Shown here piece by piece: positions 1-44,766 of a stretch of DNA of 44,766 bases. The number at the start of each line of letters is the position of its first letter. Position 1 is the first letter of the stretch. The notes below the pieces were generated by a model. That model worked only from the letters and a program-made list of their open reading frames with translations. It ran no database searches and was not told the origin of the DNA. The stretch comes from Actinomycetota bacterium (lineage in GTDB: Bacteria > Actinomycetota > Actinomycetes > S36-B12). The DNA is taken from assembly GCA_947449035.1 (NCBI GenBank), contig CANFQC010000016.1:1-44766 (forward strand). Direction: 5' to 3'. The translations under genes and the position numbers were made by a program.

Positions 1-1062
1 GGCGAACTGAGGGGAATCCAGCAACCTGCCCCGGCAGGCCTCTCGCCCAAGGCCTCGCATCATTTCGATCCAGCCTGATGGCGGCAGGCCAGCAGAGATG
101 GATCTCCGAAGAAGTTCAGCGAGGGGGTAGTCGGGATCCTCTGCCTGGACTCGGTCCAGGGCGGCCATCGCTCGAACCCCGTCGCCGATGAGCCAGCCGA
201 GGATCGCTGCCACGGAGCCGATCGGAGCGATGGCTCCGACCGGAGCTCCACGCAAAAGGTCGGCCGCTACCTCGAAAGCTCGATGCGCATCGTGAAGCTC
301 AGAGTTCGCCATCTCCCACAGAACCGTGTCACGTACCCGCACATCACAGAGGGCGAGCAGGATGTCGCACTCAAGCGCCCCGCTCACGCTGATGTCAGCG
401 CAGAGCGAGTCGCGCACCACAGCAATGGCCTCGTCACGCCACGTCTCGAAGGCGCGTCTCGAGTCGGCTGTCTTGGCTAGCCGAGCGGATCTCGCTCGCC
501 GTGCCTGGCGAATTCCCCGGCGATTTGCTTCCTGACGGACCGGGTCGGGGGCACAAGTCGCGATGACGGCCTCCCGATCAGGAAGCCAGGCCACGCCGGC
601 CAGGGCGAAACGGGCAGCCACGGCTTCGCCAACGTCCGGGTCCACCGGCGTGCCTGCCGGGGAGCAACATTCGAGTTCCTCGCACAGGTAGCTCCACCAT
701 CGCTCGCCTGAGATGAGCAGAACATCGCGCACCTGGCACTCGGTTGTGCCCAGCTGCACCAGGAGGGCTGTGATCAGTTCGTGCGAGTGGAGTTCGCCCA
801 GGTCATCTCGCGCACTGACGTTGGGCGGAGGAAATACGCATACGATGACCTCATCGCTTGGCGAACGATGCACCATCACGGCATCGACCCAGTCATCCGG
901 CGCGACATGCGCAGGTGGGAGGTCAAGTCGCATTGAGAGTCGCACATAACCGTCGCGCAGCCACATCACGACGAGGCTGTTGTGCGGAGTGAATCCGATG
1001 ATGAACGGAACGCTCGCCGCGATGGAATCCGGGCCGGTGATGACGAGTTCGGGAATGTCCAT
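1..1062 (-). CDS. DUF4192 family protein (3' end cut by window edge)
   Basis: An open frame runs on the minus strand from an ATG at 1062 to the left edge with no stop in 354 codons, so the C-terminus lies outside. The N-terminus reads MDIPELVITGPDSIAASVPF followed by IIGFTPHNSLVVMWL, the hallmark opening of DUF4192 proteins (a hydrophobic stretch, then GF-P--SLVV--L). The segment CCSPAGTPVDPD near residue 137 matches the second conserved block of the family. Function is unknown; the family is almost confined to Actinomycetota. No clear Shine-Dalgarno is seen, and an in-frame GTG 12 codons upstream is an alternative start. A terminator lies between this gene and the co-directional upstream gene, so it is probably transcribed alone. 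Family assignment is good; no role can be inferred. Confidence 0.85.
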   Translation of the reverse strand, partial: MDIPELVITGPDSIAASVPFIIGFTPHNSLVVMWLRDGYVRLSMRLDLPPAHVAPDDWVDAVMVHRSPSDEVIVCVFPPPNVSARDDLGELHSHELITALLVQLGTTECQVRDVLLISGERWWSYLCEELECCSPAGTPVDPDVGEAVAARFALAGVAWLPDREAVIATCAPDPVRQEANRRGIRQARRARSARLAKTADSRRAFETWRDEAIAVVRDSLCADISVSGALECDILLALCDVRVRDTVLWEMANSELHDAHRAFEVAADLLRGAPVGAIAPIGSVAAILGWLIGDGVRAMAALDRVQAEDPDYPLAELLRRSISAGLPPSGWIEMMRGLGREACRGRLLDSPQFA

Positions 1063-1137
1063 GGCCGAACTGTGCAACCGCGAAAGCGCAGCCAGCACCT
1101 GCTCGAAGAATCTGTGCGGGTGAGGTCACCTCTGTGG

Positions 1138-1185
1138 AAAAAGTGGATCGGTCGTCGAAGGCTTCCCCTCCTGCGACGACCGATC
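1138..1185 (-). terminator. Intrinsic terminator after the flippase-like gene
   Basis: A perfect 12-bp inverted repeat (1146-1157 and 1174-1185) encloses a 16-base loop. On the minus strand it is followed within four bases by a run of five T (1138-1142 on the plus strand are A). It lies 65 bases past the stop of the gene at 1251-2342 and before the DUF4192 gene. This is a textbook Rho-independent terminator, less common in high-GC actinobacteria. Confidence 0.8.
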
Positions 1186-1250
1186 TGACAGAACCTTAGG
1201 CGTTGCCCGTCAGGGGCCTGACACCGACACGCCGAATGCCGGAAGACCGA

Positions 1251-2342
1251 TTACTTCGCGGCCGCGAACTTCTCGCCGGCCTTCCGATACCAACCGATCA
1301 GGCAACCGATACCGACGATGATCTGGGGCACATACGAGCTAGCGCGCCAGACGAGATCAGCAGCGGTGGCATCACCTTTCGACGCCCCGAGGCTGACCAA
1401 GATGGTGATCATCAGCGCATCGACAGTGCCGAGGCCACCAGGAGTAATTGGCACCATCAGCATGATCTGGCTGATTCCAAAGGCCGCGAAGGCAGCGATG
1501 ATCGAGGTCCCCGGGTTGTCCCAGCCTTGAACACCGCGCAAGGCCACGTACAGGATCAGGAACTGCGTCAACGAGACAGCAATCTGCGCGCCGGTGATGG
1601 CGGCCCAGCGGGCCTTGAGCAGGCCGTACATATCCGCCCGGAACTTGGTCAGCGGCGGGACGAGGTCGATAGTGGCCAAAGACTTGATCTTGCCGCGAAG
1701 TGGGTTGATCAGTTTGTTGCCCAGGTGGCCGAGGGCTGTGGCGAGCCGCTCCGAGCGCATCACCAGGACGAACATCACGATGGCGACGATCAAGATCGCC
1801 AGGCCGAGTAGACCAATGGCCGTGTAGGAGTTCTCCCCGCCAGCTGCAGTCAGCGCCACAACGCCGAGGATCGGGAAGCCGAGACTGATGAACGTGCTCC
1901 AGATGCCGACCGCAGTGATCGCCGCGGTACTCGCCGTGGGAGTGATACCGAAGCTGGTGAGCATGCCGTACTGCACAGCCAGGCCAACCGCGCCGCCCGC
2001 GGGCACACCGTTACTGATCGCGAACGCCGCCTGGTTTACCTGCTCGGATCGCCAGAACTTCAGCCCGGGAGTAGCTGCCTTGAATGGGAAGCCATAAGCC
2101 AGCAGATACAGCAGCACGGTGGCGATCACGAGGATCATCGCGGCCGCACCCATGGACTGCAGGGAGTTCCAGGCGTCCTGGTAACTGCCGATTTGGGGAA
2201 TGACCTTCCAGAAGATCAGGACGATGAAAGCGATGCCGACGATTCCCAGAATGATCGACTTCTTGGGATCCAGCTTGCTGGCTGCTCCACCACCGCTCGG
2301 CGGATTTTCGCTGGCATCGTTGGCTGGCTGCTGATCGGTCAT
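1251..2342 (-). CDS. YbhN/MprF-type flippase-like integral membrane protein
   Basis: This 363-residue protein has a charged N-terminal tail of about 28 residues and then roughly eight hydrophobic segments (about 30-50, 66-90, 108-130, 134-165, 170-192, 245-265, 275-300, 340-355). The motif MVPITPGGLGTVDA near residue 290 is the signature of the lysylphosphatidylglycerol synthase transmembrane family (PF03706, flippase-like domain), which forms the N-terminal half of MprF and the free-standing YbhN proteins. The C-terminal aminoacyl-transferase half of MprF is absent here, but a DUF2156 protein of that type is encoded at 10387-12153. The expected role is movement of a lipid across the cytoplasmic membrane; the substrate is not known. 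The start sits six bases after CAGGCT, a near match to the leaderless promoter hexamer seen elsewhere in the window. Confidence 0.85.
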   Translation of the reverse strand: MTDQQPANDASENPPSGGGAASKLDPKKSIILGIVGIAFIVLIFWKVIPQIGSYQDAWNSLQSMGAAAMILVIATVLLYLLAYGFPFKAATPGLKFWRSEQVNQAAFAISNGVPAGGAVGLAVQYGMLTSFGITPTASTAAITAVGIWSTFISLGFPILGVVALTAAGGENSYTAIGLLGLAILIVAIVMFVLVMRSERLATALGHLGNKLINPLRGKIKSLATIDLVPPLTKFRADMYGLLKARWAAITGAQIAVSLTQFLILYVALRGVQGWDNPGTSIIAAFAAFGISQIMLMVPITPGGLGTVDALMITILVSLGASKGDATAADLVWRASSYVPQIIVGIGCLIGWYRKAGEKFAAAK

Positions 2343-2348
2343 GACTGG

Positions 2349-2354
2349 AGCCTG
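2349..2354 (-). promoter_or_regulatory. Possible leaderless -10 element of the flippase-like gene
   Basis: CAGGCT lies exactly six bases before the ATG at 2342 and differs by one base from the TAGGCT-N6-ATG pattern seen before ftsK, rimO and others in this window. No Shine-Dalgarno is present. The mismatch at the first T makes this a weak call. Confidence 0.35.
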
Positions 2355-2418
2355 CCATAGATTCCCTAAATCGGGGGGCCCCTGCAGGCCCGAAACACGG
2401 GCGCGGCAGTATTCCCCT

Positions 2419-3054
2419 ATGCGGCTGGATCACATCTCTTACGCGTGCACCTCGGCAGAGCTCGCTGACACCGTTCAGCGCATCGGCTCAGACCTCGGAG
2501 CGACCTTCCTCGACGGCGGTCGTCACCCCTCGTTCGGCACTCGCAACTTCGTGCTCCCCCTCGCAGGCGGTTGCTACATCGAAGTTGTCTCCGCACTCGA
2601 TCACCCTTCCGCCGACAAGGCAGCATTCGGTCGCGCCGTTCAGCAGCGCGCGAATGAGGGCGGCGGCTGGATGAGCTGGGTTGTCTCCGTTGACGACGTC
2701 ACCGTGGTCGAAGAGCGCCTGGGCCGCGAAGCGCGCGCCGGCCATCGCATTCGTCCCGACGGTGTTGAACTCAACTGGAAGCAGATCGGTGTCCTGGATG
2801 TCATGGACGACCCCCAGCTTCCCTTCTTCGTCGAGTGGAGCGGTGACCGTTCACTTCATCCCTCTGCGGGAGCCGGCCAGGTGGCCATTGACCGCATCGA
2901 AATCTCCGGCGACGCCGATCGAATCTGCACCTACCTCGGCGAGCCCGCTGACCACCCACTCGACGAGATTGACATCGTCTGGGTTTCCGATGACGAGCCC
3001 GGGGTGCTAGCGGTAACGTTCACGACGCCCCACGGCCTCGTCCGTATCGACTAA
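2419..3054 (+). CDS. VOC / glyoxalase-like domain protein
   Basis: This 211-residue protein starts MRLDHISYACTSAELADTV, the typical first strand and helix of vicinal oxygen chelate proteins, and contains GGCYIEVVSALDHP, the second strand with the metal-ligand-type Glu. The whole length fits the glyoxalase-like family PF13468 (a paired betaalphabetabetabeta fold) rather than true glyoxalase I. The frame is open upstream to 2341, but homology begins at the ATG at 2419, and the preceding 26 codons overlap the promoter of the divergent flippase gene. No Shine-Dalgarno is seen; CAGTAT six bases before the ATG may be a -10 element of a leaderless transcript. The substrate is unknown. It is followed 30 bases later by the AI-2E family permease on the same strand. 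Confidence 0.8.
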   Translation: MRLDHISYACTSAELADTVQRIGSDLGATFLDGGRHPSFGTRNFVLPLAGGCYIEVVSALDHPSADKAAFGRAVQQRANEGGGWMSWVVSVDDVTVVEERLGREARAGHRIRPDGVELNWKQIGVLDVMDDPQLPFFVEWSGDRSLHPSAGAGQVAIDRIEISGDADRICTYLGEPADHPLDEIDIVWVSDDEPGVLAVTFTTPHGLVRID

Positions 3055-3084
3055 AACCCGCATCACCGGCCTGAGGAGTCGAAC

Positions 3085-4179
3085 GTGAGCCAGAGCGACG
3101 GAATTCCCGAAGGCCTGAAGAGCACCGCCGGGGTTATCTGGCGAATCCTGATCATCCTGGCCGGCCTCGCCGTCGTCGGCTATGTCTTCAATCAGATCTT
3201 CGCCGTGGTCTTCGCTCTCTTCTTCGCGATGCTCGTCACCGCCTGGACTCAACCGGTCATGAACCTCTTCCACAAGTTCTTGCCCAAGGTTGTCGCGATG
3301 ATCTTGGCCCTCCTGGTCATCATCTCTGCGATCGCACTCATCCTCTTCGTCGTCGTGAGCTCGTCGATCAGCGAAGGCCCCAAGCTGGTGACGTCCGTGA
3401 CTACCGGCTTTGACGACATCAAGCACTGGCTGCAGACCGGCCCATTGCAGCTTTCCGATAGCTCGCTCAATCATCTGCTCGATCAGGCGAAGACCGCCAG
3501 CGGTAACGTCGCCAAGGGCTTCCTCGGCGACGCACTCGGCGCACTTGGCTCGATTGGAACCATCGTCATCGGCGGCTCAGTGTTCATCTTCGGCGTCATC
3601 TTCTTCCTGATGACCCCGAACACCATCTGGAACTGGATTCTCGGCTGGATGCCGAAGAAGGCTGCCAATCACATCGATACGGGTGGTCACATCGCCTGGG
3701 ATTCGATCTCCGGCTACACCCGCGGCATCGTCATTGTTGCGCTGTGTGACGCCACGCTGGTCTTCATCGGCCTGACCATTTTGCGAGTGCCCCTCGCGCC
3801 AGCCCTGGCTGCCGTGGTCTTCATCGGCGCCTTTATCCCGGTGATCGGTGCACCCGTCGCTACCTTCTTCGCAGCGATCGTGGCGCTGGCCGAGCGTGGG
3901 CCGATCATCGCCCTGCTCGTCATCGTTCTCACCATCATCGTCGGATCCTTTGACGGTGACGTGCTTCAGCCGCTGGTCATGGGCAAGGCGGTCAACCTTC
4001 ATCCCCTGGCCATCATCATCGCGATCGCGGCAGGATCTCTCACCCTGGGCATCGTGGGAGCACTCATCGCTGTGCCCATTGCCGGAGCTCTCTATGGAGT
4101 CCTCAAGTACGTGACTAATAGAGACCCTGACAGGCCCTATCAAAGCTATGTCGAACCAATAACGACTGACTCCAAGTAG
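3085..4179 (+). CDS. AI-2E family transporter / PerM-like permease
   Basis: This 364-residue polytopic membrane protein starts at a GTG preceded by GAGGAG at good spacing. It has paired N-terminal helices (about 18-75), a long hydrophilic segment at about 100-150 and a cluster of C-terminal helices. The stretch FIPVIGAPVATFFAAIVAL, followed by E-GP, and the later PLVMGKAVNLHPLAI are conserved blocks of the AI-2E transporter family (PF01594; TqsA, PerM, YtvI). Members have been linked to autoinducer-2 export or Na+/H+ exchange, but most have no proven substrate, so the family name should not be read as a function. It ends 11 bases before the convergent tag gene, leaving almost no room for a terminator. 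Confidence 0.9.
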   Translation: MSQSDGIPEGLKSTAGVIWRILIILAGLAVVGYVFNQIFAVVFALFFAMLVTAWTQPVMNLFHKFLPKVVAMILALLVIISAIALILFVVVSSSISEGPKLVTSVTTGFDDIKHWLQTGPLQLSDSSLNHLLDQAKTASGNVAKGFLGDALGALGSIGTIVIGGSVFIFGVIFFLMTPNTIWNWILGWMPKKAANHIDTGGHIAWDSISGYTRGIVIVALCDATLVFIGLTILRVPLAPALAAVVFIGAFIPVIGAPVATFFAAIVALAERGPIIALLVIVLTIIVGSFDGDVLQPLVMGKAVNLHPLAIIIAIAAGSLTLGIVGALIAVPIAGALYGVLKYVTNRDPDRPYQSYVEPITTDSK

Positions 4180-4190
4180 TCGATCGGCCC

Positions 4191-4769
4191 TTAGCTCACG
4201 ACCCAGCAGCCTTCTAGGTGATCGTCGATCACTCCGATGGCCTGCATGGCGGCATGCATCGTGGTCGGGCCAATGAACGCGAACCCACGCTTCTTGAGCT
4301 CCTTGCTCAGGGCCTTCGACTGAAGCGATTGCGCTTCAATGTCGGCGAATGTGCGCGGGCGACGGCGACCCTCCTGCGCAAACGACCACACCAGTGAGTC
4401 AAGCGCTCCGTCACCTTCGTCGGCCTGCCACACCCTCAATGCACGGGCATTGGCGATCGTGGCGTCGATCTTGGCGCGATTGCGGACGATGCCGACGTCA
4501 GCCATGAGCCGCTCACGATCGGCGTCGGTGAATTCGGCGACACGGCCAATATCGAAGCCACCGAAGGCGGAACGAAAGTTCTCGCGCTTGCGCAAGATGG
4601 TGATCCAGGAAAGACCTGACTGGAATGCCTCGAGGGTCAGCCTCTCGAAGAGGGCACGGTCGCCACGGACGGGCTTACCCCACTCTTCATCGTGATACGC
4701 ACGGTAGTCAGCGGAACCTGCACCCCACGAGCACCGGGCGAGACCATCGTCGCCGACAACTAGGGTCAC
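4191..4769 (-). CDS. tag: DNA-3-methyladenine glycosylase I
   Basis: This 192-residue protein matches E. coli Tag (187 residues) along its length. Tag removes 3-methyladenine from alkylated DNA as the first step of base excision repair. Visible landmarks are RCSWG near residue 13 and YHDEEWG near 26 (the Cys and His zinc ligands), LFERLTLEAFQSGLSWITIL with the active-site Glu, and DDHLEGCW near the C-terminus (the second His and Cys ligands). All four zinc ligands are present. The start overlaps the stop of the upstream ABM gene by four bases (ATGA), which indicates translational coupling in an rmuC-ABM-tag operon. Confidence 0.95.
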   Translation of the reverse strand: MTLVVGDDGLARCSWGAGSADYRAYHDEEWGKPVRGDRALFERLTLEAFQSGLSWITILRKRENFRSAFGGFDIGRVAEFTDADRERLMADVGIVRNRAKIDATIANARALRVWQADEGDGALDSLVWSFAQEGRRRPRTFADIEAQSLQSKALSKELKKRGFAFIGPTTMHAAMQAIGVIDDHLEGCWVVS

Positions 4770-5056
4770 GCTGGATCGTAGAAGCGCAGTTCCGTGGGCT
4801 CGCGGAAGAAGGCATCAGCCTGCTCATTGAAGGCGATGACATGCGAGGTCAGCATGTGGGCATCCCACTGGGCGCGGGAGCTCCACTTCTCGAGCATGAG
4901 CCAGGTATCGGGTTCATCGTCGGACAGCACGAGGTCGTACATCTCGCAGCCATCTTCTGCCAAGGACGCGGTGACGAGTGCGGCAACCTTCGCCCGCACC
5001 TCATCGCGATTCTCGGCCTTGGGCTTGAGAACCGCTACCAAGTACAACGGCTGCAC
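4766..5056 (-). CDS. Antibiotic biosynthesis monooxygenase (ABM) domain protein
   Basis: A 96-residue single-domain protein reads LYLVAVLKPKAENRDEVRAK at the start, then CEMYDLVLSDDEPDTWLMLE and later HMLTSHVIAFNEQADAFF. These are the ferredoxin-like fold pattern and conserved His of small ABM/YgiN-type quinol monooxygenases. The GTG at 5056 is preferred because AGAGGAG lies five bases before it; an ATG five codons upstream at 5071 has no such site. The substrate is unknown. It sits 46 bases after the rmuC stop and overlaps tag by four bases, so it probably belongs to a small repair or stress operon. Confidence 0.8.
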   Translation of the reverse strand: MQPLYLVAVLKPKAENRDEVRAKVAALVTASLAEDGCEMYDLVLSDDEPDTWLMLEKWSSRAQWDAHMLTSHVIAFNEQADAFFREPTELRFYDPA

Positions 5057-5102
5057 ACCGACTCCTCTCATGGTGTGTACACGCTAACACCCGTCGATCG
5101 AA

Positions 5103-6200
5103 TCACTCGGGAAGCATCCCCTGGCGTAGATCACCGCGTAGCGCTGCCTCGATTTCGGCCGGGGCTTCGAGACTTCGCGTACTGGCCACGCCCATCTCAT
5201 TGAGTTTGCGTGCCTGAGACATCGCATTGCGGTCGAAGCTGCCCACGAACTTGTTGTAGCCGTTGACTGCTGATTGCAGCCCGGCGCGCATGTCGCCGAG
5301 GTGTTCGACGAGAACTCCCAACCGCTTGAGCATCTCGGCGCCGGCCAGGCGGATCTCCTCGGCATTGTCATGCATCAGCTTGCGCTCGTATCCGAAGCCG
5401 ATGGTGCGCAGCAGCGCAAGCATTGTGGTGGGCGTTGCAATTACCACCCGCTTCTCGAAGGACTTCTCGAGGATGAGGCCATCGGAATCCAGGGCCGAGG
5501 AAAGTAGCGATTCGAAGGGCAAGAACATCACGACGAAGTCAGGACTCACCGCCGAATCGGAATACCTCTTGCCGGCGAGCTCAGTGACGCGGGCCATGAC
5601 ATCGCGGGCGTGCTTGGCCAGCGATTGCTCACGAATGAGGTCGTCATCGGTGCCCGCCGCAGCCCAATAGGCGTCGAAGGGGAACTTTGCATCAACCAAG
5701 ACCTCACCGCCGCCGGGCAACAGCACGGCAATATCGGGACGCCCGGTTGATGACTCCCCTGCTCGGGTGTCTTGACGGCGATAGTGCACGCCTTCGACTA
5801 ACCCGGCATGGTCGAGCAGCCGTTCGAGCTGCATCTCACCCCACTGCCCTCGGGTCTGCCCCTTGGTCATGGAGGCCACAATCTGCGAGGTTGCTGACGA
5901 CAGTGACGCGTACTGATCACGCATGGCGCCGATCTGCTCGCGGATGGCTGTTTCGGCCTCGGTGCGCCGCTCACTGGCCTGGGCCGTGGATCGTTGCAAG
6001 CCATCAAGGCTCTCGCGCACTGGGGCAAGTAGGCCCAGGAGATCGCCGTGCTGGGCAGCTGCCGAGTTCAGGCGAGCATTCTCGGCCAACAGCACCGCAA
6101 TCTGCCCGGAAAGCTCGGCGGTACGGCGCGAGGAGACAAGCCAGGACACGAGGTAGCCCACGGCGGCAGCGAGTACCGCGATGATGGCGAAGGTCAACAC
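5103..6200 (-). CDS. rmuC: DNA recombination protein RmuC
   Basis: This 365-residue protein has one N-terminal membrane helix (about 2-22), a coiled coil (about 25-115) and the RmuC domain (about 125-335). Diagnostic motifs are TRGQWGEMQLERLLDHAGL, GRPDIAVLLPGG and VLVDAKFPFDAYW, the last carrying the Asp-x-Lys of the nuclease-like core. RmuC limits inversions between short repeats in E. coli; a nuclease activity is presumed from its fold. The start is a GTG at 6200 with no Shine-Dalgarno and CAGAAT six bases upstream, so it may be leaderless. It heads the rmuC-ABM-tag group. Confidence 0.93.
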   Translation of the reverse strand: MLTFAIIAVLAAAVGYLVSWLVSSRRTAELSGQIAVLLAENARLNSAAAQHGDLLGLLAPVRESLDGLQRSTAQASERRTEAETAIREQIGAMRDQYASLSSATSQIVASMTKGQTRGQWGEMQLERLLDHAGLVEGVHYRRQDTRAGESSTGRPDIAVLLPGGGEVLVDAKFPFDAYWAAAGTDDDLIREQSLAKHARDVMARVTELAGKRYSDSAVSPDFVVMFLPFESLLSSALDSDGLILEKSFEKRVVIATPTTMLALLRTIGFGYERKLMHDNAEEIRLAGAEMLKRLGVLVEHLGDMRAGLQSAVNGYNKFVGSFDRNAMSQARKLNEMGVASTRSLEAPAEIEAALRGDLRQGMLPE

Positions 6201-6243
6201 CCCTCGATTCTGACAGCGGGGTCAGACATCGCCCGTGCAGCGA

Positions 6244-8970
6244 TCAGCGCGAGTCGCTCGACGCCACCTCAATCACGGCTCGCCCTGCCTCCAGACGAGC
6301 AACGGGTACCCGGAACGGGCTCGCTGACACGTAATTCAGCCCTGCCCGATGGAAGAAGTGAATAGATTCCGGATCTCCGCCATGCTCGCCGCACACCCCC
6401 ATCTTCAGGTCAGGCTTCGTCTGCCTGCCTTCCTTGACCGCGATGTTCACGAGCCGGCCGACGCCGTCGGCATCAATGGTTTCGAATGGCGAGATCGTGA
6501 GCACGCCCTTCTCCAGGTACTGGGCGAAGAAGGCAGCCTCGACGTCGTCACGGCTAAAGCCCCACGTGGTCTGCGTGAGGTCATTGGTGCCGAAGGAGAA
6601 GAAGTCGGCAACCTCGGCAATGCGATGGGCAGTCAGTGCTGCACGCGGCAGTTCGATCATCGTGCCAATGGGCAGATGAAGTTCGATGCCCGTCTCGAGG
6701 CTTACCTCCGCGAGGATTGCCTCGAGCTCGTCTCGGATAAGAATGAGTTCCTGCGCAGAACCCACCAACGGGATCATGATCTCGGCGACCGGCGTACCGC
6801 CATCACGAGTTCGCGCAACCACGGCCTCAGCGAGCGCCCGCACCTGCAGGGCGAAGAGCCCCGGCACCACAAGACCAAGACGTACTCCACGAAGGCCAAG
6901 CATCGGGTTCGACTCATGCAAGCGATTGACAGCTGCCAAGAGTCGCTCGTCACTTGACGTGTCTTGTCCCGAGGCCTGACCAAGTGCCACTCGCACCATG
7001 AGATCGGCTCGATCCGGCAAGAATTCGTGCAGTGGCGGATCCAGCAGACGCACCGTGACCGGCAGGCTATCCATCTCAGTGAGCAGTTCGATGAAATCAC
7101 CGCGCTGCAACGGCATCAAGGCCTCTAGCGCCAATCCGCGATCAACCGGGTTGTCGGCCAGGATTACGCGCTCAATCAATTCGCGACGCTCACCAAGGAA
7201 CATATGCTCTGTACGGCACAGGCCGATGCCTTCTGCCCCGAGTTGTCGGGCGCGTGAGGCATCTTCTGCCGTGTCGGCATTGGTGCGTACCCGCAGGCGC
7301 CGAACACTGTCGGCGTGAGCGAGCAGCCGATCAACACAATCGACGATTGCCGCTGAGTCATCATCAAGATCAGGAAGCACGGCCTCCATGCCTTCGAGCA
7401 GGTAGCGCACCACCGGCGAGGGTGACACCGGGATCTCGCCCAGGAATACCTCTCCGGAAGCGCCATCGAGAGAGATGAAATCGCCCTCGTTGATCGCCAG
7501 TTGCTGGCCATCGGCGAGATGAACGACAGCGGTGCGCGCGGACTCATCGACGATCAATTGGTCGGCGCCGCAGACTGCCGGCTTACCCATACCGCGAGCA
7601 ACCACGGCGGCATGGCTGGTCTTGCCGCCTCGACTAGTCAAAATGCCAACAGCTGCAACCATTCCAGCGAGGTCATCGGGGTTTGTCTCGCGGCGCACGA
7701 GCACGACTGTTCGGCCTTGTTCGACCCAGTCAACCGCTCGCTGGGGATCGAAGACCACCTGACCGACGGCTGCACCCGGTGAGGCAGGGATGCCCTTGGT
7801 GACCAGGATGCGCTCGGTACCGACCGCCAGTTGCGGCACGAGCAACTGCGAGAGTTGTTGACCCGAGACGCGCATCAGCGCTTCGTCTTCGGTGATCAGG
7901 CCCTCATCGAGAAACTGCGTAGCAATGCGGAAGGCCGCTCCGGCGGTGCGCTTGCCCACCCGGGTCTGCAGCAACCACAACTTGCCGCGCTCGACCGTGA
8001 ACTCGATATCGCATAGATCGCGGTAGTGGGTCTCGAGTCGTCGCATGGTCTGAGCGAGTTGCGTAGCGACAGCAGGATTCACCGTGGCGAGGTCAGCGAG
8101 GGTCAGCGTGTTGCGAATGCCGGCGACAACATCCTCGCCTTGGGCATTTTGCAGGTAATCGCCGTAATGGCCAGGTGACCCGGTAGCGGGATCACGAGTG
8201 AAGGCCACACCCGTTCCGGAATCGTCGCCCAGATTTCCGAACACCATCGCACAGATGTTCACCGCGGTGCCCAGGTCGTTGGGGATGCGCTCGCGGCGAC
8301 GGTACAACTTTGCGCGATCGCCATTCCAGGATTCGAAGACGGCCTTGACCGCCATGTCGAGCTGCTCCCGAGGATGCTGTGGGAACTCGCGGCCGGTGTG
8401 CTCGCGCACCACGGACTTGTAGTGCTCGACCAGCTCACGAAGGACGTCGGCGCTCAGTTCGCTCTCGGATGCAACGCCTGCCTTCTCTACCGCGTGCTCG
8501 AGTGCGTTAGCAAAGATCGAAGGCTCGATATCCATAACGGTACGGCCGAACATCGAGATGAGTCGGCGATAGGAATCCCACGCGAAACGCTCATCTCCGG
8601 AGATGTCAGCAAGGCCCTTGACCGAGGCATCGTTGAGACCGATGTTCAAGATCGTGTCCATCATGCCCGGCATCGAGAACACCGCACCGGATCGCACCGA
8701 GACCAGCAAAGGGTCATGAAGATCCCCGAGACGACGGTCGAGGGCATCCTCCAGTCGTCGAAGTGCGGCGGTGACCTGTACTCGGAGCTCGGGCGGCTCA
8801 GCGTCATGGGTCAAGAACCAACGGCAGGCATGGGTAGTGATGGTGAAACCAGGAGGCACCGGAAGACCGAGCCGGGTCATCTCGGCAAGGTTGGCGCCCT
8901 TGCCACCCAGGAGGTCCTTCTGCTCACGACTTCCCTCAGAGAAGTCGTAGACGTAGCAGATATCAGCCAT
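6244..8970 (-). CDS. ppdK: Pyruvate, phosphate dikinase
   Basis: This 908-residue enzyme interconverts pyruvate, ATP and phosphate with phosphoenolpyruvate, AMP and pyrophosphate. The ATP-grasp domain covers about 1-340 (GGKGANLAEMTRLGLPVPPG, RSGAVFSMPGMMDTILN). The central domain carries the catalytic histidine in SRGGKTSHAAVVARGMGKP near 451. The C-terminal barrel has GTMIELPRAALTA, FFSFGTNDLTQTTWGFSRDD and the catalytic Cys in MGVCGEHGG near 858. The frame is open for 56 codons further upstream, but homology starts at MADICYVYDFSEGS, whose ATG at 8970 follows GGAGGACAC. In a heterotroph it can run toward PEP for gluconeogenesis or toward pyruvate in a pyrophosphate-conserving glycolysis. 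The upstream 200 bases are rich in palindromes, which suggests regulation. Confidence 0.96.
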   Translation of the reverse strand: MADICYVYDFSEGSREQKDLLGGKGANLAEMTRLGLPVPPGFTITTHACRWFLTHDAEPPELRVQVTAALRRLEDALDRRLGDLHDPLLVSVRSGAVFSMPGMMDTILNIGLNDASVKGLADISGDERFAWDSYRRLISMFGRTVMDIEPSIFANALEHAVEKAGVASESELSADVLRELVEHYKSVVREHTGREFPQHPREQLDMAVKAVFESWNGDRAKLYRRRERIPNDLGTAVNICAMVFGNLGDDSGTGVAFTRDPATGSPGHYGDYLQNAQGEDVVAGIRNTLTLADLATVNPAVATQLAQTMRRLETHYRDLCDIEFTVERGKLWLLQTRVGKRTAGAAFRIATQFLDEGLITEDEALMRVSGQQLSQLLVPQLAVGTERILVTKGIPASPGAAVGQVVFDPQRAVDWVEQGRTVVLVRRETNPDDLAGMVAAVGILTSRGGKTSHAAVVARGMGKPAVCGADQLIVDESARTAVVHLADGQQLAINEGDFISLDGASGEVFLGEIPVSPSPVVRYLLEGMEAVLPDLDDDSAAIVDCVDRLLAHADSVRRLRVRTNADTAEDASRARQLGAEGIGLCRTEHMFLGERRELIERVILADNPVDRGLALEALMPLQRGDFIELLTEMDSLPVTVRLLDPPLHEFLPDRADLMVRVALGQASGQDTSSDERLLAAVNRLHESNPMLGLRGVRLGLVVPGLFALQVRALAEAVVARTRDGGTPVAEIMIPLVGSAQELILIRDELEAILAEVSLETGIELHLPIGTMIELPRAALTAHRIAEVADFFSFGTNDLTQTTWGFSRDDVEAAFFAQYLEKGVLTISPFETIDADGVGRLVNIAVKEGRQTKPDLKMGVCGEHGGDPESIHFFHRAGLNYVSASPFRVPVARLEAGRAVIEVASSDSR

Positions 8971-9025
8971 GTGTCCTCCATGCAGCAGCGGTCTTCGCAC
9001 GGGGAAGTCGTGCACTTCGTTCGCC

Positions 9026-9060
9026 GACCCGCAGGCGGGTCTACCGAAGTTGTCTAGACA
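9026..9060 (-). promoter_or_regulatory. Structured leader/operator region upstream of ppdK
   Basis: Three nested or adjacent symmetries lie 56-90 bases before the ppdK start: a 7-bp hairpin with a two-base loop (9026-9032/9035-9041), an outer 6-bp pairing ACTTCG/CGAAGT (9014-9019/9045-9050) that encloses it, and the perfect 10-base palindrome TGTCTAGACA (9051-9060). The first two would form one imperfect stem in mRNA. The last looks like a protein operator. No known riboswitch is recognised. Confidence 0.4.
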
Positions 9061-9082
9061 TCTTCTCCCTGCAAACGCGTGC

Positions 9083-9137
9083 ATGTCGCAGTCATGACCG
9101 ACATTGCTGACGTGTCGCGTACATGACAACGGTGTCA
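9083..9137. promoter_or_regulatory. Inverted repeats in the SMP-30/ppdK intergenic region
   Basis: ATGTCG (9083-9088) pairs with CGACAT (9099-9104) around GTCATGAC. TGACA-ACGG-TGTCA occupies 9124-9137. Both use GACA/TGTC half sites similar to the TGTCTAGACA palindrome 23 bases further toward ppdK. They look like binding sites for one dimeric regulator, but no regulator can be named. Confidence 0.3.
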
Positions 9138-9171
9138 ATGACGTTGACGCGCTCCAATGACCATTCGCGCA

Positions 9172-10035
9172 CTAATCGACGATGAACGCATGGGTCGGCA
9201 CACCGCGCACGCCCCAGTCAGCGACATAGATGTTGCCCGCCGCGGGGCACTCGACAATCTCCTGCTCGGTCATCTTGTATCGACCAGTGGTGATCAGTGC
9301 CTGCGTGCCGTCAACTCCGCCGAAGGCGAGACTCGTGACATTCGGTGCCGGGAACTGGTGCACTTCCAATTGCTCCCCCATCGGCGAATGACGCGTAACG
9401 ATGCCCGAACCAAAGTGCGCCAGCCATACGCAGCCGTGCTCATCGACGCTGAGGCCATCAGGCAGCCCGGTGTCGGGATCGAATGCGCAGAACACTCGAC
9501 CATTGCTGATCTCACCCAATTCTGCGTCGAAATCGAAGACCTGGATCGAGTACTTCAGTGAATCGACGTAATAGAACGACCGATCATCCGGGCTCCAACC
9601 AAGACCATTGGAGACGGTGACTCCCTCGAGCATGACCGTGGCCTCACCACGTGAGTCGATGCGATGGAGCCGGCCACGCTCCGCACGTTCCTTGTCGCGA
9701 CTTCCCGTCCAGAGCCGACCGCGCGAATCGACCTTGGCATCGTTAAGAAGCAGCATCTCGTGTGATTCGAGTGGCTTGCCAAAGGGAACCTGACCACTGC
9801 CATCGGCCTCGCACAGGATCAAACCGTGCAATGACACGAGCAGGAGCTGACCTGAGGAAGTCGGCAGAACCGCAGACACGACCTGACCGACTTCGAAGGT
9901 CTGAAGGTCACGTGTCGCAGGATCGAGTCGGTGAACAAGTCCGGCAGTGATGTCGACGAACAACCAGGTCGATGTCGAGGCATCCCAGACCGGGCCTTCG
10001 GCAATGTAGGCACCCAGCTCGACTATGCACTCCAT
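9172..10035 (-). CDS. SMP-30/gluconolactonase/LRE family protein
   Basis: This 287-residue beta-propeller protein has the SMP-30 metal-site pattern: Glu in AEGPVWDAS near residue 13, Asn in LLNDAKVDSRGRLWTGS near 100, Asn in VSNGLGWSPDD near 148 and Asp in GLPDGLSVDEHGCVWLA near 200. Family members are calcium- or zinc-dependent lactonases acting on sugar lactones such as gluconolactone; the substrate here is unknown. The ATG lies six bases after TAGCCT, consistent with a leaderless transcript starting inside the 3' end of the upstream small gene, which ends nine bases before. Confidence 0.9.
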   Translation of the reverse strand: MECIVELGAYIAEGPVWDASTSTWLFVDITAGLVHRLDPATRDLQTFEVGQVVSAVLPTSSGQLLLVSLHGLILCEADGSGQVPFGKPLESHEMLLLNDAKVDSRGRLWTGSRDKERAERGRLHRIDSRGEATVMLEGVTVSNGLGWSPDDRSFYYVDSLKYSIQVFDFDAELGEISNGRVFCAFDPDTGLPDGLSVDEHGCVWLAHFGSGIVTRHSPMGEQLEVHQFPAPNVTSLAFGGVDGTQALITTGRYKMTEQEIVECPAAGNIYVADWGVRGVPTHAFIVD

Positions 10036-10041
10036 CGGTGC

Positions 10042-10047
10042 AGGCTA
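10042..10047 (-). promoter_or_regulatory. Leaderless -10 element of the SMP-30 gene
   Basis: TAGCCT followed by six bases and then the ATG at 10035 fits the TANNNT-N6-start pattern of actinobacterial leaderless promoters. It overlaps the stop of the upstream gene. No Shine-Dalgarno is present. Confidence 0.5.
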
Positions 10048-10356
10048 CTTGGGGTCACTGATGAGCACGCGGGCAAACTCGAAATCACGGCAGCTGATGA
10101 CTCGAGCTGGGCGCCTGCCATAGACAGCGCAGTAATCCTTAGTTCCCTTGTAGCGCATCGTGCCGAGCATGATGACACCCGGCAAGCCAGTACCCGGGCA
10201 TCGCCAACCATGAAGTTGATGCCAACCATCATCAACGTGCTCATCGGAGATGATGCTGGCCGCCGGAATCACGAACTCGCGGCGCAATCCGCCCAGCACC
10301 TCCCAGCGCGAAAGATGCACGCGAAAGCCAGCTGGTTCCTCGCTGATACTCGCCAT
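10045..10356 (-). CDS. Small PH-like conserved hypothetical protein
   Basis: A 103-residue soluble protein reads FRVHLSRWEVLGGLRREFVI, then GWRCPGTGLPGVIMLGTMRY and YCAVYGRRPARVIS. This order (a beta hairpin, an I-P-A/W-x-x-I turn, GWR--GT--PG, a final hydrophobic strand and a D-x-x-x-x-A-R/V tail) is that of a small bacterial PH-like family common in actinobacteria, often annotated only as hypothetical. No catalytic residues are evident. The ATG follows TAGGCT by six bases, so it is probably leaderless, and the SMP-30 gene follows nine bases downstream. Confidence 0.65.
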   Translation of the reverse strand: MASISEEPAGFRVHLSRWEVLGGLRREFVIPAASIISDEHVDDGWHQLHGWRCPGTGLPGVIMLGTMRYKGTKDYCAVYGRRPARVISCRDFEFARVLISDPK

Positions 10357-10362
10357 GATCTG

Positions 10363-10368
10363 AGCCTA
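10363..10368 (-). promoter_or_regulatory. Leaderless -10 element of the PH-like gene
   Basis: TAGGCT, six bases, then ATG at 10356. It is identical in hexamer and spacing to the elements before ftsK, rimO and the sulfotransferase gene. No Shine-Dalgarno is present. Confidence 0.6.
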
Positions 10369-10386
10369 CGGATCTTCGGCGAATTT

Positions 10387-12153
10387 TCAGCCACCGAAGT
10401 GACGTGCCGTCACAGGGACCGGGCCGAAGTCCCGGGGCCTAGGTAGGAAGGATTCCGCACGCAGGTACGCCGCGGTCACGCGCGGAAGGTCTCGCCTAGC
10501 TGGGTACATGAGGTAGCGCGGTGACCAGGTCGGCCCGAACTTCCTGCTGAAGGCATGGAGCGAGGCGATCTGAAACCAGCGGGAAGCGAGCTTCAGCGCG
10601 GCATCGTGAAGTCGAGCGACGTGGCCGGCCTCCGGGAGCGCGCCCCGTTCCAGCGCGGATCGGAAGGGGGCGAAGTTCAGCGATACTCGCTCGATTCCAT
10701 GCCGACCCGCTTGCTCGATCGCCGAGACAATGAGGGCCTCGGTAGTGCCGGAGGGCGCAGATGGCGAGCGGCGCATCACGTCAAGTGACCAGCCGGCGCC
10801 GCCCCACGGCACGAACTGGAGGATGGCAAGCACCTCACCATGTCTCTCGGCCCACGTGATGATCGCGTCAGGATCCCTTGGATCAGCGAAGCGGCCCAGA
10901 GCCATTGAGTAACCACGCTCAACGTGACCTCGTCTCCAACTGCCCACGAGAGATCTCAGCTGATCGCGCATGTCAACTTCGAGATCCGCAGCACGTTCCA
11001 GCCGCATCACGACTCCCGCGCGCACGACTCGTGACGTCGCATTCCTCACGCTCTTGCGCTCGCGACCCTCGAGGGTGAAGGTCTCGCAGTCGATCAACGC
11101 CTCGTCGCCAATCTCCATAGACTTGAAATTGCCGGCGAGACTCCACGCCTGAAGGGCCCCGGCTCCGCACGCGGCCACCGCGGGTATCCACGCTAGGTCG
11201 CGCGCTCGGGCACAGAACTCCTGCAGTGCCCGCGGCCAGGCCTCCTCGTCCCCGAGCGGGTCACCGATCGCGAGCATGACGCCATTCACCACGGCATAGG
11301 AGATCGCGGCATCGCCGCACGATGACCAGAGCACATGCCTGTCCTCGCGCGTCGCGAAGTAGGCCAACGAGTCGGCGTCGCGCGGCTCTGCGCCGCGCTC
11401 TAAGAATTCGCGCACCCGCACCTGCGCATCCCGTGAGTGCATCGGATCGCGACGCATGCAGCGCAGCAGGAAGTACAGGCACATGACCCCTAGAGCGATA
11501 CCCATGCCGAGCAGTGCGAAATACACGAAGTCATCCGCCCGCGAGTCGTTGCCGTCGATCACGGTGGGGATGCCCACGAGGCCGAGGATCACTGCCCCGA
11601 GCCGAGCCAACGATGACGTACCGTGCGGACTGATTCGCTCATGCAGGCTTACGAGAAGGAAGCCGAGTGTCACGGAGAGCACCAGCGTGCCCGTGATCAC
11701 CCAGACCACGCGGCGCTGTGTCAGCGACGCCGTCGGCACGTAGAACTCGCGACGGAAAGTCACGAGCACGATGAGCAGCAGTGCACTCACGGCCATGGGG
11801 AGCATTGCGCGAAATCTCAGGTGCTCGAATGCAACGGTGCGCACCATGAAGGAGATGCTCGAGAGAATGAGTGCCAGGAGCCAGGCACGCTGCTTGCGAC
11901 GACCGAGTCCGAGGGCAAGGCACCACAGCAGAACACCGGCACCGGCGGTCGTCGCCGTCGCTGCATTCACCATCACGCCGGGGACGATCCCGAGTGAGGC
12001 CGCGAGGCGCGAGTGCATAGGCGGCGCAATCACCGTGAGGAGATCGATGAGACCGAGAACCATGCACGACACGGCAGCAACGCGCGGCACGGCGTTGCGA
12101 AGTCCCGCAGGAGTTCCCGCCGATCGGACGAGGGCCCGCCCATGCGCATTCAT
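10387..12153 (-). CDS. MprF/LysX-like membrane protein with DUF2156 domain
   Basis: This 588-residue protein has about six membrane helices in residues 25-235 and a cytoplasmic C-terminal half. That half contains the DUF2156 / phosphatidylglycerol lysyltransferase C-terminal fold (PF09924, a tandem GNAT-like fold), about 255-560. Visible blocks are VLWSSCGDAAISYAVVNGVM, AIGDPLGDEEAWPRALQEF, VPWGGAGWSLDVMRRS, IERVSLNFAPFRSALERG and FSRKFGPTWSPRYLMYP. Relatives transfer lysine or alanine from aminoacyl-tRNA to phosphatidylglycerol or another acceptor. The N-terminal helices do not show the PF03706 flippase signature, which is on a separate gene at 1251-2342. Its ATG at 12153 is divergent from the GH18-CE4-GT2 gene across 152 bases, suggesting a role in the same surface layer. 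The acceptor and amino acid are not known. Confidence 0.85.
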   Translation of the reverse strand: MNAHGRALVRSAGTPAGLRNAVPRVAAVSCMVLGLIDLLTVIAPPMHSRLAASLGIVPGVMVNAATATTAGAGVLLWCLALGLGRRKQRAWLLALILSSISFMVRTVAFEHLRFRAMLPMAVSALLLIVLVTFRREFYVPTASLTQRRVVWVITGTLVLSVTLGFLLVSLHERISPHGTSSLARLGAVILGLVGIPTVIDGNDSRADDFVYFALLGMGIALGVMCLYFLLRCMRRDPMHSRDAQVRVREFLERGAEPRDADSLAYFATREDRHVLWSSCGDAAISYAVVNGVMLAIGDPLGDEEAWPRALQEFCARARDLAWIPAVAACGAGALQAWSLAGNFKSMEIGDEALIDCETFTLEGRERKSVRNATSRVVRAGVVMRLERAADLEVDMRDQLRSLVGSWRRGHVERGYSMALGRFADPRDPDAIITWAERHGEVLAILQFVPWGGAGWSLDVMRRSPSAPSGTTEALIVSAIEQAGRHGIERVSLNFAPFRSALERGALPEAGHVARLHDAALKLASRWFQIASLHAFSRKFGPTWSPRYLMYPARRDLPRVTAAYLRAESFLPRPRDFGPVPVTARHFGG

Positions 12154-12293
12154 CGCCTTGAGTACACCCGTTCAGGAGCCAAGAGCCAAGGGCCGCCCAG
12201 CCTCCACTCAGCCTTCGCATCCGGTTGCTTATGGAGCGCTGAGAATTCGAGTCCTGCAGGTGTCGGGCGCTCGATTGATCGAGATGTTGTGCT

Positions 12294-12299
12294 TACCGT
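12294..12299 (+). promoter_or_regulatory. Leaderless -10 element of the GH18-CE4-GT2 gene
   Basis: TACCGT, six bases, then ATG at 12306. It lies in the 152-base divergent gap (12154-12305) that must also hold the promoter of the MprF-like gene. Nothing else is recognised in that gap. Confidence 0.5.
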
Positions 12300-12305
12300 G
12301 ATGGC

Positions 12306-15300
12306 ATGCGCCGTCCCTTGATATGGATCACTGCCGGTCTGCTCATTGCCGTCATCGGCCTTGCGGACCTCACTGCCGCGGCCGTGACGGTAGTCGGCCT
12401 CCTCGCACTTGCCCTCGTGATTCGATTTCGTGGCGGACGAGTCGCGCGCATCACGGCCATCACTCTCGTCGCAGCACTGACCCTCGTCGGCCTCGTCGCC
12501 GCGCTCGCCGTGCCGAGGTACCGGGCCAGCAGTGATCCGCTGCTCGTTCCCGCGGCGTCGGCAGCCTCACACGTCGTTGCCAGCAAGAAGGGTAACTTCG
12601 AGGTCAGCGGATTCGTGGTCTCCGACAATGACAACGCCACGAACGCCGTGGACAACCAGGCGCCATCGCTCAGCAACATCGTCGCCACGGGCGGTCTGGT
12701 GAACTCCGATGGCAGCTTCCTCTACTCCGGAGTGCGCAATGCCCTCATTCATGCGCACCTCTCGGGCGCTCGCGGCGAGCTGCTGCTCCAGAACTACGAC
12801 ACCTCAGCGCACGGAGGCGCAGGCGATTTCTCCGGCGCACTCGCTCATGCAGTGCTCGCCTCCGACTCCTCTCGCCGCCTGTATGCCCAAGGGGTGGCCT
12901 CGACGGTCGCTGCGGAGCACTGGGACGGCGTGGTGCTCGATTTCGAACAGGTGGCCTCATCCGATCAGCCGGCGATCGCGGACCTGCTCGCAACGTTGCG
13001 CCATGCGCTACCCGCGACATCGCGACTGGCCATCAGCGTGCCCGTCGATCAATCGGCCAGCACCGGAGGCTCAGGGGTCGACCTGCATGCGATCAGCTCG
13101 ATCGTCGACGAGGTCAACCTCATGACCTATGACCAGCACGATCCGACAGGTAGCCCCGGGCCGGTCTCCTCCCTTCCCTGGATCAAGAGGGCCTATGAGT
13201 CTGCGCTCACGCAGGTGCCCGCGGACAAGCTCTCGCTCGGCGTTGCCGGATACGGCTACGCCTGGGGGCCGTCGGCTCAGCAGTGGGGCTCCTCCTTCTC
13301 GCCGGCACAGGCCCGCGCCCTGGTATCGAAGGATCACCTCACCCCTCACTGGGATGCCACGAACGGCGAGTGGACGGCCACCTTGGCCGATGGCACTGTT
13401 TTGTGGTGGGCCGACGGCAAGTCCATGGGCGAGGTCATCAAGCTCGCGCACACGGCCAAGCTGGCCGGCGCCTCGGTATGGGAGCTTTCAGTCGCCGACC
13501 CGCTCGGCCCGGCGATCGGCAGCATTCCAGTGGCACGCCTGTCTGTGCAGCCAGACGCCGGACGCCAGATCGAGAGAGTCCCCGCCAAGGGCCTCGTGGC
13601 ACTCACCTTTGACGATGGACCTGATCCGACATGGACGCCGCAGATCCTGGCGATCCTCGCCGCGAAGAAGGTGCCGGCCACTTTCTTCGACATCGGTATG
13701 AATGCCGAGGCCAATCCCGGGCTCGTCACCCAGGAGGTCGCAGACGGTCACGTCGTCGGCGATCACACCTACTCGCATCTCGATCTGACCACGATCCCCC
13801 GCTGGCGGGCAAAGCTCGAGATTGCCGCCGGAGGCTGGGTGCTCCATGGCATCACCGGCAGGACTCCGTCGCTCTTCCGCTCGCCCTATGGCGCGGCCGA
13901 GCTCGCGGACTCGAACTCTGCTTCGCACACCGATCTCGCGGCTTCACTCGGGCTGCAGCCCGTGGGATGGAATGTCGATTCCCTCGACTGGACGCGGCCG
14001 GGTGCAGCAGCGATCACCTCACGCGTGGCCGACGCAACGGGCAATAACCTGATCGTGCTTCTCCATGACGGGGGCGGGGACCGATCCCAGACGGTCGCTG
14101 CCCTGCCAGGAATGATCGACCAACTGCGCGCGCGGGGCTATGTGTTCGTCACCGCCGATCAGCTCGATGGATCGATCATCAGCGCCTATGACCCGCCACC
14201 GACATCCGCGACGGGCTTCATCGGCGCTCTGCTCTCGATCGCCTCCTTCCGGCTTTGGACGTCATCGCATGTCGTGGTGATTTGGGCAATGCTCGCCCTG
14301 GGACTGCTGTCACTCGCCAGGATTCTCATTGCCTGGCCGCTTGCCATGGTCCACCGACGCAGGATCGGCCGGCATCCGCGCGCACCATTCCTGAGTCCTG
14401 AGCCGTCGGCCGAGCATGACGCTGAGATGCGCGTGACAATCCTCATCCCCGCGCACAACGAGGAGGCCACGCTACTTAAGTCGATTGCCGCGCTCACAGG
14501 AGTTCGCGGCCCGATCGAGCAGGTGATTATCGCCGAGAATGGCAGCACTGATGCGACCCTCGATGTCGCGCATGCCGCGGTTCGCGACTACCCGCAGTTG
14601 CCAATCGAGGTGGTCTCCCGCATGCAGGGCGGCAAGGCCGAGGCACTCAACGCATGCCTGCCAATCGTGCGCGGCGACATCATCGTCGTGCTTGACGCTG
14701 ACACGGTGCTCGATCCTGACTTCGTCGTCAACGTGCTTCCGCACTTCCGCGATCCGCACGTCGGTGCCGTGGCGGGCAACGTCAAGGTGGGCAATCGACG
14801 TCGCCTTCTGCCGAGGCTCCAGTCCCTTGAGTACGTCATGAGCCTGTCTCTCGACCGACGTGCGCAAGCACTACTCAATGTCGTGTCCGTCGTCCCCGGT
14901 GCCGCCGGCGCATTCCGCCGAGGCGCACTCGTGCGCGTCAATGGCTGGCCGGATCGGACCCTCACCGAGGACACCGACCTCACGGTCGCCCTGCTGAGCG
15001 CCGGATGGAACGTCCCCTACGAGCCGGCGGCCATCAGCTGGACCGAGGCTCCCGAGAGCGTCTCGGATGTGATCAAGCAGCGCCGCCGTTGGTCATACGG
15101 CGCTGCCCAGGTCAGCACTATCCACGCCTCGCGAATGCTCGACGTGCGCGAGGGCAAGGTCGGACTACTCGCCCTCCCGTGGCTCTTCGTGGCCCAGGTA
15201 CTGCTTCCAGCTGCAGGCCCGCTCGTCGATGCCTTCCTGATCTGGCTGATTCTCAATGGCGACTGGAGCCCCGCGCTGGGCATGCTCATCCTTGCCATCG

Positions 15301-15515
15301 CTGCCGAGACTGCCCTGGCGGCCTGGTCACTGCACACGGAGCGCGAGAGTCTCTGGCAGCTCTGGCTGGTACCGGTGAGCCGCGTGGTCTGGAGGCCCCT
15401 CATGCTCGTCGCAGTGTCAGGCAGCTTGAGGTCGTGGCTCCTGGGACGCAGCGTGGCCTGGCGTCAGCTCAGGCGCCGCAACACAGTGATCGTGCCTGTC
15501 CGGACCACTCACTAG
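12306..15515 (+). CDS. GH18 / CE4 deacetylase / GT2 synthase fusion protein
   Basis: This 1069-residue protein combines three enzymes. Two N-terminal helices (about 5-70) lead to a GH18-type domain (about 95-385) with DGVVLDFE near 206, the DGxxxDxE catalytic motif with its Glu intact, and NLMTYDQHD. A CE4/NodB polysaccharide deacetylase follows (about 425-610) with TFDDGPD, GDHTYSHLD, RSPYGA, GWNVDSLDW and LLHDGGG, so all five motifs are present. After a membrane helix near 650-690 comes a processive GT2 synthase (about 707-940) with DAD near 797, TEDTD and QRRRW, then C-terminal helices (about 955-1050). This predicts a polymerase that makes a polysaccharide, probably of GlcNAc type, and modifies and trims it outside. 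The functions resemble PgaB plus PgaC (poly-GlcNAc) combined in one chain. The product is inferred, not known. Confidence 0.9.
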   Translation: MRRPLIWITAGLLIAVIGLADLTAAAVTVVGLLALALVIRFRGGRVARITAITLVAALTLVGLVAALAVPRYRASSDPLLVPAASAASHVVASKKGNFEVSGFVVSDNDNATNAVDNQAPSLSNIVATGGLVNSDGSFLYSGVRNALIHAHLSGARGELLLQNYDTSAHGGAGDFSGALAHAVLASDSSRRLYAQGVASTVAAEHWDGVVLDFEQVASSDQPAIADLLATLRHALPATSRLAISVPVDQSASTGGSGVDLHAISSIVDEVNLMTYDQHDPTGSPGPVSSLPWIKRAYESALTQVPADKLSLGVAGYGYAWGPSAQQWGSSFSPAQARALVSKDHLTPHWDATNGEWTATLADGTVLWWADGKSMGEVIKLAHTAKLAGASVWELSVADPLGPAIGSIPVARLSVQPDAGRQIERVPAKGLVALTFDDGPDPTWTPQILAILAAKKVPATFFDIGMNAEANPGLVTQEVADGHVVGDHTYSHLDLTTIPRWRAKLEIAAGGWVLHGITGRTPSLFRSPYGAAELADSNSASHTDLAASLGLQPVGWNVDSLDWTRPGAAAITSRVADATGNNLIVLLHDGGGDRSQTVAALPGMIDQLRARGYVFVTADQLDGSIISAYDPPPTSATGFIGALLSIASFRLWTSSHVVVIWAMLALGLLSLARILIAWPLAMVHRRRIGRHPRAPFLSPEPSAEHDAEMRVTILIPAHNEEATLLKSIAALTGVRGPIEQVIIAENGSTDATLDVAHAAVRDYPQLPIEVVSRMQGGKAEALNACLPIVRGDIIVVLDADTVLDPDFVVNVLPHFRDPHVGAVAGNVKVGNRRRLLPRLQSLEYVMSLSLDRRAQALLNVVSVVPGAAGAFRRGALVRVNGWPDRTLTEDTDLTVALLSAGWNVPYEPAAISWTEAPESVSDVIKQRRRWSYGAAQVSTIHASRMLDVREGKVGLLALPWLFVAQVLLPAAGPLVDAFLIWLILNGDWSPALGMLILAIAAETALAAWSLHTERESLWQLWLVPVSRVVWRPLMLVAVSGSLRSWLLGRSVAWRQLRRRNTVIVPVRTTH

Positions 15516-15523
15516 CGACGCCG

Positions 15524-15558
15524 GCTGCGAGGTCGCCGAAGCCCGCGGTGCTCGCAGC
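15524..15558. terminator. Hairpin between convergent genes
   Basis: GCTGCGAG (15524-15531) and CTCGCAGC (15551-15558) form a perfect 8-bp stem around a GC-rich 19-base loop in the 59-base gap between the fusion gene and the convergent phosphodiester glycosidase gene. There is no long T run, so termination efficiency is uncertain. Confidence 0.4.
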
Positions 15559-15574
15559 ATTTCCTGTCGACGAA

Positions 15575-16837
15575 CTAGTTGCCGGGAGTGGTCACCGCGA
15601 TGAAGTCGCGGCTGACGGGTTGCAGATACCGGTCGGCCGGCCGCTGGAAGTTCCCCAGCTTGTGCGGGTTGTGACCTGCGCCTGACTTGGGATACGACAT
15701 GAAAGAGATCCACGATCGGTTGATGTCGAGCTGCATGGCCGTGACTGCGCCGGCGCGCTTGAGAACATCGGCGAGGGCGGCGACGGTAAGAGCGTCGCCG
15801 GCGGCGTACACCAAGTCTCCCTGGGCCGTGACGCCAACTCCCGAGCGCCAAACCGATAAGTCACCACCGACCGTCGCACCCCAGTTCGACTCGACATTGC
15901 CGTTGAGATTCGGGGCAAAGGCACCGCCTTCAATCAGCGGACGCAGGTTCTGCCGCACGTAGGCCACGTCTTTCGACATGGAGACGTCCTGGTCCCAGGT
16001 ACCGACAGTGGCGTGCCCGTCGCGATAGATCACCAGCGACGCGGCGCCGGAAATCAGCGTGCCGGAGGTCTTGCCATTGTCGTAGAAGCCGCCCTGCGCG
16101 TCCTTCATCTTGAAGCCGCTGTTGAAGGTCGCGATCACGCTGGGGAGCTCGGCGTTGCTGACATGGTCGGGCAGTGACCACGATCCGCCGGCAGACGGGC
16201 GACCCGGTTCTTGATAGCCCGGATGCAGGGCGAATCGCAGCTGATGACTCATCCAGGCGACGCCCGTGAGATACGAGGTGTGCAGCGCGTCGGGTCGCAC
16301 GAAGGTGGTCTGCACCAGGGCATCGCGACTATCTCGTCCAATTGGCGCGAATACCCCCTCTCCCGGAAGTGGCTGGTGCGCCGGAGTGCTCATAGGCGCA
16401 TGGAGTGGCTCCGCCGCAGCACCAGCACGTGCGGTCGGGTTGTGCGTGGCCAGTGCCGCATTCGAGGCCAGAATGCCGAGGTCCGGTGCGCCGCCGACCG
16501 CGGGCGGATTCATCCGGTATTGAATGCTCTCGGCTACCGTCACAAGCGGCCCGAGACCATTGTCACGTCCCCATTCGGCGAGCTTCACGACCAGGTCTTC
16601 ATTGCCGGGCACTCGTTCAGCCTGGATGACGATAATGCCGCCGGACACGGCAACCAGCCCAGCGGTCAAGGCACCGTAATAGATGATGGTCCGACCGAAA
16701 TGTCGCCGCCTTCGCCTTCTCGGTCGAGGGATCTCCCCAATATTTGGGGCACGGACTCCTGAATGCACGTAGGTCGTACTTCCGGCCGACTGCGCCTTCG
16801 AAGACTGCAAGTTCGAATCGTCTGCAACAAGGGCCAT
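15575..16837 (-). CDS. Phosphodiester glycosidase (NAGPA-domain) family protein
   Basis: This 420-residue protein has a basic N-terminus with RPRRRRRRHFGR followed by one membrane helix (about 50-72), so the rest is probably extracytoplasmic. The C-terminal domain (about 210-418) carries SVIATFNSGFKMKDAQGGFY, LIEGGAFAPNLNG, AVTAMQLDINRSWISFM and HNPHKLGNFQRPADRY. These are features of the phosphodiester glycosidase family PF09992, named after the uncovering enzyme that removes GlcNAc from a phosphodiester. The middle (about 75-200) is low complexity and not recognised. The gene is convergent with the GH18-CE4-GT2 fusion, which suggests action on the same or another cell-wall glycopolymer such as a teichoic-acid-like chain. 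The substrate is unknown. Confidence 0.85.
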   Translation of the reverse strand: MALVADDSNLQSSKAQSAGSTTYVHSGVRAPNIGEIPRPRRRRRRHFGRTIIYYGALTAGLVAVSGGIIVIQAERVPGNEDLVVKLAEWGRDNGLGPLVTVAESIQYRMNPPAVGGAPDLGILASNAALATHNPTARAGAAAEPLHAPMSTPAHQPLPGEGVFAPIGRDSRDALVQTTFVRPDALHTSYLTGVAWMSHQLRFALHPGYQEPGRPSAGGSWSLPDHVSNAELPSVIATFNSGFKMKDAQGGFYDNGKTSGTLISGAASLVIYRDGHATVGTWDQDVSMSKDVAYVRQNLRPLIEGGAFAPNLNGNVESNWGATVGGDLSVWRSGVGVTAQGDLVYAAGDALTVAALADVLKRAGAVTAMQLDINRSWISFMSYPKSGAGHNPHKLGNFQRPADRYLQPVSRDFIAVTTPGN

Positions 16838-16947
16838 TCTTCGATTAGACCAGTGAATCGTGTCGCGCCTAGTTCACCTCAACGCCCGCTCAGCGCAGGC
16901 GCAACTCGTGCACAGCAACGCGCGGCTACGCCATCGCAGGACGGGAA

Positions 16948-17562
16948 CTAAAGGTACTCGACAACAGAGTCGAGGGGCAGGCGAGCACTGCGCTCGCGGA
17001 AGGCCTCGGCGCTCGGGTAGCCAATGTTGACCAGCACGATTGAGCGCAACGGTGAGTTCGGGAAGAACTCCTCGTCGACTCCCGCATTGTTGAAGCCGGC
17101 CATCGGGCCTGCGGCCAGGCCCATCGCGCGCACGGCCAAAATGAAGTACCCCGCCTGAATCGAGGCGTTAAAGCGCGCGAAGCCATTGCGATTCTCAAAG
17201 CTCTCATCGAAGCCTGACTTCATGCCGATGGCACCCGGAGCAAGTAACTCAATGTGCTCGTGAAAATCAGTGTCAGCGGCCAGGATCGCCGTTGCGGCGG
17301 CCTCGGTGACCTTTTGCTGATTGCCACCGGCGACGAGGGGCAGCAAGCGTGCCTTGCCTTCTGCCGAGCGGACGAAGGACACGCGCAGCGGACCGCTATT
17401 GATCGCCGTCGGTGCCCAGCGCATGAGGTGAACGATGCCGGCCAGCTGATCGTCACTGACCGGCTGATCGGTGAATGAGTAGGCCGTGTGGGCCTCGTGG
17501 AAGAGTGCGGCGGCGCTTGCCGCGTCAATGCCGAGCAGTGTGGGATCGAAGTCGGTGCTCAC
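16948..17562 (-). CDS. RutE-like nitroreductase, probable malonic semialdehyde reductase
   Basis: This 204-residue nitroreductase-fold flavoprotein is close to E. coli RutE in length and motifs: PVSDDQLAGIVHLMRWAPTA, RVSFVRSAEGKARLLPLVAG, GNQQKVTEAAATAI, ASIQAGYFILAVRAMGLAAG and PMAGFNNAGVDEEFF. RutE reduces malonic semialdehyde to 3-hydroxypropionate in pyrimidine breakdown. No other rut gene is nearby, so the role here may be general aldehyde or quinone reduction. The GTG start at 17562 is preceded by AAGGAG. Its promoter region holds a direct repeat (17581-17609). The gap from 16838 to 16947 holds nothing recognised. Confidence 0.88.
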   Translation of the reverse strand: MSTDFDPTLLGIDAASAAALFHEAHTAYSFTDQPVSDDQLAGIVHLMRWAPTAINSGPLRVSFVRSAEGKARLLPLVAGGNQQKVTEAAATAILAADTDFHEHIELLAPGAIGMKSGFDESFENRNGFARFNASIQAGYFILAVRAMGLAAGPMAGFNNAGVDEEFFPNSPLRSIVLVNIGYPSAEAFRERSARLPLDSVVEYL

Positions 17563-17580
17563 GTGATCTCCTTGGGGTGG

Positions 17581-17609
17581 GTCGCGAGTCTGCCATAAGC
17601 AGTCGCGAG
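17581..17609 (-). repeat. Direct repeat in the promoter of the RutE-like gene
   Basis: CTCGCGAC occurs twice on the minus strand (17602-17609 and 17581-17588) with start points 21 bases apart, two helical turns, just before the Shine-Dalgarno of the nitroreductase gene. A TTATGG hexamer lies between them. This is a candidate operator; no regulator is identified. Confidence 0.35.
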
Positions 17610-17618
17610 GCTTTCATG

Positions 17619-17654
17619 CACGAGGGGCCGCGGCTTTCGCCGCGGCCCCTCGTG
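17619..17654 (-). terminator. Strong hairpin terminator after nrdJ
   Basis: A perfect 15-bp inverted repeat (17619-17633 and 17640-17654) with a six-base loop starts 12 bases past the nrdJ stop. It is very GC-rich and lacks a following T run, as is usual for actinobacterial terminators. It separates nrdJ from the RutE-like gene. Confidence 0.75.
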
Positions 17655-17665
17655 ACAGGTACTGA

Positions 17666-20494
17666 CTAGCTGCAGCCGGAGGTGCTGCCGCAGCCTTCGC
17701 AGACGTAGCACGAGCCAGCGGGACGCATCTTGATGCCGCAGGTCATGCACAGCGGTGCATCAGAAGCGGTGCCGGTGATCTGCTCAAGCAGTTCGGCGCT
17801 GGAGTGAGCCTCCATCGGAGCTGCCTTGGGCGTGATCACCTCTGCCTCGGTTGCTGCATCTTCGACAACAACGTCGAGATCAGCGGCCGGGGCGATGGCG
17901 ACGGGTGCTCCGTAGCCGGCCACGGTTGCCGCACGCTCGTCAGCACTGAAGATGCCGAGCGCCTCGCGCTTGTCGTAGGGCAGGTAGTCGAGGGACAGGC
18001 GACGGAAGATGTAATCCATGATCGACTGCGAGATGCGGATATCCGCATCGTCGGTCATACCCGCCGGCTCGAAGCGCATGTTCACGAACTTCGAGACGAA
18101 GGCCTCCAGCGGCACGCCGTACTGCAGCGCGATGCTGATCGCGATCGAGAAGGCATCCATGACGCCGGCCAGGGTTGATCCCTGCTTGCCGAGCTTGAGG
18201 AAGACCTCACCAAGTGTGCCGTCTTCGTAGGCACCTGCGGTCATGTAACCCTCTGCACCGGCCACCGAGAAGCTGGTGGTGCGGCTCGGGCGCGACTTCG
18301 GCAGGCGGCGACGGATCGGCTGACCCGAGGCGATTGCCGAGGCAACAGCGTCGACAACCTCATCGACCTTGGCAGCCTTGCCATCGGAGAGCGGCTGACC
18401 GACCTTGCAGTTGTCGCGGTAGATCGCCAGTGCCTTGATACCCATCTTCCAGCCCTGGAAGTAGATCTCGGCAACTTCCTCGACCGTTGCCGACTCCGGC
18501 ATGTTGACGGTCTTGGAGATCGCACCGGAGATGAACGGCTGAACCGCAGCCATCATGCGCACGTGACCCATCGGGGTGATGGAGCGAACGCCCATCGCGG
18601 TGTCGAAGATCGCGTAGTGCTCGGGCTTGAGGCCTGGAGCGTCAACGACGTGGCCATTCTCGGAGATGTATTCGACGATTGCCTCGACGGTCTCCTCGGT
18701 GTAGCCAGCCTTGCGCAGTGCACGCGGAATGGTCTGGTTGACGATCTGCATCGAGCCGCCGCCCACGAGCTTCTTGAACTTCACCAGGGAGAAGTCGGGC
18801 TCAATGCCGGTCGTATCGCAGTCCATCATGAAGCCGATGGTGCCGGTCGGGGCGAGAACCGACGCCTGCGCATTGCGCCAGCCGTTCTTCTCGCCGGTCT
18901 TCAGGCACTGCTCCCAGGCCTTGTTCGCCAACTTCTGGACGTCACCGTCAAGGCTGGTAATGGCGCGCACGGTGTCGTTGGCCGCCGCGTGCTTGCGCAT
19001 GACGCGCTTGTGGCCATCGATATTGCGTGCATAACCCTCGTACGGGCCAACGACGCCGGCCAGTTCGGCGCTGCGCTTGTATGCAGAGCCGGTCATCAGG
19101 CTGGTGATCGCTGCAGCGAGGGCACGACCGCCATCGCTGTCGTAGGGAAGACCGGTGGCCATGAGCAGCGCACCGAGGTTCGCGTAGCCGATGCCGAGCT
19201 GGCGGTAGCGACGAGTAGTGTCGCCGATGGGCTCGGTCGGGAAGTCAGCGAAGGAGATGGAGATATCCATCGCGGTGATGACGAACTCGACTGCCTTCGC
19301 GAAGCGCTCGGCATCGAACGTGTCATCGTCCTTGAGGAAGGTGAGCAGGTTCAGCGAAGCAAGGTTGCAGCTGGAGTTGTCGAGGCTCATGTACTCCGAG
19401 CAGGGGTTGGACGCATTGATGCGGCCGGTCTCGGGGTTGGTGTGCCAGTCGTTGATGGTGTCGTCGTACTGAATGCCCGGGTCAGCGCATGCCCATGCAG
19501 CCTCGGTCATCTTCGAGAAGAGCTCCTTGGCGTCAACGGTCTCGACCACGCGACCATCGGTGCGTGCGGTCAGGCCGAAGGGATCACCATTCTCGACAGC
19601 GCGCATGAACAGATCGGAGACGCGCACCGAGTTGTTGGCGTTCTGGTACTGAACGGAGGTGATGTCCTTGCCGCCGAGATCCATGTCGAAGCCGGCATCC
19701 TTGAGGACGCGGATCTTCTCTTCTTCGCGGACCTTGGTCTCGATGAACTCCTCGATGTCGGGGTGATCGACGTCGAGCACGACCATCTTCGCTGCGCGAC
19801 GCGTGGCACCACCGCTCTTGATGGTGCCTGCGGATGCGTCAGCACCGCGCATGAAGGAGACCGGGCCGGAGGCTGTGCCACCGGAGGACTTCAGGAGCTC
19901 CTTGCTAGAGCGGATGCGCGAGAGGTTCAGGCCTGCGCCCGAGCCACCCTTGAAGATGAAGCCCTCTTCCTTGTACCAGTTGAGGATGGAATCCATCGTG
20001 TCGTCGACCGACAAGATGAAGCAGGCGCTGACCTGCTGCGGGGCGGTGGTACCCACGTTGAACCACACCGGCGAGTTGAAGCTGAACACCTGGTGCAGCA
20101 GCATGTAGGTGAGCTCGTGCTCGAAGATCTCGGCGTCGGCGTCGGTACGGAAGTAACCGTGCTCCTTGCCCGCCTTGGTGTACGTGAGAACTACGCGGTC
20201 GATGAGCTGCTTGAGGCCCCACTCACGTGCCTCGGTGCCCACGGCGCCACGGAAATACTTGGTGGTGACGATGGTGGAGGCGTTGACGCTCCAGAAGTCG
20301 GGGAATTCGACACCGCGCTGCTCGAAGACGACATCGCCCGTCTTCCAGTTGGTCTGAACGACATCGCGACGCTCCCAGTTCACGCCGTCATAGGGATGCT
20401 GTCCGGGAGTCGTGTAGAGCCGCTCCATGGTCAGACCCGGCTTGCCTAGGGTGTTGTGAACGAAAGCAGCCGGAGCGCTGGTGGTAACTGACAT
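17666..20494 (-). CDS. nrdJ: Vitamin B12-dependent (class II) ribonucleotide reductase
   Basis: This 942-residue enzyme reduces ribonucleotides to deoxyribonucleotides using adenosylcobalamin to make the thiyl radical. Visible features are the N-terminal substrate region (TTAPQQVSACFILSVDDTMD, GGSGAGLNLSRIRS), the active-site loop NPCSEYMSLDNSSCNLASLN near 363, LAPTGTIGFMMDCDTTGIEP, and a C-terminal zinc-ribbon tail with CMTC and CEGC pairs ending GCS. Length and order match the actinobacterial NrdJ type. The start at 20494 follows a purine-rich AGGAAGAAAGG, 18 bases after the nrdR stop, so nrdR-nrdJ is an operon as in Streptomyces. No cobalamin riboswitch is seen upstream. The strong hairpin downstream ends the unit. 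Confidence 0.97.
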   Translation of the reverse strand: MSVTTSAPAAFVHNTLGKPGLTMERLYTTPGQHPYDGVNWERRDVVQTNWKTGDVVFEQRGVEFPDFWSVNASTIVTTKYFRGAVGTEAREWGLKQLIDRVVLTYTKAGKEHGYFRTDADAEIFEHELTYMLLHQVFSFNSPVWFNVGTTAPQQVSACFILSVDDTMDSILNWYKEEGFIFKGGSGAGLNLSRIRSSKELLKSSGGTASGPVSFMRGADASAGTIKSGGATRRAAKMVVLDVDHPDIEEFIETKVREEEKIRVLKDAGFDMDLGGKDITSVQYQNANNSVRVSDLFMRAVENGDPFGLTARTDGRVVETVDAKELFSKMTEAAWACADPGIQYDDTINDWHTNPETGRINASNPCSEYMSLDNSSCNLASLNLLTFLKDDDTFDAERFAKAVEFVITAMDISISFADFPTEPIGDTTRRYRQLGIGYANLGALLMATGLPYDSDGGRALAAAITSLMTGSAYKRSAELAGVVGPYEGYARNIDGHKRVMRKHAAANDTVRAITSLDGDVQKLANKAWEQCLKTGEKNGWRNAQASVLAPTGTIGFMMDCDTTGIEPDFSLVKFKKLVGGGSMQIVNQTIPRALRKAGYTEETVEAIVEYISENGHVVDAPGLKPEHYAIFDTAMGVRSITPMGHVRMMAAVQPFISGAISKTVNMPESATVEEVAEIYFQGWKMGIKALAIYRDNCKVGQPLSDGKAAKVDEVVDAVASAIASGQPIRRRLPKSRPSRTTSFSVAGAEGYMTAGAYEDGTLGEVFLKLGKQGSTLAGVMDAFSIAISIALQYGVPLEAFVSKFVNMRFEPAGMTDDADIRISQSIMDYIFRRLSLDYLPYDKREALGIFSADERAATVAGYGAPVAIAPAADLDVVVEDAATEAEVITPKAAPMEAHSSAELLEQITGTASDAPLCMTCGIKMRPAGSCYVCEGCGSTSGCS

Positions 20495-20512
20495 GGGTGG
20501 TGCCTTTCTTCC

Positions 20513-21010
20513 TCAGGAGCGGTTACTGGAATGGGAAGTCGTGGTGGGCTCTTGCCCGGTGGGTTCACCCTCTGCGCGGAGCAGGGCAATCTCAGCCTCG
20601 AAATCGTCGAGCGTGTCGAATGACCGATAGACAGAGGCAAAGCGCAGGTAGGCCACTTCGTCGAGTTCACGGAGGGGGCCGAGGATGGCCAGGCCAACCT
20701 CCATCGCCGGGATCTCGGCGGTTCCGGTGGCACGCAGGGCGTCTTCGACCTTCTGAGCCAGCAGGGCGAGGTCATCCTCGCTCACCGGCCGACCCTGGCA
20801 AGCCTTGCGAACTCCGGAGACGACCTTCGAGCGGCTGAAGGGCTCGAGGACGCCTGAGCGCTTGGCGATCAGGAGGGATGCTGTCTCGGCAGTGGTGAAG
20901 CGACGGCCACAGGCGGCACACTCACGACGACGACGGATGGCGGCGCCATCATCGACCGTGCGCGAATCCACGACTCGTGAGTCGTCTTCGCGGCAGAACG
21001 GGCATCGCAT
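20513..21010 (-). CDS. nrdR: Transcriptional repressor NrdR
   Basis: This 165-residue regulator represses ribonucleotide reductase genes in response to bound ATP/dATP. Cys3, Cys6, Cys31 and Cys34 form the zinc ribbon ([15 protein letters not shown]), and the ATP-cone follows at about 46-136 ([31 protein letters not shown]). The frame is open 44 codons further upstream, but the family start is the ATG at 21010, which follows GGAGGT. Upstream lie an NrdR-box-like site and DnaA-box-like repeats. Confidence 0.96.
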
Positions 21011-21071
21011 TTTGTGTACCTCCCTTCCCTTTACTTCACTTCTGTCACATCTGTGAGGCCAGTTCAGGCTT

Positions 21072-21137
21072 CCTGTGGGTGAATCTGGGGATTCCCTGTG
21101 GAAAGCCTGTGACCCAATAACCACAACCTGTGGACAA
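21072..21137 (-). promoter_or_regulatory. Cluster of DnaA-box-like repeats upstream of nrdR
   Basis: Four copies of (C/T)CACAGG on the minus strand (plus-strand CCTGTG at 21072, 21095, 21106 and 21127) are spaced 23, 11 and 21 bases, close to whole helical turns. The last reads TTGTCCACA (21129-21137), which is the actinobacterial DnaA-box consensus; CTTTCCACA (21097-21105) is a near match. The others are degenerate. They lie 62-127 bases before the nrdR start. DnaA control of nrd genes is known in E. coli; here it is inferred. Confidence 0.5.
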
Positions 21138-21152
21138 ATCACATGGCTGCAA

Positions 21153-21168
21153 CTACTACATCTAGGGG
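21153..21168. promoter_or_regulatory. NrdR-box-like palindrome
   Basis: The core CTACATCTAG (21156-21165) fits the centre of the NrdR box consensus (CWATATATWG) at most positions, though the outer bases match poorly on one side. A weaker copy, CTAATACCAG, lies 26 bases away at 21182-21191. NrdR boxes usually come in pairs. The distance to the nrdR start (about 145 bases) requires a promoter well upstream. Confidence 0.45.
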
Positions 21169-21229
21169 TAGGAACGTACTGCTAATACCAGGGGAACGCA
21201 AGGCTCATTTTTCGGCGCGTCGCGGCCAA

Positions 21230-21607
21230 TCAGCCAGCGAGGGGAACGATCAGCTGCTGGCCCGGGATGAGTTCGCCACCCTTGAGCCCATTGAGCTCGA
21301 CCAGGGTCTGCATCATCGAACGCGGATCACCGTTGGGCTGCAACGACTTTGAGATACTCCAGAGGGAATCCCCGGCCTGGACGACAACGCTAGATGTGGC
21401 CGGACCCCCGGCAGTGGCTGAGGCGTCGGCCGTGGTGCCGCCGGCCGCAATCAAGATGAGCAGCAAGGTCACGACCGAGAGCAGGAAGAACACAGCAGCG
21501 CGCCCACGGGCAGTAAGACGGATGGGCTGGCGAGCCTGGGTCGAGCGTGCCGAGTGAGCGGCGCGAACCGGGCGAGCAGTGCGGGGAAGGGTGGTTGCGA
21601 GGGCCAT
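21230..21607 (-). CDS. LysM membrane protein, candidate SOS cell-division inhibitor
   Basis: This 125-residue protein has a basic cytoplasmic tail (1-36), one membrane helix (about 38-56), a short linker and a LysM domain (about 75-123: VVVQAGDSLWSISKSL, NGLKGGELIPGQQLIVPL). The ATG at 21607 follows AAGGAA; the frame is open further upstream but crosses the LexA boxes. It is divergent from lexA with a LexA box 22 bases before its start. This matches, in architecture and position, Bacillus YneA and the lexA-linked LysM protein ChiZ (Rv2719c) of Mycobacterium and, in role, DivS of Corynebacterium, which stop division during DNA damage. Sequence identity outside LysM is not established, so the function is inferred from context. 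Confidence 0.85.
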   Translation of the reverse strand: MALATTLPRTARPVRAAHSARSTQARQPIRLTARGRAAVFFLLSVVTLLLILIAAGGTTADASATAGGPATSSVVVQAGDSLWSISKSLQPNGDPRSMMQTLVELNGLKGGELIPGQQLIVPLAG

Positions 21608-21629
21608 CTCAGTTCCTTTCGGGGAAGTA

Positions 21630-21645
21630 TCGAACGTGTGTTCGA
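21630..21645. promoter_or_regulatory. LexA box 1 (SOS box)
   Basis: TCGAACGTGTGTTCGA is a perfect actinobacterial SOS box (TCGAAC-N4-GTTCGA). It lies 22 bases before the LysM gene start and next to a GATACT hexamer on the minus strand that could be its -10 element. Confidence 0.92.
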
Positions 21646-21661
21646 TCAAACGCATGTGCGA
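21646..21661. promoter_or_regulatory. Degenerate LexA box abutting box 1
   Basis: TCAAACGCATGTGCGA directly follows box 1 and keeps 10 of the 12 defined positions of TCGAAC-N4-GTTCGA. It could be a weak cooperative site or a decayed copy. Confidence 0.4.
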
Positions 21662-21698
21662 TGTGTAGCACGATTTGCGCGACACGTCCAGCCGACAT

Positions 21699-21714
21699 TC
21701 GAACATGTGTTTGA
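21699..21714. promoter_or_regulatory. LexA box 2 (SOS box), lexA operator
   Basis: TCGAACATGTGTTTGA differs from the consensus by one base. It overlaps the -35 hexamer of the likely lexA promoter, as expected for autorepression. Its centre is 69 bases from that of box 1. Confidence 0.85.
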
Positions 21715-21739
21715 TTTTTCGAATCGGGCCAACTAACGT
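21711..21739 (+). promoter_or_regulatory. Likely lexA promoter
   Basis: TTGATT (21711-21716) and TAACGT (21734-21739) are spaced by 17 bases and overlap LexA box 2. Transcription would start near 21746, leaving a leader of about 100 bases before lexA. Confidence 0.5.
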
Positions 21740-21849
21740 TCTGGTCATGGCCGCAGGCTGCCAGCGGGGTCTGACATCGGTTCGGGGCATCAACCCGAGC
21801 CATCCAGATCCCCGGTAGCCGGGCGCAGCACCGATCGAGAGGTAAGCCC

Positions 21850-22572
21850 ATGGCACCGAAGAAGAAGGCCGACGGAACTCCCCTGGCCAGCGTCAGCGAG
21901 TTCCCCGACGGCCCCGCCGACGACAGTGGTCTGACCACACGTCAGCGAGCCATCCTCGAGATGATCCGGGCCACGGTTGATGAGCGTGGGTATCCGCCGA
22001 GTGTACGTGAAATCGGCGAGGGTGTCGGCCTGACCTCCTCCAGCAGCGTCGCCCACCAGCTCTCCACCCTCGAGCGCATGGGTTATTTACGCCGCGATCC
22101 GAACCGTCCGCGTGCCCTGGTCGTCGCCGATGCGCCTGAGGCAAGCACGCCAGTTGCCGCGCCTGTTACCGAGGTTCGCGAGATTCACGCTGTCGGTGCG
22201 TCCGTGAATGTGCCACTCGTCGGCCGCATTGCCGCCGGTGGCCCGATCCTCGCCGAGGAAATGATCGAAGATGTCTTCCCACTGCCACGAGATCTCGTGG
22301 GCACCGGTGAGCTGTTCATGCTCAAGGTCGTCGGCGATTCCATGGTCGATGCCGCAATCTGTGATGGCGACTGGGTTGTCGTACGTCAGCAAAGCACCTG
22401 CGAGAGCGGCGACATCGTGGCTGCTCTTCTCGACAATGAGGCAACCGTCAAGACCTTCAAGCGCCGCGACGGCCATGTGTGGCTGATGCCGCATAACCCG
22501 GCTTACGCACCGATCCTTGGCGACGACGCCACCATCATGGGCAAGGTCGTCACAGTGCTCCGAAAACTCTGA
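21850..22572 (+). CDS. lexA: LexA repressor
   Basis: This 240-residue SOS repressor has a winged-helix N-terminus (about 28-95: [60 protein letters not shown]) and an S24 self-cleavage domain. The Ala-Gly cleavage site is in GRIAAGG near 127, the nucleophile Ser is in [19 protein letters not shown] near 163, and the general base Lys is in [10 protein letters not shown] near 201. All catalytic elements are intact. The ATG follows GAGAGG. The N-terminal extension [15 protein letters not shown] is lineage-variable. It is divergent from the LysM gene, with LexA boxes in between. Confidence 0.97.
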
Positions 22573-22608
22573 CAGCCCGTTTGGGATTAAGAAGTGCCTC
22601 ACCTCCCC

Positions 22609-22614
22609 TAGCAT
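22609..22614 (+). promoter_or_regulatory. Leaderless -10 element of the GLUG protein gene
   Basis: TAGCAT, six bases, then ATG at 22621, within the 48-base gap after lexA. It suggests the gene has its own promoter and is not part of a lexA operon. Confidence 0.5.
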
Positions 22615-22620
22615 TCCGGG

Positions 22621-23886
22621 ATGAATCGACGCGCTCGACTACGTGCCGCCGTGTTACTCGTGATATTTGGGACGACTACATGTGTGGCCTTGAGCGCTCC
22701 GCCGGCGAGCGCTGACACCGGATGCCCCGCAGCCAGTAGTGGTTACGGCGGTGGTTCCGGCACAAGTGGCGACCCGTATCAAATCTCCGCGCCCGGCGAT
22801 CTGCAGCGACTTCGGGACACCTCAGCTGATTACGCCAGGTACTTCTTGTTCACTCAAGACATCAACATGGGCGGGTGCGTGTGGAGCGCGCCGATCTCCG
22901 ACGGCTCGACAACGTTCACCGGGAGACTCGATGGCGACGGGCATGTCATCAATGGCCTATCCGTCAATGTCGCCAACCCATCGCTCAGTTTCGTTGGCCT
23001 TGTCGGGTATCTCGGCGCGAACGGCGAGATACGAGACCTCGGCTTCACCGGCAACGTCTCTCTCACTGATCAGGGAAGTGGAAGCTCAGCCTATGTAGGC
23101 GGGCTGGTCGGCTTCACTTTCGCACCTACGACGATCACGGGGTCATTCGCCACAGGCGATGTGAGCGCGAACAAGACTTCAAGCGGGAGTTCTGTCAACG
23201 TATGGGCCGGTGGTCTCATCGGCCTCAGCCAGAGCACGGTCTCAAATTCCTATTCCACGGGAAACGTCAGCGTGTCTGCTACGTCCACCGCAGGTAGCGG
23301 AAGTGATGTCGCCATCACTGCCGGCGGCGCAGTGGGTGGTATCGGAGTTGGTCCGATGACAAATGTCTATGCCACTGGCACCGTGAGTTCCACCGGAACT
23401 GCAGATACTGTCTCCCGCCGCATGGGTGGTTTCACCGGGACACGCGAGGTGTCATCGAACCTCACATCGCTCTTTTGGAACACATCATCCTCAGGCTTGT
23501 CCTCGGCAACCGGATTCGGCTCGTCAACGGGAATGAATGGCGCCACGACATCATTGATGCAGACCGCCTCCACCTTCACGAATGCTGGTTGGTCACTGAC
23601 ACCAGGTTTCGATGCCACGAGCACATGGGGTTTGTGCTCGGCAGCCAGTGACGGACTTCCGTACTTGACAGCGTTCTACGCAAGCTCACCATGCATCCAG
23701 GCCTCAGATACGTCTCAGATTCCGCCATCATGGCTTCAGGCCACCGGACGCATTAACGGACAAGAATCCTGCGAGATTGGCTGGAATCCGTCGTGGGCGC
23801 AGTGGATGAATGGTGGCACTGGCGGATTTGTATGCAACCGCGAGGTGTACTGGGACGTTCACGCGAGCAATTGGTCGGTGCGTTAG
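22621..23886 (+). CDS. Secreted GLUG-repeat protein with Cys-containing C-terminal module
   Basis: This 421-residue protein has a Sec signal peptide (about 1-31, ending PPASA). It then has a region rich in Gly, Ser and Thr with beta-solenoid character: SGTSGDPYQISAPGDLQRLR, RLDGDGHVINGLSVNV, YVGGLVGFTFAPTTITGSFA, AGGLIGLSQSTVSNSYSTGN and GGAVGGIGVGPMTNVYATGT. The last three are GLUG motifs (PF07581). The last 55 residues form a distinct module, LQATGRINGQESCEIGWNPS followed by WAQWMNGGTGGFVCNREVYW, with two Cys that may be disulfide-bonded. Adhesion or surface binding is plausible but unproven. The gene breaks the usual lexA-dinG neighbourhood, and its base composition looks less GC-rich than that of its neighbours, which suggests acquisition. 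Confidence 0.8.
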   Translation: MNRRARLRAAVLLVIFGTTTCVALSAPPASADTGCPAASSGYGGGSGTSGDPYQISAPGDLQRLRDTSADYARYFLFTQDINMGGCVWSAPISDGSTTFTGRLDGDGHVINGLSVNVANPSLSFVGLVGYLGANGEIRDLGFTGNVSLTDQGSGSSAYVGGLVGFTFAPTTITGSFATGDVSANKTSSGSSVNVWAGGLIGLSQSTVSNSYSTGNVSVSATSTAGSGSDVAITAGGAVGGIGVGPMTNVYATGTVSSTGTADTVSRRMGGFTGTREVSSNLTSLFWNTSSSGLSSATGFGSSTGMNGATTSLMQTASTFTNAGWSLTPGFDATSTWGLCSAASDGLPYLTAFYASSPCIQASDTSQIPPSWLQATGRINGQESCEIGWNPSWAQWMNGGTGGFVCNREVYWDVHASNWSVR

Positions 23887-23902
23887 TTCCGAGCACTACC
23901 GT

Positions 23903-23919
23903 GATGCTCCTCAAGCATC
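23903..23919. terminator. Weak hairpin between GLUG gene and dinG
   Basis: GATGCT (23903-23908) and AGCATC (23914-23919) form a 6-bp stem with a five-base loop in the 42-base gap between convergent genes. There is no T run. It may serve as a modest bidirectional terminator. Confidence 0.35.
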
Positions 23920-23928
23920 GACATAGCG

Positions 23929-25887
23929 CTAGTCCGCTGCATCCAGTTCGTCCCGCAGCCGGGTCAGCGCACTGACCACTGTGGGGCGATCGGTGGTGTA
24001 CCAAAATGGCGGCAGGCTGGCGCGCAGTGCGCGGCCGTAGGCGGCTGTGGCCAAACGTGAGTCAAGAATGGCCACGACTCCCCTGTCTTCAGGGCCACGG
24101 ATGAGCCGTCCGGCACCTTGGGCGAGCAATAGACCAGCTTTGGGCACTGCAATCGCCCGAAAGCCCGAGCCGCCGGCCTCATCGACCGCACGCTGCCGAG
24201 CGCTCAACAATGGATCATCGGGGCGCGGGAAGGGAATACGGTCGATCACGACTTGGATGCATGATTCACCCGGCACATCGACGCCCTGCCAGAGCGAGAC
24301 CGTGCCGAGCAGGGTGCTTGCTTGATCAGCGGCGAACTTGTCGACGAGGTTGCCGACCGAATCACCCTTGCGCTGCACGAGCACCGGGAACTTCGTGGAA
24401 TCAAGTCTTACGCGCAGGTATTCAGCCGCGCGCTCCACTCCACGCCAGCTCGAGAAGAGGGCCAGCGTGCGTCCACCTGCTGCCTCGATCAGCTCAGCGA
24501 GCTCATCGAGGGCTTCCATGGCAATGCCCTCGCGGCCGGGGGCGGGAAGATCCTTGGCGACGTAGAGGATGCCCTGCTTCGCATGATCGAAGGGTGAACC
24601 GACATCCATGGTCACAACCGTGGATTCGGTGAGGCCCAGTGAGCCCACGAGCGAGTCGAATCCCCCGCCGACGGTCAGCGTGGCACTGGTGAGCACCACG
24701 GGTGTCCTGTTGAACAGCGCCTCGCGCAGCAGACCCGAGACTGACAGCGGTGCCAGCTTCAGAGTCGGGGCGCGGTTCTCGCCCGGGTCAAGCCACACGA
24801 CGTCGTGCTCGCCAGCGATGAGTAGTGAGCCGGCGACATCGTGGACATCCTCGAGGGCGCCACGGGCCTGCTGACGCGCGGCCATTGCCGAGGGCTCCTT
24901 GTCCCGATCGGCCGCGAGTTCACTCATTGCGTTGTTGCAGGCATCGCGCACCATGGTCAAGGCAAGCAGGACGTTCTTGGGAAGCGTGGTCAGCTGAGTC
25001 GGACCGCCGAGCGCTAGGGCTTCCTCGCGCATCGCGTCATCGAGCGTCTCTGACGCGACCTCGAGTCGTTCGACAGTCTCGGCGTCGATCTGCTTGCGCA
25101 CGCGACTGATGGCCTTCTCGACCATTGACACAGTCAACTCTGACGTGATGGCAGCAGTAGCACGATCGACCAGTTCGTGGCCCTCGTCGATGATCACCGC
25201 GTCGTGCTCGGGCAGAACCGGAATGCCCTCGATCGCATCAATCGCGAGCATGGAGTGATTGGTGATCACGATGTCGGCCTCCTGCGCCTGCAGGCGACGC
25301 TTGACCGTGAAGCACTCCTCGCCGTAGGCGCACTTGCTCTCGCCCACGCACTCGCGTCGTCCCACCGAAAAGCTGCGCCAGACGCGTGGGTCGATCTCGT
25401 CGGGATACTCATCGCGGTCGCCGGTCTCGGTGCTCTCGGCCCAGGCGCGAACTGCAACAACTTGATCACCGAGCTCGGAACGCTTCGTGCTGAACAGCGC
25501 TTCGGATTCATCCTCGGGAACGGTGCCGTGCAGTTTCTCCAGGCACACGTAGTTGTTACGACCCTTCAGCACTGCGAAGGTGACGGGGCGTGACATCACC
25601 GGCTCGAGGGCCTCAGCTAGGCGGGGAAGATCGCGCTCGACCAACTGGCGCTGAAGCGCGAGAGTGGCGGTCGCGACAACCACGGTGTTGTTCGTGGTTG
25701 CCGCATGAACGGCCGCGGGAACGAGGTAGCCGAAGGACTTACCCGTGCCGGTACCTGCCTGCACGATCACGTGCGAGCCTTCACCGATGGCAGTAGCCAC
25801 GGCATTGGCCATCTCATGCTGGCCCTCGCGTCGCTGGCCGCCCAGTGCCTCGACTACTGCATCGAGGGCATTGTCGACATCGCTCAT
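23929..25887 (-). CDS. dinG: ATP-dependent helicase, DinG/XPD family
   Basis: This 652-residue superfamily 2 helicase has Walker A (GTGTGKSFGYLVP near 47), motif Ia (VVVATATLALQRQL), and four Cys positioned as the XPD/DinG iron-sulfur ligands (YVCLEK near 114; ECVGESKCAYGEEC near 179-190). It also has ITNHSML, the DEAH-type box IDEGHEL, VVLTSATL, and motif VI-like QGAGRLIRGPEDRG. DinG unwinds DNA-RNA hybrids and D-loops and is SOS-controlled in E. coli; no LexA box is seen directly before this gene. It starts inside the hflX stop (four-base overlap), so it is cotranscribed with hflX. The role is inferred from the family. Confidence 0.93.
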   Translation of the reverse strand: MSDVDNALDAVVEALGGQRREGQHEMANAVATAIGEGSHVIVQAGTGTGKSFGYLVPAAVHAATTNNTVVVATATLALQRQLVERDLPRLAEALEPVMSRPVTFAVLKGRNNYVCLEKLHGTVPEDESEALFSTKRSELGDQVVAVRAWAESTETGDRDEYPDEIDPRVWRSFSVGRRECVGESKCAYGEECFTVKRRLQAQEADIVITNHSMLAIDAIEGIPVLPEHDAVIIDEGHELVDRATAAITSELTVSMVEKAISRVRKQIDAETVERLEVASETLDDAMREEALALGGPTQLTTLPKNVLLALTMVRDACNNAMSELAADRDKEPSAMAARQQARGALEDVHDVAGSLLIAGEHDVVWLDPGENRAPTLKLAPLSVSGLLREALFNRTPVVLTSATLTVGGGFDSLVGSLGLTESTVVTMDVGSPFDHAKQGILYVAKDLPAPGREGIAMEALDELAELIEAAGGRTLALFSSWRGVERAAEYLRVRLDSTKFPVLVQRKGDSVGNLVDKFAADQASTLLGTVSLWQGVDVPGESCIQVVIDRIPFPRPDDPLLSARQRAVDEAGGSGFRAIAVPKAGLLLAQGAGRLIRGPEDRGVVAILDSRLATAAYGRALRASLPPFWYTTDRPTVVSALTRLRDELDAAD

Positions 25888-27281
25888 TCGCAGGCCGTGC
25901 GTAACTCGTTGGCGAGCATCTCCGGAACGCGCGCATGCAACCGCGAACCAGTTTCACCGTGTTCGACACTGATGACATCACCTGTTGCGTGAGCTCTTGA
26001 GATCAGGTCTCCACGCGAATAGGGAACGACGAGATCGATCTCCTGCATCAGGCTCGGCAGGTCAGCCTCAATGGCAAGCATCAATTCATCAATGCCCTCA
26101 CCGGTCTTGGCTGAGATAACGACTGAGTGAGGCTCGCGACGCAGCAAATTCGTGACGACCTCGGGGTCGGCGATATCGGCCTTGTTCAGCACGATCAGTT
26201 CGGGCACGTGACCGGCGTCGACATCATTGAGCACCAGACGCACAGCATTGATCTGGCCTTCGGGATCCTCATCGGATGCGTCAACCACGTGCACGATGAG
26301 ATCGGCGTCCTTGACCTCTTCAAGAGTGGACCGAAAGGCCTCAACGAGTTGATGCGGAAGGTGACGCACGAATCCGACGGTGTCAGCGAGGGTGAAGTCG
26401 CGACCGCTCGGACTCTTGGCCTTGCGGATCGTGGGATCAAGGGTGGCAAAGAGGGAGTTCTCGACCAGCACGCCGGCACCGGTCAGTCGGTTGAGCAAGC
26501 TGGACTTGCCAGCGTTGGTGTAACCAGCGATGGCTACCGAGGGAATGCCTGCACGGTGACGTGAGGCGCGCTGCGTGACCCGCGACTTCTCCATCTCCTT
26601 GAGCTCGCGGCGCAGCTTGGTCATCTGCGCGCGGATACGACGACGGTCAGTCTCGATCTTGGTTTCGCCGGGGCCACGTGTGCCCACGCCGCCACTTGCG
26701 CTTCCGCCCGCACCACCGCCCTGACGCGACAGCGACTCGCCCCAGCCACGCAGACGCGGCAGCAGGTATTGCATCTGAGCCAAGCTGACCTGCGCCTTAC
26801 CCTCTCGGCTGCGCGCATGCTGGGCGAAGATGTCGAGGATCAGCCACGTGCGATCAACGACCTTGACCTTCAGGATTGATTCGAGCTGTCGCAACTGGCC
26901 GGGGGTGAGTTCGCCATCGCAGATCACCGTGTCAGCACCCGTGGCCTTGACGATGTCGAAGAGCTCCAGAACCTTGCCCGAGCCGAGGTAGGTGGCGGGG
27001 TCCGGATTGTCACGGCGCTGAATCACGCCATCGACCACCTCGGACCCTGCAGTCTCAGCAAGCAGGGCAAGCTCGCGCAGTGAGCGCTCGGCATCGAGCA
27101 CGGTGCCTGAAGTCCACACGCCGGCAAGCACAACCCGCTCAAGTCGAATCTGGCGGTACTCGACCTCGGTGACATCTTCGAGTTCAGTCGACAGACCAGA
27201 AACGCGACGCAAGCCGGCGCGAGCTTCGAGCTCGTAGTCGCCCGTGCTCTGCTGATCGTCGTCGAAGTCGTCGTTACTCAT
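25884..27281 (-). CDS. hflX: Ribosome-associated GTPase HflX
   Basis: This 465-residue GTPase has the HflX N-terminal domain (about 40-225: VLAGVWTSGTVLDAERSLRE, TYLGSGKVLELFDIV, a glycine-rich RQGGGAGGSASGGVGTRGPG linker) and a GTPase domain from about 245. G1 is GYTNAGKSSLLNRLTG near 257, G3 is DTVGFVRHLPHQLV and G4 is LNKAD. HflX splits stalled 70S ribosomes, notably under heat or antibiotic stress. It follows dapF by 22 bases and overlaps dinG by four, giving a dapF-hflX-dinG operon. Confidence 0.96.
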   Translation of the reverse strand: MSNDDFDDDQQSTGDYELEARAGLRRVSGLSTELEDVTEVEYRQIRLERVVLAGVWTSGTVLDAERSLRELALLAETAGSEVVDGVIQRRDNPDPATYLGSGKVLELFDIVKATGADTVICDGELTPGQLRQLESILKVKVVDRTWLILDIFAQHARSREGKAQVSLAQMQYLLPRLRGWGESLSRQGGGAGGSASGGVGTRGPGETKIETDRRRIRAQMTKLRRELKEMEKSRVTQRASRHRAGIPSVAIAGYTNAGKSSLLNRLTGAGVLVENSLFATLDPTIRKAKSPSGRDFTLADTVGFVRHLPHQLVEAFRSTLEEVKDADLIVHVVDASDEDPEGQINAVRLVLNDVDAGHVPELIVLNKADIADPEVVTNLLRREPHSVVISAKTGEGIDELMLAIEADLPSLMQEIDLVVPYSRGDLISRAHATGDVISVEHGETGSRLHARVPEMLANELRTACE

Positions 27282-27303
27282 GCTCGGGTGCCTCGGGAAA
27301 GAG

Positions 27304-28143
27304 TCACGGCAGCAGCACGGTGCCGCGGGCGACGAGATCTGCCGGGCCGCGAAGGAGTAGGTGACCGGCTTCGGTCTCGGTGATATTCAAGGTGCCGCCA
27401 GTGACATCAACCCGCACTTCTTGGCCCGCGGGTGCATCGATGCGACGCAGATATGCGAACGCCGCTGCACACGCTCCGGTTCCGCAACTCAGGGTCTCAC
27501 CGACCCCACGCTCGAAGACGCGCATCGCGATGTGATTCTCACCGCGAATGACGACGAACTCGACATTTGCTCCCTCATTGAAGACAGAGGCGGGAGCGAT
27601 ACCGGGCGAGGTGAGCAAGTCGCCCGCGTCATCGAGTGATTCCACGAAGGTGACCGCATGCGGATTCGGAATCATCACGCCGACTGCCGGAAGTTGGCGG
27701 CTGCCCACCGTGACAACAGCAGTGCCAGAGGGAGTGGTGGGAACGCCCATATCGACACTGATGGAAAGATCGGATTCCATGCTGACTGCGCGTAAGCCGC
27801 CACGGGTGGCGATGCTCACCTCCGCGTCAGTGATCAGGCCGGTGGCGTCGAGATAGCGAGCAAAGACCCGCGAGCCGTTGCCGCACATCTCCGAGATACT
27901 GCCATCGGCGTTTCGGTAGTCCATGAACCATTCGGCTGTGTCAGCCATCGAGGCGACTTCAGGCACGCGCGCAGTGCGCACGACGCGAATCACGCCATCG
28001 GCACCGAGACCGAAATGCCGATCGCAGAGAAAGCGCACCTGCTCAGGAGAGATCTCGATTTCGCCCTCGAAATCAGGGATGAGGATGAAGTCATTGCCGG
28101 TGCCGTGACCCTTCACGAACCGCAATTCCGGATTCCTCGCCAT
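27304..28143 (-). CDS. dapF: Diaminopimelate epimerase
   Basis: This 279-residue enzyme converts LL- to meso-diaminopimelate for lysine and peptidoglycan. Both catalytic Cys are present, in MCGNGSRVFARYL near 85 and LSCGTGACAAAFAYL near 219, along with KGHGTGNDFILIPD at the N-terminus and DGVIRVV. The ATG follows TAGGCT by seven bases and no Shine-Dalgarno is visible, so the mRNA is probably leaderless. Its presence is consistent with meso-DAP peptidoglycan. It leads the dapF-hflX-dinG operon. Confidence 0.96.
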   Translation of the reverse strand: MARNPELRFVKGHGTGNDFILIPDFEGEIEISPEQVRFLCDRHFGLGADGVIRVVRTARVPEVASMADTAEWFMDYRNADGSISEMCGNGSRVFARYLDATGLITDAEVSIATRGGLRAVSMESDLSISVDMGVPTTPSGTAVVTVGSRQLPAVGVMIPNPHAVTFVESLDDAGDLLTSPGIAPASVFNEGANVEFVVIRGENHIAMRVFERGVGETLSCGTGACAAAFAYLRRIDAPAGQEVRVDVTGGTLNITETEAGHLLLRGPADLVARGTVLLP

Positions 28144-28150
28144 GCCCTAG

Positions 28151-28156
28151 AGCCTA
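28151..28156 (-). promoter_or_regulatory. Leaderless -10 element of dapF
   Basis: TAGGCT, seven bases, then ATG at 28143. It lies in the 21-base gap after the co-directional glycosyltransferase gene, showing that dapF has its own promoter. Confidence 0.6.
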
Positions 28157-28164
28157 GTCGCCGA

Positions 28165-29286
28165 TTAGCTCCTGGCCGACGATGCGACCTCGTACCCGTG
28201 GATAACCTGCTTCAGTACATTCGGCCACGAATCTGCAGGCTCGTGGGTGCGATTGTGCTCGGCAATGCGCTCGCGCAATGAACGGTCATATGCCAGTTGG
28301 GCGAGCGCTCCCGCCATCGCCCAGTCATCGGCTCCCACCAGACCCTCGATGCCATCGGTGACGAATTGCGTCGTGCCCGAATCCGCATGAATCACCAAGG
28401 GCAGGCCTGCGCAGCGCGCCTCCAGCGCTGCCAATCCGAACGACTCCTTGATCGAAGGCTGAGCATAGATGTCAGTGCGGCTGAAGACGTCGAGGATTCC
28501 GGTGCGGTCAAGACGCCCGGTGAATCGAACAGCGAGACCATGCTTGCGCGCAAAGCGTTCCGCGCGGGAGCGCTCAGGGCCGTCACCAATGATGGTCAAT
28601 TCGAGTGTCTGTGATGCACCAACCATGCGCTGAGCCGTCTCCAGCATTCTCAGCAGAGGGATTACCCGCTTGCGCGGCGCGATGCGCATAACACTCGAGA
28701 TGCGAACCACCTCGTCGATGCGAGGAGCAGGAGTGATCACCCAGTCGCCAGGAGTGATGCCATTGGGGATGACGAGCACTGGAGCGCACCCAGGAGCTGC
28801 CTTCTCGATATGTCCGGCAGCTATGCCGCTGACAGCCGAGAGTTGGATTCCCCATCGGCTCCAGCCCAACGCCTTGTCACTGAGCGCGAAGGCACGTTCT
28901 GCGACCGGACCCCAGATGCAGTGCACGGTAACAAGCACGGGCAGCCCCGCGTCTCGTGCCGCGCGAATGGCCCCCCAGGCAAATGGAGAGATCACGCCGG
29001 CGTGCACATGCACCGCATCGACCGGGTCGGCAGCCAAAACTGCACTCACCTCACGGTACGTACGCGGATGGATGGGCAGGCCTGCCGGAATGTGGGCAGC
29101 AACGCGAAGAACGTTGATTCCGTCGAGCACCTCAGTGCCGGCGAAGACTTCTTCTGAGCCACCAGTGGCGGTGATGATGCGGACATCGTCTCCTGCCGCG
29201 GCCTGCTGAAGGGCAAGCGCCCGTACCTGCGTCTCGATGCCACCGGTACGGGGCAGGTAGCAGTCACTGACGTGGGCGATCCTCAC
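28165..29286 (-). CDS. GT4 family glycosyltransferase
   Basis: This 373-residue GT-B fold enzyme opens VRIAHVSDCYLPRTGGIETQ, the donor-loop glycine motif of GT4 proteins. It has VIPNGITPGDW, the RKR region of the phosphate site and KESFGLAALEARCAGLP, the EX7E motif that contacts the nucleotide sugar. Relatives include PimB, MshA and other mannosyl- or GlcNAc-transferases; the substrate cannot be told. The frame is open 27 codons upstream, but the GTG at 29286 is chosen because homology begins there and TACGGT lies seven bases before it. It is divergent from a PIG-L deacetylase gene with only 31 bases between starts, suggesting a shared pathway. Confidence 0.88.
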   Translation of the reverse strand: MRIAHVSDCYLPRTGGIETQVRALALQQAAAGDDVRIITATGGSEEVFAGTEVLDGINVLRVAAHIPAGLPIHPRTYREVSAVLAADPVDAVHVHAGVISPFAWGAIRAARDAGLPVLVTVHCIWGPVAERAFALSDKALGWSRWGIQLSAVSGIAAGHIEKAAPGCAPVLVIPNGITPGDWVITPAPRIDEVVRISSVMRIAPRKRVIPLLRMLETAQRMVGASQTLELTIIGDGPERSRAERFARKHGLAVRFTGRLDRTGILDVFSRTDIYAQPSIKESFGLAALEARCAGLPLVIHADSGTTQFVTDGIEGLVGADDWAMAGALAQLAYDRSLRERIAEHNRTHEPADSWPNVLKQVIHGYEVASSARS

Positions 29287-29293
29287 TCGGGTG

Positions 29294-29299
29294 ACCGTA
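29294..29299 (-). promoter_or_regulatory. Leaderless -10 element of the GT4 gene
   Basis: TACGGT, seven bases, then GTG at 29286. It falls in the 31-base gap to the divergent PIG-L gene and supports the GTG start over the upstream ATG at 29319. Confidence 0.45.
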
Positions 29300-29317
29300 C
29301 GCCACAATGGTCCCACC

Positions 29318-30145
29318 ATGACATCTCGACCCGCCTCTGACGAGCTCGGCAGCACCCGCTCACGCACCCTGGTGTTCGTTCATGCCCATCCCGATGACGA
29401 GGCATTGCTGACCGCAGGGACCATGGCTCGCGCCGTGGCTGAGGGCAACCGGGTCGTGCTCATCGTGGCCACAGATGGCGCCGCCGGTCTCACCGATGCC
29501 GAGCACGCCGAGGATCTAGCGGCGCATCGCCAGGAAGAACTCAGCCGCTCGGCTCACATCTTGGGTGTCGACCGGCTCATCAACCTCGGTTACGCCGACT
29601 CGGGTCTGCATGGCGAGGTCGCCGATGGATTCGCACATCAGCCCAAGTTCGCCATCGCCAAACTGATCGCAGCGATTCTCGATGATGAAGACTGCGACAT
29701 CCTGGTGGGCTACGACCCCTCGGGCGGCTACGGGCATCCCGATCACGTGCAGGTGCACAACGTGGTGCGTGCCGCCTACGTGCTTGCCAAGAAGGCACCT
29801 CGCCTCTATGAGGCAACCTTGCCGCGCGAGCCGATCGCACGTGCCGTACGCATGGCCTCCACCTTGCACCTGACTCCCTCGGATTTCGACGCGAGCGAGT
29901 TCGACAATGCCTGGACTCCGAAGAACCGCATCACCCACCGGGTCAATGTGCGCGAGTACATGTCGCAGAAGAAGGACGCACTACGGGCCCACGCCTCGCA
30001 GGCATCGGCCGACGGCACCATTCGCACTCTGGCTGTTCTCACTCGCCTGCCCGGTCCGATCGCGAATCCGATCCTGGGCACTGAGTACTACGTTGAGGTC
30101 TCCCAGAGCGAAAGAGCCTCGTCGACCGCCGTCGTCGAGTCGTAG
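29318..30145 (+). CDS. PIG-L family N-acetylglucosamine deacetylase-like protein
   Basis: This 275-residue protein has the PIG-L/LmbE zinc motif VFVHAHPDDEALLTAGTMAR and the third ligand region VGYDPSGGYGHPDHVQVH, both shared with MshB and Mca of the mycothiol pathway. The family removes acetyl or acyl groups from GlcNAc-type substrates. The deacetylase may act on the product of the divergent GT4 gene. The ATG at 29318 is preferred over a GTG at 29291 because homology starts later and neither has a clear Shine-Dalgarno. The last 58 bases overlap the 3' end of miaA on the other strand. Assignment to MshB or Mca is not possible from motifs alone. Confidence 0.88.
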   Translation: MTSRPASDELGSTRSRTLVFVHAHPDDEALLTAGTMARAVAEGNRVVLIVATDGAAGLTDAEHAEDLAAHRQEELSRSAHILGVDRLINLGYADSGLHGEVADGFAHQPKFAIAKLIAAILDDEDCDILVGYDPSGGYGHPDHVQVHNVVRAAYVLAKKAPRLYEATLPREPIARAVRMASTLHLTPSDFDASEFDNAWTPKNRITHRVNVREYMSQKKDALRAHASQASADGTIRTLAVLTRLPGPIANPILGTEYYVEVSQSERASSTAVVES

Positions 30146-30993
30146 TCGATCCAGCGAATTCGGGTATCGCGGCGGAACCAGCGCTGCTGGCGGCGGGCGA
30201 ACCTGCGTGTGGCGAAGATGATGTCCTCGCGCGCTTGTGCCTCACTGATCTCACCATCGAGCATGGACAACACCTGCGAGTAACCCAGGGCACGTGATGC
30301 GGTTCGTGCCTCGCGGAGCCCGACGGCATCGAGGGAACGCACCTCGTCGACGAACCCTGCGGCAAACATCGTGTCGACTCGCTGAGCGATGCGTTCGTCA
30401 AGTACGTCACGCGGAATCTCCAGGCCGACCCTCACTGTCGGATATACCTCGACCGGGTCCGGGAATTCCGCGATGAACGGTTCGCCCGTCAGCTCGATGA
30501 CTTCGAGGGCCCGCACGATGCGGCGTCCATTCGACGACAAGATCGCCGCAGCAGCAGCGGGATCAACCTCGGCAAGGCGTGCATGCAGTTCAGCCGGCCC
30601 GACGGCTTCGAGCTCGGCCTCCCACTTCGCGCGCACCTGCTCATCGGTGCCCGGAAAGTTCAGGTCGTCGAGGACGGCTGAGACGAAGAGCCCCGAGCCT
30701 CCTACGACCACGGGCACGCGATCACGACTCAGTACGTCGTCAATGGCCGCGCGAGCATCGGACTGGAACTCCGAGACCGTGACTAGATGCTCCATCGGCC
30801 AGACATCCATCAGGTGATGCGGAACTCCCCCGCGCTCCTCGAGGGTCGGTGTCGCGGTACCGACATCCATGCCCCGATACACCTGCATCGAGTCAGTGCT
30901 GATGATCTCGCCACCGATGCGCTGAGCCACAGCAACGGCGAGTGCCGACTTGCCTGAGGCAGTTGGCCCAACGATCGCGAGGACGCGACTCAT
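30088..30993 (-). CDS. miaA: tRNA dimethylallyltransferase MiaA
   Basis: This 301-residue enzyme adds the isopentenyl group to N6 of A37 in tRNAs reading UNN codons. Landmarks are the P-loop [62 protein letters not shown] and [13 protein letters not shown]. The start overlaps the miaB stop by four bases, so MiaB and MiaA, which act in sequence on the same base, are translationally coupled. The 3' end overlaps the convergent PIG-L gene by 58 bases; both frames are full-length for their families. Confidence 0.96.
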
Positions 30994-32447
30994 TCGCCGA
31001 CGCGGATGGTGGGCAGACCCAGCATGACGCCGGGGGTGATGACCTCGATCGGCTGATCGGCGAGATCACCGGCGCGAGTGTGTCGAACGGAGACCAGTCG
31101 ATCGGCGTTCAGATGATGGGGTGCTGCATGAGTGATCTCTGCTGTGACGATGTCGCCAGGCCGAGGCGTGGGCAATGCCGGATCAAGCGCCACGTGGACG
31201 AGTCGGTTATCGGGTGCGCGACCTGAGATGCGTGCGGTGGCGGCATCCTTCTTGCCTTCGCCGACCGAGATCAACACCTCAACCTCTCGACCCACCTGAG
31301 CGAGGTTCTCCGCGAGAGTGACGTCATTGACGGTCTCGAGCAGGCGGTTGTAGCGCTCGGTGACGACGGCCTGCGGAATCTGATCGGGCATGTCGGCCGC
31401 CGGCGTGCCAGGCCGCTTGGAGTACTGGAAAGTGAATGCTGCTGCAAAGCGAGCCTCGCGCACCACGTGCAAGGTCTGCTCGAAGTCGGCCTCGGTCTCG
31501 CCTGGGAAACCGACGATGATGTCGGTAGTGATTGCGGCATCGGGCATCGCAGCGCGCACCTTCTCGATGATGCCGAGGTAACGATCTTGGCGATATGACC
31601 GGCGCATGCGCTGCAGCACTTCATCGGAGCCCGACTGCAAAGGCATGTGCAGCTGAGGCATCACATTGGCTGTCTCGGCCATCGCGGCGATGACATCGTC
31701 GGTGAAGTCACGCGGATGGGGGCTGGTGAAGCGCACGCGCTCAAGACCGTCGATCTCACCGCACGCGCGGAGCAGCTTGCTGAAAGCCTCGCGATCACCG
31801 AACTCTGAGCCATAGGCGTTGACGTTCTGGCCAAGCAGCGTGATCTCGAGAACGCCTTGATCCACGAGAACCTGGATCTCGTTGAGGATGTCGCCGGGTC
31901 GGCGGTCCTTCTCCTTGCCACGAAGCGCAGGAACGATGCAGAACGTGCACGTGTTGTTGCATCCGACACTTACCGAGACCCAGGCCGAGAATGCCGAGTC
32001 TCGCTTCGAGGGCAGGGCAGACGGAAAGGTCTCGAGGGATTCGAGGATTTCGACCTGCGCTTCATCAAGCGCACGAGCGCGTTCGAGCAGGATGGGCAAA
32101 GACCCGATGTTGTGGGTGCCGAAGACGACATCGACATTCGGAGCCTTCGCGAGGATCGTGCCTTGATCCTTCTGCGCCAGGCAGCCACCGACCGCAATCT
32201 GCATGCCCGGGTTCTCGGCCTTGACCGGCACCAGGTGACTGAGGTTTCCGTAGAGCTTGTTGTCGGCGTTCTCGCGCACTGCGCAGGTATTGAAGACCAC
32301 CACGTCGGCCACGACGCCTTCGGCGACGGGCACGTAGCCAGCATCCTCCAGAAGCCCAGATAGGCGCTCGGAGTCGTGCACGTTCATCTGGCAGCCATAC
32401 GTGCGCACCTGGTAGGTACGCGGGCTCACCACGGCGGACTCAGGCAC
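30990..32447 (-). CDS. miaB: tRNA (i6A37) methylthiotransferase MiaB
   Basis: This 485-residue radical SAM enzyme adds a methylthio group at C2 of i6A37. The N-terminal UPF0004 domain carries three Cys in [16 protein letters not shown] and GGCLAQ, the radical SAM cluster is [20 protein letters not shown], and a TRAM domain ends the protein (about 380-450). The GTG at 32447 is chosen over one two codons earlier (32453) because TAGACT lies exactly six bases before it, leaving the earlier codon inside the spacer. It is followed by miaA with a four-base overlap. Confidence 0.96.
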
Positions 32448-32453
32448 GGGCAC

Positions 32454-32459
32454 AGTCTA
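32454..32459 (-). promoter_or_regulatory. Leaderless -10 element of miaB
   Basis: TAGACT, six bases, then GTG at 32447. With the alternative GTG at 32453 there would be no spacer, so this element decides the start. Confidence 0.5.
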
Positions 32460-32468
32460 CGGACATGC

Positions 32469-32502
32469 GTGAGCCCTCCCGACTCTCGTCAGGAGGGCTC
32501 AC
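32469..32502 (-). terminator. Hairpin terminator after the MMPL gene
   Basis: A perfect 11-bp inverted repeat (32469-32479 and 32492-32502) with a 12-base loop lies 18 bases past the stop of the MMPL transporter gene and just before the miaB promoter. There is no T run. Confidence 0.65.
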
Positions 32503-32519
32503 GGATGAGCTGATCAGAG

Positions 32520-34841
32520 TCAGTGACCGGCGCTGGCCACAGCGACGTCTTCGAACTCGCCTTCTTCGGCCTCAGACTCCACGTGCACCACCGGCAAGAT
32601 CTTGCCCAGCCAGCGCGGCAGCCACCAGTTGGGCTTGCCGATGATCGACATGAGCGACGGCACGAAGATCAAGCGGATGATGAAGGCATCGATCAGCACC
32701 GCGCTGGCAAGCGAGATACCGAACAACTTGATCGTGTTGTCAGGCGTGGGAATGAATGCCATGAACACGCTGGCCATGATCAGTGCAGCGATCACGACCA
32801 CGCGACCTGAGCCGGCAAGACCGCTGCGGATCGACAATGCGTTATCTCCGGTGCGCTCCCATTCCTCACGCATGCGCGAGACCAAGAACACCTGGTAATC
32901 CATCGAGAGTCCGAAGAGGATCGCGAACACCATGATGGGCAAGAAGGGCATGATGGGCCCGGTGCCGCTCACCCCGAGCAGGCCGTTGAGCCAGCCCCAC
33001 TGGAATACGGCGACAGTGATGCCCATCGACGCAGCAAAGCTCAGCAGGCTGGTGACTGCCGCCATCGCAGGAACGATGATGCTGCGGAACAAGAGCACGA
33101 GTGCCAGGAAGCCGAGCCCAATGACCACGAGTAGGAAGAGCGGCAGCGATTCCTTGAGAACCGTGGTGAAGTCGCTCGTGATGGCCTGCGTGCCGCCGAC
33201 ATACAGCTTGGCACCGGTGGCCGCCTCGATCTTCGGGTTCACCGTGTCACGCAGTTCACTCAGCAGTTCGGTGGTCGCGGCATCCTGCGGTGCAGTGGTC
33301 GGAATAACCGACACCACAGCGACATTGCCGGTCAAGCCGAACTGCTGCGGGAAGACGTCGACGAGCGGGAGCACCGCAACGCTCGGGCCGGTACCTGCAA
33401 CGCCAGGTGCGGCTGCAAGTTCAGTGACGATTGTCTTGTAGGCCTCGGTGTCGCCGTCCTTGGGCAACTGAGCGACCACCAGGAACGGACCATTCGAGCC
33501 CGGCCCAAAGCCCTCGGCACGCAGGTCGTAGGCAATGCGGCCAATGGAGCCGACGGGCTTGCCCGAGTCATCAGCGAAGCCCTCACGCAGTGAGAGCACC
33601 GGGATCGCAAGGATCAGCACAAAGCCAAGCGAGAGGATCGCCCACAGCCACGGGCGACGCTGCAAGAACGCGCCGTAGGCCGCCCAGCGCTTACCGCCGA
33701 TGTGACCCGAGCCGGCCTTCTTTCCCCACGGCATGCGAATCGCGAGGGCCTTGGTGCCCAGCAGCGACAGCAATGCCGGCAGGAACCACAGGGCCGAGAG
33801 CATGACCATCAGCACAGTCAGGCCGGCGGCGAGTGCCAGGCCGTTAAAGAAGTTGATACCGAGAACGAAGAGACCTAGCAGCGCGATGATGACCGTGCTG
33901 CCGGCGAAGAGCACCGCACGGCCCGCGGTATTCACCGCTTCGATCGCCGCCTGCTTCTTCTCGTGTCCGAGCAGGATTGCGGTGCGGTAGCGATTCAGGA
34001 CGAACAACCCGTAGTCGATACCGACGCCCAGGCCGATCATCGAAGCGAGAGTCGGTGCGAACGTCGCGACGTCGAGGAAACGGGCGAGCAGGGTCACCAT
34101 GGTGACGCCCAGGGCGACGCCCATACCGGCAACAACGATCGGCAGGCCTGCGGCAACAACGGAACCGAAGGCGATGAGCAAGATGATCAGTGCGGCCACG
34201 ATGCCAATGAGCTCACTGCTCGGCGGCTCGGTACCAGCGAAGTCGAGAACCTGACCGCTGCCACCAACGCGCAAGGTGTCGGTATTCGCAGCCTTCAGGT
34301 CAGCGACGATCTCCTTGGCGGCCGCGCTAGGAACAGCGGTGGGATCAGAACTGGCGAAGGTCACCGTGGCGATCGCGACTCGACCATCAGGGCTGATGCC
34401 CTGCGGAGTCATGCTGGCCTTGAGGGCAGCCTTCTGCTCGGGGGTCATCTTGTCGATGACGGACTGAGGCGGCGCCTGCGGTGCCGGCGGGCACTTCGCG
34501 CCAAGGCCTTCACCGGTGGGCAGGCTCACGCAGTTAACAGCCGACAGGTCGGCAATCTTCTGCAGAGTCGGGGTGATCTCACTGAGCGTTGCAGGATCGA
34601 CCGCGCTGCCCGTGGTGGGCGACCACACGATCGTGGCACCGGCGTCGTATGCGCCCATGTTGATGCCGGACTTGGCCAGCAGATCAGTGGCCGTCTTCGA
34701 CTCGGTATTGGGCAGGTCGAAGGAGTCGTTCAGCGTTCCCTTGAATGCACCCCCGAGACCAAAGATCGCGACAACGGCGATGAACCAGGCGATGAGGGCA
34801 AAGACGGGGCGACGTACGGCCCAACTGGACAAACCGGGCAT
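32520..34841 (-). CDS. MMPL family transporter (RND superfamily)
   Basis: This 773-residue protein has one helix at the N-terminus (about 12-30), a large extracytoplasmic domain (about 35-205), five or six helices (about 210-370), a second large domain (about 425-560) and a final helix block (about 565-745). This is the two-fold repeat of MMPL proteins (PF03176). GLGVGIDYGLFVLNRYR and FGLSMDYQVFLVSRMREEWE are the paired helix motifs with the Asp-Tyr pairs of the proton relay. MMPL proteins export lipids or hydrophobic compounds in actinobacteria; no biosynthetic neighbour reveals the cargo. The start follows GGAG. It is inserted between recX and miaB, an unusual position. Confidence 0.93.
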   Translation of the reverse strand: MPGLSSWAVRRPVFALIAWFIAVVAIFGLGGAFKGTLNDSFDLPNTESKTATDLLAKSGINMGAYDAGATIVWSPTTGSAVDPATLSEITPTLQKIADLSAVNCVSLPTGEGLGAKCPPAPQAPPQSVIDKMTPEQKAALKASMTPQGISPDGRVAIATVTFASSDPTAVPSAAAKEIVADLKAANTDTLRVGGSGQVLDFAGTEPPSSELIGIVAALIILLIAFGSVVAAGLPIVVAGMGVALGVTMVTLLARFLDVATFAPTLASMIGLGVGIDYGLFVLNRYRTAILLGHEKKQAAIEAVNTAGRAVLFAGSTVIIALLGLFVLGINFFNGLALAAGLTVLMVMLSALWFLPALLSLLGTKALAIRMPWGKKAGSGHIGGKRWAAYGAFLQRRPWLWAILSLGFVLILAIPVLSLREGFADDSGKPVGSIGRIAYDLRAEGFGPGSNGPFLVVAQLPKDGDTEAYKTIVTELAAAPGVAGTGPSVAVLPLVDVFPQQFGLTGNVAVVSVIPTTAPQDAATTELLSELRDTVNPKIEAATGAKLYVGGTQAITSDFTTVLKESLPLFLLVVIGLGFLALVLLFRSIIVPAMAAVTSLLSFAASMGITVAVFQWGWLNGLLGVSGTGPIMPFLPIMVFAILFGLSMDYQVFLVSRMREEWERTGDNALSIRSGLAGSGRVVVIAALIMASVFMAFIPTPDNTIKLFGISLASAVLIDAFIIRLIFVPSLMSIIGKPNWWLPRWLGKILPVVHVESEAEEGEFEDVAVASAGH

Positions 34842-34863
34842 GAAAAACTCCGCATCAGTGAGG

Positions 34864-34886
34864 TGATGGGATGAATTTACCCATCA
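34864..34886 (-). terminator. Weak hairpin at the recX stop
   Basis: TGATGGG (34864-34870) and CCCATCA (34880-34886) form a 7-bp stem around the recX stop codon. There is no T run. It could reduce readthrough into the MMPL gene. Confidence 0.3.
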
Positions 34887-35452
34887 ATCTGAACAACGTG
34901 CAAATCCAGGAGTTCCTGCGTGTCGGGGTCATCAAGGACCTCCTTCACCACCCCGAAACAGATACCCGGCGGATAGCCCCGACGAGCGAGCATTGAGGTC
35001 AGGCGGCGTACTCGAGCCTGGTGCTCAAGTCGAGCCGTCGAGGCAAGCTTGCGCCGAACGAGATCACCGGCACGCTCGCGTTCTGCCTCATCAGTGATAG
35101 TCGCCAGCGCCACTTCGGCATCCTCCGCGGGCACGCCCTTGTCGCGAAGCTCACGCCGAAGAACTGACCGGGCATTACCGCGGATCGAGTGACGTGAGCG
35201 CACCCACATCTCGGCAAACTCGGAGTCATTGATCAGCCCTACCTCGACATAGCGATCGAGAACCTGAGTAATGACATCCATCTCGAAGCCGCGTTCGAGT
35301 AGACCATCGCGCAACTGCGCATACGTGCGAGGCGCCGCGGTGAGCCGGCGCAACACGATCGTGCGTGCAGCCTGAGCAGGATCGGCCTCTGCATGCAGAT
35401 CAGCGAGTGAGCCCGATGTGGGCTCACTCGCTGATCTGTTTCTACGTGACAT
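34877..35452 (-). CDS. recX: Regulatory protein RecX
   Basis: This 191-residue protein inhibits RecA filament extension. Family blocks are TIVLRRLTAAPRTYAQLRDG, VLDRYVEVGLINDSEFAEMW, RRELRDKGVPAEDAEVAL and LTSMLARRGYPPGICFGVVK. The first 25 residues (MSRRNRSASEPTSGSLAD and on) are not conserved and are encoded by a perfect 19-bp hairpin. The ATG at 35452 has no Shine-Dalgarno and no better start was found downstream, so the N-terminus is uncertain. It lies 23 bases after recA, and expression probably depends on readthrough of the hairpin. Confidence 0.92.
   Translation of the reverse strand: MSRRNRSASEPTSGSLADLHAEADPAQAARTIVLRRLTAAPRTYAQLRDGLLERGFEMDVITQVLDRYVEVGLINDSEFAEMWVRSRHSIRGNARSVLRRELRDKGVPAEDAEVALATITDEAERERAGDLVRRKLASTARLEHQARVRRLTSMLARRGYPPGICFGVVKEVLDDPDTQELLDLHVVQIDG
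35396..35438 (-). terminator. Perfect 19-bp hairpin between recA and recX (attenuator)
   Basis: Bases 35396-35414 are exactly complementary to 35420-35438 with a five-base loop (35415-35419). The hairpin starts 37 bases past the recA stop and lies inside the annotated 5' end of recX (start 35452). On the minus strand no T run follows. The same symmetry on the plus strand is followed by TTTC. It is the most stable inverted repeat noticed in the window and is well placed to terminate most recA transcripts. Confidence 0.75.
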
Positions 35453-35475
35453 GGAGGCAGGGCCAGTCGCGACAG

Positions 35476-36546
35476 TTATGCGTCGACGGGCTTGAGTTCG
35501 ATCGGCGCATCGACATCGACAACCTCGGCGGCTTCGACAGCCTTCGGAACACCAATACCCATGAGCTCCTTCAGACGGCGCTCGATATCAGCAGCGAGAT
35601 CGGGGTTGTCCTTGAGGAAGGTACGGGCGTTCTCCTTGCCCTGGCCCAGCTGATCACCTTCGTAGGTGTACCAGGCACCGGACTTCTTGACGACGCCGTT
35701 ATCGACACCGAGGTCGATGAGCGAGCCCTCACGCGAGATGCCCTCGCCGTAGAGGATGTCGAACTCAGCCTGCTTGAACGGCGGGGCGACCTTGTTCTTG
35801 ACGACCTTGACGCGGGTGCGGTTGCCCACGGCCTCAGTGCCGCCCTTGAGGGTCTCGATTCGACGAACGTCGAGACGCACGGAGGCGTAGAACTTCAGCG
35901 CCTTGCCACCAGTGGTGGTCTCGGGCGAACCGAACATGACGCCGATCTTGTCGCGCAGCTGGTTGATGAAGATTGCCGTGGTGTTGGTGTTGCTCAGCGC
36001 ACCGGCCATCTTGCGAAGTGCCTGGCTCATCAAACGAGCCTGCAGACCCATGTGGCTATCGCCCATCTCGCCTTCGATTTCGGCGCGGGGCACGAGTGCG
36101 GCCACGGAGTCGATGACGATCAAGTCGATGGCACCGGAGCGCACCAAGGTGTCGGCGATCTCCAGAGCCTGCTCACCCGTATCGGGCTGGGCGACGTAGA
36201 GGTTGTCGAGATCGACACCGAGCTTGGAGGCGTAGTCGGGGTCGAGGGCATGCTCGGCATCGATGAAGGCGGCAAGGCCGCCGGCAGCCTGGACGTTAGC
36301 GATGGCGTGCAGGGCCACCGTGGTCTTGCCCGAGGACTCGGGGCCGTAGACCTCGACGATGCGGCCACGGGGGTAGCCGCCAATGCCGAGGGCGAGATCA
36401 AGGGCGATGGAGCCGGTCGGGATGACCTCGACAGGCGCGCGGCCGTCTTCTCCGAGGCGCATGACCGAGCCCTTGCCGAAGGCGCGCTCGATCTGGGCGA
36501 GTGCAGTCTCGAGGGCCTTCTCGCGGTCATTGGCGGTGCTTGCCAT
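35476..36546 (-). CDS. recA: Recombinase RecA
   Basis: This 356-residue protein is full-length and drives homologous recombination and LexA self-cleavage. Walker A is [16 protein letters not shown] (68-75), Walker B is [10 protein letters not shown], loop L1 is [20 protein letters not shown], and loop L2 follows [20 protein letters not shown]. No intein is present. The ATG follows AACAGGAG. Upstream are a LexA box (36680-36695) and a RecA-NDp-like promoter (36594-36616), so it likely has two promoters. Confidence 0.99.
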
Positions 36547-36593
36547 GGTGGCTCCTGTTCGTCGTGATGTCGCGGTTGACGTCGTGTCATCGG

Positions 36594-36616
36594 AACCTAG
36601 GCGGACCCTCTGACAC
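36594..36616 (-). promoter_or_regulatory. RecA-NDp-like (LexA-independent) promoter of recA
   Basis: On the minus strand GTGTCAGAG is followed by eight bases and TAGGTT. The mycobacterial RecA-independent DNA-damage promoter has TTGTCRGTG, eight bases and TANNNT; seven of nine upstream positions match and the spacing is exact. Transcription would start about 40 bases before the recA ATG. Confidence 0.6.
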
Positions 36617-36679
36617 TGGAGACCTGTGATTCCCGGCTGGGGATCACCGGGCGCCCGGCGTCACAACCAGGAGGCTATA

Positions 36680-36695
36680 TCGAACAGGCGTTCGA
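36680..36695. promoter_or_regulatory. LexA box (SOS box) upstream of recA
   Basis: TCGAACAGGCGTTCGA is a perfect TCGAAC-N4-GTTCGA site, 134 bases before the recA start. A TATAGC hexamer just downstream on the minus strand may be the -10 element of the SOS promoter. Confidence 0.92.
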
Positions 36696-36702
36696 ATGGA
36701 AG

Positions 36703-36726
36703 CGACACGCCGTTTTCCGCGTGTCG
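36703..36726 (-). terminator. Hairpin after the sulfotransferase gene
   Basis: CGACACGC (36703-36710) and GCGTGTCG (36719-36726) form an 8-bp perfect stem with an eight-base loop, 26 bases past the sulfotransferase stop and next to the recA LexA box. A 14-base palindrome (36740-36753) overlaps the stop codon. Together they could insulate recA. Confidence 0.45.
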
Positions 36727-36751
36727 GGGCGTGTCGTACGAGGGAATTCCC

Positions 36752-37444
36752 TCAGCCGGAGTGCGGACCGTGATCGAGGCGCTCCCCCACGGCAGCTCGA
36801 ACGGCAGCATCATCTCGGGGTAGCCCCACGGCTGCGTAGGCCTCGATCAGTCGCTCGGGGTCGTCATTCCAGGCGCCGTACTCGAGTACGGCCGCCCGGC
36901 CCGCACCGAGCATGCGGTTGAGGTCATCGGCAGCCTGGATAAGCCAGTCATTGGTCGTGGCGATCACCGATTCCGCTGAGTCATTGCCCGGCCACCAGCC
37001 ACTTCGGGCCGCCTCTGCTGCATCGCGAATGTTGAACAGGTAGACGATGCCCGGCATCAACTTGTTCAAGAACAGCAGGTAATCGAGCAACAGGTCGTAG
37101 TCCGGGAAATGCCCGGGTTCATAGCGAACTTCCTTGAAGCCCACGACCTCGGTGTCCTTCGCCGGGCGCAGTACCGTCTCGACCACGTGGCGACGAAGAT
37201 CGTCAATCACATCGGCGGGACTTAGCTTCGCTGAGCCGTACCAGGGATTATTGGGCCGACCAGAAGTATGGCGATCGGCGGTCTCGGCAATCGACTGCAC
37301 GTAATCGTGCAGACCACGGAAGGCGTTGTAGTTCTCACCGCGCACCATGACTCCGGGCAGTGCGTTCAGCGTGGCCTGGATCGCGGTGCTGCCAGTGCGC
37401 CCATAGGTCACCACGGTGAGATACCGCAGGGGCTTACGTCGCAT
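36752..37444 (-). CDS. Sulfotransferase family protein
   Basis: This 230-residue protein has the PAPS-binding loop TVVTYGRTGSTAIQATLNAL near residue 10, of the 5'-phosphosulfate type, and YLFNIRDAAEAARSGWW near 140, which fits the 3'-phosphate motif (Arg, then Ser seven residues on). The order is typical of sulfotransferases that transfer sulfate from PAPS to sugars or lipids. The acceptor is unknown. The ATG follows TAGGCT by six bases. The gene separates recA from the DUF3046 gene, which are usually adjacent in actinobacteria, so it is likely a lineage-specific insertion. Confidence 0.75.
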   Translation of the reverse strand: MRRKPLRYLTVVTYGRTGSTAIQATLNALPGVMVRGENYNAFRGLHDYVQSIAETADRHTSGRPNNPWYGSAKLSPADVIDDLRRHVVETVLRPAKDTEVVGFKEVRYEPGHFPDYDLLLDYLLFLNKLMPGIVYLFNIRDAAEAARSGWWPGNDSAESVIATTNDWLIQAADDLNRMLGAGRAAVLEYGAWNDDPERLIEAYAAVGLPRDDAAVRAAVGERLDHGPHSG

Positions 37445-37450
37445 GATTCG

Positions 37451-37456
37451 AGCCTA
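37451..37456 (-). promoter_or_regulatory. Leaderless -10 element of the sulfotransferase gene
   Basis: TAGGCT, six bases, then ATG at 37444. Hexamer and spacing are identical to those before ftsK, rimO and the PH-like gene. Confidence 0.6.
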
Positions 37457-37487
37457 GCCGCGAACGGGCACAGGCCGCGGGAGCTCA

Positions 37488-37679
37488 CTAGGTCAGGGTC
37501 GAGGGGACTTCAACGGTGTTGCAGACCGCGCGCCAGATGTCCTTGGTATCGATGCCCGCATCAATTGCACCCTGGGCGCACACACCGAGATCAGGAAGGA
37601 CGACATCGCGAGCCCAGGAGTAGGCGTAACTGGGGCCGAGGACTTCCTCCATGCGCTCCCAGAAATCGGTCAGGCGCAC
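37488..37679 (-). CDS. DUF3046 family protein
   Basis: This 63-residue protein (MRLTDFWERMEEVLGPSYAY, then WARDVVLPDLG, then AIDAGIDTKDIWRAVCNTVE) is full-length for DUF3046, a small actinobacterial family encoded next to recA (Rv2738c in M. tuberculosis). Function is unknown. It starts two bases after the clgR stop, so it is probably cotranscribed with clgR. Confidence 0.93.
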   Translation of the reverse strand: MRLTDFWERMEEVLGPSYAYSWARDVVLPDLGVCAQGAIDAGIDTKDIWRAVCNTVEVPSTLT

Positions 37680-37681
37680 GC

Positions 37682-37945
37682 TCAGACCATGAGGGCGGAG
37701 ACCGGCACGGTCTCAGCCTCGGCAATATGCGTGCTTACCGAGGAAAGGACGTCAGACAAAGGCACCTCGAGTGCATCGCAGATAGCGGCGAGCAACTCGG
37801 ACGAGGCTTCCTTTTGACCACGCTCAACCTCGGAGAGATATCCGAGGGACACCGCAGCAGCGGCAGAGACATCACGAAGGGTGCGGCCTTGATCCTGCCG
37901 ACGACGACGAAGCTCGTCTCCGATGACGTGCCGTAGAACGATCAT
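37682..37945 (-). CDS. clgR: ClgR-type XRE family transcriptional regulator
   Basis: This 87-residue protein is one Cro/C1-type HTH domain: [20 protein letters not shown], then [20 protein letters not shown] and [20 protein letters not shown]. This matches ClgR (Rv2745c), which activates clp protease genes in actinobacteria and, under the name ClpR, acts at RecA-independent damage promoters in mycobacteria. The frame is open far upstream, but the family start is the ATG at 37945, preceded by GGAGGGGAGGG. It is next to cinA and pgsA, as in Mycobacterium. Confidence 0.93.
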
Positions 37946-38036
37946 GGTCCCTCCCCTCCTAGTCCTGCTAACCCTAACGCTCGCGGCCAACTCCGCATTC
38001 CCGACAGCGAAAGTGTGACCAATGCTTACCGAGGAT

Positions 38037-38510
38037 TTACGTGCCTGACACGTCCAGCGCCTCAACCGCCAAGGAGATGGCGGCCGTCGCGGCACTGTGA
38101 CGGATCTCCGCCCGGTTACCGGTGAGGTCCAAGTGCCGGGTGCGAGTGCGGGAGTTCGTGCGATCGTGTACCGCGATCCAGACACTGCCGGGCTCTTGCC
38201 CATCGAGTGGGTCGGGGCCGGCCACACCTGTCGTGGAGATACCCAGATCGGCACTGAGCACGATGCAGGCACGACGGGCCAATTCGGAGGCGACCTGCTC
38301 GCTTACGACATGCTCGAGGTCGTCGGCATTCAGCCCGAGAACTCTGCCCTTGACGTCGGTCGCATAGGCGACCACTCCTCCTCGAAACACCGCAGAGCAC
38401 CCGGGAACATCGGCAATCGATGCCGAGACAAGGCCTGCCGTCAAGGACTCTGCCGTGGCAATGGTGATGCCACGAGACACGCAGGTGGCAACGAGCTCAC
38501 TCGCGCTCAA
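38037..38510 (-). CDS. CinA C-terminal domain protein / nicotinamide-nucleotide amidase
   Basis: This 157-residue protein is the stand-alone CinA C-terminal domain (PncC), which deamidates nicotinamide mononucleotide. Landmarks are [40 protein letters not shown] and [12 protein letters not shown]. The N-terminal CinA domain (MoCF-like) is absent, as is common in actinobacteria. Its start overlaps the pgsA stop by four bases, giving a coupled rimO-pgsA-cinA series. Confidence 0.93.
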
Positions 38511-39136
38511 AGCACGATCCCGTCACTCGACTCGCTTCCGCGAGGAAGACGGCGCAGGCGAAGTGCGTGACGCACGTAATCAAGGCCGGTCACGACGGTG
38601 AGCACGAGAGCGATCGCCATGGCGACCTGCGAGAGCGGTACCCACCAGGTGATCGAGGGGAGATCGACGAGATACATCGTGATGGCAACAGTTTGCGCAA
38701 GAGTCTTGGCCTTGCCGCCACGGCTGGCCGGAATCACACCATGACGGATCACCCAGACGCGCAGGGCGGTAACACCAAGCTCTCGCACCAAGATCACGAT
38801 CGTGATCCACCAGGCAAGATCGCCCATGATCGACAACGAAATCAAAGCGACACCAGTGAGTGCCTTATCGGCGATCGGATCAGCAATCTTGCCGAAGGTC
38901 GTGACCTGGCCGCGCTTGCGGGCAATGGCACCGTCGAGAAGATCGGTGACGGAAGCTAGGACGAATACCAAGCCAGCAAGATCGCGCATGCTGCCGCGCT
39001 CACCGTTGTCGGCAAAGAGTAGGTAGGCCATGAGCGGCACGCAGAGCACGCGGAATGCGGTCAGCGCATTGGGGATGTTCAGGATGCGGGTCTCGCCTAT
39101 GCGATCACCGGCATGGTCGAGCTGGCTCACGCGCAT
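38507..39136 (-). CDS. pgsA: CDP-diacylglycerol--glycerol-3-phosphate 3-phosphatidyltransferase
   Basis: This 209-residue membrane protein carries the CDP-alcohol phosphotransferase signature [20 protein letters not shown], followed by IAD (DG-2-AR-8-G-3-D-3-D), after [20 protein letters not shown]. Four or five further helices follow. It makes phosphatidylglycerol phosphate. The ATG at 39136 overlaps the end of rimO by 10 bases. A GTG two codons on (39130) would give the common four-base GTGA overlap and is an equally good choice. In mycobacteria the gene in this position is pgsA3. Confidence 0.92.
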
Positions 39137-40560
39137 TCCGCAATGAGATCGACACCGTCGGTTCCGACGACCTCGCATTCAAGAACGTCGCCGACTGATA
39201 CGTCGAGATCACCGATGAAGACGAGCGTGCCCGCATCGTCAGGGCCTTGATGCCCGGAGCGACCCACGGCGATGCGATCGTCTTCATCATTGACTTCGAC
39301 GGCCTCGACGAGAACACGCACGCTCGTGCCAATGCGATCCTCTGCGCGCTGGAGCATGATCTCTTCCGCAAGAGCTGTGACCTCCTCGACTCGGGCGCGA
39401 ATGACGTCGTCATCGATCTTGCCGTCGAGGGTTGCTGCCTCTGTGCCATCTTCATCGCTGTAGCCGAAGACACCAACGGCATCCATGCGCGCACGCTCGA
39501 TGAAATCGAGCAGCTCGGCGAACTCCTCCTCGGTCTCACCGGGGAATCCGACAATCACGTTGCTGCGAATTCCGGCCTCGGGAGACAAGGCGCGGATCTG
39601 ATCGATGAGGGCGAGGAATTCCTCGGTACCTCCGAAGCGACGCATGCGACGCAGCACGGTCGGACTGGAGTGCTGGAAGGACAGATCAAAGTACGGAGCC
39701 ACGATCGGCGTCTTGGCAATCGCGGCGAGCAGGCCAGGGCGAACTTCTGCAGGCTGCAAGTAGGCCACGCGAATGCGATCGATGCCCTCGACTACACCAA
39801 TCTCGCCGAGGAAGGTCTCGAGCAGGCGAAGGTCGCCGAGGTCCTTGCCATAAGACGTCGAGTTCTCGCTAACGAGCACCACCTCGCGCACGCCTTCGCC
39901 GGCGAGCCAGATGATCTCGGCCATCACATCGGCCGGCGGCCGGGAAACGAAGGAGCCGCGGAACGACGGGATGGCGCAGAACGCGCAGCGACGATCACAG
40001 CCGGAGGCGAGCTTGACCGGTGCGACAGGGCTTCCGTCGAGTCGGCGACGCAGCACCGGCGGCGCCCACGCGGTGTCAACCTCGGGCATCTGCGCGTGAC
40101 CGGGAATGGACGCCGAAGCAGCATCGCGATCGACAGGTGAGATCGACAGTAGATGGCGACGGTCCTTGGGTGCGTGCGGCACATGCGCCTGGCCGCCGAC
40201 GATCGAACGTAGTCGCTCAGCAATATCGGGGTAATCGTCGAAGCCGAGTACAGCATCGGCCTCAGGCAGAGACTCAGCGAGCTCAGCGCCATAGCGCTCG
40301 GAAAGACATCCGACTGCAACGACAGTCTGCGGACCAGTACCGAGTCCCTTGAGATCGGCGGCCGCGAGCACGGCGTCAATCGAATCCTTCTTTGCCACCT
40401 CGACGAAGCCACAGGTGTTCACGAGCACCGCACTTGCCTCGGCCGGATCGTCGACGATGGTCCAGCCGGCAGCGGAAAGGCGACCCGCGAGTTCCTCGGA
40501 GTCGACCTCATTGCGGGCACAGCCCAAGGTGACCAGTGCAACGGTGTCGAGGTTACTCAC
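39127..40560 (-). CDS. rimO: Ribosomal protein S12 methylthiotransferase RimO
   Basis: This 477-residue radical SAM enzyme has the N-terminal Cys set ([30 protein letters not shown]), the SAM cluster [20 protein letters not shown] and a C-terminal TRAM domain (about 405-475). It methylthiolates an Asp of ribosomal protein S12. It is distinguished from MiaB by NEVDSE at the N-terminus and [10 protein letters not shown] after the cluster. The GTG at 40560 lies six bases after TAGGCT, so the transcript is probably leaderless. Confidence 0.96.
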
Positions 40561-40566
40561 TCCCCC

Positions 40567-40572
40567 AGCCTA
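40567..40572 (-). promoter_or_regulatory. Leaderless -10 element of rimO
   Basis: TAGGCT, six bases, then GTG at 40560. Hexamer and spacing are identical to those before ftsK. Confidence 0.6.
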
Positions 40573-40594
40573 CGCAGGCACGCCCGAGGCACCC

Positions 40595-40837
40595 TCAGTA
40601 GTCGAGATCCGGGGACTGCGCGTCGAAGTAGTGGGCGATCTCGTCAGGATCCAAGCCGATAATCGGCGCCATCATCTTCAACTGTGCCCGGGCATAAACC
40701 GCGCCACCGCAAAGGCTGAAGTCATCAGCCTCCATGGCTTCGATGATCGAGGCGCGCAGTCGAGTCGCGGCAGCAACATCGGCCACCGACATTCCCGCTT
40801 GCTCGCGAGCGGAGCGCAGACGCGGACCGACAGTCAT
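40595..40837 (-). CDS. Short RodZ-like helix-turn-helix protein
   Basis: This 80-residue protein is only the HTH_25 domain found at the N-terminus of RodZ: TVGPRLRSAREQAGMSVADV, then AAATRLRASIIEAMEADDFS, then GAVYARAQLKMMAPIIGLDP. In many actinobacteria the gene between ftsK and rimO encodes a longer protein with a membrane helix and a DUF4115 tail; here both are missing and the chain ends in SPDLDY. It may be a natural short form. GAGGTG lies eight bases before the ATG. The 133-base gap to ftsK (40838-40970) holds no confident signal. Confidence 0.8.
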   Translation of the reverse strand: MTVGPRLRSAREQAGMSVADVAAATRLRASIIEAMEADDFSLCGGAVYARAQLKMMAPIIGLDPDEIAHYFDAQSPDLDY

Positions 40838-40970
40838 CTGTCGTTCACCTCGCTCATGTCGGCCCCATATTGATTACCCGCAGGCTAGTCGGGTTCGGGC
40901 AAGCCGGCAGGGGAATCTCGTCCTGAACTCCTGGGACCACAATGGCCCAGAACGAGCGTGAACTAAGGGT

Positions 40971-43496
40971 CTATTCCTCGCCGCGGATGAGCGCGAGGAC
41001 CGAGGGCAGTTCGTCCGGGCTGACGAGCACATCGCGAGCCTTCGAGCCCTCGCTCGGGCCGACCACACCGCGGGATTCCATGAGATCCATCAGGCGGCCA
41101 GCCTTAGCGAAGCCCACGCGCAACTTGCGCTGCAGCATCGAGGTCGAGCCGAACTGAGTGGAGACCACGAGCTCAACTGCCTGAATCAGTACGTCGAGAT
41201 CGTCACCGATATCGGCGTCGATCTCCTTATTGCTCGTGGGTGCTGCGAGAACCTCGTCGATGAACTGTGTCTCCATCTGGGTCTTCGCATGAGCAACGAC
41301 CGCACGGATCTCGTTCTCGGAGACGAACGCACCCTGGATGCGCAGTGACTTGTTCGCGCCCATGGGCAGGAACAGACCATCACCTTGACCGACGAGCTTC
41401 TCCGCGCCGGGCTGATCGAGGATGACGCGGCTGTCGGCGAGACTCGACGTCGCGAATGCGAGACGACTCGGCACGTTGGCCTTGATGAGGCCGGTGACGA
41501 CATCGACACTGGGACGCTGCGTGGCGAGCACGAGGTGAATGCCGGCGGCACGTGCGAGCTGCGTGATGCGCACGATCGAATCCTCGACATCGCGAGGCGC
41601 AACCATCATGAGATCAGCAAGCTCGTCGACGATGACGAGTAGGTACGGGTAGGGCTCGAGCACGCGCTCACTGCCCGGCAGCGGCGTGACCTTGCCCGAA
41701 CGCACGGCCTTGTTGAAGTCATCGATATGACGGAAGCCGAAGTGGGCAAGATCGTCGTAACGGCGATCCATTTCCTTGACGACCCAGGCAAGTGCGTCAG
41801 CAGCCTTCTTCGGGTTCGTGATGATCGGCGTGATCAGGTGGGGAACCCCTTCGTACGCAGTGAGTTCCACGCGCTTGGGGTCTACCAGGATCATGCGCAC
41901 CTCCTGCGGAGTGGCGCGCATGAGGATCGAGGTGATGAGCGAGTTGATGCAGCTCGACTTGCCTGCGCCGGTAGCGCCGGCCACGAGGATATGCGGCATC
42001 TTTGCAAGGTTTGCAACGATGAATCCGCCCTCGACATCCTTGCCCAGTGCCACGACCATGGGGTGCTGCTCGGACACTGCAGCCTTGCTGCGCAGTACGT
42101 CGCCGAGGGCAACGAGTTCGCGGTCGGTGTTCGGAATCTCGATGCCGATCGCCTTCTTGCCCGGGATCGGGCTGAGAATGCGAACGTCAGCACTGGCCAC
42201 TGCATAGGCGATGTTCTTGCTCAACGCGGTGACGCGTTCGACCTTGACGCTTGGGCCGAGTTCGATCTCGTAGCGCGTGACGGTCGGGCCACGCATGAAG
42301 CCGGTGACGGTCGCGTCGATGCCGAACTGCTCCATGACCTCGGTCAGCGCGGTAACAACCTGGTCATTGACCTTGGTGGCGGTCTTGTGCGCCGGGCCTT
42401 GCTTCAGCATGCCCATGTCGGGCAGCGTGAAGACGACATTGCCCGACAGCGGGAGCTGCTTGGGCTTGGGCGCCGGTGTGGCCGAAGGCTTGGCAATCGC
42501 GACAGTTGCGTGACGAGCACTGTGGCCCTCGATAGCCACCGTGTGCGCGACATCAGTGGTCGGCTCAGCAGGCGTAACTCCTGCCATCAGGATCGCAGCG
42601 GGACGTTCTTCGTCTTCTTCTGCAATCGGGGTGATGAAGGGTTCATCGCCGGCGAGTTCGCCCAAGGTCGCAGCGATGTCCTCATCGCCGTCGAATTCCT
42701 CGATGGTCTCGCGACCGTCCCCTCCCCCACTGCCGTGACGCAGCCAGGTGAACAGCGCAGATCCGCCCTCGCGAAGTGAGGCGAACGAAGTACCGGTGAG
42801 CACGAGCAGGCCGAAGCCAAGCAGCACGAGCAGGAGCAGCCCGGTGAAGATCGGGCCGATCGCCGAGGCAAGCGGTGCGGTGGCGATCCAGCCGATGACG
42901 CCGCCGGCGCTATCCATGGCAAAAGCGCCATCGCTAGGCGTCGGGATTCCGCAGATCACATGCCACAGGCCAAGCACGGCGATGATGGTCATGGCGCCGC
43001 CGATGATGCGGCGACCAGTCGTCGCGCGATCGTCGGGATGACGAAGGATTCGCCAGGCCAAGGCGATGAGGATGATCGGCACGGCCCAGTCGAGGGCGCC
43101 GAGGAAGGCACCGGAGAGCAGCGGGATCCAGGACACGAACCAGGTATCGAAGCCGAACCAGATCGTGGCAATGGCGGCCACCGCCAGAACGAGCAGGGTC
43201 AGGCCGAAGCCATCGCGGTGCAGCTCCGGATCGGTCTCGTTCTCCCCACGGCGAATGGCTCGCACGGTGTTGCCGGTCATGCGAGCGGTCCCGAGCCAGG
43301 CAACGCTCAGGCCACGGCCAGCGCCGTGCAGGGCACGTACCAGCGGGCCGGGACCGGCCGCAGGCTTGCGGGCGGGCGCCTTCTTCTTAGCCGCTGGACG
43401 CTTCGGTGCCGCCTTCTTACGAGGCGCGGGCGTGCGGTCGCTGGGGGAAGATCCGCGGGCTGACTTTCGGGCAGGCGCGGACGTGCGGGAAGCCAT
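40971..43496 (-). CDS. ftsK: DNA translocase FtsK/SpoIIIE
   Basis: This 841-residue protein pumps chromosome termini through the closing septum. A basic, Ala-Lys-rich N-terminal tail (1-60) precedes four membrane helices (about 100-235), an acidic linker (about 250-330), the alpha/beta motor with Walker A VAGATGAGKSSCINSLITSI near 510 and LLVIVDELADLMMVAP, and the winged-helix gamma domain (about 765-835) that reads KOPS-like sequences. The ATG follows TAGGCT by six bases. It matches full-length actinobacterial FtsK. Confidence 0.97.
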   Translation of the reverse strand: MASRTSAPARKSARGSSPSDRTPAPRKKAAPKRPAAKKKAPARKPAAGPGPLVRALHGAGRGLSVAWLGTARMTGNTVRAIRRGENETDPELHRDGFGLTLLVLAVAAIATIWFGFDTWFVSWIPLLSGAFLGALDWAVPIILIALAWRILRHPDDRATTGRRIIGGAMTIIAVLGLWHVICGIPTPSDGAFAMDSAGGVIGWIATAPLASAIGPIFTGLLLLVLLGFGLLVLTGTSFASLREGGSALFTWLRHGSGGGDGRETIEEFDGDEDIAATLGELAGDEPFITPIAEEDEERPAAILMAGVTPAEPTTDVAHTVAIEGHSARHATVAIAKPSATPAPKPKQLPLSGNVVFTLPDMGMLKQGPAHKTATKVNDQVVTALTEVMEQFGIDATVTGFMRGPTVTRYEIELGPSVKVERVTALSKNIAYAVASADVRILSPIPGKKAIGIEIPNTDRELVALGDVLRSKAAVSEQHPMVVALGKDVEGGFIVANLAKMPHILVAGATGAGKSSCINSLITSILMRATPQEVRMILVDPKRVELTAYEGVPHLITPIITNPKKAADALAWVVKEMDRRYDDLAHFGFRHIDDFNKAVRSGKVTPLPGSERVLEPYPYLLVIVDELADLMMVAPRDVEDSIVRITQLARAAGIHLVLATQRPSVDVVTGLIKANVPSRLAFATSSLADSRVILDQPGAEKLVGQGDGLFLPMGANKSLRIQGAFVSENEIRAVVAHAKTQMETQFIDEVLAAPTSNKEIDADIGDDLDVLIQAVELVVSTQFGSTSMLQRKLRVGFAKAGRLMDLMESRGVVGPSEGSKARDVLVSPDELPSVLALIRGEE

Positions 43497-43502
43497 GGGG
43501 GC

Positions 43503-43508
43503 AGCCTA
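43503..43508 (-). promoter_or_regulatory. Leaderless -10 element of ftsK
   Basis: TAGGCT, six bases, then ATG at 43496. It lies in the 65-base gap after RNase J. Confidence 0.6.
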
Positions 43509-43561
43509 GGGGCGATGCCCCATCAGTCACGGTAGTCACACGCGCAACATCGGGCGTGTCG

Positions 43562-44766
43562 TCAGGCCTCGATAACCACCGGAACGATCATCGGGCGTCT
43601 CCGATGCTTCGTGCTCACCCACTTGCCCACCTCGCGGCGGACCCGCTGCTGCAGATCGTGGGGATCGTTCTGGCCCTCGCGAAGGGCTGATTCGAGGATC
43701 TCGCGGACCTTCTCGAGCACGGGCTCGAACTCGTGATCAGCCAGGCCCAGGCCGCGGGCGTGGATCTCGGGGCCGGCCACGACCTTGGAATCGACCATGT
43801 CGACCGCGGCGAAGATGGAGATGAAGCCCTCCTCCCCCAGGACACGACGGTCCTTAAGGAGGGTCTCGGTGACATCGCCGACGCTCGAGCCATCCACGTA
43901 AACGAACCCGACCGGGTGGTAACCCACGGTGCGGGCCACTCCGTCGACGAGATCGATCACGACGCCGTCGTCGGCCAAGATCACATGCTGGTTGTCGATG
44001 CCCACGCTGTTGGCGATTGCGGCATTAGCGCGCAGGTGGCGCCATTCGCCGTGAACCGGGAAGGCGTAGCGCGGCTTGACGATGTTGTAGACGTAACGCA
44101 GCTCGCCGGCTGAAGCATGACCGGACACATGCACGAGCGCATTGCCCTTATGGACGATAGTTGCGCCGAGCTTGGTGAGGCCATTGATGACACGGTTGAC
44201 GGAGTTCTCATTGCCGGGGATGAGCGACGAGGCAAGAACGATGGTGTCGTTCGGGCCGACGTTAATTGCATGATCGCGATTGGCGATGCGCGAGAGCACG
44301 GCCATCGGCTCGCCCTGCGAACCGGTGCAGATGAGCACGGCTTGGTCATCGGGCAGATTCGTGAGCTCGTCGCTGCCGATCAGCGTGCTGCCAGGAATGT
44401 TCAGGTAGCCCAGATCGCGCGCGACGCCCATGTTCCGCACCATCGAGCGGCCGACGAATGCCACCTTGCGCCCGTGCAGTACCGCAACGTCGATGATCTG
44501 CTGCACGCGGTGCACATGCGAGGCGAAGGACGCCACGATGATGCGGCCCTCAGCGCGAAGGAACACGGAGTCAAGAACGGGGATGATCTCTCGCTCACTG
44601 GGCACGAAGCCGGGAACCTCGGCATTGGTGCTGTCGATCATGAGAATGTCGACACCTTCGTCGCCTAGACGAGCGAAGCCGTTGAGATCGGTGATGCGCG
44701 AATCGAGTGGTACTTGATCCATCTTGAAGTCACCGGTGTGCAGCACCGTGCCTGCCGGCGTGCGAA
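43562..44766 (-). CDS. rnj: Ribonuclease J (5' end cut by window edge)
   Basis: The frame runs open to the right edge, giving the last 401 codons of RNase J, an exo- and endoribonuclease for rRNA and mRNA processing. Visible are LHTGDFKMDQVPLD (a metallo-beta-lactamase ligand region), the beta-CASP blocks EGRIIVASFASHVHRVQQII and TGSQGEPMAVLSRIA, VHVSGHASAGELRYVYNIVK, FPVHGEWRHLRANA and the C-terminal domain ending IVPVVIEA. The first part of the lactamase domain, including HxHxDH, is outside the window. RNase J next to ftsK is the usual actinobacterial order. Confidence 0.95.
   Translation of the reverse strand, partial: RTPAGTVLHTGDFKMDQVPLDSRITDLNGFARLGDEGVDILMIDSTNAEVPGFVPSEREIIPVLDSVFLRAEGRIIVASFASHVHRVQQIIDVAVLHGRKVAFVGRSMVRNMGVARDLGYLNIPGSTLIGSDELTNLPDDQAVLICTGSQGEPMAVLSRIANRDHAINVGPNDTIVLASSLIPGNENSVNRVINGLTKLGATIVHKGNALVHVSGHASAGELRYVYNIVKPRYAFPVHGEWRHLRANAAIANSVGIDNQHVILADDGVVIDLVDGVARTVGYHPVGFVYVDGSSVGDVTETLLKDRRVLGEEGFISIFAAVDMVDSKVVAGPEIHARGLGLADHEFEPVLEKVREILESALREGQNDPHDLQQRVRREVGKWVSTKHRRRPMIVPVVIEA

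Follow-up and report, generated by a model that had tools for sequence, protein, structure and literature searches.

A GH18-CE4-GT2 fusion beside a LysX-type lysyltransferase in an actinomycete island: a candidate cationic-envelope module

The three genes on which the original prediction was built are all present in the window, i.e., the whole stretch of 44,766 nucleotides that was analyzed, and the locus is made up of the following features:

10251-16947, no strand: island, 6.7 kb that are missing from the same-genus genome G002 (locus L163)
10387-12153, minus strand: predicted LysX-type aminoacyl-lipid synthase with a transmembrane (TM) region (tRNA-synt_2_TM) and an LPG_synthase_C/DUF2156 domain (Pfam, NCBIfam, tree)
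12306-15515, plus strand: polysaccharide synthase GH18-CE4-TM-GT2-TM, 1069 aa (Pfam, invariant residues, AlphaFold2 model, fold matches)
12603-13520, plus strand: GH18 domain, residues ~100-405, predicted outside the membrane, DxE D212/E214 (Pfam match and extent of the fusion GH18 profile)
13581-14171, plus strand: CE4 deacetylase domain, residues ~426-622, predicted outside the membrane, PgdA/MatB-like (Pfam, alignment, fold matches)
14403-15140, plus strand: GT2 synthase domain, residues ~700-945, predicted cytosolic, PgaC/IcaA-like, with DxD, ED and QxxRW present
15575-16837, minus strand: predicted membrane-anchored NAGPA-family phosphodiester glycosidase (PF09992; Pfam, one predicted N-terminal TM)

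The claim that a single 1069-residue protein carries GH18, CE4 and GT2 domains with their catalytic motifs was borne out by Pfam, by alignments and by AlphaFold/Foldseek. Pfam places the domains in this order within a single open frame, with Glyco_hydro_18 at residues 182-395 (9.8e-23), Polysacc_deac_1 at residues 427-551 (1.1e-30) and GT2 at residues 709-932 (1.4e-35). The GH18 motif reads DGVVLDFE; D212 and E214 are invariant in a first alignment of six fusions, and the GxxxDxE motif is found in 128 of 134 fusion ORFs. In a 55-sequence alignment the CE4 residues D436, D437, H487, H491, R525, D558, D561 and H587 and the GT2 residues D797, D799, E888, D889, Q925, R926, R928 and W929 are invariant. 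The GH18 domain scores 149 bits against a GH18 profile made from the other fusions with the window protein left out, whereas those GH18s tested that are not part of a fusion score 82-108 bits. The three domains were modelled by AlphaFold mostly with pLDDT >90 (mean 83.6, pTM 0.65), and hydropathy together with the positive-inside rule predicts a TM at residues ~51-69, GH18-CE4 outside, a TM at ~657-675, GT2 inside and C-terminal TMs. Foldseek matched the domains to SleL/chitinase GH18s, to PgdA-like CE4s and to hyaluronan synthase, and the CE4 domain best matches PgdA types, not the PgaB/IcaB-type deacetylases.

The CE4-GT2 half of the fusion is homologous to Streptomyces MatB and is ~35-43% identical to MatB-kind class homologs. 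The original prediction knew of no characterized pathway with these neighbors. MatB is itself a CE4-GT2 fusion, with GT2 inside and CE4 outside, that is required for PNAG and genetically linked to poly-GlcNAc in Streptomyces (PMC5972031). The same layout of CE4 outside, TM and GT2 inside is predicted for the window fusion, in which the catalytic residues are present, but the latter has an additional N-terminal GH18 domain and no counterpart of the IcaC-like gene that lies beside matB (PMC5972031). With the PgaB/PgaC and IcaA/IcaB systems the fusion shares the synthase, the deacetylase and, as for PgaB, the hydrolase function, and PgaC_IcaA is the best match of its GT2; in contrast to these systems, all functions reside in one protein with a PgdA-like CE4 domain. 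PgaB joins a PgaB-type CE4 to a PgaB hydrolase domain, whereas the hydrolase of the window protein is a GH18, and neither PgaA nor PgaD was seen with the window fusion. GT-fused PgaB clades lacking pgaA and pgaD were described in a study whose main text does not mention GH18 (PMC7112194).

Both flanking genes, a divergent DUF2156 gene and a convergent glycosidase gene, were correctly predicted, but the description of the DUF2156 protein as MprF-like can be refined. The protein of 588 aa matches LPG_synthase_C (1.5e-74) and tRNA-synt_2_TM (1.7e-10) in Pfam and is devoid of the MprF flippase domain LPG_synthase_TM (Pfam) and of a C-terminal lysyl-tRNA synthetase (LysRS) domain (Pfam, NCBIfam). 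It scores 423.7 bits against the NCBIfam LysX model NF002821, which is under the cut-off of 742, and in a tree of LPG_synthase_C domains it falls into a 10-row actinobacterial LysX clade with 100/100 support. Judged from its sequence, the protein is of the LysX type rather than a full MprF. LysX, the actinobacterial MprF homolog and Lys-DAG synthase, has the TM region and LPG_synthase_C in common with it and differs by a C-terminal lysyl-tRNA synthetase domain that the window protein lacks. LysX enzymes act in Lys-DAG synthesis and cationic peptide resistance (PMC10580965).

In genome G002 of the same genus, the SMP-30 and nitroreductase genes lie only 114 bp apart in place of window positions 10251-16947 and all three genes are jointly missing, so that these form a clean island and were gained or lost as a set in the source genus. 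The synthase was absent from all of the 58 other same-order genomes sampled (58/58). The case for a foreign origin is built on the empty site and this absence in relatives, not on composition, which was rejected as proof of transfer as the three genes, with a GC3 of 0.73-0.78, resemble the neighboring genes in this respect. The pattern may also reflect loss in G002 instead of gain by transfer.

The fusion is widespread and was found in Sphingomonadaceae, Gemmatimonadota, Bacteroidota, Acidobacteriota, Cyanobacteriota and others. Most GH18-CE4-GT2 fusions lie outside Actinomycetota, although the architecture had originally been viewed as a matter of this phylum, and an actinobacterial invention was rejected. 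Fusions from Sphingomonas, Sphingobium, Prevotella, Deinococcus, Gemmatimonadota and others are annotated merely as "glycosyltransferase", and they have the same catalytic residues as the window protein, with domains and TMs arranged in the same way. The window protein branches between the MatB clade and the fusion clade, lies outside a 19-row actinobacterial CE4-GT2 clade and mostly lacks the GH18-CE4 linker (~60 residues, columns ~495-560 of the first alignment) that is present in the five other fusions aligned; therefore, transfer of function from either the MatB or the fusion side is an analogy. In five class members, the protein encoded after CE4-GT2 combines GH18 with an acyltransferase-3 (IcaC-like) domain, as shown by Pfam for two of them, and in this second form, too, GH18 is tied to the CE4-GT2 machinery, as a separate protein.

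The supposed link to DUF2156 proved to recur, as two further phyla have a lysyltransferase/MprF neighbor much more often than expected. Of 50 loci from Gemmatimonadota, 12 have a lysyl-PG synthase gene next to the fusion; a lysyl-lipid synthase gene takes this place in eight sphingomonad loci (L067, L068, L073, L078, L099, L139, L257, L258), which show three gene orders, and AcvB/VirJ, a lysyl-PG hydrolase, is usually present at the loci of both groups, too. In Stakelama pacifica DSM 25059 (L139), fusion, AcvB and MprF genes follow each other in this order. Such pairs of the MprF/LpiA-AcvB type, an operon for lysyl-PG synthesis and hydrolysis, have in common with the window that a lysyl-lipid synthase lies beside the module, whereas the island contains neither AcvB nor an MprF flippase domain, and no VirJ profile match was obtained within the 44.8-kb window. 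In the Gemmatimonadota loci L219, L236 and L244, AcvB/VirJ is fused to the C-terminus of the synthase, and lysyl-lipid synthase and fusion are laid out divergently as in the window. Canonical MprF is present in 24 of 52 Gemmatimonadota genomes with the fusion and in 20 of 197 without it (Fisher p 3e-8, related genomes), and where both are present it is adjacent to the fusion in 12 of 24, with ~0.09 expected (Poisson estimate, related genomes). This one Fisher test and this one Poisson estimate are descriptive and ignore the ancestry of the genomes, and the adjacency counts are phylogenetically dependent, as the arrangement was passed on by descent in Gemmatimonadota and likewise among sphingomonads. 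The majority of fusions have no MprF neighbor. As the window lysyltransferase is of the LysX and not the MprF lineage, the pairing was assembled at least twice.

Conservation of the neighbors, named at the outset as decisive, thus holds for DUF2156/MprF but not for the phosphodiester glycosidase: the window is the only fusion locus examined that has a NAGPA gene, and its role as conserved partner was rejected. The protein matches PF09992 with 1e-6 and 29.5 bits, above the gathering score of 25, and a fold search against the PDB gave only short, uninformative repeat-like matches to designed proteins. Other members of the order have relatives of it, which lie beside unrelated genes and away from fusions, and the enzyme is probably a lineage-specific accessory in the island. 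Overall, the earlier interpretation is partly supported.

We favor, with a probability of about one half, the reading that the island encodes a transferable cationic-envelope module producing a partly deacetylated poly-GlcNAc-like polymer and a lysylated lipid. The GT2 domain would polymerize UDP-GlcNAc in the cytosol and the chain would be extruded via the membrane helices of the fusion itself. Outside, CE4 would expose free amines by stripping some of the N-acetyl groups and GH18 would cut the chain, so that the product would be a partly deacetylated poly-GlcNAc similar to that of MatB/PgaC. The LysX-type neighbor would put lysine from lysyl-tRNA on a membrane lipid (Lys-DAG or Lys-PG), so that polymer and lipid would be made positive together, presumably for cationic peptide resistance, adhesion or acid tolerance. 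The recurrence of the synthase/lysyl-lipid pairing in unrelated bacteria suggests that two surface-charging routes act as one system.

Possible, but unlikely, is that the genes came together by chance of transfer, with the fusion acting as a stand-alone MatB-like synthase, LysX lysylating lipid independently and the MprF neighborhoods elsewhere being a separate matter. This would agree with the different lineage of the LysX protein as compared to MprF of the other clusters, with the NAGPA gene, an example of how the island can include genes that lack a conserved link, and with the lack of any MprF/LysX gene near the ~65 actinobacterial CE4-GT2 loci examined, several of which have short flanks. 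However, a single LPG_synthase gene was found in the genome and is separated by 152 bp from the sole fusion gene, in a divergent layout as in L219, L236 and L244, and the lysyl-lipid/fusion association recurs in the two other phyla.

It is rather improbable that the product is not a β-1,6-poly-GlcNAc but a chitin/chitosan-like β-1,4 oligomer or polymer, or a sugar on a lipid as in GlcN-PG, on which CE4 and GH18 would act. The CE4 and GH18 relatives (PgdA, SleL/chitinase) use β-1,4 substrates, the CE4 domain of MatB shows the same tendency (PMC5972031), hyaluronan synthase is among the GT2 fold matches and aminosugar lipids such as GlcN-PG are known (PMC12713373). In contrast, the GT2 half scores 167.8 bits against PgaC/IcaA (TIGR03937), below the curated cut-off of 422.3, as compared to 84.6 bits against NodC. 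GlcN-PG synthesis was set aside as main reading since it relies on other families, with a GT4 enzyme in place of GT2 and a COG3233 deacetylase in place of CE4 (PMC12713373), and the modelled channel-type C-terminal helices would fit a processive synthase.

Least probable is that the lysyl lipid serves as donor and that AcvB, fused or neighboring, acts outside the membrane as a transferase that moves lysine from Lys-PG/Lys-DAG to the amines freed on the polymer by deacetylation. In favor of this, the synthase carries a fused AcvB in L219, L236 and L244, AcvB lies beside MprF and the fusion in other loci, and AcvB-type proteins of these clusters retain the nucleophile elbow GxSxG with the position matching Asp340 often altered in Gemmatimonadota. 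However, AcvB/VirJ was characterized as a lysyl-PG hydrolase and not as a transferase (PMC13197417), AcvB is missing from the window, and a literature search found no published aminoacylated PNAG. The aminoacyl-modified polymer of the original prediction is a guess, as the evidence fits a parallel lysylation of membrane lipid equally well.

Poly-GlcNAc-type polymers and lysylated lipids have been studied separately in cationic peptide resistance, surface adhesion and acid tolerance. A literature search for a PNAG-MprF link or for GH18-CE4-GT2 yielded no publication that describes the link. The recurrent gene linkage in three phyla, with a hydrolase-synthase fusion in one group, would make polymer and lysyl lipid parts of one process, and the loci offer testable candidates for cross-talk between both and for AcvB's reason to exist. 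If lysine were indeed donated to the polymer, this would be a lysylated cationic exopolysaccharide, previously undescribed.

The ORF positions bear out where the original prediction placed the three genes of the island (10251-16947):

10387-12153 (-), LysX-type lysyltransferase
12306-15515 (+), GH18-CE4-GT2 fusion, 1069 aa; Pfam domains GH18 (residues 182-395), CE4 (427-551) and GT2 (709-932)
15575-16837 (-), NAGPA-family phosphodiester glycosidase

An alignment of 55 sequences shows no variation at the catalytic residues of CE4 and GT2, and the GH18 motif GxxxDxE is present in 128 of 134 fusion ORFs, some loci being counted twice. According to NCBIfam, the window GT2 is nearest to PgaC/IcaA, at 167.8 bits and thus well under the family's 422-bit cut-off, with NodC behind at 84.6. 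The AlphaFold model has a mean pLDDT of 83.6, mostly >90 in the three domains, and the top Foldseek matches are chitinase/SleL/YdhD for the GH18 part, PgdA-type enzymes for the CE4 part and hyaluronan synthases for GT2 with the membrane helices. Hydropathy and the positive-inside rule predict GT2 to be inside and GH18 and CE4 outside, a layout like that described for MatB, a CE4-GT2 protein of Streptomyces (PMC5972031).

In the same-genus genome G002 the island corresponds to 114 bp and the nitroreductase gene directly follows the SMP-30-like gene, while NrdJ is 98% and most flanking proteins are 81-95% identical. The remainder of the window is core chromosome (recA, recX, tRNA-modification genes, lexA, nrdR, nrdJ). 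The window's gene content, together with Streptomyces-like members of its class, suggests Actinomycetota. Neither the LysX-type gene nor the fusion gene was found in G002, and a search of 58 same-order relatives for the fusion returned just partial, one- or two-domain similarity. Gain of the island is the simpler account; its loss in G002 is possible. The SMP-30-like gene beside it (9172-10035) is 63% identical to its G002 counterpart, compared with 81-98% for the other flanking proteins, and was possibly replaced at the island's edge. A GLUG-motif protein (22621-23886) adjoins lexA amid otherwise core genes. Outside the island, a native stand-alone LPG_synthase_TM protein (1251-2342; MprF flippase-like), whose gene is conserved alongside AI-2E and glyoxalase genes in the family, might help the flippase-less LysX-type protein.

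GH18-CE4-GT2 proteins are present in many phyla, as seen in plasmid records, a genome-contig scan (best 80 of at least 583 matches retained; gene calls in fetched loci ORF-based) and a survey of Gemmatimonadota, where 52 of 249 genomes have one. Strong matches occur in 53 of 395 genomes of the window's class, its own included, and those in the profile-examined class loci are CE4-GT2, with no GH18 within the same ORF. In family f97 of this class, the CE4-GT2 gene precedes one for a protein uniting an acyltransferase-3 domain and a fusion-type GH18; GH18 is therefore tied to the machinery in two ways. This GH18 protein follows CE4-GT2 in L309, L310, L312, L313 and L315, and its acyltransferase-3 (IcaC-like) domain is N-terminal in both Pfam-checked loci, L310 and L315. 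In the CE4-GT2 tree, the window protein branches between two groups, the CE4-GT2 clade of actinobacteria at support 100 and the GH18 fusions at support 97, and the inter-domain linker seen in other fusions is missing from it; judged from sequence, the three-domain form may have had one origin or two, either of which fits.

Lysyl-lipid genes recur beside fusions. On S. parapaucimobilis and Sphingobium plasmids the fusion is flanked or followed by VirJ/AcvB (lysyl-PG hydrolase) and MprF genes. In profile scans, the lysyl-lipid synthase domain LPG_synthase_C lay no more than 4 kb from the fusion at eight sphingomonad loci, which show three gene orders. The same held for 12 of the 50 Gemmatimonadota loci, most of them also with VirJ (L214, L219, L221, L222, L224, L228, L231, L234, L236, L240, L244, L245). 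Three of these encode four-domain GH18-CE4-GT2-VirJ/AcvB proteins:

L219, 7734-11870
L236, 7278-11507
L244, 7041-11519

VirJ is their C-terminal domain (PF06057 at 1e-40 and 7e-45 in the two Pfam-tested), and the MprF gene is adjacent and divergent, a layout like that of the window. Fusions without MprF neighbours are found in Bacteroidota (L080, L083, L091, L092, L095, L100), a cyanobacterium (L084) and Acidobacteriota (L086/L101). Record QDFQ01000004.1 (L087/L263, genome G470), titled Arthrobacter sp. TPD3018, has a sphingomonad-like fusion and an MprF that clusters with Stakelama, and is probably mislabelled.

As background, 5 of the 19 PF09924 genes in 41 contig-scan fusion genomes lie within 10 kb of the fusion. 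Among Gemmatimonadota, 24 of 52 fusion genomes have canonical MprF (E<=1e-80), compared with 20 of the 197 genomes lacking the fusion (Fisher p 3e-8). In 12 of those 24 it is adjacent to the fusion (expected 0.09). The counts are not independent because neighbours are inherited. The window LPG_synthase_C groups with LysX (100/100), apart from the MprF of other clusters. The recurrence across separate phyla, the changes in gene order, the fused genes and the window's use of another enzyme lineage speak for a functional link.

Lys-DAG is the product of LysX in Corynebacterium and Mycobacterium, and C. pseudotuberculosis is more resistant to cationic peptides and aminoglycosides when it has LysX (PMC10580965). 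AcvB, which binds the Lys-PG synthase, hydrolyses Lys-PG outside the inner membrane (PMC13197417), and the MatAB system, including MatB, is required for poly-GlcNAc in Streptomyces (PMC5972031). A partly deacetylated amino-sugar polymer would give the envelope positive charge, as would a lysylated lipid. The lipid may merely act in parallel to the polymer, or it may donate lysine to it, which the fusion of AcvB to the synthase makes worth considering. When the LysX, AcvB and MatB literature is combined with the anatomy of the locus, the best account is that the fusion and the lysyl-lipid gene form a putative module for a cationic envelope.
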